A stretch of 39,149 bases of DNA from an uncultured Verrucomicrobiales bacterium. Lineage in GTDB: Bacteria > Verrucomicrobiota > Verrucomicrobiia > Verrucomicrobiales > Akkermansiaceae. Made by a program: the position numbers and the translations under genes. Location of the stretch: assembly GCA_937934595.1 (NCBI GenBank), contig CALGZA010000072.1:1-39149 (forward strand). Direction: 5' to 3'. The notes beneath the pieces were generated by a model, which worked only from the letters and a program-made list of their open reading frames with translations, had not been told where the DNA came from and did no database searches. Below, one piece after another: positions 1 to 39,149 of this stretch; positions within the stretch are counted from its first letter, which is position 1, and every line of letters starts with the position of its first letter.

Positions 1-1191
1 CTCCTCCTTTACATCCTCCTCCTTAACTTCCTCCTCCTGCTCTTCCTCTACCTCAGCACTTACTTCATCCTCCTCCTTCTCATCCTCCTCATCTATATCA
101 TCAGCCTTATCTTCCTTAGAATCTCTCCCATCAGATCTCTCCTGAACCTGCTCTAATGCCGCTACCACCTTCACCTCAGAATTAGAACTCCCCACACTAC
201 TACCATCATTCACTATCACATGCTCCTCAGGTAAAGAACTAATAATTGTTACACTAAGACCATCTCCCATGCTATCATCCACAGCAGCCCCAAATAAAAT
301 ATGCGCCGTCTCAGGAACCGTCTTCGATAGCTCTCGCATCAGAAGCTCCACCTCATATAGAGTCATCTCACTCCCACCGCACACATGCACCAAAGCAGTC
401 TCAGTATTCTTCAGTAACCTCCCCTTATCCAATAGCGGACTATTCAATGCACTCTTTAGCGCAGCCTTACTCCGGTTCTCACCACTCGCTATCCCTGAGC
501 CAAATAAACAACGTGAACGCGTAGCACGCAGCGAACTCATCAAATCATCCAGCCCCACATTGATCAAACCAGGACGTATCACTAACCGCGTAACAGCCCT
601 TATACTCTCACTTATCATCCTATCAGCCGCAGAAAATGCCTCATGAATCCCCTGCGCGGCCAATACCAACTCACCCATCCTCCCATTATCAAAAGTCACC
701 AAAGCATTTGCTAAAACACTCAGCTCATTCAATGACGTCTCAGACTGCTCACGCCGCCTCATCCCCTCAAAACTAAATGGCATCGTGCCAAACACTACCA
801 CAAAAGCACCAGCCTCCCTAGCTATCCTAGTCACCAAAGGCGCCGCTCCAGAACCCGTTCCGCCACCCAGACCCACACAGACAAAAACCATCTTATGTCC
901 ACGCAGCGCATCTCTTATCTCAGTCTCTACCTCCATCGCAGCCTGTAATCCAAGATCAGGATCTCCTCCACATCCTAACCCACGCGTAAGCTTCGTCCCC
1001 ATCTGAATCTTCTTCTTTGCCACCGTACTCGTTAGAGTCCTAGAATCCGTATTCAATGCAAGTAACTGAGCATCCTCCATACCATCCAGCGCCACACGGT
1101 CTAGCATATTGGCTCCAGCACCCCCTATCCCTACTATTATTACTTCTGAATCAGGGATTGTCTGCTGCGCTTCTCTTTGGTAGGTGATCAT
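1..1191 (-). CDS. ftsZ: Cell division protein FtsZ, partial (C-terminus off the window)
   Basis: FtsZ is the tubulin-like GTPase that polymerises into the division ring. Translating from the ATG at 1191 gives 397 residues with no stop before the window edge. The N-terminal nucleotide-binding motif VGIGGAGANMLDR, the NTDSRTL segment and the tubulin signature LGGGTGSGAAP are all visible, followed by RPGLINVGLDDL where the T7 synergy loop lies. In E. coli that loop reads NVDFAD. Here the first acidic position (D209) is G, while the D212 equivalent is kept. The last 60 or so visible residues are a low-complexity acidic tail rich in E and D, which is the start of an unusually acidic linker; the C-terminal ZipA/FtsA-binding peptide is not in the window. 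There is no Shine-Dalgarno sequence before the ATG. The family call is very secure; the behaviour of the altered loop is inference. Confidence 0.95.
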   Translation of the reverse strand, partial: MITYQREAQQTIPDSEVIIVGIGGAGANMLDRVALDGMEDAQLLALNTDSRTLTSTVAKKKIQMGTKLTRGLGCGGDPDLGLQAAMEVETEIRDALRGHKMVFVCVGLGGGTGSGAAPLVTRIAREAGAFVVVFGTMPFSFEGMRRREQSETSLNELSVLANALVTFDNGRMGELVLAAQGIHEAFSAADRMISESIRAVTRLVIRPGLINVGLDDLMSSLRATRSRCLFGSGIASGENRSKAALKSALNSPLLDKGRLLKNTETALVHVCGGSEMTLYEVELLMRELSKTVPETAHILFGAAVDDSMGDGLSVTIISSLPEEHVIVNDGSSVGSSNSEVKVVAALEQVQERSDGRDSKEDKADDIDEEDEKEEDEVSAEVEEEQEEEVKEEDVKEE

Positions 1192-1315
1192 ATAAAATAG
1201 AAAATTACTTAACTTTTCTTTATCTATTTTCCCAGCACTTTACCAGCTATAAATAGATAAAATTACTCTCACTTATCATCTAGACCTCCTAACCAAATCA
1301 CTGTAATAAAAAACT

Positions 1316-1690
1316 ATGCCCACAAATCTGACTTTCCTCATAGCCATCATCTATCTGTTACCAACATTTTTCTTCTCTGCTAACTACCTTGCAAGCACTC
1401 CTACACAGTCCATCGACTTCACGCTTACATGGACTATGGGCTGCTTCTGCACTGCACACCTCCTATCCATCGGACACAACTCAGGACGCTACTGGACCAT
1501 CTTTCTATCACTTGGATTACTAGCCCTTGTAGCTGTAAGAATAAAAACAATAGTCCTATCCCCCTCAGAACTATTCCCACCAACATCATATACATTGTTC
1601 ACCATCCTCTACCTCTCATACGCACTCACCATTCTATACACCCTCTTCACCAAAGCAGTATCTGCCCATTTCGATGAAAAAATGAACTAA
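1316..1690 (+). CDS. Small four-helix membrane protein, unknown function
   Basis: A 124-residue protein with about four hydrophobic segments (roughly residues 7-24, 34-53, 60-80 and 89-110), so it should sit in the inner membrane. No catalytic motif or family signature is recognisable. It is divergent from ftsZ, 124 bp away, and converges on the PEP-CTERM esterase gene, with only 21 bp between the stop codons. An overlapping shorter frame is not credible because it lacks the hydrophobic pattern. The start has no Shine-Dalgarno sequence. The length and clean membrane pattern make a real gene likely; no function can be assigned. Confidence 0.7.
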   Translation: MPTNLTFLIAIIYLLPTFFFSANYLASTPTQSIDFTLTWTMGCFCTAHLLSIGHNSGRYWTIFLSLGLLALVAVRIKTIVLSPSELFPPTSYTLFTILYLSYALTILYTLFTKAVSAHFDEKMN

Positions 1691-1711
1691 ATACCGCCAA
1701 ACGCATACAAA

Positions 1712-2593
1712 CTACCTCCTCCGCACTACAACAAATGCCAAACCTCCCAAAATAACCATAATAGTTGAACTCGGCTCAGGAACACTCTCAAAACCCAGTG
1801 CAAACCCCTCTCCCATAGCATTGATACCATCAACATTATAATGAACATTGTCAGACTTCATACCAAAGTCATTAGTACTAAAATAACGTCCATTCACAAT
1901 GCCATCCATTACAGCTCGCTGTGCATCAGCCACAGTAGTTCTTCCCACAGCTCCATCCTCTCTGACAAGAGCAGTAACAAATGGCAGATCTGGCTCACCA
2001 AGTACTGACCTAGTATCAGTCACAAACTGATTAAAATTCACAGCATAATTAGAAGCATGCGTTGCGTTGGCCGCGTCAGTTTCACCCTGCATCCAGAAAT
2101 ACGCCTTCATATCATAAGTATGCCCATTTGCTGTCAGAGCTGCTAGCGCATCACTCTGCGTCGTCTGCCACTTACTCCACATCGACCCACTAGGTGACTC
2201 CCACTGAGTATGAAGATTCGTCCCCCCAATTGAAACCTTTATAAAAGCTGGATTATACCCCTGGCTACGTAACTGCCTGGACGCCTCAATCTCAGAACCA
2301 TAGTAACCATTAGACAAAGGCCCCATCGTAGTCCAACCTGAAGCCCCAGTCGGCGATCCAGCCGGCCCATCAGTATCATAGTAATAAGGTGTCATCGCGT
2401 CAACAGGCTGAGAAACATACCCCGTATTGTTACGTCCTGAAGCATTAGACTGGCCTCCCAGAAAGAACACATCATAATGATCCGCTCTAGCACCCGAATG
2501 AATGCCTAATGACACTAGTGCTACCATATAAAACAGCCTCCACCCTCTTCTAATGCAGAGACTACTTAATGTGAAATTTTTAACTACCATCAT
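1712..2593 (-). CDS. Secreted SASA/CE6-type carbohydrate esterase with PEP-CTERM tail
   Basis: The protein resembles the sialate O-acetylesterase-like (SASA, carbohydrate esterase family 6) group, which remove acetyl groups from glycans. After an N-terminal signal segment (about residues 15-37) comes the SGNH block I motif FLGGQSNASGR, whose Ser is the likely nucleophile. FWMQGETDA follows in mid-protein, and DNVHYNVDGIN near the C-terminus supplies the DxxH pair. The last 25 residues are a PEP-CTERM signal: VPEPSS, a hydrophobic stretch and RRR. That tail marks proteins exported and processed by an exosortase, usually to the surface or an exopolysaccharide layer. The next gene upstream is a second PEP-CTERM protein 39 bp away, so they may be co-transcribed. 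The substrate is unknown; acetylated algal or capsular polysaccharide is a guess. Confidence 0.85.
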   Translation of the reverse strand: MMVVKNFTLSSLCIRRGWRLFYMVALVSLGIHSGARADHYDVFFLGGQSNASGRNNTGYVSQPVDAMTPYYYDTDGPAGSPTGASGWTTMGPLSNGYYGSEIEASRQLRSQGYNPAFIKVSIGGTNLHTQWESPSGSMWSKWQTTQSDALAALTANGHTYDMKAYFWMQGETDAANATHASNYAVNFNQFVTDTRSVLGEPDLPFVTALVREDGAVGRTTVADAQRAVMDGIVNGRYFSTNDFGMKSDNVHYNVDGINAMGEGFALGFESVPEPSSTIMVILGGLAFVVVRRR

Positions 2594-2632
2594 AATATAT
2601 CTATATAAGGATTATATAACCGCACCAGACTG

Positions 2633-3430
2633 CTAACGCCTCCTGCGTAAAACTGCCGCAAAAAAACCTAACCCAACCAGTGAAAATGAACTCGGCTCAG
2701 GAACCGGCAAAAAATTAATATTATCGAGTGCCACGATCTCAGTATTAACAGCACTAGGGTTTGGTGGACTAGAACCTATACCCCCATTCAGATTCTCTGA
2801 TCCAAAAATAATAGATGCATTCGGATTAGATAGTAACGCATCAAGCTGAGCCTGCGTAGCCACAACAGATGTTAACGTATTATTGCCGTCACTCAGAATT
2901 CCTCTCCATCCAGATGCAGTCGTAAAATCTCCACTCAGACTGTGCCAAGTGCCATCATTAGCCGGAATATCAATAAGGTTCAAACCAAAACTATTAGCTA
3001 CCGTACCATCCGTTATAACTATATCAGCCCAGTTCAAAACACCAGCTGGCGGAGGAGTCAAACTATAAGAGTTTAAGAAATCAAAACTAAATGAACCACC
3101 AACCAAAGTAGCACTCGCGGGCATCGCAAACCCTATCAAAGGCTGGTCATCAAAAGAATAGATGTAATCATCCCCTGCACCCGCAGGTCCATTTAAAGTA
3201 GTACCAGTAAACAACGGAGGATTAGTAGTAGAACCAGACCAAAATACCCCAGATCCCCCCACAGGACTTAAACCAGAAGAGCTAGTAATAAATCCAGGAG
3301 CACTAGTTTCAAAATCAGAAATAACCTGCCCCCATGCAGATATCGCTAATAAGGCATTAATCACTGCTACTCGGCAGAAACCTCCTTTTTTTTTGATGTA
3401 TAAATTCATATTAATTTTCATTATAAACAT
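2633..3430 (-). CDS. PEP-CTERM sorting-domain protein
   Basis: A 265-residue exported protein with a basic N-terminus and hydrophobic signal core (about residues 19-34), then a Gly, Ser and Asn-rich beta-type ectodomain. The tail has VPEPSS, a hydrophobic helix and RRRR, the classic PEP-CTERM sorting signal. The segment starting DFETSAPGF and the later LDNINF recall beta-sandwich, carbohydrate-binding-like folds seen in other PEP-CTERM proteins, but no catalytic motif is visible. Several in-frame ATGs lie at the N-terminus (codons 1, 4 and 8), and the start may be codon 8, which leaves a normal signal peptide. It lies upstream of the esterase on the same strand. It is probably a surface or matrix protein; no exosortase gene is in this window. 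Confidence 0.8.
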   Translation of the reverse strand: MFIMKINMNLYIKKKGGFCRVAVINALLAISAWGQVISDFETSAPGFITSSSGLSPVGGSGVFWSGSTTNPPLFTGTTLNGPAGAGDDYIYSFDDQPLIGFAMPASATLVGGSFSFDFLNSYSLTPPPAGVLNWADIVITDGTVANSFGLNLIDIPANDGTWHSLSGDFTTASGWRGILSDGNNTLTSVVATQAQLDALLSNPNASIIFGSENLNGGIGSSPPNPSAVNTEIVALDNINFLPVPEPSSFSLVGLGFFAAVLRRRR

Positions 3431-3720
3431 ACTTTAATTTAATGTCAATATATACTTTATAAATTGTAAATCAACTATTGTAATAACTATTTTAAAATCC
3501 TGATGGTGCATCATAGCACAATGATCAGTATTTAAGGCGATGATTATATCAAACCGCAGCATATATAGAATATTATATTAGATTCATTTAAGTTCTAAAT
3601 CACTTCATCACAACCATGTTTCTGATCTGTTTTACGGATTGCTATTAGTAAGCCATAGATCAAGAGCTGATAAACTCGATATATCTGTAACTTCCTTAAA
3701 TAAATGTCTTAACTAAAGGC
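3431..3720. other. Divergent intergenic region, no gene seen
   Basis: This A+T-rich gap separates the minus-strand PEP-CTERM gene from the first plus-strand secreted paralog, so promoters for both directions are expected here. No convincing -35/-10 pair, terminator hairpin or small gene could be picked out by eye. Confidence 0.5.
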
Positions 3721-4476
3721 ATGAACATTAGAAGATTCACAATACCTATAATTACGATAGCCCTTATTTTGGCATCAACTCACAAATCCTTAGCTCAAAA
3801 TAAAAAAACAACAAATACACAGACAACCAAAAACGTCCAAATAGATATAGAAACATACGACATATCTGCACTAGATTTCGCCCACATCATCACCACATAC
3901 ACCGAATCTACATGTGATCAAACCCAACTAAGAGATCAACTCAAAAACAAAAAACACCCAGCTAGAGCAACATTAATAAACAAAAGAACAATTAAAACAA
4001 AAACTAATAAAAAAACAAGAAACACATATAATAAAAAAGAACTGATTAGCTATTCAAAATTTGAAAACCCATACAACAACAGCAATCTACAAATCCGCAT
4101 AAAAAAACAACTCCCCCCACTACCCCCTATGAAAGCAGATTCATATAAAAATATGTTAGGCACAGAAATTAACACGCTTTCAGAATTAAGCAAAGACGGC
4201 AAAACAATCTCATTACAATTTGAGAAAAGAACACAGAGCCTAATTAAATTCCAAACATTTCAAGAGTGGAAAATAAAAAACAAAAAAACACTCATACAAG
4301 TGCCCATAATATACCTTACAAGAATCAACACTCAAATTAAACTAAAACCAAATATATTTTCCCTCATTGCAGCAAACACCCCAGAAATTAACGGCAATCC
4401 TGACCAGACAAAAAAAAGACTCACTTTCGTAAAAATACAGATCCTTAATGATAGAAAAAACAGTACGGATAAATAA
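3721..4476 (+). CDS. Secreted mini-secretin-like paralog 1
   Basis: The first of three tandem paralogs of 251, 246 and 252 residues. It has a signal peptide ending near SLAQ (residue 25) and then a Lys, Asn and Thr-rich mature domain. Shared with its neighbours are an early strand followed by DISALDF, an LRDQL helix, a FENPY segment, a run of prolines (PPLPP), a Q-E-W motif (FQEWKIKNKK) and the C-terminal block GNPDQTKKRLTFVKIQI. The order resembles the beta-domain of secretins: the AFE-type segment, a two-strand hairpin, the threonine and glycine turn, then a closing hydrophobic strand. The sequence is very divergent and this copy is the most degenerate. It probably acts in the periplasm or outer membrane. 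The secretin relationship is my inference; the paralogy is directly visible. Confidence 0.75.
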   Translation: MNIRRFTIPIITIALILASTHKSLAQNKKTTNTQTTKNVQIDIETYDISALDFAHIITTYTESTCDQTQLRDQLKNKKHPARATLINKRTIKTKTNKKTRNTYNKKELISYSKFENPYNNSNLQIRIKKQLPPLPPMKADSYKNMLGTEINTLSELSKDGKTISLQFEKRTQSLIKFQTFQEWKIKNKKTLIQVPIIYLTRINTQIKLKPNIFSLIAANTPEINGNPDQTKKRLTFVKIQILNDRKNSTDK

Positions 4477-4556
4477 TCATCAAAGGCCAATTGATTCAAA
4501 AAAATCAAACCTAATAAAACATAACGTAACGTAATAAAACATAATGCACTAAACAC

Positions 4557-5297
4557 ATGAAATTCACAAAAAAAATAAAGATCATACTAGTTTTAACCGT
4601 CAGTCACATCCCCTTCATCTCCGCTCAGGATAAAAAAACAGATCATCACAAATTTAATCCTACTATACATACCTACATCGAAGAAATCCAGATTTCATCT
4701 ATAGAATTTGTAGATATAATGTCAGTTAGTCATAACAGCACTGATTTCTCAGTATTGAGGAACAAGCTTATAACACTAGTTAAAACAGGACAAGCTAAAT
4801 TCATCAGCAATCAATCTTTAAACTGTATAAGTAAAGATATAAAAACCGTAATGAAATCGGGACAAAGATTTTTAGCGCCATACGATTATGAAAGCCCCTA
4901 CCCTTACCCAGGGCAACTAGGAAAGGCAGCACTGAAAACAGAAGTTCTGTTACCCCCTATACCTAATTACTTCAATCCTTTTTTCAATGGAATTGTCAGC
5001 GACTATAAACACACCCTACTAAAAGATGGGAACAAAGTATTCATTAAATACAGAACAAGCATATCTGAATTTTTTAGCTATAATCTAATGCAAACTTGGA
5101 ACACCGAATTAGTAAAATCTAAAGTACAAAAGAAGAACTTTTATACAAACCATCTAGAGACAGAACTCACTCTAACATTAGGAGAATTCACTCTTGCCTG
5201 CACATACACCCCACTCACTAAAGGAAAACCTGATGAAAGTAAGAAGAACCTCGTTTTTATAAAGTGTAACATCAGCCAGCCCACCAAATCAAAATAA
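4557..5297 (+). CDS. Secreted mini-secretin-like paralog 2
   Basis: The second tandem paralog, 80 bp after the first. It has a signal peptide ending near FISAQ (residue 24). The mature part carries IQISSIEFVDI, LRNKLITLVKTGQAKFISNQ, then YESPYPYPGQLGK and a proline run. A central strand pair around KDGNKVFIKYRTS follows, then QTWNTELVKSK, a threonine-rich LTLTLGEFTLA strand and GKPDESKKNLVFIKCNI. The helix with a Lys/Gly turn (LVKTGQAK) and the DG turn are close to paralog 3 (LVKQGKVK) and to secretin-domain proteins I know from this phylum. No N0-N3 secretin domains are present, and the usual length for a secretin is two to three times greater. The ATG has no Shine-Dalgarno sequence. The function is unknown. 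Confidence 0.78.
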   Translation: MKFTKKIKIILVLTVSHIPFISAQDKKTDHHKFNPTIHTYIEEIQISSIEFVDIMSVSHNSTDFSVLRNKLITLVKTGQAKFISNQSLNCISKDIKTVMKSGQRFLAPYDYESPYPYPGQLGKAALKTEVLLPPIPNYFNPFFNGIVSDYKHTLLKDGNKVFIKYRTSISEFFSYNLMQTWNTELVKSKVQKKNFYTNHLETELTLTLGEFTLACTYTPLTKGKPDESKKNLVFIKCNISQPTKSK

Positions 5298-5344
5298 TCG
5301 CTACCCCATAAAATTAACAAACCCATTAAAAAGTCATACACATC

Positions 5345-6103
5345 ATGAAAAAAATATTCTTTAAAACCTTTGCCCTAAGCTTGTCTATAAGCCCATTTAT
5401 CCACGCTCAAATCAAATCATTAGAAAATGACCTGCCCTCCACAGCTGTGAAGCCAATTCAGAAAAAAAAGAAACCCCAGCTAGTCAGCTTATACACAGAG
5501 ATCATAGACATATCAGCTGCTGACTACATAAAGTTGTCATCAAATCCAGCACTAGAATTTAAAAATCACGACAAATTAAGAAAACATCTCATCGGGCTCG
5601 TTAAACAAGGAAAAGTAAAATTGATCACTAACCAGTACGTGACTATAAAAGTAGGTAGTGATGCAGAATTCAAGCCAACAAATGCAGAATTAAAGTCAAC
5701 AAATGCATACTCATACCCATTAGTGTTTCGATTCCCTGAAGGAGCTACTGACAAAAAAAATACTCCTTCTATACCTGCGGCCTTTGAATCAACAGATGTT
5801 GGATCTAAAATAAAGATCTCTGCTTATTATAATAAATCCGGAATATTGGTATGTTTTTTCAGACCAACCATCGTCACCCTTAAAGGTCAAACAATCTTAA
5901 AAGATTGGAACACAAAATCAGTAAAAGCCGTTAATCAATTACCTGTATTTGAAACCGCCGAAGCCGAAAAAACCATTCCACTCAAGAACGGAAAATTCAT
6001 ACTTGCTGAAGTAAAATCCCCCAGTATTAACAAAAAAATTGATAAAACTAGAAAAATACTATTCTTCCTTAAAGCTGATTTATTATACTCTCAAAATAAA
6101 TAA
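5345..6103 (+). CDS. Secreted mini-secretin-like paralog 3
   Basis: The third tandem paralog, 47 bp after the second, and the one that shows the secretin-like core best. After the signal peptide (ending about FIHAQ, residue 22) it has EIIDISAADYIKL, LRKHLIGLVKQGKVKLITNQ, and then PSIPAAFESTDVGSKIKIS. This matches the TPTAFETxxVG pattern that opens many secretin beta-domains. There follow a GILVCFF strand, the DWNTKSV segment, LPVFETAEAEKTIPLKNGKFILA and TRKILFFLKADLL. The last two correspond to the P-x-F...T-x-V...G-x-x-V...L-x-I-F-x-T-P segments of secretins. The VPxLGDIPxLG pore motif is absent, so a normal secretin channel is unlikely. Pairwise similarity among the three copies is low, which suggests an old duplication under fast divergence. 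Confidence 0.78.
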   Translation: MKKIFFKTFALSLSISPFIHAQIKSLENDLPSTAVKPIQKKKKPQLVSLYTEIIDISAADYIKLSSNPALEFKNHDKLRKHLIGLVKQGKVKLITNQYVTIKVGSDAEFKPTNAELKSTNAYSYPLVFRFPEGATDKKNTPSIPAAFESTDVGSKIKISAYYNKSGILVCFFRPTIVTLKGQTILKDWNTKSVKAVNQLPVFETAEAEKTIPLKNGKFILAEVKSPSINKKIDKTRKILFFLKADLLYSQNK

Positions 6104-6280
6104 TATACCGCTTAAAAACATAATTAAGCATTGTAGAACAGACACATGAAACCACCTTTCTCATGCTCTGCATAACCTAACAATTGGAAGGCAATCTCTC
6201 TAGAAATACCCCCTAAGCTCACAACTCACCCTCCTAGTATCAAATTGCACCTCACACCAAATCTCTTTAGCTAAAGCTTA

Positions 6281-6485
6281 TACCATTTTAACTGTTAGAA
6301 TGGATTCATAGCAAAATAAAATAGCAAGAGTAGCAAGACAAGAGGAAAGCGCATAGTGGTCTATGCAACTGACGAATAACGAAGCTAATCTTGATATATT
6401 GTTTTGCTCTTCAATTAATCAACTCTGCTGCTGTTTACAAATATATTGAAACTACTATCAACCCAGAATAACTGTAAAAATGGTA
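6281..6485 (+). repeat. MITE-like hairpin repeat, copy 1
   Basis: The ends are imperfect terminal inverted repeats: TACCATTTTAACTGTTA at the left and, read on the other strand, TACCATTTTTACAGTTA at the right. Over 31 nt, 24 positions match. A second inner stem pairs GCAAAATA (6311 on) with TGTTTTGC (near 6400), and a central GCATAG-TGGT-CTATGC hairpin follows. A short tagcaagag repeat sits near 6322. The same element occurs at 27506-27728 in the same orientation with base changes that mostly preserve pairing. It encodes no protein, so it could be a miniature inverted-repeat element moved by an outside transposase, or a structured RNA. No clear target-site duplication was found beyond a possible TA. 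Confidence 0.75.
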
Positions 6486-6540
6486 TTACTACATGTTTAA
6501 AGTTCATCCACCTGATTGATAAAATCTTTAGTCTATACTC

Positions 6541-6579
6541 ATTTATCTCACAGTTTTCATCTGAAAATGTAAGATAAAT
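6541..6579. repeat. Imperfect inverted repeat
   Basis: ATTTATCT at 6541 is mirrored by AGATAAAT at 6572, and the inner arms CACAGTTTTCA and TGAAAATGT also pair with one bulge. The hairpin has no T-run on either side, so it does not look like a standard terminator. It could be a protein-binding site or a cruciform. Confidence 0.5.
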
Positions 6580-6885
6580 CACTCGGGTAAAATACCACCG
6601 CCCATAAGAAAAAATAACCCTTTCCCAAGCAGCATAACTAATTGCACATCTTCCACCAAATGATACTTATCACACAATCAACCTCAAATGAATTTAAACG
6701 ATCTGAGGGACATCCCAACTCCGCTCTGGCACACCCCTGATACCCTGCGCAATGAATCACTAAGACCCCATTGAAAAAATACCCCCCAGATCAAAACTTA
6801 ATCCTTTAAATACTCAAAAAAAACCCTAATTTCACCATATCATTAAACAACATCTAGCACCTCATCAACCACTGAATAACAAATC

Positions 6886-7770
6886 ATGAAAAAAGAGAAA
6901 ATAGCTTTTGTAGGAGTTGGCCGCATGGGTGCCAACATGGCACGCAACCTAAAAGACCGTGGCTACCAAATCACAGCAGTCAATGATCTCGACTCCCAAG
7001 CAGCCCAGAAATTAGCTGATGAACTTGACGCCAAAAACTGTGACAACTTAGCCGAGCTCACATCACTTGCAGACGTTATATTTACCGTCGTTAGCAATGA
7101 CAACGCAATGAGAAACATCTTCATGGAAGAACAAAATAACCTCCTCATTGGCGCAGAAGGCAAAGTCTTCATCAACTGCGCAACAGTCTCAGACAAGATA
7201 CAAAAAGAAATAGACTCAGCCGCTAAAGCTGTCGGCGCCTGTACCCTAGAAGCAGCAATGGCCTCCAGTATCAGCCAAGCACGTGAAGGCAAATTATTCC
7301 TCATCATCGGCGGAGAAGAAGAAACCTTCTTAAAGTTCAAACCCATACTAGAAGAAATGAGTGTCAACCTATCTCATACCGGTGATATAGGCAAAGCCGC
7401 ACAAGTCAAAGCTCTAGTCAACATGGTGATGAACATCAACACAGCCGCTCTCGCTGAAGGACTCGGACTCGCAGACGCACTCGGACTTGACCTCAAAATG
7501 ATCACAGACGTATTCGCACAAACAGGCGCTAACAGCCGCGTGCTAGAAACCGATAGCGATGACATGATAGACCGCGACCACGAAGCATGGTTCATGGCTG
7601 AACACGCTGCAAAAGACAGCGGACTCGCTAAAGACCTAGCTGATAACGTCGGGCTCAGCCTCCCACTTAACAATGCCACAAAAGCTCAATACGATAAACT
7701 CACACAAATCGGAAAAGGCCAGCTAGACAAATCAGCCGTATCCGAACTCACTTTCCTCAGCCGCCAATAA
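6886..7770 (+). CDS. NAD(P)-dependent beta-hydroxyacid dehydrogenase (HIBADH family)
   Basis: A 294-residue member of the 3-hydroxyisobutyrate/6-phosphogluconate dehydrogenase superfamily, the normal length for the family. The Rossmann motif VGVGRMGANMARNL lies at residues 9-22. The catalytic Lys is K175 in GKAAQVKALVNM, with the partner Asn at N179. The C-terminal all-helical domain ends with SLPLNNATKAQYDKL. The substrate motif, usually DAPVSGG, reads EAAMASSISQAREGKL here, so the substrate may not be 3-hydroxyisobutyrate; other beta-hydroxyacids such as glyoxylate or succinic semialdehyde are possible. A DUF5069 gene follows after 43 bp, and the strong terminator after it suggests a two-gene unit. 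There is no Shine-Dalgarno sequence before the ATG. Confidence 0.9.
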   Translation: MKKEKIAFVGVGRMGANMARNLKDRGYQITAVNDLDSQAAQKLADELDAKNCDNLAELTSLADVIFTVVSNDNAMRNIFMEEQNNLLIGAEGKVFINCATVSDKIQKEIDSAAKAVGACTLEAAMASSISQAREGKLFLIIGGEEETFLKFKPILEEMSVNLSHTGDIGKAAQVKALVNMVMNINTAALAEGLGLADALGLDLKMITDVFAQTGANSRVLETDSDDMIDRDHEAWFMAEHAAKDSGLAKDLADNVGLSLPLNNATKAQYDKLTQIGKGQLDKSAVSELTFLSRQ

Positions 7771-7813
7771 TCTAGCGGCTAGATACAACAACAAACAACA
7801 AACAATAAATACT

Positions 7814-8251
7814 ATGAACAACACAATACCACTAATCAGCTCAGGACTCAAAGGACCACTCGGCGTTCTCCACCTACCACGCCTATGGCAGAAAGTATCA
7901 CTAGAAAACGTTGGCAAACTCAACAGCGACTACCCAGGAATCGGCGCAGGATATGACTCAATGGTAATAGACGGCCTCGGCCTAGACAAAGACGCATTCG
8001 TGTCTTTCATGCAGACCAAGCCTACATACACCCAGCTAGAAGCGTGGATACTCGAAACTAGCGGCGGCGCTCTCGACACAGAAAAAGTTAACACCCTCAA
8101 CGAGGCCATCACAGGCTACAACCACACTGACGAAACCCGTAAAGAGATCCTCAGCGCATCTGGAATAGAAGACAATGGCACAATCTTAGACGCCATTAAC
8201 CTCAACAACATCGATGACTGGCAGTGCTTCCACGCTCAAGAAATCGTCTAA
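7814..8251 (+). CDS. DUF5069 family protein
   Basis: A 145-residue protein with the DUF5069 pattern: an N-terminal LxGLKGPLGVLHLPRLWQKV, a central GYDSMVIDGLGLDKDAFVSFM, and a C-terminal helical part. The family is common in Verrucomicrobiota and Planctomycetota and has no established biochemical function. It follows the dehydrogenase by 43 bp and ends just before a strong terminator, so the two are probably transcribed together. No signal peptide or membrane segment is seen, so it should be cytoplasmic. Confidence 0.8.
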   Translation: MNNTIPLISSGLKGPLGVLHLPRLWQKVSLENVGKLNSDYPGIGAGYDSMVIDGLGLDKDAFVSFMQTKPTYTQLEAWILETSGGALDTEKVNTLNEAITGYNHTDETRKEILSASGIEDNGTILDAINLNNIDDWQCFHAQEIV

Positions 8252-8270
8252 TTGAAATCAAAACAACAAA

Positions 8271-8304
8271 AGCTCGTCTCCACACATAAGGAGACGAGCT
8301 TTTT
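8271..8304 (+). terminator. Rho-independent terminator
   Basis: A perfect 11-bp stem, AGCTCGTCTCC (8271-8281) with GGAGACGAGCT (8290-8300), an 8-nt loop and a run of T at 8300-8304. It lies 20 bp after the DUF5069 stop codon and would end that transcription unit. Confidence 0.9.
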
Positions 8305-8577
8305 CATGCCCATAAGAAATAACAAAAAACAAACCCTACCCCACGTTACAAAACAAACAGAACAAATAACCCAGTAGCTTTGCTAATACCAATGCATGAC
8401 AAGGCAATGATACGATTAACCTCACCAACTAACATCTCAGCACTCATCGCCTCTATTAGTCCAGAATAACCGGAAAAGAGCATCAGATAAAAAAGAAAAA
8501 GCGCAAACCTTCCCCCCTACTATAAAAAACTACTCAAAAAAACCACAACCAAAAGACCACGATCAGCCATCAGAAAA
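8305..8577. other. Intergenic region, nothing recognised
   Basis: This convergent gap lies between the terminator of the plus-strand dehydrogenase unit and the end of the minus-strand PPK2 unit. No gene, repeat or clear minus-strand terminator is visible. Confidence 0.5.
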
Positions 8578-8880
8578 TTAATCACCCTTCTTCATCCTCG
8601 CCCTACTTTCCCAATAAGTCTCCCAAGGAAATACCCAAGCTCTTCCTGTTTCCACTTTATAGCCCTCAGTAAATCCCTTCCCATTCGTATGCTTAGCACG
8701 AAAAAGCATCAGCTCACCTTGAGGCTCACCCGTCATCTCAATAATCGAAGTCGAATAATGCCCCTCATGGTAATCCTTCATCTCCTCTACACTCGGGAAC
8801 CTATAACAGGTTAACTGAATAAAATAACCACACAAACCAACAGCTACAACTAGTATCAAATATTTATAAATAAATTTCAT
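8578..8880 (-). CDS. Small membrane-anchored protein, unknown function
   Basis: A 100-residue protein with one N-terminal hydrophobic helix (about residues 7-25) and a polar, acidic and aromatic-rich remainder. A Cys lies within the hydrophobic segment, but it does not sit in a convincing lipobox. The gene starts 4 bp after the PPK2 stop codon on the same strand, so they are almost certainly co-transcribed. No homologous family is recognised. The membrane topology suggests an inner membrane protein with a small periplasmic domain. Confidence 0.65.
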   Translation of the reverse strand: MKFIYKYLILVVAVGLCGYFIQLTCYRFPSVEEMKDYHEGHYSTSIIEMTGEPQGELMLFRAKHTNGKGFTEGYKVETGRAWVFPWETYWESRARMKKGD

Positions 8881-8884
8881 AGAT

Positions 8885-9703
8885 CTACATTATCATAGCT
8901 TCTGGATCCCACTCTACCTCAGGATAGCTCATATCTAATGACTTCAGAGCATCAATAATAATCTGGCTAACTACCAAGTTCCTATACCACTTCCTGTCAG
9001 ACGGAACGATGTACCAAGGCGCATCATCACTACTCGTCTTCTCTATCAAAGTCTCATAACAACCCATAAAATCATCCCACTTAGCTCGATCATTAAGATC
9101 ATTAGGATTGAATTTCCAATGCTTAGCCGGATCATCCAACCGCGCCTGAAGCCGCTCCTTCTGCTCATCTCTTGATATGTGGAGAAAAATTTTAACAATC
9201 TTAGTACCCTCATCAGCTAACATCCGCTCAAACTCCACGATGTGTCTGTAACGCTTACTCCACACCAACTCCGGCAGTAAGTTCTTCACACTAACCGCAA
9301 TAATATCCTCATAATGACTACGGTTAAATACAGAAATCATGCCATTAGCCGGCGCATGCTGATGAACTCGCCACAAATAATCATGGGACAACTCTTTTTC
9401 AGAAGGTTTCTTAAATGATGTAACCTGAATCCCCTGCGGATCCACACGCCCAAACACAGACTTAACACAACCGTCTTTACCTCCAGTGTCCATCGCCTGT
9501 ATAACAACAAGAAGCTTCCGCTTACTCTCTGCATAAAGCAGATTCTGCATCTCCTTAAGCTCCTCCTTCAGACCATTAAGCACATTGACATGACGCTTTT
9601 TTCCAGACTCAAATAGTGACTTATCACTCGTATCTATAGAACCCAGATCCACCTGACTACCAGGTTTAACCACATACCGCTGTACTGCCTCTTTTAAATG
9701 CAT
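8885..9703 (-). CDS. ppk2: Polyphosphate kinase 2 family enzyme (PPK2)
   Basis: PPK2 enzymes transfer phosphate between polyphosphate and nucleoside mono- or diphosphates. The 272-residue length fits a single-domain enzyme. The Walker A motif is AMDTGGKDG at residues 70-78. FKKPSEKELSHDYLWRVHQ and the Walker B-like SVFNRSHYEDIIAV follow, then the lid region with KERLQARLDDPAKHWKF. The combination looks like the class III/AMP and ADP-using group, but I cannot assign the class firmly. It is followed 4 bp later by a small membrane protein. The N-terminal HLKEAVQRYVVKPG segment is typical of the family, which supports the chosen start. Confidence 0.93.
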   Translation of the reverse strand: MHLKEAVQRYVVKPGSQVDLGSIDTSDKSLFESGKKRHVNVLNGLKEELKEMQNLLYAESKRKLLVVIQAMDTGGKDGCVKSVFGRVDPQGIQVTSFKKPSEKELSHDYLWRVHQHAPANGMISVFNRSHYEDIIAVSVKNLLPELVWSKRYRHIVEFERMLADEGTKIVKIFLHISRDEQKERLQARLDDPAKHWKFNPNDLNDRAKWDDFMGCYETLIEKTSSDDAPWYIVPSDRKWYRNLVVSQIIIDALKSLDMSYPEVEWDPEAMIM

Positions 9704-9764
9704 AAAACTAAACTGTACCCATGTCTCCCTTGAATCAAGGCCAAAGAACCAAATGCCATTCTCT

Positions 9765-10574
9765 CTAACTCGAAGTATGCTCTATCATCGCATAGGCATT
9801 ATGATTATGTATAGACTCATAATTCTCCGCCTCAACCCTATACCAAACTATATTCTCCTGAGCATTCGCCTTTGCTGCCACATTTCGCACCAAATCCTCA
9901 ACAAATACTGGATTATCATAAGCCCTCTCAGTCACATACTTCTCATCAGGACGCTTCAATAAACTATACAACTCACAACTTGCTGAAGACTCTACCAGAT
10001 CTATCAAATCTTCTACCCAGATAGGCTGCTTAGCTCTCACAGCAAAAGTTACCAACCCACGCTGATTGTGAGCCCCATAGTCACTTATAGCCTTAGAACA
10101 AGGACACAAAGTAGCCACAGGAACCATTACCGTGCATATGAAATCCGTAGAACCATCACTACTCGCATCAACCTCAAACTTTACCTCGTAATCAAGAACT
10201 CCACCCTTACCTGTCACAGGGGCCAACTTCGTCCTAAAAAAAGGAAACTGAAACTCCACATGCGCCCTAGAGGCCTCTAATCTCTCTAACAGCTCCTCAG
10301 GCACCTTCTTCATCTCTCTCACATCAAGACAATTACCATGAGAATTCAACACTTCTACAAATCGACTCATGTGAGTCCCCTTAAAATGTTCAGGCAAATG
10401 AACCGCCAATGAACTAGTAGCTATCGTTCTCTGCGTCCCTCCCTCCTTTTCTCTCACCTCAACAGGAAATCGAAGCGCTTTCACTCCCACTCGATCAATC
10501 GCTATATTACGATCATCCCTCTCATTCTGAGTATCTTTTAGCTCTTGGAGCTTTTGGTTGGGTTGTGATGCCAT
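9765..10574 (-). CDS. folE2: GTP cyclohydrolase IB (FolE2)
   Basis: FolE2 makes 7,8-dihydroneopterin triphosphate from GTP, the first step of folate and queuosine-type pathways. Unlike FolE it does not depend on zinc and can use other metals. The 269-residue sequence has the IB-type order: DRVGVKALRFPVEV, the MSRFVEVLN stretch, VTVMVPVATLCPCSKAIS with the catalytic CPCS cysteines, and the terminal EAENYESIHNHNAYAMIEH. It lies on the minus strand just after rpsR, with a hairpin terminator between them, so it may have its own promoter. Its location next to rpmG, rpsR and a cysteine-poor DksA-like gene is discussed in the findings. The call is secure. Confidence 0.95.
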   Translation of the reverse strand: MASQPNQKLQELKDTQNERDDRNIAIDRVGVKALRFPVEVREKEGGTQRTIATSSLAVHLPEHFKGTHMSRFVEVLNSHGNCLDVREMKKVPEELLERLEASRAHVEFQFPFFRTKLAPVTGKGGVLDYEVKFEVDASSDGSTDFICTVMVPVATLCPCSKAISDYGAHNQRGLVTFAVRAKQPIWVEDLIDLVESSASCELYSLLKRPDEKYVTERAYDNPVFVEDLVRNVAAKANAQENIVWYRVEAENYESIHNHNAYAMIEHTSS

Positions 10575-10608
10575 CTGAAGAAATATTTAAGATATAAATG
10601 TAAATATT

Positions 10609-10647
10609 AAAAACAAAAGTAGCTTGCCTAGAATTAACAGACAAGCT
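10609..10647 (-). terminator. Probable terminator after rpsR
   Basis: On the minus strand AGCTTGTC pairs with GGCAAGCT (8 bp with one wobble pair, 11-nt loop), followed by ACTTTTGTTTTT. It lies about 70 bp after the rpsR stop codon and before folE2. Confidence 0.7.
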
Positions 10648-10716
10648 CTTTCAGAGTGATTGAAAACCATGTTTCAGTCTACGCGAGATAGGCTTTACTT
10701 CCTACACTTGTGCAGA

Positions 10717-10959
10717 CTATGGAAGCAAGTTGCAAGAACGTGCTCGCTTAATCTCACGTGTGATCTTGCGATGAAGCTTTGCAGACACTCCAGTCACACG
10801 TCGCGGCAAAATCTTGCCAGTCTCTGTAGTAAACTTACTTAGAATCTCAGTGTTCTTATACTCAATTAGCTCTGCAGGCAGATCTAATCTACGTTTAGTC
10901 ATGCAGCGGTTTGCTTTACGAAAAGCAATGCGGCGTTCGATGGTCTTTGGTTCAGACAT
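10717..10959 (-). CDS. rpsR: 30S ribosomal protein S18
   Basis: An 80-residue S18. The diagnostic stretch [17 protein letters not shown], followed by LPRRVTG and ending [10 protein letters not shown], matches the family over most of its length. S18 binds the 30S platform with S6. The sequence has no CxxC pair, so it is the zinc-free type. It follows rpmG by 31 bp in the same direction, as one small ribosomal unit. The ATG follows an A+T-rich stretch with no Shine-Dalgarno sequence. Whether this is the only rpsR in the genome cannot be told from here. Confidence 0.95.
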
Positions 10960-10990
10960 AATGGTTAAAAAAATTTAATAATTGGTGTAA

Positions 10991-11164
10991 TTAGCGGAGC
11001 TCACGGTGGACTGTGCGGCGTCTCAAAGCAGGATTGTATTTCTTCTTCTCAAGACGTCCCGGCGTGCGGAGACTCTTCTTATTTCGTGTTGTCGTATAGC
11101 GGGAAGGAGATTTTCCTTCACCCCTAGCTTCTGTGCATTCTAGTATGATAATATCGCGAGCCAT
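10991..11164 (-). CDS. rpmG: 50S ribosomal protein L33
   Basis: A 57-residue L33 read from the ATG at 11164 to the TAA at 10991-10993. It begins [18 protein letters not shown], with [20 protein letters not shown] and [16 protein letters not shown] after it, as in bacterial L33. Only one Cys is present, so this is the form that does not bind zinc (the zinc form has two CxxC pairs). It lies upstream of rpsR on the same strand. A weak TTGACC box about 40 bp upstream of the start could be a -35 element, but no good -10 is apparent. Confidence 0.95.
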
Positions 11165-11302
11165 GATTTTGAATTGGTTTAAATCGGGACGCGCAAACTA
11201 ACTACATTTACAGCTAGGTCAAGCGAAACCTTCATTTTCCCTTATTTATTTTTACTTAATAAAAATTGATTAATTAGTTTACCTCAACAACCTACAGTAA
11301 TT

Positions 11303-12118
11303 CTAGTAGTCCAGCGTAGCTCCATTATACCCAGGTTCGTCATGCCGCCTAAATCTAGTTTTGCCATGCTTTTCTTCCCACATCTCCTGCACCTCCACAG
11401 TAAGCCTACAAAAAGGAATCGCCTCAATCCGCTCTTTAGGTATTTTTTCTCCAGATATCTCACAATAACCATAAACCCCACGCTCAATTCGTTTAATAGC
11501 ATCCTGTATCTCATACAGAGCGTCTTGTTCTTTAGAAAGCAAGTTTAACGCCAGATCCCTATCATAAGCATCACTACCGGCATCTGCCGTATGCTCCCCA
11601 GATCCAGATAAATCACTACCATCCCCTATTGACTTCAAAGTATCATTGGCATGACCCACTGTCGTATCGATCAACTCATCCTTCAAATCAAGAAGTCTCT
11701 TATACTGAATCTTATCGAACGCGGTCAACTTCCTTACCTTAATCGGCTTCTTCTTTTTATCTTTTAATGACTTCTTTGGTGCCCCAGTTGCCTTCAACTC
11801 AATACTCTTAACAGGCTTTTTGTGAGTCGCAGTAACCGCTTTCTTAGTAGCACTCTTAGCCGCTTTAACAGCCTTCTTAGCTACCTTTTTAGCTGCTTTT
11901 TTCACCACCTTCTTCGCTATTTTAGAGTTAACTTGCTTAGCCACTTTATTAGCTATTTTTTTCTTGGCAACCTTCTTTACCGCTTTCTTAGCTACTTTTT
12001 TCTTAGCTACCTTTTTGACAACCTTCTTTTTCAATGCCTTCTTAGCCACTTTTTTAACCACCTTCTTCTTAGGAGATTTTTTGACTACTTTCTTTGCCGT
12101 TTTTTTCTTAGCTGCCAT
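11303..12118 (-). CDS. Histone H1-like / DksA-TraR family fusion protein
   Basis: A 271-residue protein in two parts. Residues 1 to about 125 are a lysine and alanine-rich low-complexity tail made of repeats such as KKVAKKAVKKVAKKK, like bacterial histone H1-type DNA-binding tails. From about residue 130 it is a DksA/TraR-like domain: a long helical pair (KIQYKRLLDLKDELIDTTVG to ALYEIQDAIKRIERG), then YGYCEISGEKIPKERIEAI, where a C4 zinc finger would be. Three of the four canonical cysteines are replaced (C-x2-S, then T and V in place of CxxC), so zinc binding is unlikely; one extra Cys is at PFC. The likely role is DNA or RNA polymerase binding, but this is inference. A perfect palindrome lies 48 bp upstream of the start. 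Confidence 0.85.
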   Translation of the reverse strand: MAAKKKTAKKVVKKSPKKKVVKKVAKKALKKKVVKKVAKKKVAKKAVKKVAKKKIANKVAKQVNSKIAKKVVKKAAKKVAKKAVKAAKSATKKAVTATHKKPVKSIELKATGAPKKSLKDKKKKPIKVRKLTAFDKIQYKRLLDLKDELIDTTVGHANDTLKSIGDGSDLSGSGEHTADAGSDAYDRDLALNLLSKEQDALYEIQDAIKRIERGVYGYCEISGEKIPKERIEAIPFCRLTVEVQEMWEEKHGKTRFRRHDEPGYNGATLDY

Positions 12119-12165
12119 GGTAATAATGTTGTATTTTTTAATACTCTTATATTTATTAAAATGAT

Positions 12166-12191
12166 TGAAATATTGTTTTTACAATATTTCA
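12166..12191. promoter_or_regulatory. Perfect 26-bp palindrome upstream of the DksA-like gene
   Basis: On the minus strand this reads TGAAATATTGT, AAAA, ACAATATTTCA, an exact 11-bp inverted repeat around a 4-nt centre. It is 48 bp upstream of the DksA-like ATG and 62 bp after the purD stop codon. The core GAAATATTGT...ACAATATTTC resembles the GAAATGTTATA-type half-sites of proteobacterial Zur boxes, but is one base longer overall. It could be an operator or, because it forms an RNA hairpin after purD, a weak terminator; the following bases are only moderately T-rich. The sequence cannot decide between these. Confidence 0.6.
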
Positions 12192-12252
12192 GATATAGAT
12201 TTGTCGATCTTCTGCAAGGTAAAATTTACTTATTACCTAAATTGATGAATAA

Positions 12253-13515
12253 TTAAAAGTTAAAAACCCCTATATCAGACCTACTCTGCATCCCCTCAAA
12301 TGACACATTAGCTAACGCTAAATAAGCTGACTCCACAGCACTAGATCGCGTCTCACCTCCCGCTACTACAGCAAGAACACGCCCGCCATTTGTCTCCCAT
12401 TCACCCTCAGCATTCTTCTTAGTGCCAGCATGATATAGCTTAACTTCAGTGCCTGAGTCCACTACACTCTCTATACCTGAAATGATATCACCACTCCGGG
12501 AACTCTCAGGATAACCCGCTGACGCCCGCACCAAACACACGGACCAACCATCACTAAAACTCAACCTCCCAGAAGACAAAATACCCGCCGCGCCATCTGC
12601 ACAAAAACGAGCCAGATCACCACCTACTAAAGGCATCACAGCCTGACACTCAGGATCTCCAAAACGACAATTATACTCAATAATCTTAGGACCACTCTCC
12701 GTAAGCATCAAACCAAAATAAATAAACCCTCGGTATGGCAAACCATCATCAACCAAACCCTTCACCGTAGGCTGCACTATAGTCTCCTCAATCGTCTTTA
12801 ACAACCCGTCATCTATCAGTTGCCGTGAAGCCACTGCTCCCATCCCACCAGTATTAGGCCCCTCATCACCATCATAAGCTCGCTTGTAATCCCTAGCTGG
12901 AGTGAAAATAAGATACTCACCATCAACCACAGCCGCAAATATACTCACCTCCGGCCCCACCAAGCACTCCTCCACTAGCAGCCTGCCCTTACCAAACTTT
13001 CGCTCCACCATTACCTCATTCAGAAATTCCTCTGCAGTCACCTCATCAGGACAGACCGCCACTCCCTTTCCCGCCGCCAAACCATCAAACTTCAAAACCG
13101 TTGGGTAAACACCATCAATAGCCACTCTCGCCTCATCCGCATCAGCACAGCCTACAGCTCGCCCTGTTGGTATTCCATGCCGTAACATGAAATCCTTTGC
13201 AAACTCCTTCGACGCCTCAAGCTGAGCAGACTGCTTATGCGGCCCCCAACATGGAATACCCTCTTGCTCACATAGATTAGCTAACCCCTCACCCTTCACC
13301 AAGTAACTCTCCTCACCAGCTACACAGAGATCAATTTCATGCTCTTTCATCCATGATATAAGAGAATCTAACCCATCAACATCAACAACCTCAGCAAGCT
13401 CAGAAATAGCATCACTCCCAGGGAAACAATACAGCTCAGTTCCCGTTGCTGACTCGTGCATCGCTGTAATCAGTGCATGCTCACGACCACCCTTTCCTAC
13501 TACTAAAATTTTCAT
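12253..13515 (-). CDS. purD: Phosphoribosylamine-glycine ligase
   Basis: PurD (GAR synthetase) makes the second committed intermediate of purine synthesis from phosphoribosylamine, glycine and ATP. The 420-residue length is normal. The N-terminal GKGGREHALITAM motif, LKFDGLAAGKGVAVC in the ATP-grasp fold, the GGMGAVA loop and IIEYNCRFGDPECQAVMPL near the C-terminus are diagnostic. No other pur gene adjoins it. A structured region with its own promoter-like sequence lies about 90 bp upstream, where an attenuator could sit. The start has no Shine-Dalgarno sequence. Confidence 0.97.
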   Translation of the reverse strand: MKILVVGKGGREHALITAMHESATGTELYCFPGSDAISELAEVVDVDGLDSLISWMKEHEIDLCVAGEESYLVKGEGLANLCEQEGIPCWGPHKQSAQLEASKEFAKDFMLRHGIPTGRAVGCADADEARVAIDGVYPTVLKFDGLAAGKGVAVCPDEVTAEEFLNEVMVERKFGKGRLLVEECLVGPEVSIFAAVVDGEYLIFTPARDYKRAYDGDEGPNTGGMGAVASRQLIDDGLLKTIEETIVQPTVKGLVDDGLPYRGFIYFGLMLTESGPKIIEYNCRFGDPECQAVMPLVGGDLARFCADGAAGILSSGRLSFSDGWSVCLVRASAGYPESSRSGDIISGIESVVDSGTEVKLYHAGTKKNAEGEWETNGGRVLAVVAGGETRSSAVESAYLALANVSFEGMQSRSDIGVFNF

Positions 13516-13599
13516 ATCTACGCAGTCAAGCCGAGCACTTAGCCAGCGTCAAGACTCATTATCGAACCCCACATACACAAGTACATAATCTAGAACCAA

Positions 13600-13674
13600 A
13601 ACAATTTTGGCGGAGAACCGAAGTTCTCCGCCAAAGTGTGTGTGTGTCGTTTTGCTTTATTGCCTCAAGGTGGC
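13600..13674 (-). ncRNA. Candidate leader or small RNA with a UUCG hairpin
   Basis: On the minus strand an exact 13-bp stem, TTTGGCGGAGAAC and GTTCTCCGCCAAA (13606-13635), closes on a TTCG tetraloop with a C-G closing pair, one of the most stable RNA hairpin types. It is followed by the U-rich ATTGTTTT, so it could terminate transcription. Upstream in the same transcript are a smaller stem (TGCC...GGCA, 13661-13675) and a stretch CACACACACAC. It lies 90 bp before the purD start. It might be a purD leader attenuator, a free-standing small RNA, or the end of the DUF1853 transcript. The stem also forms on the + strand, but without a T-tract. Confidence 0.55.
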
Positions 13675-13680
13675 ATATGT

Positions 13681-13708
13681 ATAATACCCCAATCCCGGCG
13701 ATTGTCTA
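13681..13708 (-). promoter_or_regulatory. Candidate promoter for the leader RNA
   Basis: On the minus strand TAGACA (13703-13708) is separated by 16 nt from TATTAT (13681-13686). The region upstream of it is a long A/T run. The start would be near 13674, at the edge of the hairpin RNA. This is a visual match to the sigma-70 consensus only. Confidence 0.4.
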
Positions 13709-13808
13709 TTAAAAAAGTATATTTTTTATAATTTAAAATATCCCAAACAAATAGCCATAAAATCAAAAAAACAAACAGAGCCTACGCAGCAAAATAAAGT
13801 AATCTCCA

Positions 13809-14657
13809 TTAATCCAAATCACAGCACCAGGTATCGGGCGCTATAAACTGCGAATTCTGACCACCTTCATCCCATATCATAACACAACGCTCACTGGCTT
13901 CCTGCACGAAGTCCTCACGAGAAATCTCCGGCAGAGTAACTACCAAAGCACGAACATCCACAGGCCATAAATACTTAGGTATAATAGTAACTCGCCCAGA
14001 ATCACAAGCAGAACACCATTCACTGAGATACCTCCACGTCCCACGCTCACTATCACTATTCATAAAAGGCGGACACGGACGCCTACTCTCATCGTAATGA
14101 TCAAAAATTTTACCATAAATCAGCTGCTGGGCCACCACCTCACTAGCACCGAATTTCTCTAAAAGTAACTCCCTCCCCTCAGGGGTGTGACTCATACGCA
14201 GCTGATGCCTCCTTAACCTCTCAAGCTTATTAATCCAATTATCTCGTGGATCAGGACCAGGGTATTCCACCACCCCATCTTTACCATGACAACGTATCAA
14301 ATAAAACTTCACCGCCAACTCAAGATGTATAAATACCCCAGACTCTTTATCCCTTAAAACATAATCCAACTCACCCAAAGTAACCCTATCACCATTAAAC
14401 ACCTGAACACCTTTCTGAATCAACTCAACTTCAGCTGATTCAGTCAGCAAATACTCCAATACGTCTTCATACAAATGACCTAACTTCTGGCCATAATTCA
14501 AACGTAAATCAACACCAGCTCCCCCACCTCCTAACTTACCCCTGTTAAAACAAACCGCTTCCGGCAGATCACCTACAAGAAGTGATGCATTACGCAGGCA
14601 CTCCAATAGCGCCTGCGTATGCTCTAAATTATCAGAACCCCCACTCAGCTTAAGCAT
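13809..14657 (-). CDS. DUF1853 family protein
   Basis: A 282-residue DUF1853 protein. The central block GELDYVLRDKESGVFIHLELAVKFYL and the following PGPDPRDNWINKLERLRRHQL are the family hallmark, and the acidic E-x-D-Y pattern with HLELAVKF resembles a PD-(D/E)XK nuclease-type core. No function is established. It starts 8 bp inside the end of pyk (ATG at 14657 overlapping the pyk stop codon), so the two are translationally linked. The C-terminal half carries several Cys and Trp residues. The family call is fairly secure, the nuclease idea is inference. Confidence 0.82.
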   Translation of the reverse strand: MLKLSGGSDNLEHTQALLECLRNASLLVGDLPEAVCFNRGKLGGGGAGVDLRLNYGQKLGHLYEDVLEYLLTESAEVELIQKGVQVFNGDRVTLGELDYVLRDKESGVFIHLELAVKFYLIRCHGKDGVVEYPGPDPRDNWINKLERLRRHQLRMSHTPEGRELLLEKFGASEVVAQQLIYGKIFDHYDESRRPCPPFMNSDSERGTWRYLSEWCSACDSGRVTIIPKYLWPVDVRALVVTLPEISREDFVQEASERCVMIWDEGGQNSQFIAPDTWCCDLD

Positions 14658-16050
14658 ATATCAGCAAGATGGAGTCCACCATCTTACTCTCACGGAGTGT
14701 GTCAGACACCACGATAAGAGGTGTGCCCTCCTTAACAATATCCCCATCCCTCATGAACTCAACAGCATCATTTATCGTCACTAACGGATCCTCATTAAAA
14801 GGAATCGTATTAGGCTCTATACCACGCGCCAATGCCAGCTGCCTACAAACTAAAGCCTCAGGCGCAAAAGCATGAATCGTCGCAGCAGGCCTCAAAAGCG
14901 CACACTGCGCCGCCATAATCCCACGCCTAGTAAATACCACAATCTCAGCATTAGGAATAGAATCCGCTAACCCAAGAGCCGCATGCACCACCTTCTGCTT
15001 ATCAGTCTCAAGAATAGCCAACTTACCATTCCCTATAGAACCAGCACGCTCCATTCGCTTTGCAATACGGTCTAGCGTCTCCACACAGCGGATTGGATAC
15101 TCACCCACTGACGTCTCACCACTTAACATAATCGCATCAGCCTCCTCATAAACCGCAGTGGAAACATCAGTCACCTCAGCACGCGTTGGAGTAGGATTAG
15201 TTATCATAGACTCCAACATATGAGTTGCCACTATCACTCTAGTCCCTAATACGTGACAACGATTTACTATCTGACGCTGAATAATTGGTAACTCCTCCAC
15301 ATGCACCTCTATCCCCAAGTCACCCCGAGCTATCATAATCACATCAGAAGCATTTATAATATCATCTATATTCTTGATCGCTTCTTGATCTTCCACCTTA
15401 GAAATAATATTCGCTCTCCCCCCTAACTTCTCCATCTCAGACCTGAGCTCATTAACATGCGCAGCATCTCGCACAAAGGATCCAGCAATAAAATCAGACT
15501 CACACTCCACAGCAACCTTAAGATCCGCGTGATCTTTTTCAGTCAATGCCGGTAAATTCAATCGCGTCCCCGGCAAGTTAATGTGTCTCCTATTACCAAT
15601 CTTCCCAGCAGTCAAAACATGACAAATCAACCTGTCATCATGCTTTTCCTCTATCTCCATAAGCATCGTACCATTATCTACCACCAAAGTCGCTCCCTGA
15701 GCAACATCATCCATCATACCCTCATAATTCACAGTCGTAGAAAATGGCAATGAAGCGGAGGCTGACTGCTTCCTTATCTCAAACTTATCTCCCACACTCA
15801 GCTCATACGGAGCATCAAGATCACCAGTTCGTATCGACGGCCCCTGAAGATCAAAAAGAATCGCAGCATGCTTCTTCTTCTCCTCAGCTATTCTGCGGAT
15901 ATCTGCCACCACGGTCCTACACCAATCATGCTGCGCATGACTCATGTTTAGGCGAAAAACATTAACTCCAGAGTCAATAAGCTCTCCCAAGCGTTCAGGT
16001 GAATCCGTCGCCGGTCCAAGTGTGATGATGATACTAGTTTTGCGTAACAT
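14650..16050 (-). CDS. pyk: Pyruvate kinase
   Basis: Catalyses phosphoenolpyruvate plus ADP to pyruvate plus ATP, the last step of glycolysis. The 466 residues include the N-terminal KTSIIITLGPATDSPE, the FRLNMSH segment, LFDLQGPSIRTGDL, the catalytic SKVEDQEAI, MIARGDLGIEVHVEELP, the ATHMLESM stretch and the cation and substrate segment DAIMLSGETSVGEYP. The C-terminal domain is shorter than in E. coli PykF-type enzymes. It is followed by DUF1853 with an 8-bp overlap. The upstream region carries a possible CRP/FNR-like site. Confidence 0.97.
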   Translation of the reverse strand: MLRKTSIIITLGPATDSPERLGELIDSGVNVFRLNMSHAQHDWCRTVVADIRRIAEEKKKHAAILFDLQGPSIRTGDLDAPYELSVGDKFEIRKQSASASLPFSTTVNYEGMMDDVAQGATLVVDNGTMLMEIEEKHDDRLICHVLTAGKIGNRRHINLPGTRLNLPALTEKDHADLKVAVECESDFIAGSFVRDAAHVNELRSEMEKLGGRANIISKVEDQEAIKNIDDIINASDVIMIARGDLGIEVHVEELPIIQRQIVNRCHVLGTRVIVATHMLESMITNPTPTRAEVTDVSTAVYEEADAIMLSGETSVGEYPIRCVETLDRIAKRMERAGSIGNGKLAILETDKQKVVHAALGLADSIPNAEIVVFTRRGIMAAQCALLRPAATIHAFAPEALVCRQLALARGIEPNTIPFNEDPLVTINDAVEFMRDGDIVKEGTPLIVVSDTLRESKMVDSILLIYA

Positions 16051-16408
16051 GGTAATAGATGTAAAAAGATTAATGTAAAAGTGACTCTCAGACTGAGAAG
16101 CGACATACTAGCTAAATTTACCTCCATAGCAAGCCCTGCATTCTCCTCCACCCAAAAAAATCAACATCGCATCACTATTTTAAAATACAACACCCCAATT
16201 ACACCAACAAATGAACAAACTCTAACTCACCAAATAATAACAAGTAGTGACATAAATCACACAAACAGCCGAGCAGCCCTAGCTCAGATCAAAGAGTGAC
16301 AAAAGAACCATAACAGCATAATGAATAAGAATTTACCCAAGCACTAACAAAAAACGCCAGCATCCAATCCATAACGAAAATAACCTCTAAAACACCTCAC
16401 CACAACCA
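16051..16408. other. Intergenic region upstream of pyk
   Basis: Both flanking genes are on the minus strand, so this holds the pyk promoter and the 3' end of the sigma-54 activator unit. On the minus strand TTGTTG, 17 nt and TATTTT form a weak promoter-like pair around 16160-16190. No small gene is credible. Confidence 0.4.
16246..16261. promoter_or_regulatory. CRP/FNR-like palindrome upstream of pyk
   Basis: On the minus strand the sequence is TGTGATTTATGTCACT, which fits the CRP consensus TGTGA-N6-TCACA in 9 of 10 positions. It lies 196 bp upstream of the pyk start, in the right orientation for activation. Whether a CRP-family regulator in this organism uses this consensus is unknown. Confidence 0.35.
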
Positions 16409-17821
16409 TCAGTCTGCGCTATTTAAACGATTAGTATAACTAGCAAACTCACTCTCACTGACTCCAAGCATGGCAGCAGCCCTCGTATGATCTCCCTCTG
16501 CAGCACTAAGACCAGCCTCGATAAGCCGCTTGCTAACCCAGCCAAATACACTCTCCCCCTTAGGTGCCATCCTCAAAACATCATCAATAACAGTCCCCCC
16601 ACTAACCAATGAGGCATCCACAGACGCAGACGCCACCGTCGAAATGTCATCAGCCAATAACACATCTGAGCCAGATAAAGCACAAGCACGCGCTATCGTA
16701 TTTTCCAACTCCCTTATATTACCCGGCCAAGACTGAGCACAAAGCTTTTCTACAGCATCAGAAGACAACCTCTTCTGCCCGCTTCCATGACCTCCTTTCT
16801 TCCCAGAATTTAACTTCAGAAAATGGCTCGCAAGCTGAGGAATATCGTCCTTCCGCTCCCTTAAAGGAGGAATATGTAACTCCACCACATTGAGACGATA
16901 ATACAAATCTTCACGGAACCTCCCCTCTGAAACCTCCTTAGCCAAATCCTTATTCGTCGCTGCTATAATCCTAACATCCGTCTGTAAAACATCATTCCCC
17001 CCAACACGCGAATAAGTCCCCTCCTGTAGCACGCGCAACAACTTCACCTGAAGACTAACAGGCATATCACCTATCTCATCCAAAAACAACGTCCCATTGT
17101 CACACTGCTCAAACCTCCCCACCCTCTTAAACCCAGCCCCAGTAAACGCCCCCTTCTCATGCCCAAACAACTCACTCTCTAACAAATTCTCAGGTATTGC
17201 ACCACAATTCAAAGCAATCATCTCTCCATGCCTACGCTGAGAATATTGATGCACAGATTTCGCCACCAGCTCCTTCCCCGTTCCACTCTCACCAGTCACC
17301 AGCACCGGCGCATCAGTCCGCGCCACCTTACCCACCAACTTCATCAAATCCTGAAAAGCCTGCGAAGAACCTATCACATCGCCCTCCCTAATAAGCTCAT
17401 CATCACCAGGCTTCACACCATCCACCAACTTACGCCGATCTATCACCTGCCAAGCATCCTCAACCAGCTTCTTCAACTCAAACGTAAGAGACTCTTTCTT
17501 TAAAACATCATGCGCTCCCATCTGAGTAGCTCTGATCAACTGAGCCGCCGTAGGAAAACTAGCCGTCAAAATAAACAGCATCTCAGACCAGTTCTTAGCC
17601 TTAACCTTTACCTCCTCCAGAACAGATAACCCATCACCCCTATCCTCGTAAGGCGTCAGAATATCTACAATAGCTATCTCAACATCAACTTTCTCAACAA
17701 TCTGTATCGCCTTCTCAGCAGAATCACACTTCAGCACCCGTATCCCATCAGCCTCTAACTTCTTAGCAGCCCAGTCCAAATAATCATGGTCCTGATTCAA
17801 TAGTAATAAATATCGATCCAT
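16409..17821 (-). CDS. Sigma-54-dependent response regulator (NtrC family)
   Basis: An activator of about 470 residues with a receiver domain, AAA+ domain and short DNA-binding tail. In the receiver the phospho-acceptor Asp is D53 (VDIL) when counted from the ATG at 17821. The AAA+ Walker A is GESGTGKE (about 177-184), the sigma-54 contact motif GAFTGA is at about 224-229, and the Walker B is GTLFLDEIGD. The C-terminal Fis-type HTH is short and degenerate (GDHTRAAAMLGVSESEF). The start was set at ATG 17821 rather than a TTG two codons earlier. The gene follows uppS, and no histidine kinase is nearby, so its input is unknown. With RpoN it activates promoters having -24/-12 elements. Confidence 0.92.
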   Translation of the reverse strand: MDRYLLLLNQDHDYLDWAAKKLEADGIRVLKCDSAEKAIQIVEKVDVEIAIVDILTPYEDRGDGLSVLEEVKVKAKNWSEMLFILTASFPTAAQLIRATQMGAHDVLKKESLTFELKKLVEDAWQVIDRRKLVDGVKPGDDELIREGDVIGSSQAFQDLMKLVGKVARTDAPVLVTGESGTGKELVAKSVHQYSQRRHGEMIALNCGAIPENLLESELFGHEKGAFTGAGFKRVGRFEQCDNGTLFLDEIGDMPVSLQVKLLRVLQEGTYSRVGGNDVLQTDVRIIAATNKDLAKEVSEGRFREDLYYRLNVVELHIPPLRERKDDIPQLASHFLKLNSGKKGGHGSGQKRLSSDAVEKLCAQSWPGNIRELENTIARACALSGSDVLLADDISTVASASVDASLVSGGTVIDDVLRMAPKGESVFGWVSKRLIEAGLSAAEGDHTRAAAMLGVSESEFASYTNRLNSAD

Positions 17822-17829
17822 CTCCAAAC

Positions 17830-18594
17830 TTATAATAATTTCCCAAACCTACGATCCCTCGCACTATACTCCCTTAATGCACTCAACAGAGACTCATAAC
17901 GAAAATCAGGCCATAACGTATCCGTTATCACTATCTCAGCATAACTAAGTTGCCACAATAGAAAATTAGATAATCGCACTTCACCAGAAGTCCTTACCAG
18001 CAAACAAGGATCCGGCATATCCGGAGCATACATCGCAGATCCAAACACCTCATTATCCACCTCATCAATGCACAACTCACCATCAGCACAACGCCTCATC
18101 AACTGCTTCGCCGCATCCACTATCTCCTCTCTCCCACCATAAGATAACGCCAAATTCATCGTAACCCCCGTATTCCCAGAAGTCACTTCAACTGCATATT
18201 CCAACTCCCTCATAACACTCGGCGGTAACTTATCCAGCCTCCCTATCGCCCTAAACCTAACATTATCATTAACCATCTGAGGTGTCTTATCCTTCAAAAA
18301 CTTCTCTAACAAACCCATCAATGAATCAACCTCCCGCTGTGGCCTATTCCAGTTCTCTGACGAAAAAGCATACAACGTCACAAACTTAATGCCCAACCTC
18401 CCGCAGGCCTCCACCACCTTACTCACTGACTCAGCTCCAGCCTTATGCCCAGCTACACGTGGTAAACCACGCCTCTTAGCCCAGCGCCCATTCCCATCCA
18501 TAATAACAGCCATATGCTCCGGTATGCTCAACTCAGATAAATCAACCACTTCATCCAAGACCGCATCATCTTTCTTTCTCGTAGTAAATTTCAT
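17830..18594 (-). CDS. uppS: Undecaprenyl diphosphate synthase (isoprenyl transferase)
   Basis: Makes C55 undecaprenyl diphosphate from farnesyl diphosphate and isopentenyl diphosphate, the lipid carrier for peptidoglycan and surface glycans. The 254 residues show MAVIMDGNGRWAKRRGLPR at about 28-46 with the catalytic Asp at D33. SSENWNRP and the C-terminal RTSGEVRLSNFLLWQLSYAE, TLWPDF follow, all typical of the Z-prenyltransferase family. The sigma-54 activator follows after a few bases. Confidence 0.96.
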   Translation of the reverse strand: MKFTTRKKDDAVLDEVVDLSELSIPEHMAVIMDGNGRWAKRRGLPRVAGHKAGAESVSKVVEACGRLGIKFVTLYAFSSENWNRPQREVDSLMGLLEKFLKDKTPQMVNDNVRFRAIGRLDKLPPSVMRELEYAVEVTSGNTGVTMNLALSYGGREEIVDAAKQLMRRCADGELCIDEVDNEVFGSAMYAPDMPDPCLLVRTSGEVRLSNFLLWQLSYAEIVITDTLWPDFRYESLLSALREYSARDRRFGKLL

Positions 18595-18703
18595 AATAAC
18601 ATATCAAGAACCCGCACAAACATTGCCAAGTTTCAACCACATTGCAAGTGAACAAAAACAAGATCAACAGTTATCATTGACATACAACCAAGCACAACAT
18701 TAC

Positions 18704-19447
18704 CTAACGTCGCTCAGACAAAAGCGCCGTAATAATACCCTGAAGACTATTCACCTCCTGTGAGCTCGGCCTAGATCGACTATAAAATGATCGTATCTTG
18801 CGCATCGTATTCGCCCTCTTAGCCGGATTAGTGAAAAAACCTGCCACATCCAACTCATCCTCCAAACGATGCAAATAATGCTCCAGCTCCTCACGTGAAG
18901 CAGATTCCCAACCCTGCTCATAAGTAGTCACCGCAGCACCCCTAGAACTCCACCACTCCCACGAGAACAATAACACCGCCTGAGCCAAATTAAGAGAGGT
19001 AAAATCAGGATTCATCGGATAATGTAATAACCGATCAGCGTAAGACATAGCATCATTATCCAAACCCGAAGCCTCTGGACCAAAAAGCACCGCAGCCCTA
19101 TTCTCCCCACCACTCACAGCACTCGCAGCATGCATCTCATCCGCCGCCTCAGCAGCAGTCACAGCAGGCGTATTAAGATGACGTATCCTAGCTGTAGCTG
19201 CATAAACCTGATGGCAATCCGCCACTGCATCAGCAACTGTAGAATAAACCTTAGCCGCCTCAATAACTCGCCTAGCATCAGTCGATGGCGCCACAGCATC
19301 AGCATTCGGCCATCCATCACGTGGTGACACCAGCCTCAACTCATCAAGACCACAATTAAGCATCGCCCTCGCACACATCCCTATATTCACAGCCATCTGA
19401 GTCTGCACCAGGACAATTACCGGCTTAATAGACACCTCACCAGACAT
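18704..19447 (-). CDS. trmJ: tRNA 2'-O-methyltransferase TrmJ-type (SPOUT)
   Basis: A SPOUT-fold RNA methyltransferase of the TrmH family, most like TrmJ, which methylates the ribose at tRNA position 32. The N-terminal VIVLVQTQMAVNIGMCARAM, the LRLVSPRDGWPN segment, VLFGPEASGLDNDAM with the knot motif, and NPDFTSLNLAQAVLLFSWEW are diagnostic. The reading frame begins with GTG GTG ATG right after the smpB stop codon; the third codon ATG (19447) is the best start. It is directly downstream of smpB, so translation is coupled. The exact target base is inferred by family only. Confidence 0.88.
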   Translation of the reverse strand: MSGEVSIKPVIVLVQTQMAVNIGMCARAMLNCGLDELRLVSPRDGWPNADAVAPSTDARRVIEAAKVYSTVADAVADCHQVYAATARIRHLNTPAVTAAEAADEMHAASAVSGGENRAAVLFGPEASGLDNDAMSYADRLLHYPMNPDFTSLNLAQAVLLFSWEWWSSRGAAVTTYEQGWESASREELEHYLHRLEDELDVAGFFTNPAKRANTMRKIRSFYSRSRPSSQEVNSLQGIITALLSERR

Positions 19448-19453
19448 CACCAC

Positions 19454-19915
19454 CTAAATACCACGATTAAACTTAGAAACCTCGCGCTGAGCCTCGCGCA
19501 TCTCTATCTGGTTTTTCAGCGCATGCCTCTTATCAGCATGCGTCTTGCCCTGAGCCACACCTATCTCCACCTTCACACGCTTATTTTTCCAATACATGCG
19601 CAAACAAACCAACGTACAACCCTTCTGTGACGTCAACTGATCCAACTTCAATATCTCAGAACGATGAACAAGTAGTCGCCTCGGCCTCTTAGACATATGC
19701 TGAAACCATGGCCCAGCAGTCTCCCACGGCTGAATATCACACCCATGCAAATAGAGCTGCGCCTTATCCACCCTAGCAAATGAATCAGAAATATTAACCT
19801 TACCAGCTCGGATAGACTTCACCTCAGTGCCCTTCAGCTCCACCCCTGCCTCATAAGTATCTATGATGTGATACTCATGCCTAGCCTTCCGATTCTTCGA
19901 GATCTCATCACTCAT
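19454..19915 (-). CDS. smpB: SsrA-binding protein SmpB
   Basis: SmpB binds tmRNA and delivers it to stalled ribosomes (trans-translation). The 153-residue protein has NRKARHEYHIIDTYEAGVEL, the GTEVKSIRAGKVNISDSF motif, and the C-terminal GKTHADKRHALKNQ region that reaches the decoding site. No tmRNA gene (ssrA) is seen in the window. The start is 37 bp after the rpoZ stop codon, and trmJ follows with almost no gap, so the three form one unit. Confidence 0.97.
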   Translation of the reverse strand: MSDEISKNRKARHEYHIIDTYEAGVELKGTEVKSIRAGKVNISDSFARVDKAQLYLHGCDIQPWETAGPWFQHMSKRPRRLLVHRSEILKLDQLTSQKGCTLVCLRMYWKNKRVKVEIGVAQGKTHADKRHALKNQIEMREAQREVSKFNRGI

Positions 19916-19952
19916 GATTCTGCACTACTTAGAAACTAGGCAAATACAGCTA

Positions 19953-20222
19953 CTAAACGCTATCCGCCGCAGTAACAATAATCTTACCCTCAATAATCTC
20001 AGTAAGCGCTATATCAGCAGACCCCATAGACGGCATAGCATCTATAAGTGGCGATCTCCCAGAGTTCAACTGGCGAACACGTTGTGATATTATATTTACG
20101 AGAACTTGTGGATCAGGAACGATCTTTGCTGCTTGGTCTACGAGGCTACTTTTCATAGGTGATTTTGAGTTTCCTCTCGGCTCATCAGAAGGGTCAAAAG
20201 GAACGATATTCGATTTTTCCAT
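19953..20222 (-). CDS. rpoZ: DNA-directed RNA polymerase omega subunit
   Basis: An 89-residue omega subunit, which helps fold and assemble the RNA polymerase beta-prime subunit. After a variable N-terminal extension it has VNIISQRVRQLNSGRSPL and ADIALTEIIEGKI, the conserved omega features. The position upstream of smpB and the minus orientation agree with an informational operon. The leader 20223-20313 contains a small CGCTG/CAGCG hairpin but nothing definite. Confidence 0.9.
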   Translation of the reverse strand: MEKSNIVPFDPSDEPRGNSKSPMKSSLVDQAAKIVPDPQVLVNIISQRVRQLNSGRSPLIDAMPSMGSADIALTEIIEGKIIVTAADSV

Positions 20223-20313
20223 CGTGAGTCAGAGATAATTAGGTTTGTATTAAAATTGTGATTTTCGCTGTCAGCGGTAAGCCAATAAACACAAAATCTC
20301 ACAAACCTCAAGC

Positions 20314-20637
20314 CTAATGTGTCACATCATCACTGTTTCTAAGCTTTTTTAACTTCCGCAACTTAAACCGAGCCACATTTATCATCACAGTAGCCAACAC
20401 CAAAAAAGGCACAACCCAACGCACCATAATCAACAAATAATCATTACCCCTCTGCAATTGAGCTATCTCTCTCCGCACATCATCACTAGCACCACCCCCA
20501 TGCCCATCATCAGAAACACCCAATATAAGCAACCACAGCATCACACCAATCCCCAAAACAAGAACTAAAATCCCCATCAAGAGCAACACAAACCAACGCT
20601 TACGCGCCTTTACACCTCCTAAGTCACTCATCCTCAC
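20314..20637 (-). CDS. Small membrane protein with two helices
   Basis: A 107-residue protein with two hydrophobic segments (about 15-40 and 68-87), a charged loop between them and a basic C-terminus. Its start overlaps the end of the upstream small membrane protein gene by 14 bp, so the genes are linked. No family is recognised. It is the last member of a unit with the HIT protein. Confidence 0.65.
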   Translation of the reverse strand: MRMSDLGGVKARKRWFVLLLMGILVLVLGIGVMLWLLILGVSDDGHGGGASDDVRREIAQLQRGNDYLLIMVRWVVPFLVLATVMINVARFKLRKLKKLRNSDDVTH

Positions 20638-20935
20638 TCTTAGCTAAAGATTCATCACACACTGCCTCATCAAGAGCCGCCCCATTCAGCATAAAACCAC
20701 TCACCTTCGCTTTACCCCTTGCCTTATCAGACACAACAACTCCAAAAAAAATACACAGAAAACCAACCAAAAAACCGCCTACATAAAAAAACACCACCCC
20801 ATACATAGGAAAAATATCAGACACCAACCCCCCACCAAATAAAACCCCAATTAAAATAACAAACCCTATAATGATCACCATTGAACCAAAAGTATGCGCA
20901 CCCACCCTTCCCTTTTTCTCACCATCTATCATCAC
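20624..20935 (-). CDS. Small membrane protein
   Basis: A 103-residue protein with two hydrophobic stretches (about 17-37 and 44-68) and an acidic C-terminus (AKSEDE). It begins 3 bp after the HIT gene stop codon and overlaps the following gene by 14 bp, so it belongs to the same unit. The sequence is rich in Gly, Val and Phe, as in a tight helical hairpin. No function is inferred. Confidence 0.65.
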   Translation of the reverse strand: MMIDGEKKGRVGAHTFGSMVIIIGFVILIGVLFGGGLVSDIFPMYGVVFFYVGGFLVGFLCIFFGVVVSDKARGKAKVSGFMLNGAALDEAVCDESLAKSEDE

Positions 20936-20938
20936 CTA

Positions 20939-21277
20939 TTAGCCCGGAGGCCATGTCATCTTCCTACCAGCAAGCAAATGCAAATGCAAATGCGGCACCG
21001 CCTCACCCCCATCAGCACCATGATTGATAACCACACGGAAACCAGTATCCAAAAAACCCTCCAACCGCGCCACCTCCTGAACCTTCAACAGCAAATGCCC
21101 TAAAAGCTCCTTATCCCCAGCCTCAGCCTCACCCACACGCACAATAGGCCTCTTAGGCACCAACAACAAATGCACAGGCGCCTGAGGAGAGATATCATGA
21201 AAACAAATACAAAAATCATCCTCATAAACCACCTCCGCAGGAATCTCACGGGCTATAATCTTCTCAAATAATGTCAT
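20939..21277 (-). CDS. HIT family (histidine triad) nucleotide-binding protein
   Basis: A 112-residue HINT/HIT protein. The FEKIIAREIPAEVVYEDDF start, the HDISPQAPVHLLLVPKR segment, and the active-site triad HLHLHLL near residue 97 are clear. Such proteins hydrolyse phosphoramidate bonds on AMP-linked substrates. It is the first gene of a unit with two small membrane proteins. The physiological partner is unknown. Confidence 0.93.
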   Translation of the reverse strand: MTLFEKIIAREIPAEVVYEDDFCICFHDISPQAPVHLLLVPKRPIVRVGEAEAGDKELLGHLLLKVQEVARLEGFLDTGFRVVINHGADGGEAVPHLHLHLLAGRKMTWPPG

Positions 21278-21391
21278 AACTATTTACAGCAACATAATGA
21301 ATATCCTTAAAAAATCGACCTTAATCTACTACAAACGCATTTTAATCACCAAAAAACACTAACCCCACTCAATAAATCCATAATCTAAAAC

Positions 21392-23164
21392 CTAAATACG
21401 CTTCAACCGGCCAACAAACGCCTTCTCTCTACTCCTGTCAGCCGGAACGTTCCTATACAACGTATCATAATGATAACTGAGCATCTCATCTAATAAATCT
21501 CCTAACCCCGCCACATTCAGATCACTACGCTGAAGAAGCTCTACACTCTGCCGTAAAGTATGACCATCTTTAATAGGATAACCAAGATCAGATGACAACT
21601 TCTGAAACACCTGCAAATACCTAGGCTCACCCCTAAAATAAACCGCACTCGCAGAACTCTGAGGCGGATGAACTCGCCTCCTAAGCACCAACAATAAAAC
21701 CACAAGCACAACGAACAACACCAAAACAACCACAACTCCAAACCAAGTTATAAAACCACCACCACCATCATCAAGGTCAGAAACATCAGAATACCCCTTA
21801 TCATTCAGCTCAGAAGCATCAGGCGGAGACTCACTACCCCCAGACTCAGTCATCATAGTTTCAGAAGGTGGCGTCGTATCATACACCACCCAGCCATAAC
21901 CATCTAAATAAACCTCAGTCCACGCATGCGCATGCTTTGTACGAAAAACAAATAAATCTGAACCCTTGAAAAACTTCCCCCCAGACCACCCAAATGCAAC
22001 CCTACTAGGAATACCCAGCTCACGGCAAAGCATCGCTGCAGCAGAAGCATAAAATTCACAGTAACCAACCTTCTCCACAAAAAGAAAATTCTCCAGAGCA
22101 TTCACCCCCCCCTTATTCTCAATTTTAAGCGAGTAGCTACACTGCGCATTAATCAACTTCTTTAATGCTAACAACTGATCCCCCACAGACAAACTCCTAT
22201 CCACTGAATCAGCAAACTTAGTCAACTTATCTTGCAAAACAGGATTACTCACACGGCTCAAATAAACACTATGAACCTCACCAGCCGATAAGTCCCCATC
22301 AATCTCTAACAAATGATCTAAAACCATAGGCTGAGACCTCACTCGGTAACTATACTGATAAGAATCCTCATCGACACCATTTAACATATACGCATCACTA
22401 CTCACCTTAGTCACAGATGAAAAATCCGTAGAAACCACAGAATGTAACGACGTCAATAAATTCTGCCCATCCTCATAATAAGGCTGAGTTATCCTATGCT
22501 CATACACTGGTAATTTGCCCGCCCCCCGCTCACTCAACCTACCCAGCTCTATATCTCCACCGCCACCCTTCTCCAAGATCAACTTCGTAGGCTCATGAAT
22601 AGACCACGTCTCACCATCAAAATTAGCAAGCGCAAAAGTACGCAAATACAAACTATACTTCATCAGCTCCTCACGGCTAGCTCCACCCTCCAGACGCATG
22701 AAAATCTCAGGCTTATTCCGTAACTTTAAATCAACCTGCTTCGGGTGTGACCTCCTAAAATGCCTATCCCATAACCAATTACCACCCCCCCCTGCGCCCA
22801 TCTCCTTCGGCGCATCATCCGCCGCACCCCCACCAGACTCATCCTCACTGCTCAGCCAATAAACAGCCTCATCGTGAAGCTCCTCACTAGACTCTGGCCC
22901 CAAGGTAAACACCCCCAATAAAAGCAACTCAACACAAAAAATAACCCCACCAATATAAAGATAATCCATCCACTGAGGAACCCGTAAACTACGCAACAAA
23001 TGCTCATCACCAGACGAACCCGATACACCACGCAAAGGAATCACAGCCATCACCAAGACCAACACCAAAACAGCCTTCACCCAGCTAGGCAAAAAATCCG
23101 GCCACCCACTCAAAAGCAAGTAAGCTAAAGTCAGATTAATAAAAAATATGGCTAATCGCATCAT
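21392..23164 (-). CDS. Transglutaminase-like membrane protein (TgpA type)
   Basis: A 590-residue membrane protein. The N-terminal part has several hydrophobic segments (about 1-110), then comes a large periplasmic domain. The catalytic Cys is in GYCEFYASAAAMLCRELGIP, His in HAHAWTEVYLDGYGW and Asp in VVYDTTPP, the Cys-His-Asp triad of the transglutaminase/protease fold. A further membrane helix and a DUF4129-like C-terminal cytoplasmic tail follow. It is the third gene of the MoxR-DUF58-transglutaminase set, with 10 bp between it and DUF58. Homologs such as TgpA are essential in Pseudomonas, but the substrate is unclear. Confidence 0.92.
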   Translation of the reverse strand: MMRLAIFFINLTLAYLLLSGWPDFLPSWVKAVLVLVLVMAVIPLRGVSGSSGDEHLLRSLRVPQWMDYLYIGGVIFCVELLLLGVFTLGPESSEELHDEAVYWLSSEDESGGGAADDAPKEMGAGGGGNWLWDRHFRRSHPKQVDLKLRNKPEIFMRLEGGASREELMKYSLYLRTFALANFDGETWSIHEPTKLILEKGGGGDIELGRLSERGAGKLPVYEHRITQPYYEDGQNLLTSLHSVVSTDFSSVTKVSSDAYMLNGVDEDSYQYSYRVRSQPMVLDHLLEIDGDLSAGEVHSVYLSRVSNPVLQDKLTKFADSVDRSLSVGDQLLALKKLINAQCSYSLKIENKGGVNALENFLFVEKVGYCEFYASAAAMLCRELGIPSRVAFGWSGGKFFKGSDLFVFRTKHAHAWTEVYLDGYGWVVYDTTPPSETMMTESGGSESPPDASELNDKGYSDVSDLDDGGGGFITWFGVVVVLVLFVVLVVLLLVLRRRVHPPQSSASAVYFRGEPRYLQVFQKLSSDLGYPIKDGHTLRQSVELLQRSDLNVAGLGDLLDEMLSYHYDTLYRNVPADRSREKAFVGRLKRI

Positions 23165-23174
23165 AAAGATAAAT

Positions 23175-24338
23175 TCACGCTGTTCGTGATAAGACCGCTT
23201 TTGCAGATAACGTTTTCTTAACCGGAAAACGAACCTGCCGTATATCTATAATCTTCGCAGACTCCGGCACCTCAATCAAATCCTTCCAAGAATCAGACCG
23301 CATATCAGAAATAATAATCACCTGCTGCCCATCCGTAACCTTATCTAACGCAGACTGAAGCTCGTGTAACTCCGTACCCACCGCCCTCCTACTCTCAGCC
23401 AAAATAGTCAGACACTCATAATGCTCTGATCGAGACTTAGACTGCACAGGATGCCAACGCATAAAATCCGCCACAAGCTCAGTCTTTATATTCAAATTCC
23501 TAAAATAAGAAACAGCACCAGCTACCAGAGAAATAGCACGCTCAAAAGTATCCTCACGCATCATCTCCCTATGCGCACTATATGAATGAAAAATTAAAAC
23601 AGCTCGCTCAGGCTCCAAACCAGGAGGATCAAACTCACGCACCCTCAGTGAATGACCCTGCGCCAATGACCGAATAGACGCAGGCCAGTGAATATTCTTC
23701 GCAGGGTCACCAGGCTGCCATGGCCTTATACTTCGCGGCTCACCTACACTCTCAACATCAGAATCCTCATGAATACGCTCACACTGACCAGTTACACCAT
23801 GATCTAAAAGCTCCTCAGGAACTATCTGCCTCGGGTAAACCGTCAATGGCTGACTCACAGCCTGATAAGACGAAAAAATAAATAACCCCAACGGAAAACC
23901 AGACACAAAGCGATACGGATGATCCAAACTCGAAAACCTCATCGGAAAACGCACCTTAACATCAGCACTAGATAAAGATCGCGCCGGCACCCAATTAGAC
24001 TGACTACTCAGCACCGCACCATGAGGAAACCCCACATAAAGCTTCACATAAAACGCATCTAAAAAAGACCGCTTATTCCGAATCACCACATGCGGCTTAT
24101 AATACTTATTAGAATAACACTTAGCCGGCAAAGATAAATCCACCTCCAACCCCCGTAAATTACTACGCCCTAAAACAAAACTACATAACATCAACACCAA
24201 CGCAGAAAAACCAAGTGTTATCAATGCCCCATCCGCTAAAAAAATACCAATAACAGACAAACCAACAGCTATGCCAAGACACAAGGCACCGCGCGGAGCT
24301 AGTTTAAACGAGAACTTACACATCACAAAAAAAATCAC
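23175..24338 (-). CDS. DUF58 domain protein (MoxR partner)
   Basis: A 387-residue protein with two N-terminal hydrophobic helices, a beta-rich segment and the DUF58 core. The core is seen as RPWQPGDPAKNIHWPASIRS followed by LRVREFDPP, the usual signature. The C-terminal part has a von Willebrand A-like layout (VLIFHSYSAHREM to VIIISDMRSDSW). The first codon here is GTG (24338); an in-frame ATG at 24323 is an alternative start. It sits between moxR and the transglutaminase gene, and these three commonly act together with MoxR as a chaperone-like ATPase. The substrate is unknown. Confidence 0.9.
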   Translation of the reverse strand: MIFFVMCKFSFKLAPRGALCLGIAVGLSVIGIFLADGALITLGFSALVLMLCSFVLGRSNLRGLEVDLSLPAKCYSNKYYKPHVVIRNKRSFLDAFYVKLYVGFPHGAVLSSQSNWVPARSLSSADVKVRFPMRFSSLDHPYRFVSGFPLGLFIFSSYQAVSQPLTVYPRQIVPEELLDHGVTGQCERIHEDSDVESVGEPRSIRPWQPGDPAKNIHWPASIRSLAQGHSLRVREFDPPGLEPERAVLIFHSYSAHREMMREDTFERAISLVAGAVSYFRNLNIKTELVADFMRWHPVQSKSRSEHYECLTILAESRRAVGTELHELQSALDKVTDGQQVIIISDMRSDSWKDLIEVPESAKIIDIRQVRFPVKKTLSAKAVLSRTA

Positions 24339-24340
24339 TA

Positions 24341-25252
24341 CTAAGCCACCACCGTCTGCTGTAACGCCTGCTCAATGATATGCTCAGGATCACTACCATC
24401 ATCACATATCACCCGGTGCCTCATCACATGCGGAAAAACAAACTGAACATGATCAGGTAAAACATAATCAGAACCCTCAAGATGAGCATAAGCCTGTGCC
24501 GCATGTAACAAAGCTATAGACCCTCTTACTGAAACCGCATGCGGATTCGCCGCTAACTGCCTAAGTGTCTCACAAAGAGCCACTATATAGCCAGACAACG
24601 TATCAGACAACTGAATCGCCAAGCACTTCTCCTGCTCAGCCACAACCTCATCAATACTCAAAAACGCACCCACATCACCCTCCACCAACCTAGCATGCTG
24701 AGATAAAATAATACTCTCCTGAATACTTCGCGAAGGCAAAGACATCGGTATAGAAAGCAAAAAACGATCCAGCTGTGGCTCCGGTAAAGGAAACGTCCCC
24801 GTAGACGATGTGTCATTCTGAGTCGCTATCACACAAAACGGCTTACCAAGCTCTATCGTCTTCCCATCAATAGTCACCTGAGCCTCATTCATCGCCTCCA
24901 ATAACGCCGCCTGGACCCTCGGTGAAGTCCGGTTAATCTCATCCGCCAAAAGCAAATTAGAAAAAACCGGCCCAGGAATAAACTCAAACTCACCAATATT
25001 CTGCTTATACAAATGATACCCCAATATATCAGAAGGCAACAAATCAGGAGTAAACTGAATACGCTTAAACTCACCACCAAAACATGAAGCAAGCGTCTGA
25101 GCTATAGAAGTCTTTCCCACTCCAGGCGCACCCTCAATTAGCGCATGACCCTTAGCTAACAACGCAATAAGCAGTAAAGTAGCTGGCTGTTCCGCGCCCA
25201 GAACCTTCTCGGTCAAACGCTGGTGAAGTAATTTAAGTTTATCGACAGGCAT
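24341..25252 (-). CDS. MoxR-family AAA+ ATPase
   Basis: A 303-residue AAA+ ATPase. The Walker A is GAPGVGKTS (about 41-49) and the Walker B LLADEINRTSPRVQAALLEAM contains the DE. Sensor 1 is IATQND, and the arginine region PLPEPQLDRFLLSIPM follows. MoxR ATPases remodel or activate partner vWA/DUF58 proteins. It is immediately followed by DUF58 (2 bp) and then the transglutaminase, the usual order of this module. It is one of the few genes here with a possible Shine-Dalgarno-like AGGA at a suitable distance. Confidence 0.93.
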   Translation of the reverse strand: MPVDKLKLLHQRLTEKVLGAEQPATLLLIALLAKGHALIEGAPGVGKTSIAQTLASCFGGEFKRIQFTPDLLPSDILGYHLYKQNIGEFEFIPGPVFSNLLLADEINRTSPRVQAALLEAMNEAQVTIDGKTIELGKPFCVIATQNDTSSTGTFPLPEPQLDRFLLSIPMSLPSRSIQESIILSQHARLVEGDVGAFLSIDEVVAEQEKCLAIQLSDTLSGYIVALCETLRQLAANPHAVSVRGSIALLHAAQAYAHLEGSDYVLPDHVQFVFPHVMRHRVICDDGSDPEHIIEQALQQTVVA

Positions 25253-25296
25253 AATATGATCCTAAACTCTCTCACCAAATCTCCAACCTGAACAGA

Positions 25297-25902
25297 TTAA
25301 TTTTCTATTTCATCTCCCTTACTCTCGGGCCTAAATGCAGACACAAACAACAAGAAAGCAGCCACACATATACATGAATCCGCCACATTAAAGCATGGCC
25401 AATGATAACCACCAGTAAAAGGAACCACCACATCAATAAAATCAACTACATAACCCTGCCCTAATCGCTCTATAAAAGACAGCTCCTCTATTCCTCGTAA
25501 CCAAAAACCCTGAAACAAACGATCAATCAAATTCCCCACCACACCAGCTAACAACAACGGCGCAGACCACTTAGAAACACCCTCAAATACATTCTTCCTC
25601 CATAAAAAAGGCACCAAAACCAACGCAATCAATGGAACACACTTAAACACCACCGGCGCCCATGCAGAACCATTACCAAAACCAAAAGCCACACCCTGAT
25701 TGTGCACCCGTATGATATTCAAAAAACCTTCCACCAACGTAATAATACTCTCCCCCTGTGTATCATAAAAAACATCCCCGTTCACAGTCAAAGAAGGCTG
25801 CCTAAAATTCAACACAATCCACCACTTAGATATCTGATCAATAACAATCAACGGCAAAGAAAGCTTCAAAAAAAGCGGCAATAGTTTAGTAGGATTCATC
25901 AT
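25297..25902 (-). CDS. lspA: Lipoprotein signal peptidase (signal peptidase II)
   Basis: A 201-residue inner membrane aspartic protease that removes signal peptides from prolipoproteins. An early VIDQISKWW motif, GVVGNLIDRLFQG in the middle (first catalytic Asp) and CFNVADSCICV near the C-terminus (second catalytic Asp) match LspA. It has about four transmembrane segments. It lies 10 bp after trhO and 44 bp before moxR, on the same strand. The loop around the active site is longer than usual (about 35 residues between the two Asp motifs). Confidence 0.94.
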   Translation of the reverse strand: MMNPTKLLPLFLKLSLPLIVIDQISKWWIVLNFRQPSLTVNGDVFYDTQGESIITLVEGFLNIIRVHNQGVAFGFGNGSAWAPVVFKCVPLIALVLVPFLWRKNVFEGVSKWSAPLLLAGVVGNLIDRLFQGFWLRGIEELSFIERLGQGYVVDFIDVVVPFTGGYHWPCFNVADSCICVAAFLLFVSAFRPESKGDEIEN

Positions 25903-25912
25903 AAATTATCTA

Positions 25913-26803
25913 TTATTTCGTTATCGCTGCCATACACTCCTCAGAACAACAACCTCCGCACCCCTCCGCACATGACTCACAACTAAAATGCTGAGCATTA
26001 CAGCCATGCTTATTCGCACAGTTAATATAACGTTCACACGGCTCCCCACAATGAACACAATGCGCAATAACACTCGGATTCTTCCTATTCACAGGCACCC
26101 CTATCCGTTCATCAAAAACATAGCACTGCCCCTCATAATCCTCACCCTGAACCACCGCATTCTTCCCATAAGTCACTATCCCACCATGCAGCTGACTCAC
26201 ATCCTTAAAACCCTCTCGCACCAAATACCCACTAAACTTCTCACAACGTATCCCCCCAGTACAATACGTCAAAATCTTCTTCCCCTCAAACATCTCACGG
26301 TTCTCCCTGATCCATTCAGGAAGATCACGGAAACTCTCAACCGGTGGCAAAACAGCATTCTTAAACCTACCCAGCTTCCACTCATAATCATTCCTCGCAT
26401 CTATAATCACCGCATTAGGATCAGCCATCGCATCACGCCACTCCTCCGGCCCTAAATAATCCCCCGTCGTCTCATTCGGTGAAAAATCATCATCACCAAG
26501 CCCCAAAGTCACTATCTCATCACGTGACTTCACAGATAACTTAGGAAAAACATGCCCCGCCTCTTCATCTATCTTAAACTCCAACCCAGACGTCAAAGGA
26601 TCCCCCTTCATCGCCTCCATATAAAGCGCACAGCTCTCCACCGTCCCAGACACCGTCCCATTAATCCCCTCCTTACCCACTATCACACGCCCTAACAGCC
26701 CCAGAGACTCACAAAGAGCCTTATGCTCATCTCTATAAGCATCAGGATCCGCTATTTCCACATAGAAATAGTAGAGCAATACTCGATATGCCGTATCAGT
26801 CAT
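25913..26803 (-). CDS. trhO: tRNA uridine(34) hydroxylase TrhO (rhodanese family)
   Basis: TrhO (YceA) hydroxylates uridine 34 of tRNA as an early step of modified wobble uridine formation. The 296 residues have an N-terminal ferredoxin-like part ([16 protein letters not shown]) and a rhodanese domain with the catalytic loop [12 protein letters not shown], active Cys at residue 181. The tail is Cys-rich, with [18 protein letters not shown] followed by [15 protein letters not shown], and probably binds metal. The start ATG at 26803 keeps the whole N-terminal domain. lspA follows 10 bp downstream. Confidence 0.94.
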
Positions 26804-26982
26804 AAAAGGGACTTATCCCATCAAACAGCAATGAGCAATGCTAAAAAAAGAACGAAAAAAATTGAGCCAATTCAAAAACATGAACAACCCAAATTCACCA
26901 GAAACAAGCTGCATATCAAGACCATAGACTAGCACCCCAGTTCATCTTATTACCTTGTAGAACACTACCGCTCTGATAAAAA

Positions 26983-27324
26983 ATGCAGAAATACATAAAT
27001 TTATCCATGCTAAATCCATTCAACTCTATTCCAGAGCTTCAAGAACTAAGTAAAGCAGACCGAAAATCCGCCTTTCAATACGCCCACCTCATGCGACTCA
27101 AACATTGGCAATTCTACGCAACAGCCATCACCATACTCGCATTAGGAATCTACATATCCAGCACAACACCAAACAAAACCACAGCTAACATCACCATCGG
27201 CCTAACAATAATATCCACCCTCATCATTACCGACTACGTAACAAAACCTATATTCCGTAAACACGCCCTAGAACACATCAACAAACTCAAGCTATCCAGA
27301 TCCTCCAAAACAAAAATACAGTAA
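26983..27324 (+). CDS. Small two-helix membrane protein
   Basis: A 113-residue protein with a polar N-terminus, two hydrophobic helices (about 45-61 and 70-87) and a basic C-terminus. No family is recognised. It is transcribed away from trhO and is followed by the decayed gene and repeat at 27381-27833. The strong A and C bias of its codons fits the strand bias of the window. Confidence 0.6.
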   Translation: MQKYINLSMLNPFNSIPELQELSKADRKSAFQYAHLMRLKHWQFYATAITILALGIYISSTTPNKTTANITIGLTIISTLIITDYVTKPIFRKHALEHINKLKLSRSSKTKIQ

Positions 27325-27381
27325 ATAACACCTTACATCAAGTAGTCACCCACATCTACTAAACCAAAAATAAATCAAAAA

Positions 27382-27833
27382 ATGAAACATATATTACTAA
27401 TCACATTCCTACTTATGGGCAACGCATTTGTGCGCAGATAACCTTACCACAGTTTAAAAAAACTTTAAAGACATGAGGACCAAGCTCTTCGCCTTTGACG
27501 CCTCATACCATTTGAACGGTTAGAATGGATTGATAGCACAACAAGATAGCAAGAGTAGCAAGAGTAGCAAGAGTAGCAAGGAAAGAGGAAAGCGAATAGT
27601 GAACTATACAACTGACGAATAACGAAGCTAATCTTGTTTTATTGTTGTGCACTTCAAAAAATCAGCTCTGCTGCTGTTCCCTAATCTATTAAAACTACTA
27701 TCAACCCAGAATAACTGTGAAAATGATAGCAGGAGCGGACTACTATTCTGATGAAGCCATAATAAAGAACATCCTTACATTGGCTAACGGCAAAAAACGC
27801 GAACTCAAAATGAACGGTGCGAAATATAAATAA
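27382..27833 (+). pseudogene. Secreted-protein remnant interrupted by a repeat
   Basis: The 5' part (27382-27441) encodes a signal peptide beginning MKHILLITFLLMGNAF and stops after 19 residues. Shifting frame by one base just before that stop gives ADNLTTV and, past one more stop, KNFKDMRTKLFAFDAS, which reads like decayed coding DNA. After the repeat at 27506-27728, an open stretch 27723-27833 encodes 36 residues that include DYYSDEAIIKNILTLANGK and end at KMNGAKYK. The pieces could be the two ends of one gene split by the repeat. The family is not recognised. Both fragments are short, so the call is tentative. Confidence 0.4.
27506..27728 (+). repeat. MITE-like hairpin repeat, copy 2
   Basis: Same element as at 6281-6485, about 18 bp longer because the 9-bp unit tagcaagag occurs three to four times (27546-27579). 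The left terminal arm TACCATTTGAACGGTTA pairs imperfectly with the right arm (23 of 31 positions). The inner stem is GCACAACAA with TTGTTGTGC, whereas copy 1 has GCAAAA with TTTTGC: an A-T pair became C-G on both sides. It lies between two pieces of a decayed gene. Confidence 0.75.
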
Positions 27834-27975
27834 TTATTAAGAATGCTCATCCCTTTGGCAAAGAAGAAAAAAGATCAATCTACCTTCAAAGAACTAACAT
27901 GTGAACAAAAAGAAGGCATCATCAGATATACTAAACATAACCATACCAAAACAGTCAGCCAGCCCAACACACCAA

Positions 27976-28455
27976 CTAACGCTGCTTCTTATTCAAATCA
28001 AACGTCACACCACAATGCATACAGCGAATACATCGCTTAAAAATTGCCGTCAAAACAGCAGTAGATGCATAAGAAAAAGGAAATATCTTATACGCATTCT
28101 TATGCTTATTCGATTGCGTGTTAGACATATGATTAGCCCTGCACAATGGACACCGAGTAGCCTTAGCTGCAAATAAAAACATCAACCTCATAAACAACCA
28201 AAACACCAACAACGCTATCGCTAAATAAATCACCTTCGGCAGCTTCAACCATACTCCATAACCAAAAATACCCAGAGCCAATAAAACCAACACCATCGCC
28301 ATCAGCCAAACCAAAGATGCCCTAACATAAGGCCACTTCCTTATTACACTATGAGCATTTCGCCTTCTGTGCGGCGATTGCCCCTGGATCAAACCACCTC
28401 TCCTAGGTGCTGGATGCTGCATCTTATGTGTTCTAATCTTATTCTTTATCGGCAT
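27976..28455 (-). CDS. Membrane protein with C-terminal zinc ribbon
   Basis: A 159-residue protein. The N-terminus is basic (RRGGLIQGQSPHRRRNAH), two hydrophobic helices lie at about 47-68 and 74-95, and the C-terminus carries CPLC and CMHC pairs that would form a zinc ribbon in the cytoplasm. It begins 20 bp after the folC stop codon on the same strand, so it is probably the last gene of the comF-accD-folC unit. No known family is recognised. Confidence 0.65.
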   Translation of the reverse strand: MPIKNKIRTHKMQHPAPRRGGLIQGQSPHRRRNAHSVIRKWPYVRASLVWLMAMVLVLLALGIFGYGVWLKLPKVIYLAIALLVFWLFMRLMFLFAAKATRCPLCRANHMSNTQSNKHKNAYKIFPFSYASTAVLTAIFKRCIRCMHCGVTFDLNKKQR

Positions 28456-28475
28456 ACCAAGTAGTAATAAATCTA

Positions 28476-29696
28476 TTATTGAGTAGTAGAGTGATAAACC
28501 ACATCGTTGATCAATGACCGATACTCCCCTAACAAATACAATGAACCAGTAATCAATATCGGCAAATCCTCCCCCTCAGCAATACGTAATGCATCCGCTA
28601 TACTAGCCGCAGACATCAACCGCTCATCATCAAAACCAGAACACTCTACAAAATCATCATACCCTATCGTGCGCGGTGAATCAATAGGTGTAAAAATAAT
28701 GCGCACAGCTATCTGCTCCAAGTTCCCTAAAACCCCTGCCAGATCCTTGCTCTCTATCGCCCCAAATACTACCACCGGCTTAACATCACCATACTCCTCC
28801 CTCCAAGTCTTAACCAATACCCCAGCCGCATGAGGATTATGCGCACCATCAATCACAGTCAATGGAGCCTCACCAGTAACCTCAAACCTACCCGGCCACT
28901 TCACACCAGCTAACCCATCCTTCACAGAATCATAGCGCAGCTCCACTCCAAGCTGATTCAGTGACTCTAAAGCAAGCGCCGCATTCTCTCGCTGATGCAC
29001 ACCAGCTAAACCTACACTATAAGCCATCTCAGGCTTATCCACCACAGTCAAAGGTGCCCTCATCCTATTCGCCCTCTCAGCTATCACACCCAACGCAACT
29101 CTATCCTGAGTAGCAGCAACCACAGGCACATCACTAACAATGATCCCAGCCTTCTCACCAGCTATCTCCTCCAACGTCTCACCAAGCCACTGCGAATGAT
29201 CCATCGCCACAGGCGTCAAAACACACACATCCGCAGGCACCGCCGTCGTTGCATCCAGCCTTCCACCCATACCAGTCTCTAAAACAATCAACTCCACCTC
29301 CATATCTCGGAAAAACCTCATCCCCATAACCAAAACTATCTCAAAAAAAGTCGGATGCTCAGCCCAACTACTCACCAAATCCCTTATCTCCGTCAAATAC
29401 GCAGCCGCCACCTCCTCAGAAATCATCTCACCATGAACCCTAAACCTCTCACGAAAATCAACCAAATGCGGAGACGTAAACAAACCCGTCCTCAAACCAT
29501 GCGCACGTGCCACAGAATCAATCAAAGCACACGTTGAACCCTTACCATTCGTACCCGCAACATGAATCACCTTAGTCTCACGCGCAGGATAAGCCAAAAA
29601 CTGAGCCAACAACTTCTCTGGTGCCTCAAGCCCTAACTTAATCCCAAAGTTCTGAGTAGAATACACCCACTCAATGGACTCAGAATACGTCATCAC
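28476..29696 (-). CDS. folC: Bifunctional folylpolyglutamate/dihydrofolate synthase
   Basis: Adds glutamate to dihydropteroate and folates. The Mur-ligase type ATP-binding loop is HVAGTNGKGSTCALIDSVA (residues about 45-63), then LFTSPHLVDFRERF, ETGMGGRLDAT and the C-terminal TVIDGAHNPHAAGVL. The 406-residue length is usual. It follows accD by 9 bp, an arrangement also common in other bacteria, where accD and folC are adjacent. The zinc-ribbon membrane protein gene follows 20 bp downstream. Confidence 0.96.
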   Translation of the reverse strand: MMTYSESIEWVYSTQNFGIKLGLEAPEKLLAQFLAYPARETKVIHVAGTNGKGSTCALIDSVARAHGLRTGLFTSPHLVDFRERFRVHGEMISEEVAAAYLTEIRDLVSSWAEHPTFFEIVLVMGMRFFRDMEVELIVLETGMGGRLDATTAVPADVCVLTPVAMDHSQWLGETLEEIAGEKAGIIVSDVPVVAATQDRVALGVIAERANRMRAPLTVVDKPEMAYSVGLAGVHQRENAALALESLNQLGVELRYDSVKDGLAGVKWPGRFEVTGEAPLTVIDGAHNPHAAGVLVKTWREEYGDVKPVVVFGAIESKDLAGVLGNLEQIAVRIIFTPIDSPRTIGYDDFVECSGFDDERLMSAASIADALRIAEGEDLPILITGSLYLLGEYRSLINDVVYHSTTQ

Positions 29697-29705
29697 ACCC
29701 AGCCC

Positions 29706-30530
29706 CTACTTAAGCATATAATCCAACAAACTACCCAGACGAGCACGTAACTCCCTACGCTCTACTATAGAATCTACCAAACCATGAGACAACATAAACT
29801 CAGCAGTCTGAAAACCCGGAGGTAGATCCTGGTGAGTCGTCTCCTTTACCACGCGCGGACCAGCAAAACCAATCATACACTTAGGCTCAGCCAAGTTCAC
29901 ATCTCCTATCGTTGCAAATGATGCAGTCACACCACCAGTCGTAGGATGCGTCAAAACAGATATATAAGGCAACCCAGCATCAGATAACTTAGCCAGTGCC
30001 CCACACGTCTTAGCCATCTGCATCAATGAAAGCATCCCCTCCTGCATCCGCGCTCCTGATGACGATGAAAATATTATCACCCCACACTCATCAGAAATCG
30101 CCCTCTCCACAGCTCGCGTTATCTTCTCACCCACCACCGAACCCATAGATCCCGCAAAAAACTTGAAATCCATCACAGCTATCATCGTCGGCTTCCCATG
30201 AATACTAATCTTCCCAGTTACCACCGCATCATTAAGACCAGTCTTCTCCCTCAGCATATTAATCTTCTCACCATAATTAGTGAAATTTAACGGATTCTCA
30301 GAATACAACGTCGCATCTATCTCCTCAAACGTCCCAGGATCAGCCAGCATATCTATTCGCTCACGAGAACCCAACAAAAAATGATGCCCACATTGCTCAC
30401 ATACCTGATGGTTCTGCTTCAGATCAAGAACATGCAGCATCTTACCACAACCTGGACAATTCTTCCACAGATCGTTCGGCATATCCTTCTTTTTATTTTG
30501 TCTAAGACGAGGTCTTTCAAAGATTCCCAT
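29706..30530 (-). CDS. accD: Acetyl-CoA carboxylase carboxyltransferase subunit beta
   Basis: The beta subunit of carboxyltransferase, which makes malonyl-CoA for fatty acid synthesis. The 274 residues begin with a C4 zinc finger, CPGCGKML to CEQCGHHF (C25, C28, C44, C47), and then the crotonase-fold core with SSSGARMQEGMLSLMQMAKT and THPTTGGVTASFATIGD. The start at ATG 30530 preserves the zinc finger. It lies 28 bp after comF and 9 bp before folC. The partner accA is not in the window. Confidence 0.97.
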   Translation of the reverse strand: MGIFERPRLRQNKKKDMPNDLWKNCPGCGKMLHVLDLKQNHQVCEQCGHHFLLGSRERIDMLADPGTFEEIDATLYSENPLNFTNYGEKINMLREKTGLNDAVVTGKISIHGKPTMIAVMDFKFFAGSMGSVVGEKITRAVERAISDECGVIIFSSSSGARMQEGMLSLMQMAKTCGALAKLSDAGLPYISVLTHPTTGGVTASFATIGDVNLAEPKCMIGFAGPRVVKETTHQDLPPGFQTAEFMLSHGLVDSIVERRELRARLGSLLDYMLK

Positions 30531-30558
30531 ATCGTTTACTCAATTTGTTTTCAGCACT

Positions 30559-31287
30559 CTAGCCACGTAAAACTGTTACGACAACTATGTTTTCAACTTT
30601 TGGAAAATTATCCCGTAAAATACGTGCACATTCCTCTGACGTAGAACCAGTAGTAAAAACATCATCAATGATAATTATCGACCGATAACCACCCAAATCC
30701 CCCCTAACCCTAAACACCCCCCGCAAGTTCCTCAGCCTCTCACCCCTCGTCAACCTCGTCTGCGTCACCGTATAATAACGCCTCCTCAGTAATCTCAGCG
30801 CCGGAATACCCGTCTGCCTACTAATCTCACGGCTCAAAAGATCCGCCTGGTTAAACCCTCGCCTCAGCTCCCGCCGCCAATGCAACGGCACAGGCACCAT
30901 CACAGGATCAGGTAACCCAGAAAAACGCTCATCCCCATACAAAACCTCCGAACAAAACTTCGCCAAAACCCGCACCAAATACTGACGCTTACCATACTTA
31001 TAAGAAATAACCATCTCCCTATTTTCAGCCGTATTCTTCAAAGCAGACTTCGCAAAATCAAAAGAAAAATCCAACCCCCTACAATTCGGACACACAGGAT
31101 TCTCAGAAAAAACCCCCTCAAAATCCTCCCCACACACTCCACAATAACCATCACTAATCCTACCCGCCCCATAAAAACAATCATCACAAACCAACCTCTT
31201 ACCACCCAAAAGCTCACCACAATGAAAACAACTACTCGGATAAACCAAATCCACAAACCCAGACACCAATCGCCGTAACCACACCAC
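30559..31287 (-). CDS. comF: ComF family protein (phosphoribosyltransferase-like)
   Basis: A 242-residue ComF-type protein. Two zinc ribbons precede the PRTase fold: C20/C23/C34/C37 (CFHCG, CDDC) and C49/C52/C66/C69 (CGVCG, CPNC). The catalytic PRPP loop is IIIIDDVFTTGSTSEECA. ComF is needed for DNA uptake in some bacteria, but in others its role is unclear. The start codon is GTG (31287), and it overlaps the stop codon of the CPBP gene by one base, so translation is coupled. accD follows 28 bp downstream. Confidence 0.9.
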   Translation of the reverse strand: MVWLRRLVSGFVDLVYPSSCFHCGELLGGKRLVCDDCFYGAGRISDGYCGVCGEDFEGVFSENPVCPNCRGLDFSFDFAKSALKNTAENREMVISYKYGKRQYLVRVLAKFCSEVLYGDERFSGLPDPVMVPVPLHWRRELRRGFNQADLLSREISRQTGIPALRLLRRRYYTVTQTRLTRGERLRNLRGVFRVRGDLGGYRSIIIIDDVFTTGSTSEECARILRDNFPKVENIVVVTVLRG

Positions 31288-32234
31288 TAGAGCAATGACT
31301 TCTTAGGCTTTAAATACAACCACACCGCCGCACCAGTCAAACTCACAAAAAACAAAGGCACCAACCCCTCACGTATATCACTACCATACAGCACCGGATT
31401 CGCAGCACCCGTATTATTCGTCAGTGCCAGATACACCTTCAGCGTAAACACCCACCCAGCATGCAAACCAATAGACATCCACAAATAACCAGTCTTCAAC
31501 CTCGCATAAGCCAAAACCACACCCACCACAAACAATGTCAAAAACACTCCTATAAACTCCTCCGGATGAATAAACTTCTCACCAATCTGCCCCAATAACC
31601 TAAACCCAGCATCAGCAGCCCCACCATCCTCTATCTCAGCACTACCCCTATAAGGCTTCAAAAAATGCACCAACGCAAAGAAAAAAGACAACCCTATCAC
31701 CGTCCCTCGCTCACTCAAACTACGTAACAACAAAGCAAACAACACCCCCCTAAATAACCACTCCTCAACCAAAGAAGCACCCACCGCAGGACTAATCGCC
31801 TTCACAAGAGCCCTCCCAGGAGACGCATCAGAATCAATCACAACCCAACCCAACTGATGCACCACCAAAAAAAATAACCCCATATAACCCATCGCATACA
31901 AAAAACCCACAAACATATCCTTCCACCCCTGCCACCTAGGATTAATTCGCTGCCTAAAAGGCAACTTTATCTCATTCCTATTATCCCGCAACGTCCTAAT
32001 AAATGGATACAACAAAATCACAGCCACCCCCATCAGAACCCTATTATAATAACGCGCCAGATCAGCCCTCGCCATACTCCCCTTTATAGAACCCATCACT
32101 CCATCACCAGAACCACCCGCAGAAAACTCTTTACCCCACACATAGACAGAAGGAGTCAGCGCCGCCGCTATCACCAAACACATCACCACAAAAAGAAAGA
32201 GTCGCGTCAGCTCATTTTTAAAGAATAATTTCAC
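31287..32234 (-). CDS. CPBP-family intramembrane metalloprotease
   Basis: A 315-residue membrane protein of the CAAX protease/bacteriocin-processing (CPBP, Abi) family. The key motif VEEWLFRG carries the EExxxR glutamates at about 157-158 and Arg at 162. ALVHFL (H190) and SIGLHAGWV supply the further His residues. Several hydrophobic helices surround them. An extra loop follows H190 (about 40 residues with GGAADAG). It is the first gene of the comF-accD-folC unit, followed by comF with a one-base overlap. Confidence 0.9.
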   Translation of the reverse strand: MKLFFKNELTRLFLFVVMCLVIAAALTPSVYVWGKEFSAGGSGDGVMGSIKGSMARADLARYYNRVLMGVAVILLYPFIRTLRDNRNEIKLPFRQRINPRWQGWKDMFVGFLYAMGYMGLFFLVVHQLGWVVIDSDASPGRALVKAISPAVGASLVEEWLFRGVLFALLLRSLSERGTVIGLSFFFALVHFLKPYRGSAEIEDGGAADAGFRLLGQIGEKFIHPEEFIGVFLTLFVVGVVLAYARLKTGYLWMSIGLHAGWVFTLKVYLALTNNTGAANPVLYGSDIREGLVPLFFVSLTGAAVWLYLKPKKSLL

Positions 32235-32380
32235 AGCAAAAACCTAACAACAACTCCCCCCACCTGTCCAGACGTATCCCAGCTTAACAAAACAAAAAAT
32301 AAACCACCCACATTTCACTATCGCCAGCCTTGCCAACCACCAAAGATTCAAGTACTACACCACCATAACAAGCTCATCAT

Positions 32381-32386
32381 TATAAT
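32381..32386 (+). promoter_or_regulatory. Candidate -10 element for the large fusion gene
   Basis: TATAAT lies 19 bp before the ATG at 32405, and a start near 32393 would leave a leader of about 12 nt. No -35 element is visible at the normal spacing, and there is no Shine-Dalgarno sequence, so the mRNA may be nearly leaderless. Confidence 0.4.
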
Positions 32387-32404
32387 CTGCACCACACACG
32401 AACC

Positions 32405-35400
32405 ATGAAATCACTCATAAAAATTCAAGCAGCACTATTACTCTCCACCACCCTGCTAACAGCTCAGCAACCAACAACGCCAGAATCACCAGCTCTCAAA
32501 CCCACTGCCATCACACAAGCTGTTAAATCTAACAAAAAAGACGAAGCACTAAAAATAGCACAACAACTCATCGAAGAAAAACAAGACATCGCAGACGCTC
32601 TATTCAAAAGCGCCACCACATACATCGCTAAACAACAACTCGAAAACGCAATACCATTCTTCCAACTCCTCATCAAAAACTTCCCAAATTCACCAAAAAC
32701 CAGCCCAGCTCGTGCCGAACTCCTCGGCTGTTACTACAACCTCAGACAACTCGAAAAATCCATCTCACAAGCACAAGCCAACCTCCTCGCAGAACCAAAA
32801 TCAAAATGGACAGAATACTGGTCATTCGTCATCGCACAAAGTAACTTCAGACTCTGGAAATTCAAAAAAGGAGAAACTCTACTCAAAGAATTCCTCACAA
32901 AATACCCATCAGGCCAATACTCCAAATTCGCCAAAAGAGCACTCGCCAAAATTAACCCAAACTACGTCACCAACTCAGACGGACTCGTAAAATACAACGG
33001 CAGACTCAAAGACGATATCCGCCTCCAAGCTGCCATCAACTCACTACCTCAAGACATCGAAAACGGATACAAAACACTCAAAAAACGTCTCGGCGTCGAC
33101 CTACCCAAAGACACCAAAATCCTCTACTACTTCGAAGACGAAAAATACGGAAAAAAATCAGGAGTCAAAGCCTCCACATACACCGTAGCCATAGATTACA
33201 AACCAGTCGTCCTCATGAGATTCTACACCGCATTCGTAGCATCACAAACCACCAGCTACAGATACACAGTCACACACGAACTCAAACACGCAGGATTCAG
33301 AGTCCTCATGGGTCAAAACTACGACAACCTTCCAGCATGGATCAAAGAAGGACTCGCCGTCTACGGCGCAGACGATGTCCAAACCAGACTACAAAGCGTC
33401 CTCTGTAACCAAATCTCTGGCGGCAAAGACCCCATGACCACTCTCAACGGTATCGACAACACAAAACACACCACCACAGACTACATGGAAAGCTCACTCG
33501 CTTTCGAATGGCTCGAATCAAAAAAAACAGGCAACGTCAAAGCATTCTGCCAAGCTATCATCAAAGGCCAACACTACAAAAAAATCTGGGCAGAACTCGC
33601 AGGAACAACCTACAAACAAGCCATCACAGAAGCTAACAACTACTGCACTCAACGCGTCAAATCAGAAATAGGAACCAGCCTCGCATCATTCCAAGAACTC
33701 CACAAAGCATACCAAAAAGCACTCAAACAAAACCCAACAACACTAAAAAATTGGCTCGACCATGGCGGACGAAAAAAATTCAACCAATGGCTAATAGACA
33801 ACCCACAACACCCAGCAACACCATTCGCCAGATTCTCCCTCGCACACGCCTCCATACAGTCAGGTGACGGAGAAACAGGACGTAAACAACTCAAACACAT
33901 CCTCAAACACGACAGCATGCGCTGCTCACTACTAGACGATGCCCAGCTCTGGATCGCACTCTCATACCACTACGCCAAAAACACAGCAAACGCCAAACAA
34001 GAATTCGGCATCCTAATCCGTGACTTCCCCGCATCTCACTCAGCCAGACAAGTCACCGGCAAATTCCCACCCGCACCACCCATCACCAAACAAAAACAAA
34101 CACCAAAATCTAAACTCACAACATGGTTCGAAACATCCATCAAAGGCAAAAACAAAACCTTCCCAGCACACACCAACCATAACAAAAACCTCAACGCACT
34201 CCGCAAAACAGCACTACAAGCCTACAAAGCAGCCACCACAAACCTCGGCAAACAAAACAAATTCACCCTCCTAAATGACTTCACAAAAGGCATCACAAAA
34301 AACCCAAAAATCAAAACATCAAAATTCAACATCGCAAAAGGACTAAACATGCCATACTGCGTCGTAAAACGCGGAAAAAGACCAACCAACGGCTGGCCAC
34401 TCGCCATCTGCATGCACGGCGGAGGAGGCACAGGTGACAAACTCCCTCACCCACACGCATGGCCCATGAACACCAAAGAATGGCATACCCAGATCAAATT
34501 CTCACTCCAAGTATACCCAGATAACATGATATACTTCATCCCCCGTATGGTCGATGACAACCAAGGAAGATGGTGGAAAGAATTCAACCACACCGCATAC
34601 ACAGAAATGATCCGCCACGCCGTCCTATACTGGGACGTAGACCCAAACCGTATCTACATGCTAGGAATTTCAGAAGGCGGATACGGCACAGAAACACTAG
34701 CATGCCGCTACCCCACTCCATACGCAGCCGCTAACGGAATGGCATGCGGATCAGGAACATCCATCCACACCGAAAACCTACGTAACCTACCATTCAGAAC
34801 AGACGTCGGAGAAAAAGACACCAGCTTCAACAGATACCCAAATGCAGTCATAAAACACCAAATGCTTGCAGACTACCGCATGGAAGACCCCAGCGGATAC
34901 CTCCACCACCTCGAAATCCATAAAGGCAGAGGCCACGGAATCGACTACAGAAAAGGCCCCAAATGGCTCATAGACAAAACGCGTAACCCACACCCACACC
35001 GCATTACATTCACACTATTCCAGCACGACGGAATCAAAAACAAAGGAGCATACTGGATAGAAGCAATAAATGACCTCAACAAAAAAATCATCAAACTAGA
35101 CGCCAACATAGACACCAAAAACAACACCATCCACATCGCAGCCACAGCAAGCATCAAAGACGAAGCAGTCCAGTCCGCTGACTGGCAACAACCACTCAAC
35201 GACCCAGGTGATTTCACCACCGCAAAAGGACTCAAGCTACGCCTCTGGCTTCACGAAAAACTACTCAACCTCAACAAGCCAATAAACATCCGCATCAACG
35301 GCAAAAAACTCCCCCCCATCAGCGTCTCACCCAGCCTAGAAACCATGAGCAAAAGCCTCATTCACTTCGGCGACCCAGAACGCATCTACCCCGCACACAC

Positions 35401-35419
35401 AGACATCACAGTCCCATAG
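32405..35419 (+). CDS. Secreted TPR / HExxH metallopeptidase-like / alpha-beta hydrolase fusion
   Basis: A 1004-residue exported protein. The signal peptide is at 1-20 (ending about LLTA/Q). Residues 35-190 are TPR-like helices (DEALKIAQQLIEEKQDIAD, then further repeats). Residues 225-400 hold a gluzincin-like metallopeptidase signature with HELKH at 291-295 and a downstream Glu at 315 (AWIKEGLAVYG). More TPR-like helices (430-560) precede an alpha/beta hydrolase (about 640-900) with LAICMHGGGG, GISEGGYG (nucleophile S756), D805 as likely acid and H844 as His. The end is a beta-rich tail. No similar single protein is known to me. The gene is on the + strand but G-poor like the rest of the window. 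The hydrolase resembles secreted esterase or PHB depolymerase-like enzymes; the substrate is unknown. Confidence 0.88.
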   Translation: MKSLIKIQAALLLSTTLLTAQQPTTPESPALKPTAITQAVKSNKKDEALKIAQQLIEEKQDIADALFKSATTYIAKQQLENAIPFFQLLIKNFPNSPKTSPARAELLGCYYNLRQLEKSISQAQANLLAEPKSKWTEYWSFVIAQSNFRLWKFKKGETLLKEFLTKYPSGQYSKFAKRALAKINPNYVTNSDGLVKYNGRLKDDIRLQAAINSLPQDIENGYKTLKKRLGVDLPKDTKILYYFEDEKYGKKSGVKASTYTVAIDYKPVVLMRFYTAFVASQTTSYRYTVTHELKHAGFRVLMGQNYDNLPAWIKEGLAVYGADDVQTRLQSVLCNQISGGKDPMTTLNGIDNTKHTTTDYMESSLAFEWLESKKTGNVKAFCQAIIKGQHYKKIWAELAGTTYKQAITEANNYCTQRVKSEIGTSLASFQELHKAYQKALKQNPTTLKNWLDHGGRKKFNQWLIDNPQHPATPFARFSLAHASIQSGDGETGRKQLKHILKHDSMRCSLLDDAQLWIALSYHYAKNTANAKQEFGILIRDFPASHSARQVTGKFPPAPPITKQKQTPKSKLTTWFETSIKGKNKTFPAHTNHNKNLNALRKTALQAYKAATTNLGKQNKFTLLNDFTKGITKNPKIKTSKFNIAKGLNMPYCVVKRGKRPTNGWPLAICMHGGGGTGDKLPHPHAWPMNTKEWHTQIKFSLQVYPDNMIYFIPRMVDDNQGRWWKEFNHTAYTEMIRHAVLYWDVDPNRIYMLGISEGGYGTETLACRYPTPYAAANGMACGSGTSIHTENLRNLPFRTDVGEKDTSFNRYPNAVIKHQMLADYRMEDPSGYLHHLEIHKGRGHGIDYRKGPKWLIDKTRNPHPHRITFTLFQHDGIKNKGAYWIEAINDLNKKIIKLDANIDTKNNTIHIAATASIKDEAVQSADWQQPLNDPGDFTTAKGLKLRLWLHEKLLNLNKPINIRINGKKLPPISVSPSLETMSKSLIHFGDPERIYPAHTDITVP

Positions 35420-35465
35420 AAAAAGCTCCTCCCCATTCTAAATAAATCAAAATAACCATATACCC

Positions 35466-35874
35466 TTATCTCAAAGTGGCATACTCACCAAACACATTAT
35501 AATTCCATAAATCAAATCTATCACGATCTAAAAGTTCAAAATACCACAACCCATAAGCGAAGCCAAGTAACACCCTCAACAAAGCCCCAGTATTTCCCAC
35601 TATAACATCATACTCACTGAAAGATACTTGGATATTGAGAAGCGTAAACCCCAATCGCTGGATAGACACACTCATCGCCGCAGATAGAATCATCCCAGCC
35701 TATCACCCCATAATTTTCCACGTCGTAGTTCTTATCAATAACTCCCTGCGCGACTTGCACCCGGTGAAAAATAGCAAGCTCAGGAAGCAGGAGACTAAAG
35801 TCTGGATTTGCTTTCTCAAGTTCATCATAAACAAAATGTTCCAAACTTTCGAACCACTCTAGTGGAGTCATCAA
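35466..35874 (-). pseudogene. Probable frameshifted gene of unknown family
   Basis: Two overlapping frames look like one protein of about 135 residues. The N-terminal part (35874-35614) reads MMTPLEWFESLEHFVYDELE and ends at SQYPSIFQ. The C-terminal part in another frame (35693-35466) runs SEYDVIVGNTGALLRVLL to the end ENYNV-like region with FELLDRDRFDLWNYNV. Both have a composition typical of real coding sequence, and they meet near 35614-35630. A single-base shift is the simplest explanation. Two overlapping genes are possible. The family is not recognised. Confidence 0.5.
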
Positions 35875-36044
35875 TTTTTCAGCCCAGCACTAATTAACAA
35901 AATCTCGGGACCCTAAATCCAACGAGCATCTGCACAACAAATATCCAACATCCCTCCTCCAGTGTAAATAATAATTCTAAATTCCACAATCTCAAATCCA
36001 TAACGCCATAAACCATTACCGAAGCTAGGTTAATTTCTCAAAGA

Positions 36045-36206
36045 CTACGTATAGCCATCTACTAAGTAAGGACGATCTTGAATACTTAGTTGAAGGATAT
36101 AGTCATCATTAAACTTAACTAAAAAGCGCCTTAGTGGAGTGGCTACAACCGTCCATTCTGCATGTTCAAATGTTTTTTGCCTTTCATTTTTCGCTTCTCC
36201 TCCCAC
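36045..36206 (-). CDS. Short ORF, possibly a gene fragment
   Basis: From a GTG at 36206 to the TAG at 36045 this gives 53 residues including TFEHAEWTVVATPLRRFLVK and FNDDYILQLSIQDRPYLVDG, which looks like the C-terminal end of a real protein. A stop codon lies just upstream in frame, so either it starts at this GTG or it is the tail of a gene broken by a frameshift. It overlaps the 3' end of the small membrane pseudogene in another frame. No family is recognised. Confidence 0.35.
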   Translation of the reverse strand: MGGEAKNERQKTFEHAEWTVVATPLRRFLVKFNDDYILQLSIQDRPYLVDGYT

Positions 36207-36451
36207 TTAGTACCTAGGATTATTATTAGGATAACTGCTAATGGATGTGTGATGAATAAAGACCTAGTATGTATTTAGCTATAATTCCATATTTCTAGGC
36301 TTACTTCTGTTATCTTGCCGTGATCTGAGAAGTAATATCTTCCTTCCTCAATATACCCGTTCCCGGATGAACCTCCATACACGATGCAACCAATAGCAAA
36401 AGCCATGAAGTTCAAAACGCATAGAACAAGTATGGCTGTGGCTATTTTCAT
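36143..36451 (-). pseudogene. Small membrane protein gene with an in-frame stop
   Basis: From ATG 36451 one frame runs 103 codons to TAG 36143. It has a first helix (MKIATAILVLCVLNFMAFAI), a polar part containing YYFSDHGKITEVSLEIWNYS, an in-frame TAA at codon 59, then IHTRS and a second helix FITHPLAVILIIILG followed by a basic tail. Read across the stop, it matches my memory of a two-helix small protein family of marine bacteria whose members read YSRIH at this point, so the stop likely replaced an Arg-like codon. A longer frame beginning at 36625 is not credible because its first 58 residues show no structure. It may be dead or translated as a 58-residue fragment. Confidence 0.55.
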
Positions 36452-36604
36452 ATTGACTGATTTTGGTAGTGTAAATATTTGTCTGTAAAAGTTACTAACT
36501 GAAGCCTGCCTTGCTGGCAGACACCTTACACCCTTTTCTTGGGTTGCAGGCATCCGTTCAAAACTTTCTAATGAAGTTCTAACACAACCAGAGCAAAGTA
36601 ATGA

Positions 36605-36967
<363 letters not shown>

Positions 36968-37362
36968 TCAATCTTTATTCAAAAGACAGTTGCTGTCTAT
37001 ATGCAGTTTTGCGCTACAAGTTAGAGTTGTGGGGGCGGAGCTTGTGGCGCGGAGTATTGGAAAAAGAATGCGTAAGCCAAATCTAAGGCCTGGCGCGATG
37101 CCTGCTCATTCCTTCGCACAACGCGTGTAATGCCCAGCAAATGGAACGAGCTTTGCGAGAGGAATGATCCCGGTGATGAGAAGGGGTCCCCTTTGGGGTA
37201 GTGTCTCAGCATGAGCCTCCCATAGGGAAGCGAAAGGGTGCGTGGTATTACACTCGTTGTGCGATGGCATGATAGCAGGGAGCGTGACAGGCCTTTGGGG
37301 TGCGGAGTGTGGCGTGGAACCGAGTGGCTATTTGAGTCTGAACACCTAAAACTAAACTTAGT
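36968..37362. repeat. G-rich structured flank of the RAYT gene
   Basis: A long imperfect inverted repeat lies at 37085-37134 and 37244-37295; its best part reads GGCATTACACGCGTTGTGCG against GGTATTACACTCGTTGTGCG. Between the arms is the GGGGTCCCCTTTGGGG double palindrome (about 37184-37199). A direct repeat, TGGGGGCGGAGCTTGTGG (37030 on) and TGGGGTGCGGAGTGTGG (37296 on), brackets the structure. It lies 3' of the transposase gene, in the position where REP sequences occur in RAYT systems. No protein is encoded. Confidence 0.65.
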
Positions 37363-38355
37363 TCATTTGGTCGACTCCAATTTACCTAGCCACTTCTGCC
37401 CCTCTTTGGTTTCTCTACACCATGCTTTTGCCTGAGTGACAGAACTGGGATGACCCATCATTAAATGAGTCGCGATCCATACACCCGATGCCAAAGTGTT
37501 TTTGCCCAGCCAAGCGGCTAGTGCTTTTTTCTCTACTGCAGACTTTGGCATTTTTGCGAAGTCAGCATGACCAAGACCTAATTTCAACACTCCTTCCTTC
37601 AGCAATTTTGAAGCTTCATTCTCATCATGTTCTTTTATTGCAGAACCACTGACACTTTCTCTTTTTATAGAACTCAAGGCGCGCTCAGCCTTGTCTAATA
37701 ATTGCTGCCTAAAATCTCCATCTCCTAAACACCAACCTCGCTCTAGTTCACTATAGCTCTTCCCGGTTTCAGCTCCCTTTGCCTCCAGGTATTTCAAATA
37801 AGATTCTCTACCCAAAGCATTGTCTTTAAAGCTATATGTCCCCAATAACCGGCTCACCTCTAACCATTTTGGACGCTTCATTTCCCAACTACTATAGGCT
37901 GGAAGACTGCTCCAAGGATAGTCTTGTAGTGTTTCCCATTTCTTCCCTTTTCCTATCATCTTTGCTCTTGATGGATTGAGGTGGATGTAATCCGCTACTG
38001 TCTGAAAGTAGCGACCCTCCATCGGATCTGCATTGACTAGTTGCGCTTTGTAGCGACCTTGAAATAAATGCCCTCGTCGCTTCATCCATGCATTGACTCG
38101 CTGGGTGTAGGTTCCTTGTAGCCACTTCATACCTGCTACTAAATTTGCTTCAGGCGTCTCGATCAAAAGATGATAGTGATTACCCATTAAAACATAAGCG
38201 TGAACTATCCAACCCGTTCTCTGGCATGTCTCATTGAGAACTTTAAGAAAGCTCTCTTGACCCATTTTCCCAAAGAAAATCTTATCGCCGTTATTACCTC
38301 GGCTCATCACATGGTAAAATGCCCCTGCAAATTCAATACGTATTTGTCGTGCCAT
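37363..38355 (-). CDS. REP-associated tyrosine transposase (RAYT, IS200-like)
   Basis: A 330-residue Y1-type HUH transposase, intact. The N-terminal MARQIRIEFAGAFYHVMSRG, the HUH motif MGNHYHLLIET (about 58-68), and the conserved GHLFQGRYKAQLV and VADYIHLNPSRA stretches are diagnostic of RAYTs. The extended C-terminal part (about 200-330) with KSAVEKKALAAWLGKNTL resembles the DnaA-like extension of some RAYTs. RAYTs are thought to move and maintain REP repeats as single-strand DNA. Its 5' end carries the GGACTGACCCC motif that I associate with these genes, and its 3' flank is highly structured. It is likely functional, since no stop or frameshift is seen. Confidence 0.94.
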   Translation of the reverse strand: MARQIRIEFAGAFYHVMSRGNNGDKIFFGKMGQESFLKVLNETCQRTGWIVHAYVLMGNHYHLLIETPEANLVAGMKWLQGTYTQRVNAWMKRRGHLFQGRYKAQLVNADPMEGRYFQTVADYIHLNPSRAKMIGKGKKWETLQDYPWSSLPAYSSWEMKRPKWLEVSRLLGTYSFKDNALGRESYLKYLEAKGAETGKSYSELERGWCLGDGDFRQQLLDKAERALSSIKRESVSGSAIKEHDENEASKLLKEGVLKLGLGHADFAKMPKSAVEKKALAAWLGKNTLASGVWIATHLMMGHPSSVTQAKAWCRETKEGQKWLGKLESTK

Positions 38356-38442
38356 GCATCCTTTTAACCATCAACAACATCTACGTCAATTATAAATTAT
38401 AGGACTGACCCCTTTGCTTTTACCTCCCCTTTGCTTTTACTT
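38356..38442. repeat. RAYT 5' flank with tandem 17-mer
   Basis: The unit CCCCTTTGCTTTTACCT occurs twice in tandem (38409-38425 and 38426-38442, the second with TT at the end). It directly follows GGACTGA, which together forms the GGACTGACCCCTTTG motif near RAYT starts. On the transposase strand this reads AAAGGGGTCAGTCC. It probably marks one end of the RAYT unit. Confidence 0.6.
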
Positions 38443-38491
38443 AGCTACGACATATACGACAGCTCGTTCTTACGGTGAAGTAATTTCAAAG

Positions 38492-38585
38492 GGTGCTACG
38501 TTAAGCGCTTACCCTAAAACATGTCAACCAACAGCATCAATAGGTGCTACGTTAACCGCTTACGCTTTTACGTTAAGCGCTTACG
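38492..38585. repeat. Three copies of a palindromic repeat
   Basis: Copies of ACGTTAAGCGCTTAC lie at 38498-38512, 38549-38563 (one base changed, ACCGC) and 38570-38584. Copies 1 and 2 share the preceding GGTGCT. The core TAAGCGCTTA is a 10-bp palindrome. They lie 5' of the RAYT gene. No protein frame across this region is credible, because the translated repeats give ALSAY, TLTAY and TLSAYGAS, an artefact of the DNA repeat. Confidence 0.6.
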
Positions 38586-38588
38586 GTG

Positions 38589-39008
38589 CTAGCTATTTTT
38601 ACCTATCTTTAAAATAGTAGGGATTTCTTGATTAATAGTGGATTGATCATACTCTACTACACCACTATCCTTCAACACCAAAAGAAATAACTCAGACTCT
38701 ACTTTTATCCATAATTCAGGTGCATGAAGACTATCTTTACTAAGAAAAATAGGATCTTCCTTATTAATATAAATGTAGCTTGCCTCAGAGTGTCCTCCAG
38801 TAGGGAAATTAATGCGAACTATTATCTTACCATCACCCTCAATTATATTTACTTTTACATTATTCTCATAAAGAATTGTGTCGCCTATATCACATTCTAT
38901 ATAATTATCTATATTATCATCAATACATAAAGAGAAAAATACTAAACCTCCTAAAATTAAGAATAGGTATAGTATATACCGTTTATGGACACTCTGCATC
39001 TTCTTCAT
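38589..39008 (-). CDS. Membrane-anchored protein, unknown function
   Basis: A 139-residue protein with one N-terminal helix (about 11-28) and a beta-rich, acidic ectodomain (DDNIDNYIECDIGDTILYEN and later segments). No lipobox fits the Cys at residue 28. Start codon choice: ATG at 39008 or codon 4. The first 26 bp overlap the end of the upstream partial gene, so the two are translationally linked. The pairing of a Cys-rich C-terminus with an overlapping anchored protein resembles toxin-immunity or secretion pairs, but this is only a suggestion. Confidence 0.6.
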   Translation of the reverse strand: MKKMQSVHKRYILYLFLILGGLVFFSLCIDDNIDNYIECDIGDTILYENNVKVNIIEGDGKIIVRINFPTGGHSEASYIYINKEDPIFLSKDSLHAPELWIKVESELFLLVLKDSGVVEYDQSTINQEIPTILKIGKNS

Positions 39009-39147
39009 AATTACCTTGAGACGTATTCTTACAATGCCATTTATTACTAGGATTCCTATTACCTCGTGTTATTCGGCCTTTCACACAAGTGCATTCAACT
39101 ACTATATGAAGACCTGATCGTTTTTTGCAAGGAATAGGAATTTCAAT
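38983..39147 (-). CDS. C-terminal end of a partial gene, Cys-rich
   Basis: The frame is open from the window edge and ends at TAA 38983. It gives 54 residues including IEIPIPCKKRSGLHIVVECT and CVKGRITRGNRNPSNKWHC, ending EEDAECP, with five Cys residues. The composition looks like true coding sequence. It overlaps the start of the next gene by 26 bp. The N-terminal part is outside the window, so the family cannot be named. Confidence 0.5.
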   Translation of the reverse strand: MEIPIPCKKRSGLHIVVECTCVKGRITRGNRNPSNKWHCKNTSQGNYEEDAECP

Positions 39148-39149
39148 TT

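Follow-up and report, generated by a model that had tools for sequence, protein, structure and literature searches.

Introduction

Secretins are described as N-domain channels which insert into the membrane by a highly conserved loop, and the secretin family PF00263 comprises GspD, InvG, PilQ, RcpA, BfpB and the phage protein pIV. In the available parts of the structural literature, each subunit is reported to contribute four outer and four inner strands to the C-domain, along with two inner-barrel gate loops and a membrane-spanning lip; an amphipathic helical loop is located between the last two membrane strands, is called the most conserved secretin sequence and has been tied to membrane insertion (PMC8563730, PMC6532946, PMC6155069, PMC8134430). 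The beta-lip is likewise tied to membrane insertion in the accessible sections of published papers. RcpA of P. aeruginosa has, according to the available text, a single VirB9-like N-domain (PMC10499894). The mitochondrial GspD of jakobids, heteroloboseans and malawimonads is cut to part of the C-domain and lacks N0-N3 and the S-domain; as far as the available part of the report describes it, this protein has kept the amphipathic helical loop, membrane insertion and conductance (PMC8134430).

Here, we describe a family of small exported proteins found in Akkermansiaceae-like genomes, referred to as mini-secretins, which resemble PF00263 secretins in the predicted fold of the C-domain (Z up to 12.9), but which differ from them in the absence of N-domains, S-domain and helical-loop motif, in their short lip segment and in their occurrence in tandem arrays. 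Like mitochondrial GspD, they are restricted to C-domain sequence; in contrast to it, they lack the helical loop.

Three tandem paralogues in an Akkermansiaceae genome

The window, a stretch of 39,149 nucleotides from an uncultured Verrucomicrobiales bacterium (contig CALGZA010000072.1), contains three consecutive genes (Table 1), which the initial annotation had described as tandem secreted paralogues. This description holds: the three reading frames were recovered, all on the plus strand, and start with signal-peptide-like sequences as judged by eye. In a sequence search of its own genome, paralogue 3 matches both neighbours, with E-values of 1.6e-9 for paralogue 2 and 2.3e-6 for paralogue 1, although the identity of paralogues 2 and 3 to paralogue 1 is only 25% and 23%, respectively. 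Judged by these matches, the three ORFs are true paralogues. A fourth match of paralogue 3 in the genome (C11, E 0.08) was discarded, as the 499-aa frame shows no family motifs by eye. A segment of the type TPTAFETxxVG, which had been ascribed to all three proteins, is recognisable only in paralogue 3, as IPAAFESTDVG; the corresponding segment of paralogues 1 and 2 has degenerated and can only be placed via the family alignment, where its consensus is PTAFETRNLGSTLEIEP.

Table 1. Features of the three mini-secretin genes in the window.
Feature	Position	Strand	Basis
Paralogue 1, exported mini-secretin, 251 aa	3721..4476	+	ORF; family profile E 9.1e-41
Paralogue 1, putative signal peptide, cut after ...SLA	3721..3795	+	by eye
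Paralogue 1, secretin C-domain-like region	3814..4449	+	family profile match
Paralogue 2, exported mini-secretin, 246 aa	4557..5297	+	ORF; family profile E 1.8e-47
Paralogue 2, putative signal peptide, cut after ...ISA	4557..4625	+	by eye
Paralogue 2, secretin C-domain-like region	4644..5279	+	family profile match
Paralogue 3, exported mini-secretin, 252 aa	5345..6103	+	ORF; family profile E 9.2e-45; AlphaFold model
Paralogue 3, putative signal peptide, cut after ...IHA	5345..5407	+	by eye
Paralogue 3, secretin C-domain-like region	5462..6088	+	family profile; structure matches
Paralogue 3, short connector in place of the long lip-bearing segment of gated secretins	5516..5569	+	alignment
Paralogue 3, segment aligned with secretin Gate 1 and ending at a conserved Gly (AFESTDVG)	5696..5803	+	alignment
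Paralogue 3, short loop SPSINKKID in place of the amphipathic-helical-loop motif of gated secretins	6017..6043	+	alignment

The trio has a GC content of 0.32-0.36 compared to mostly 0.41-0.49 in the rest of the window. All three frames are open and have start codons, and no lipobox was seen by eye in any of the window copies. Downstream of the trio, around 780 bp are devoid of any ORF of 80 aa. Upstream, on the opposite strand, two ORFs have PEP-CTERM-like ends as judged by eye. Direct searches of the window proteins against Pfam and NCBIfam returned only noise, and the identification therefore had to go via relatives.

The mini-secretin family

At E<=0.001, paralogue 3 matches 34 of the 195 genomes searched from its bacterial family. 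From the 33 other genomes with a match, 40 stretches were fetched, and an iterated HMM search of these stretches and the window yielded 85 mini-secretin domains in 80 ORFs, certain of which contain two or three domains in tandem. Another 20 stretches were picked by matches to VIT or serpin-like genes (see below) not already seen beside mini-secretins, four of which held a mini-secretin, and 16 more were chosen from listings of mini-secretin or gated secretin matches. The arrays comprise one to seven copies, and the initial suggestion to look for the same tandem arrays in related genomes was thus rewarded in Akkermansiaceae-like genomes. Named isolates with family members are Luteolibacter marinus, Haloferula rosea and Haloferula sp. 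BvORR071. The family consensus, in which weakly conserved positions are also given in capitals, reads VRVQVEFIEM ... LVKAGKAKVLETMMVTARSGEKATTESIREFIYPTEYEPPELP ... PTAFETRNLGSTLEIEPTLGEDGKIIDLRFAPEIV ... MPTFYTLRVNTALTLVDGQYVLAAALSPKDAKGKPDPSRKVMVFVKADVL.

With a search space of 10,000, a profile of 79 relatives, which contains no window sequence, recovers the trio at E-values of 5.1e-32, 5.4e-26 and 4.5e-22, and the trio aligns end to end with the family. By profile and alignment, the window trio are outlying, diverged members of this family. With a closer profile, 120 of 387 genomes of a phylum-wide draw gave a match; the matches listed are mostly long gated-type frames and also include short frames outside the bacterial family, e.g., in G406 and G391 of the same order. 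A scan of viral contigs revealed no relative of the mini-secretins, and a phage origin is therefore not indicated. A crude signal-peptide rule is passed by only 74 of 98 mini-secretin ORFs. Anchoring as lipoproteins was considered and dismissed: a crude lipobox pattern flags five of the 98 ORFs, several of which have an ordinary cleavage site just after it by eye.

Relationship to the secretin C-domain

In single scans of 82 family members against Pfam, 33 matched the secretin family PF00263 at E<=0.01, the best at 3.7e-9; the matches listed contained no other family. The window paralogues themselves have no direct PF00263 match and are linked to it through the family profile. In hhalign comparisons, the family profile without window sequences aligned with 25 gated secretins from this bacterial family (100%, E 5.2e-39) and with 24 other secretins (90%, E 1.7e-6). 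The profile-profile check proposed in the initial annotation gave a divided result for the single proteins: paralogue 3 reached 58% (E 9.9e-5) against the 25 gated relatives and 1.4% against the 24 other secretins, while paralogue 2 (4.5%) was level with its own reversed control (3.2%) and paralogue 1 (0.2%) did not rise above control either. The controls, namely the three window sequences in reverse and the profiles of three partners, all remained at or below 3.2%.

The AlphaFold model of paralogue 3, which is based on 61 aligned sequences, is confident (pLDDT 91.8, pTM 0.82), as is that of a canonical relative (pLDDT 92.2, pTM 0.84). Using Foldseek, all nine PDB matches of the paralogue 3 model at E<=0.001 are secretin entries; the TM-scores on the model are low (0.35-0.46 for the nine best), and the rmsd is 16-21 over the whole alignment. 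With VIA, the 28 best PDB entries are secretins with Z-scores of 8.9-12.9, followed by an unrelated entry with a Z-score of 6.0, and the alignments cover 127-146 of around 210 residues. The structural check envisaged at the outset hence points to secretins as the best-aligned PDB entries. When PDB sequences were searched with the family profile, the secretin matches were only weak (RcpA, E 0.04; BfpB, E 0.22) and stood beside calmodulin and a designed protein; this result was not used as evidence. According to the alignment, the strand order and the segments in register with both secretin gates are kept in the mini-secretins. In paralogue 3, the putative Gate 1 is assigned by sequence register together with the available part of the pIV paper (PMC8563730). 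Taken from PF00263 matches, hhalign and predicted structure, the relation of the family to the secretin C-terminal domain is supported, and the resemblance of paralogue 3 to the C-terminal beta-domain of secretins, which had been noticed from its sequence, is borne out.

Missing membrane parts

The absence of N0-N3 and of the conserved (pore) motif, both of which had also been noticed, is supported. In the window copies, only around 12-24 residues separate the predicted signal peptide from the first strand of the C-domain, which leaves the N-domains absent, and the S-domain is absent from the mini-secretins as well. Measured from anchor column to anchor column, the lip segment comprises 27-37 residues in all 103 mini-secretin domains, with 36-37 in the window trio, whereas each of the 25 gated relatives has 105-144 residues there; the location of the lip within this segment is deduced from the extracellular residues missing in the pIV paper, as far as its available text goes (PMC8563730). 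The helical-loop segment is 15-29 residues long in 103 of 103 mini-secretins (26 in the window copies) and 49 residues long in all 25 gated relatives. None of the 103 mini-secretins contains the helical-loop pattern VPxLGxIPxxGxLF, whereas a loop of the type VPxLGDxPxxGRLF is present in each of the 25 gated relatives, 20 of which were recognised by pattern and five by eye. This motif probably corresponds to the amphipathic helical loop of the literature, judging by its position relative to the final two membrane strands, between which the loop lies in the accessible part of PMC8134430.

These differences bear on where the proteins reside. It was originally thought that they could be stand-alone outer-membrane beta-proteins, i.e., small pores which represent a minimal secretin without N-domains. 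The retained secretin fold and gate segments would fit such a pore, and mitochondrial GspD, which has neither N0-N3 nor an S-domain, inserts into liposomes and conducts according to the available text (PMC8134430). However, the same source describes an amphipathic helical loop in mitochondrial GspD, while the mini-secretins have no such motif and a short lip segment in 103 of 103 cases. Since the mini-secretins lack precisely these two elements, beta-lip and amphipathic helical loop, the outer-membrane assignment is not supported, and an outer-membrane pore appears very unlikely. A soluble exported protein fits the sequences better than an outer-membrane protein: neither of the two membrane-inserting elements is present and no lipobox is seen in the window copies, which together suggest a soluble periplasmic state.

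Gated relatives in the same bacterial family

The mini-secretins have their nearest homologues in the gated secretins of their own bacterial family. Canonical mini-secretins share YPTEYEPPELP and PTAFETRNxG with them, and the Gate 1 sequence containing the former is nearly the same in both groups; what sets the gated secretins apart is their long lip segment and a loop of the VPxLGDxPxxGRLF type, neither of which is found in mini-secretins. The genome of the window encodes two gated secretins with TPR repeats, C31, located a few genes from a PilM gene and with an additional STN match below cut-off, and C63. Mini-secretins could accordingly be imagined as accessory or decoy subunits, which join, cap or block the gated secretins of their own host, and both the close relationship with its almost letter-for-letter conserved Gate 1 in canonical members and the presence of two gated secretins in the window genome would agree with such a role. 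Several observations speak against it. No gated secretin was found in the fetched mini-secretin stretches, and no mini-secretin lies beside the C31 or C63 genes of the window genome; in the gated stretches, only ORFs of at least 300 aa were searched, so that an adjoining mini-secretin could have been missed. Gated secretins were present in 30 of 30 genomes drawn, including genomes without a match to the mini-secretin paralogue 3, which is a weak query. Furthermore, the shared Gate 1 sequence YPTEYEP is lost from the window copies according to the alignment. A role as accessory or decoy subunits of the host's own secretins is therefore regarded as rather unlikely.

Partner genes

For 58 arrays, the gene on the same strand at the 3' side was determined. 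This neighbour encodes a VIT protein in 13 arrays, a serpin-like protein in 12 and a histidine kinase in 10 (35 of 58 in total), proportions which do not reflect a random sample because the stretches were picked by matches. A further 22 arrays, including the window trio, have none of the three partners, and one more lies at a contig edge. In two additional arrays (L049, G019), a serpin-like gene is located on the 5' side instead. The count includes broken or partial genes (e.g., L071, L214) and excludes the duplicates L215 and L216 as well as the gated loci L202 and L203.

The VIT partners are exported-looking proteins of around 1050-1140 aa. All 13 score above the curated cut-off of PF08487, and an SLBB domain is detected at E<=0.001 in 10 of 13 (five of which exceed the curated cut-off) versus none of seven VIT proteins without a neighbouring mini-secretin. 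DUF2135 shows the opposite distribution, being absent from the 13 linked proteins and present in six of the seven others. By domain content, the VIT proteins adjoining mini-secretins are a distinct type. The serpin-like partners are smaller (around 370 aa). Seven of 14 match the serpin family PF00079 at E<=0.05, with a best E-value of 4.3e-5; four that were scanned singly reached 11.4-18.5 bits compared to the curated cut-off of 27, and no PDB sequence was found for these partners at E<=0.01. A serpin identity was thus not adopted, and the similarity is treated as a weak likeness. At least nine serpin-like genes are located away from any mini-secretin, and of ten stretches fetched for serpin-like genes that had not been seen near a mini-secretin, nine contained no mini-secretin; the serpin-like genes are less closely tied to mini-secretins.

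The tightest of the partner links is that to the histidine kinase. The first 300 residues of one such kinase, which end before the HisKA domain, were used to search 195 genomes. This sensor region was found in 30 of them, and in 29 of the 30 a mini-secretin is located upstream on the same strand. The exception (G041; L261, L268) is a broken kinase near a contig end with no detectable mini-secretin upstream. A masked stretch interrupts one of the 29. Among the 28 others, with open frames taken from stop to stop, the spacing of the two frames ranges from an overlap of 300 bases to a gap of 4 bases in 27 genomes, and the 28th case is the window's own genome with a gap of 97 bases. There, on contig C41, a mini-secretin in a 282-aa frame is found with a kinase (HisKA, HATPase_c) and a regulator (Response_reg, Trans_reg_C); HisKA and HATPase_c were confirmed in this kinase and in one relative. 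An apparent fusion of mini-secretin and kinase (L260) was set aside, as the open frame crosses a masked stretch read as X and is uninformative in this respect; the genome is included in the 29 only because a mini-secretin is recognisable upstream.

Two-component systems with an accessory exported sensor protein exist as a general kind. The kinase-linked mini-secretins resemble them in that the gene of an exported protein directly precedes that of a membrane kinase, and in the window genome an OmpR-type regulator is encoded as well. No secretin-type accessory protein of a two-component system was found among the literature matches listed, and the titles and abstract beginnings of the matches listed, which cover few subscription journals, contain no description of stand-alone loop-less secretin domains or of a pairing of such proteins with a kinase.

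Phylogeny and subunit types

In a tree calculated with a quick method and SH-aLRT support, a branch with a value of 100 separates all mini-secretins from the gated relatives. The kinase-linked mini-secretins form a clade of their own (11 of 12 rows, SH-aLRT 92). A second, divergent clade of copies, designated type 2, has an SH-aLRT value of only 80 and is present in 18 arrays, in all of which the first copy is of type 1, a designation that merely means outside the type 2 clade. Several arrays show a strict alternation, e.g., 1212 (L046, L053) and 1212121 (L049), and the alternating types suggest, on the level of gene order, that two kinds of subunits are needed together. The window array contains no type 2 copy.

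The three window copies have branch lengths of 1.75-2.23, which are among the longest of the tree and were flagged by the program. Their nearest relative is L036 from a Rubritalea-type genome, which is also a lone copy. The long branches and the loss of YPTEYEP indicate that the function of the window copies may be changed or weakened. One could go further and regard the trio as a decaying, AT-rich remnant of an array that once had a partner, an interpretation that is compatible with the other readings and draws on the branch lengths, the lost motifs, the low GC content, the ORF-poor stretch that follows and the solitary state of the nearest relative. It is at odds, however, with three open frames that have start codons and signal-peptide-like starts, with an end-to-end alignment in which the segment lengths of the family (26 and 36-37 residues) are kept, and with a paralogue 3 model that is still confident. 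We consider such a decay unlikely.

A proposed role as soluble partner proteins

The reading we favour, and consider probable, is that mini-secretins are soluble periplasmic proteins made of a single secretin C-domain, which would provide a partner with a docking or sensing module. They would keep the beta fold together with those segments that align with the inner-barrel gates, while N-domains, S-domain, long lip segment and helical loop are gone. Within the periplasm, they may stay soluble either singly or assembled into rings or arcs with edge-to-edge contacts like those of secretins. The docking or sensing function is proposed on the basis of the neighbouring genes: in one subfamily, the partner would be the sensor region of the membrane histidine kinase, and elsewhere the large exported VIT/SLBB protein or the weakly serpin-like exported protein. 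The window array, which has no such neighbour, might act in trans or might have lost its partner. A more specific version can be put forward only tentatively and is less likely to apply than not. Here, mini-secretins would be soluble input modules in a pathway of mini-secretin, a membrane kinase sensing its state and a regulator, with the mini-secretin present as a single copy, as a pair or as one protein with two domains; types 1 and 2 would form mixed rings, the ring would serve as a scaffold for VIT/SLBB or serpin-like proteins elsewhere, and the window array would stand alone.

The resemblance to secretins, taken together with the genes that often adjoin the relatives, suggests that part of a secretin channel has been turned into a soluble partner protein. 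If this is true, the gate core was kept and the membrane parts were dropped, which would mean that the secretin fold works outside membranes. Mini-secretins would then provide a natural minimal construct for studying what holds the secretin ring together and what the gates bind. Due to the close tie to the kinase, their function should be directly testable in cultured Haloferula or Luteolibacter.

Composition of the mini-secretin arrays

The mini-secretins, small exported proteins that consist of a secretin C-domain without N-domains, are encoded in arrays; at loci L046, L049, L053 and 15 other loci, type 1 copies and copies of the divergent type 2 clade follow one another in ordered or alternating series. 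A type 1 copy comes first in all 18 arrays that hold a type 2 copy. More distant mini-secretin-like proteins are encoded at loci L138, L139, L265 and L266, some of which have two domains per ORF; in Chthoniobacter flavus Ellin428 (L139), these genes are arranged in tandem.

The stretch of the window that contains the three tandem paralogues and their flanks (3001-7000) has a GC content of down to 0.32-0.36 vs mostly 0.41-0.49 elsewhere in the window. Immediately upstream of the trio and on the opposite strand, two ORFs (1712-2593 and 2633-3430, minus strand) end in PEP-CTERM-like sorting signals, as judged by eye. Inspection by eye also revealed a protein with a long histone-H1-like, lysine-alanine-rich N-terminal tail and a DksA/TraR-like C-terminus (11303-12118, minus strand) and a protein similar to REP-associated (IS200-like) transposases (37363-38355, minus strand).

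Putative partner genes and a kinase-linked copy

The VIT proteins adjoining mini-secretins represent a type of their own: an SLBB match was found in 10 of the 13, and none of the 13 matched DUF2135 at E<=0.001. Mini-secretins are also often adjoined by a family of exported-looking proteins of ~370 amino acids, which show a weak likeness to serpins. Besides the trio, the window's own genome encodes a fourth mini-secretin, on contig C41; directly after its gene come one for a sensor histidine kinase and one for an OmpR-type regulator.

Locations of mini-secretin-associated genes
Feature	Location	Strand	Further examples
Mini-secretin, sensor histidine kinase and OmpR-type regulator	G000 (window's genome) contig C41, L201:2874-6049	-	
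VIT protein beside mini-secretins	L046:3463-6828		12 similar
Weakly serpin-like protein, ~370 aa	L045:6543-7670; L070:5729-6862		similar ones elsewhere
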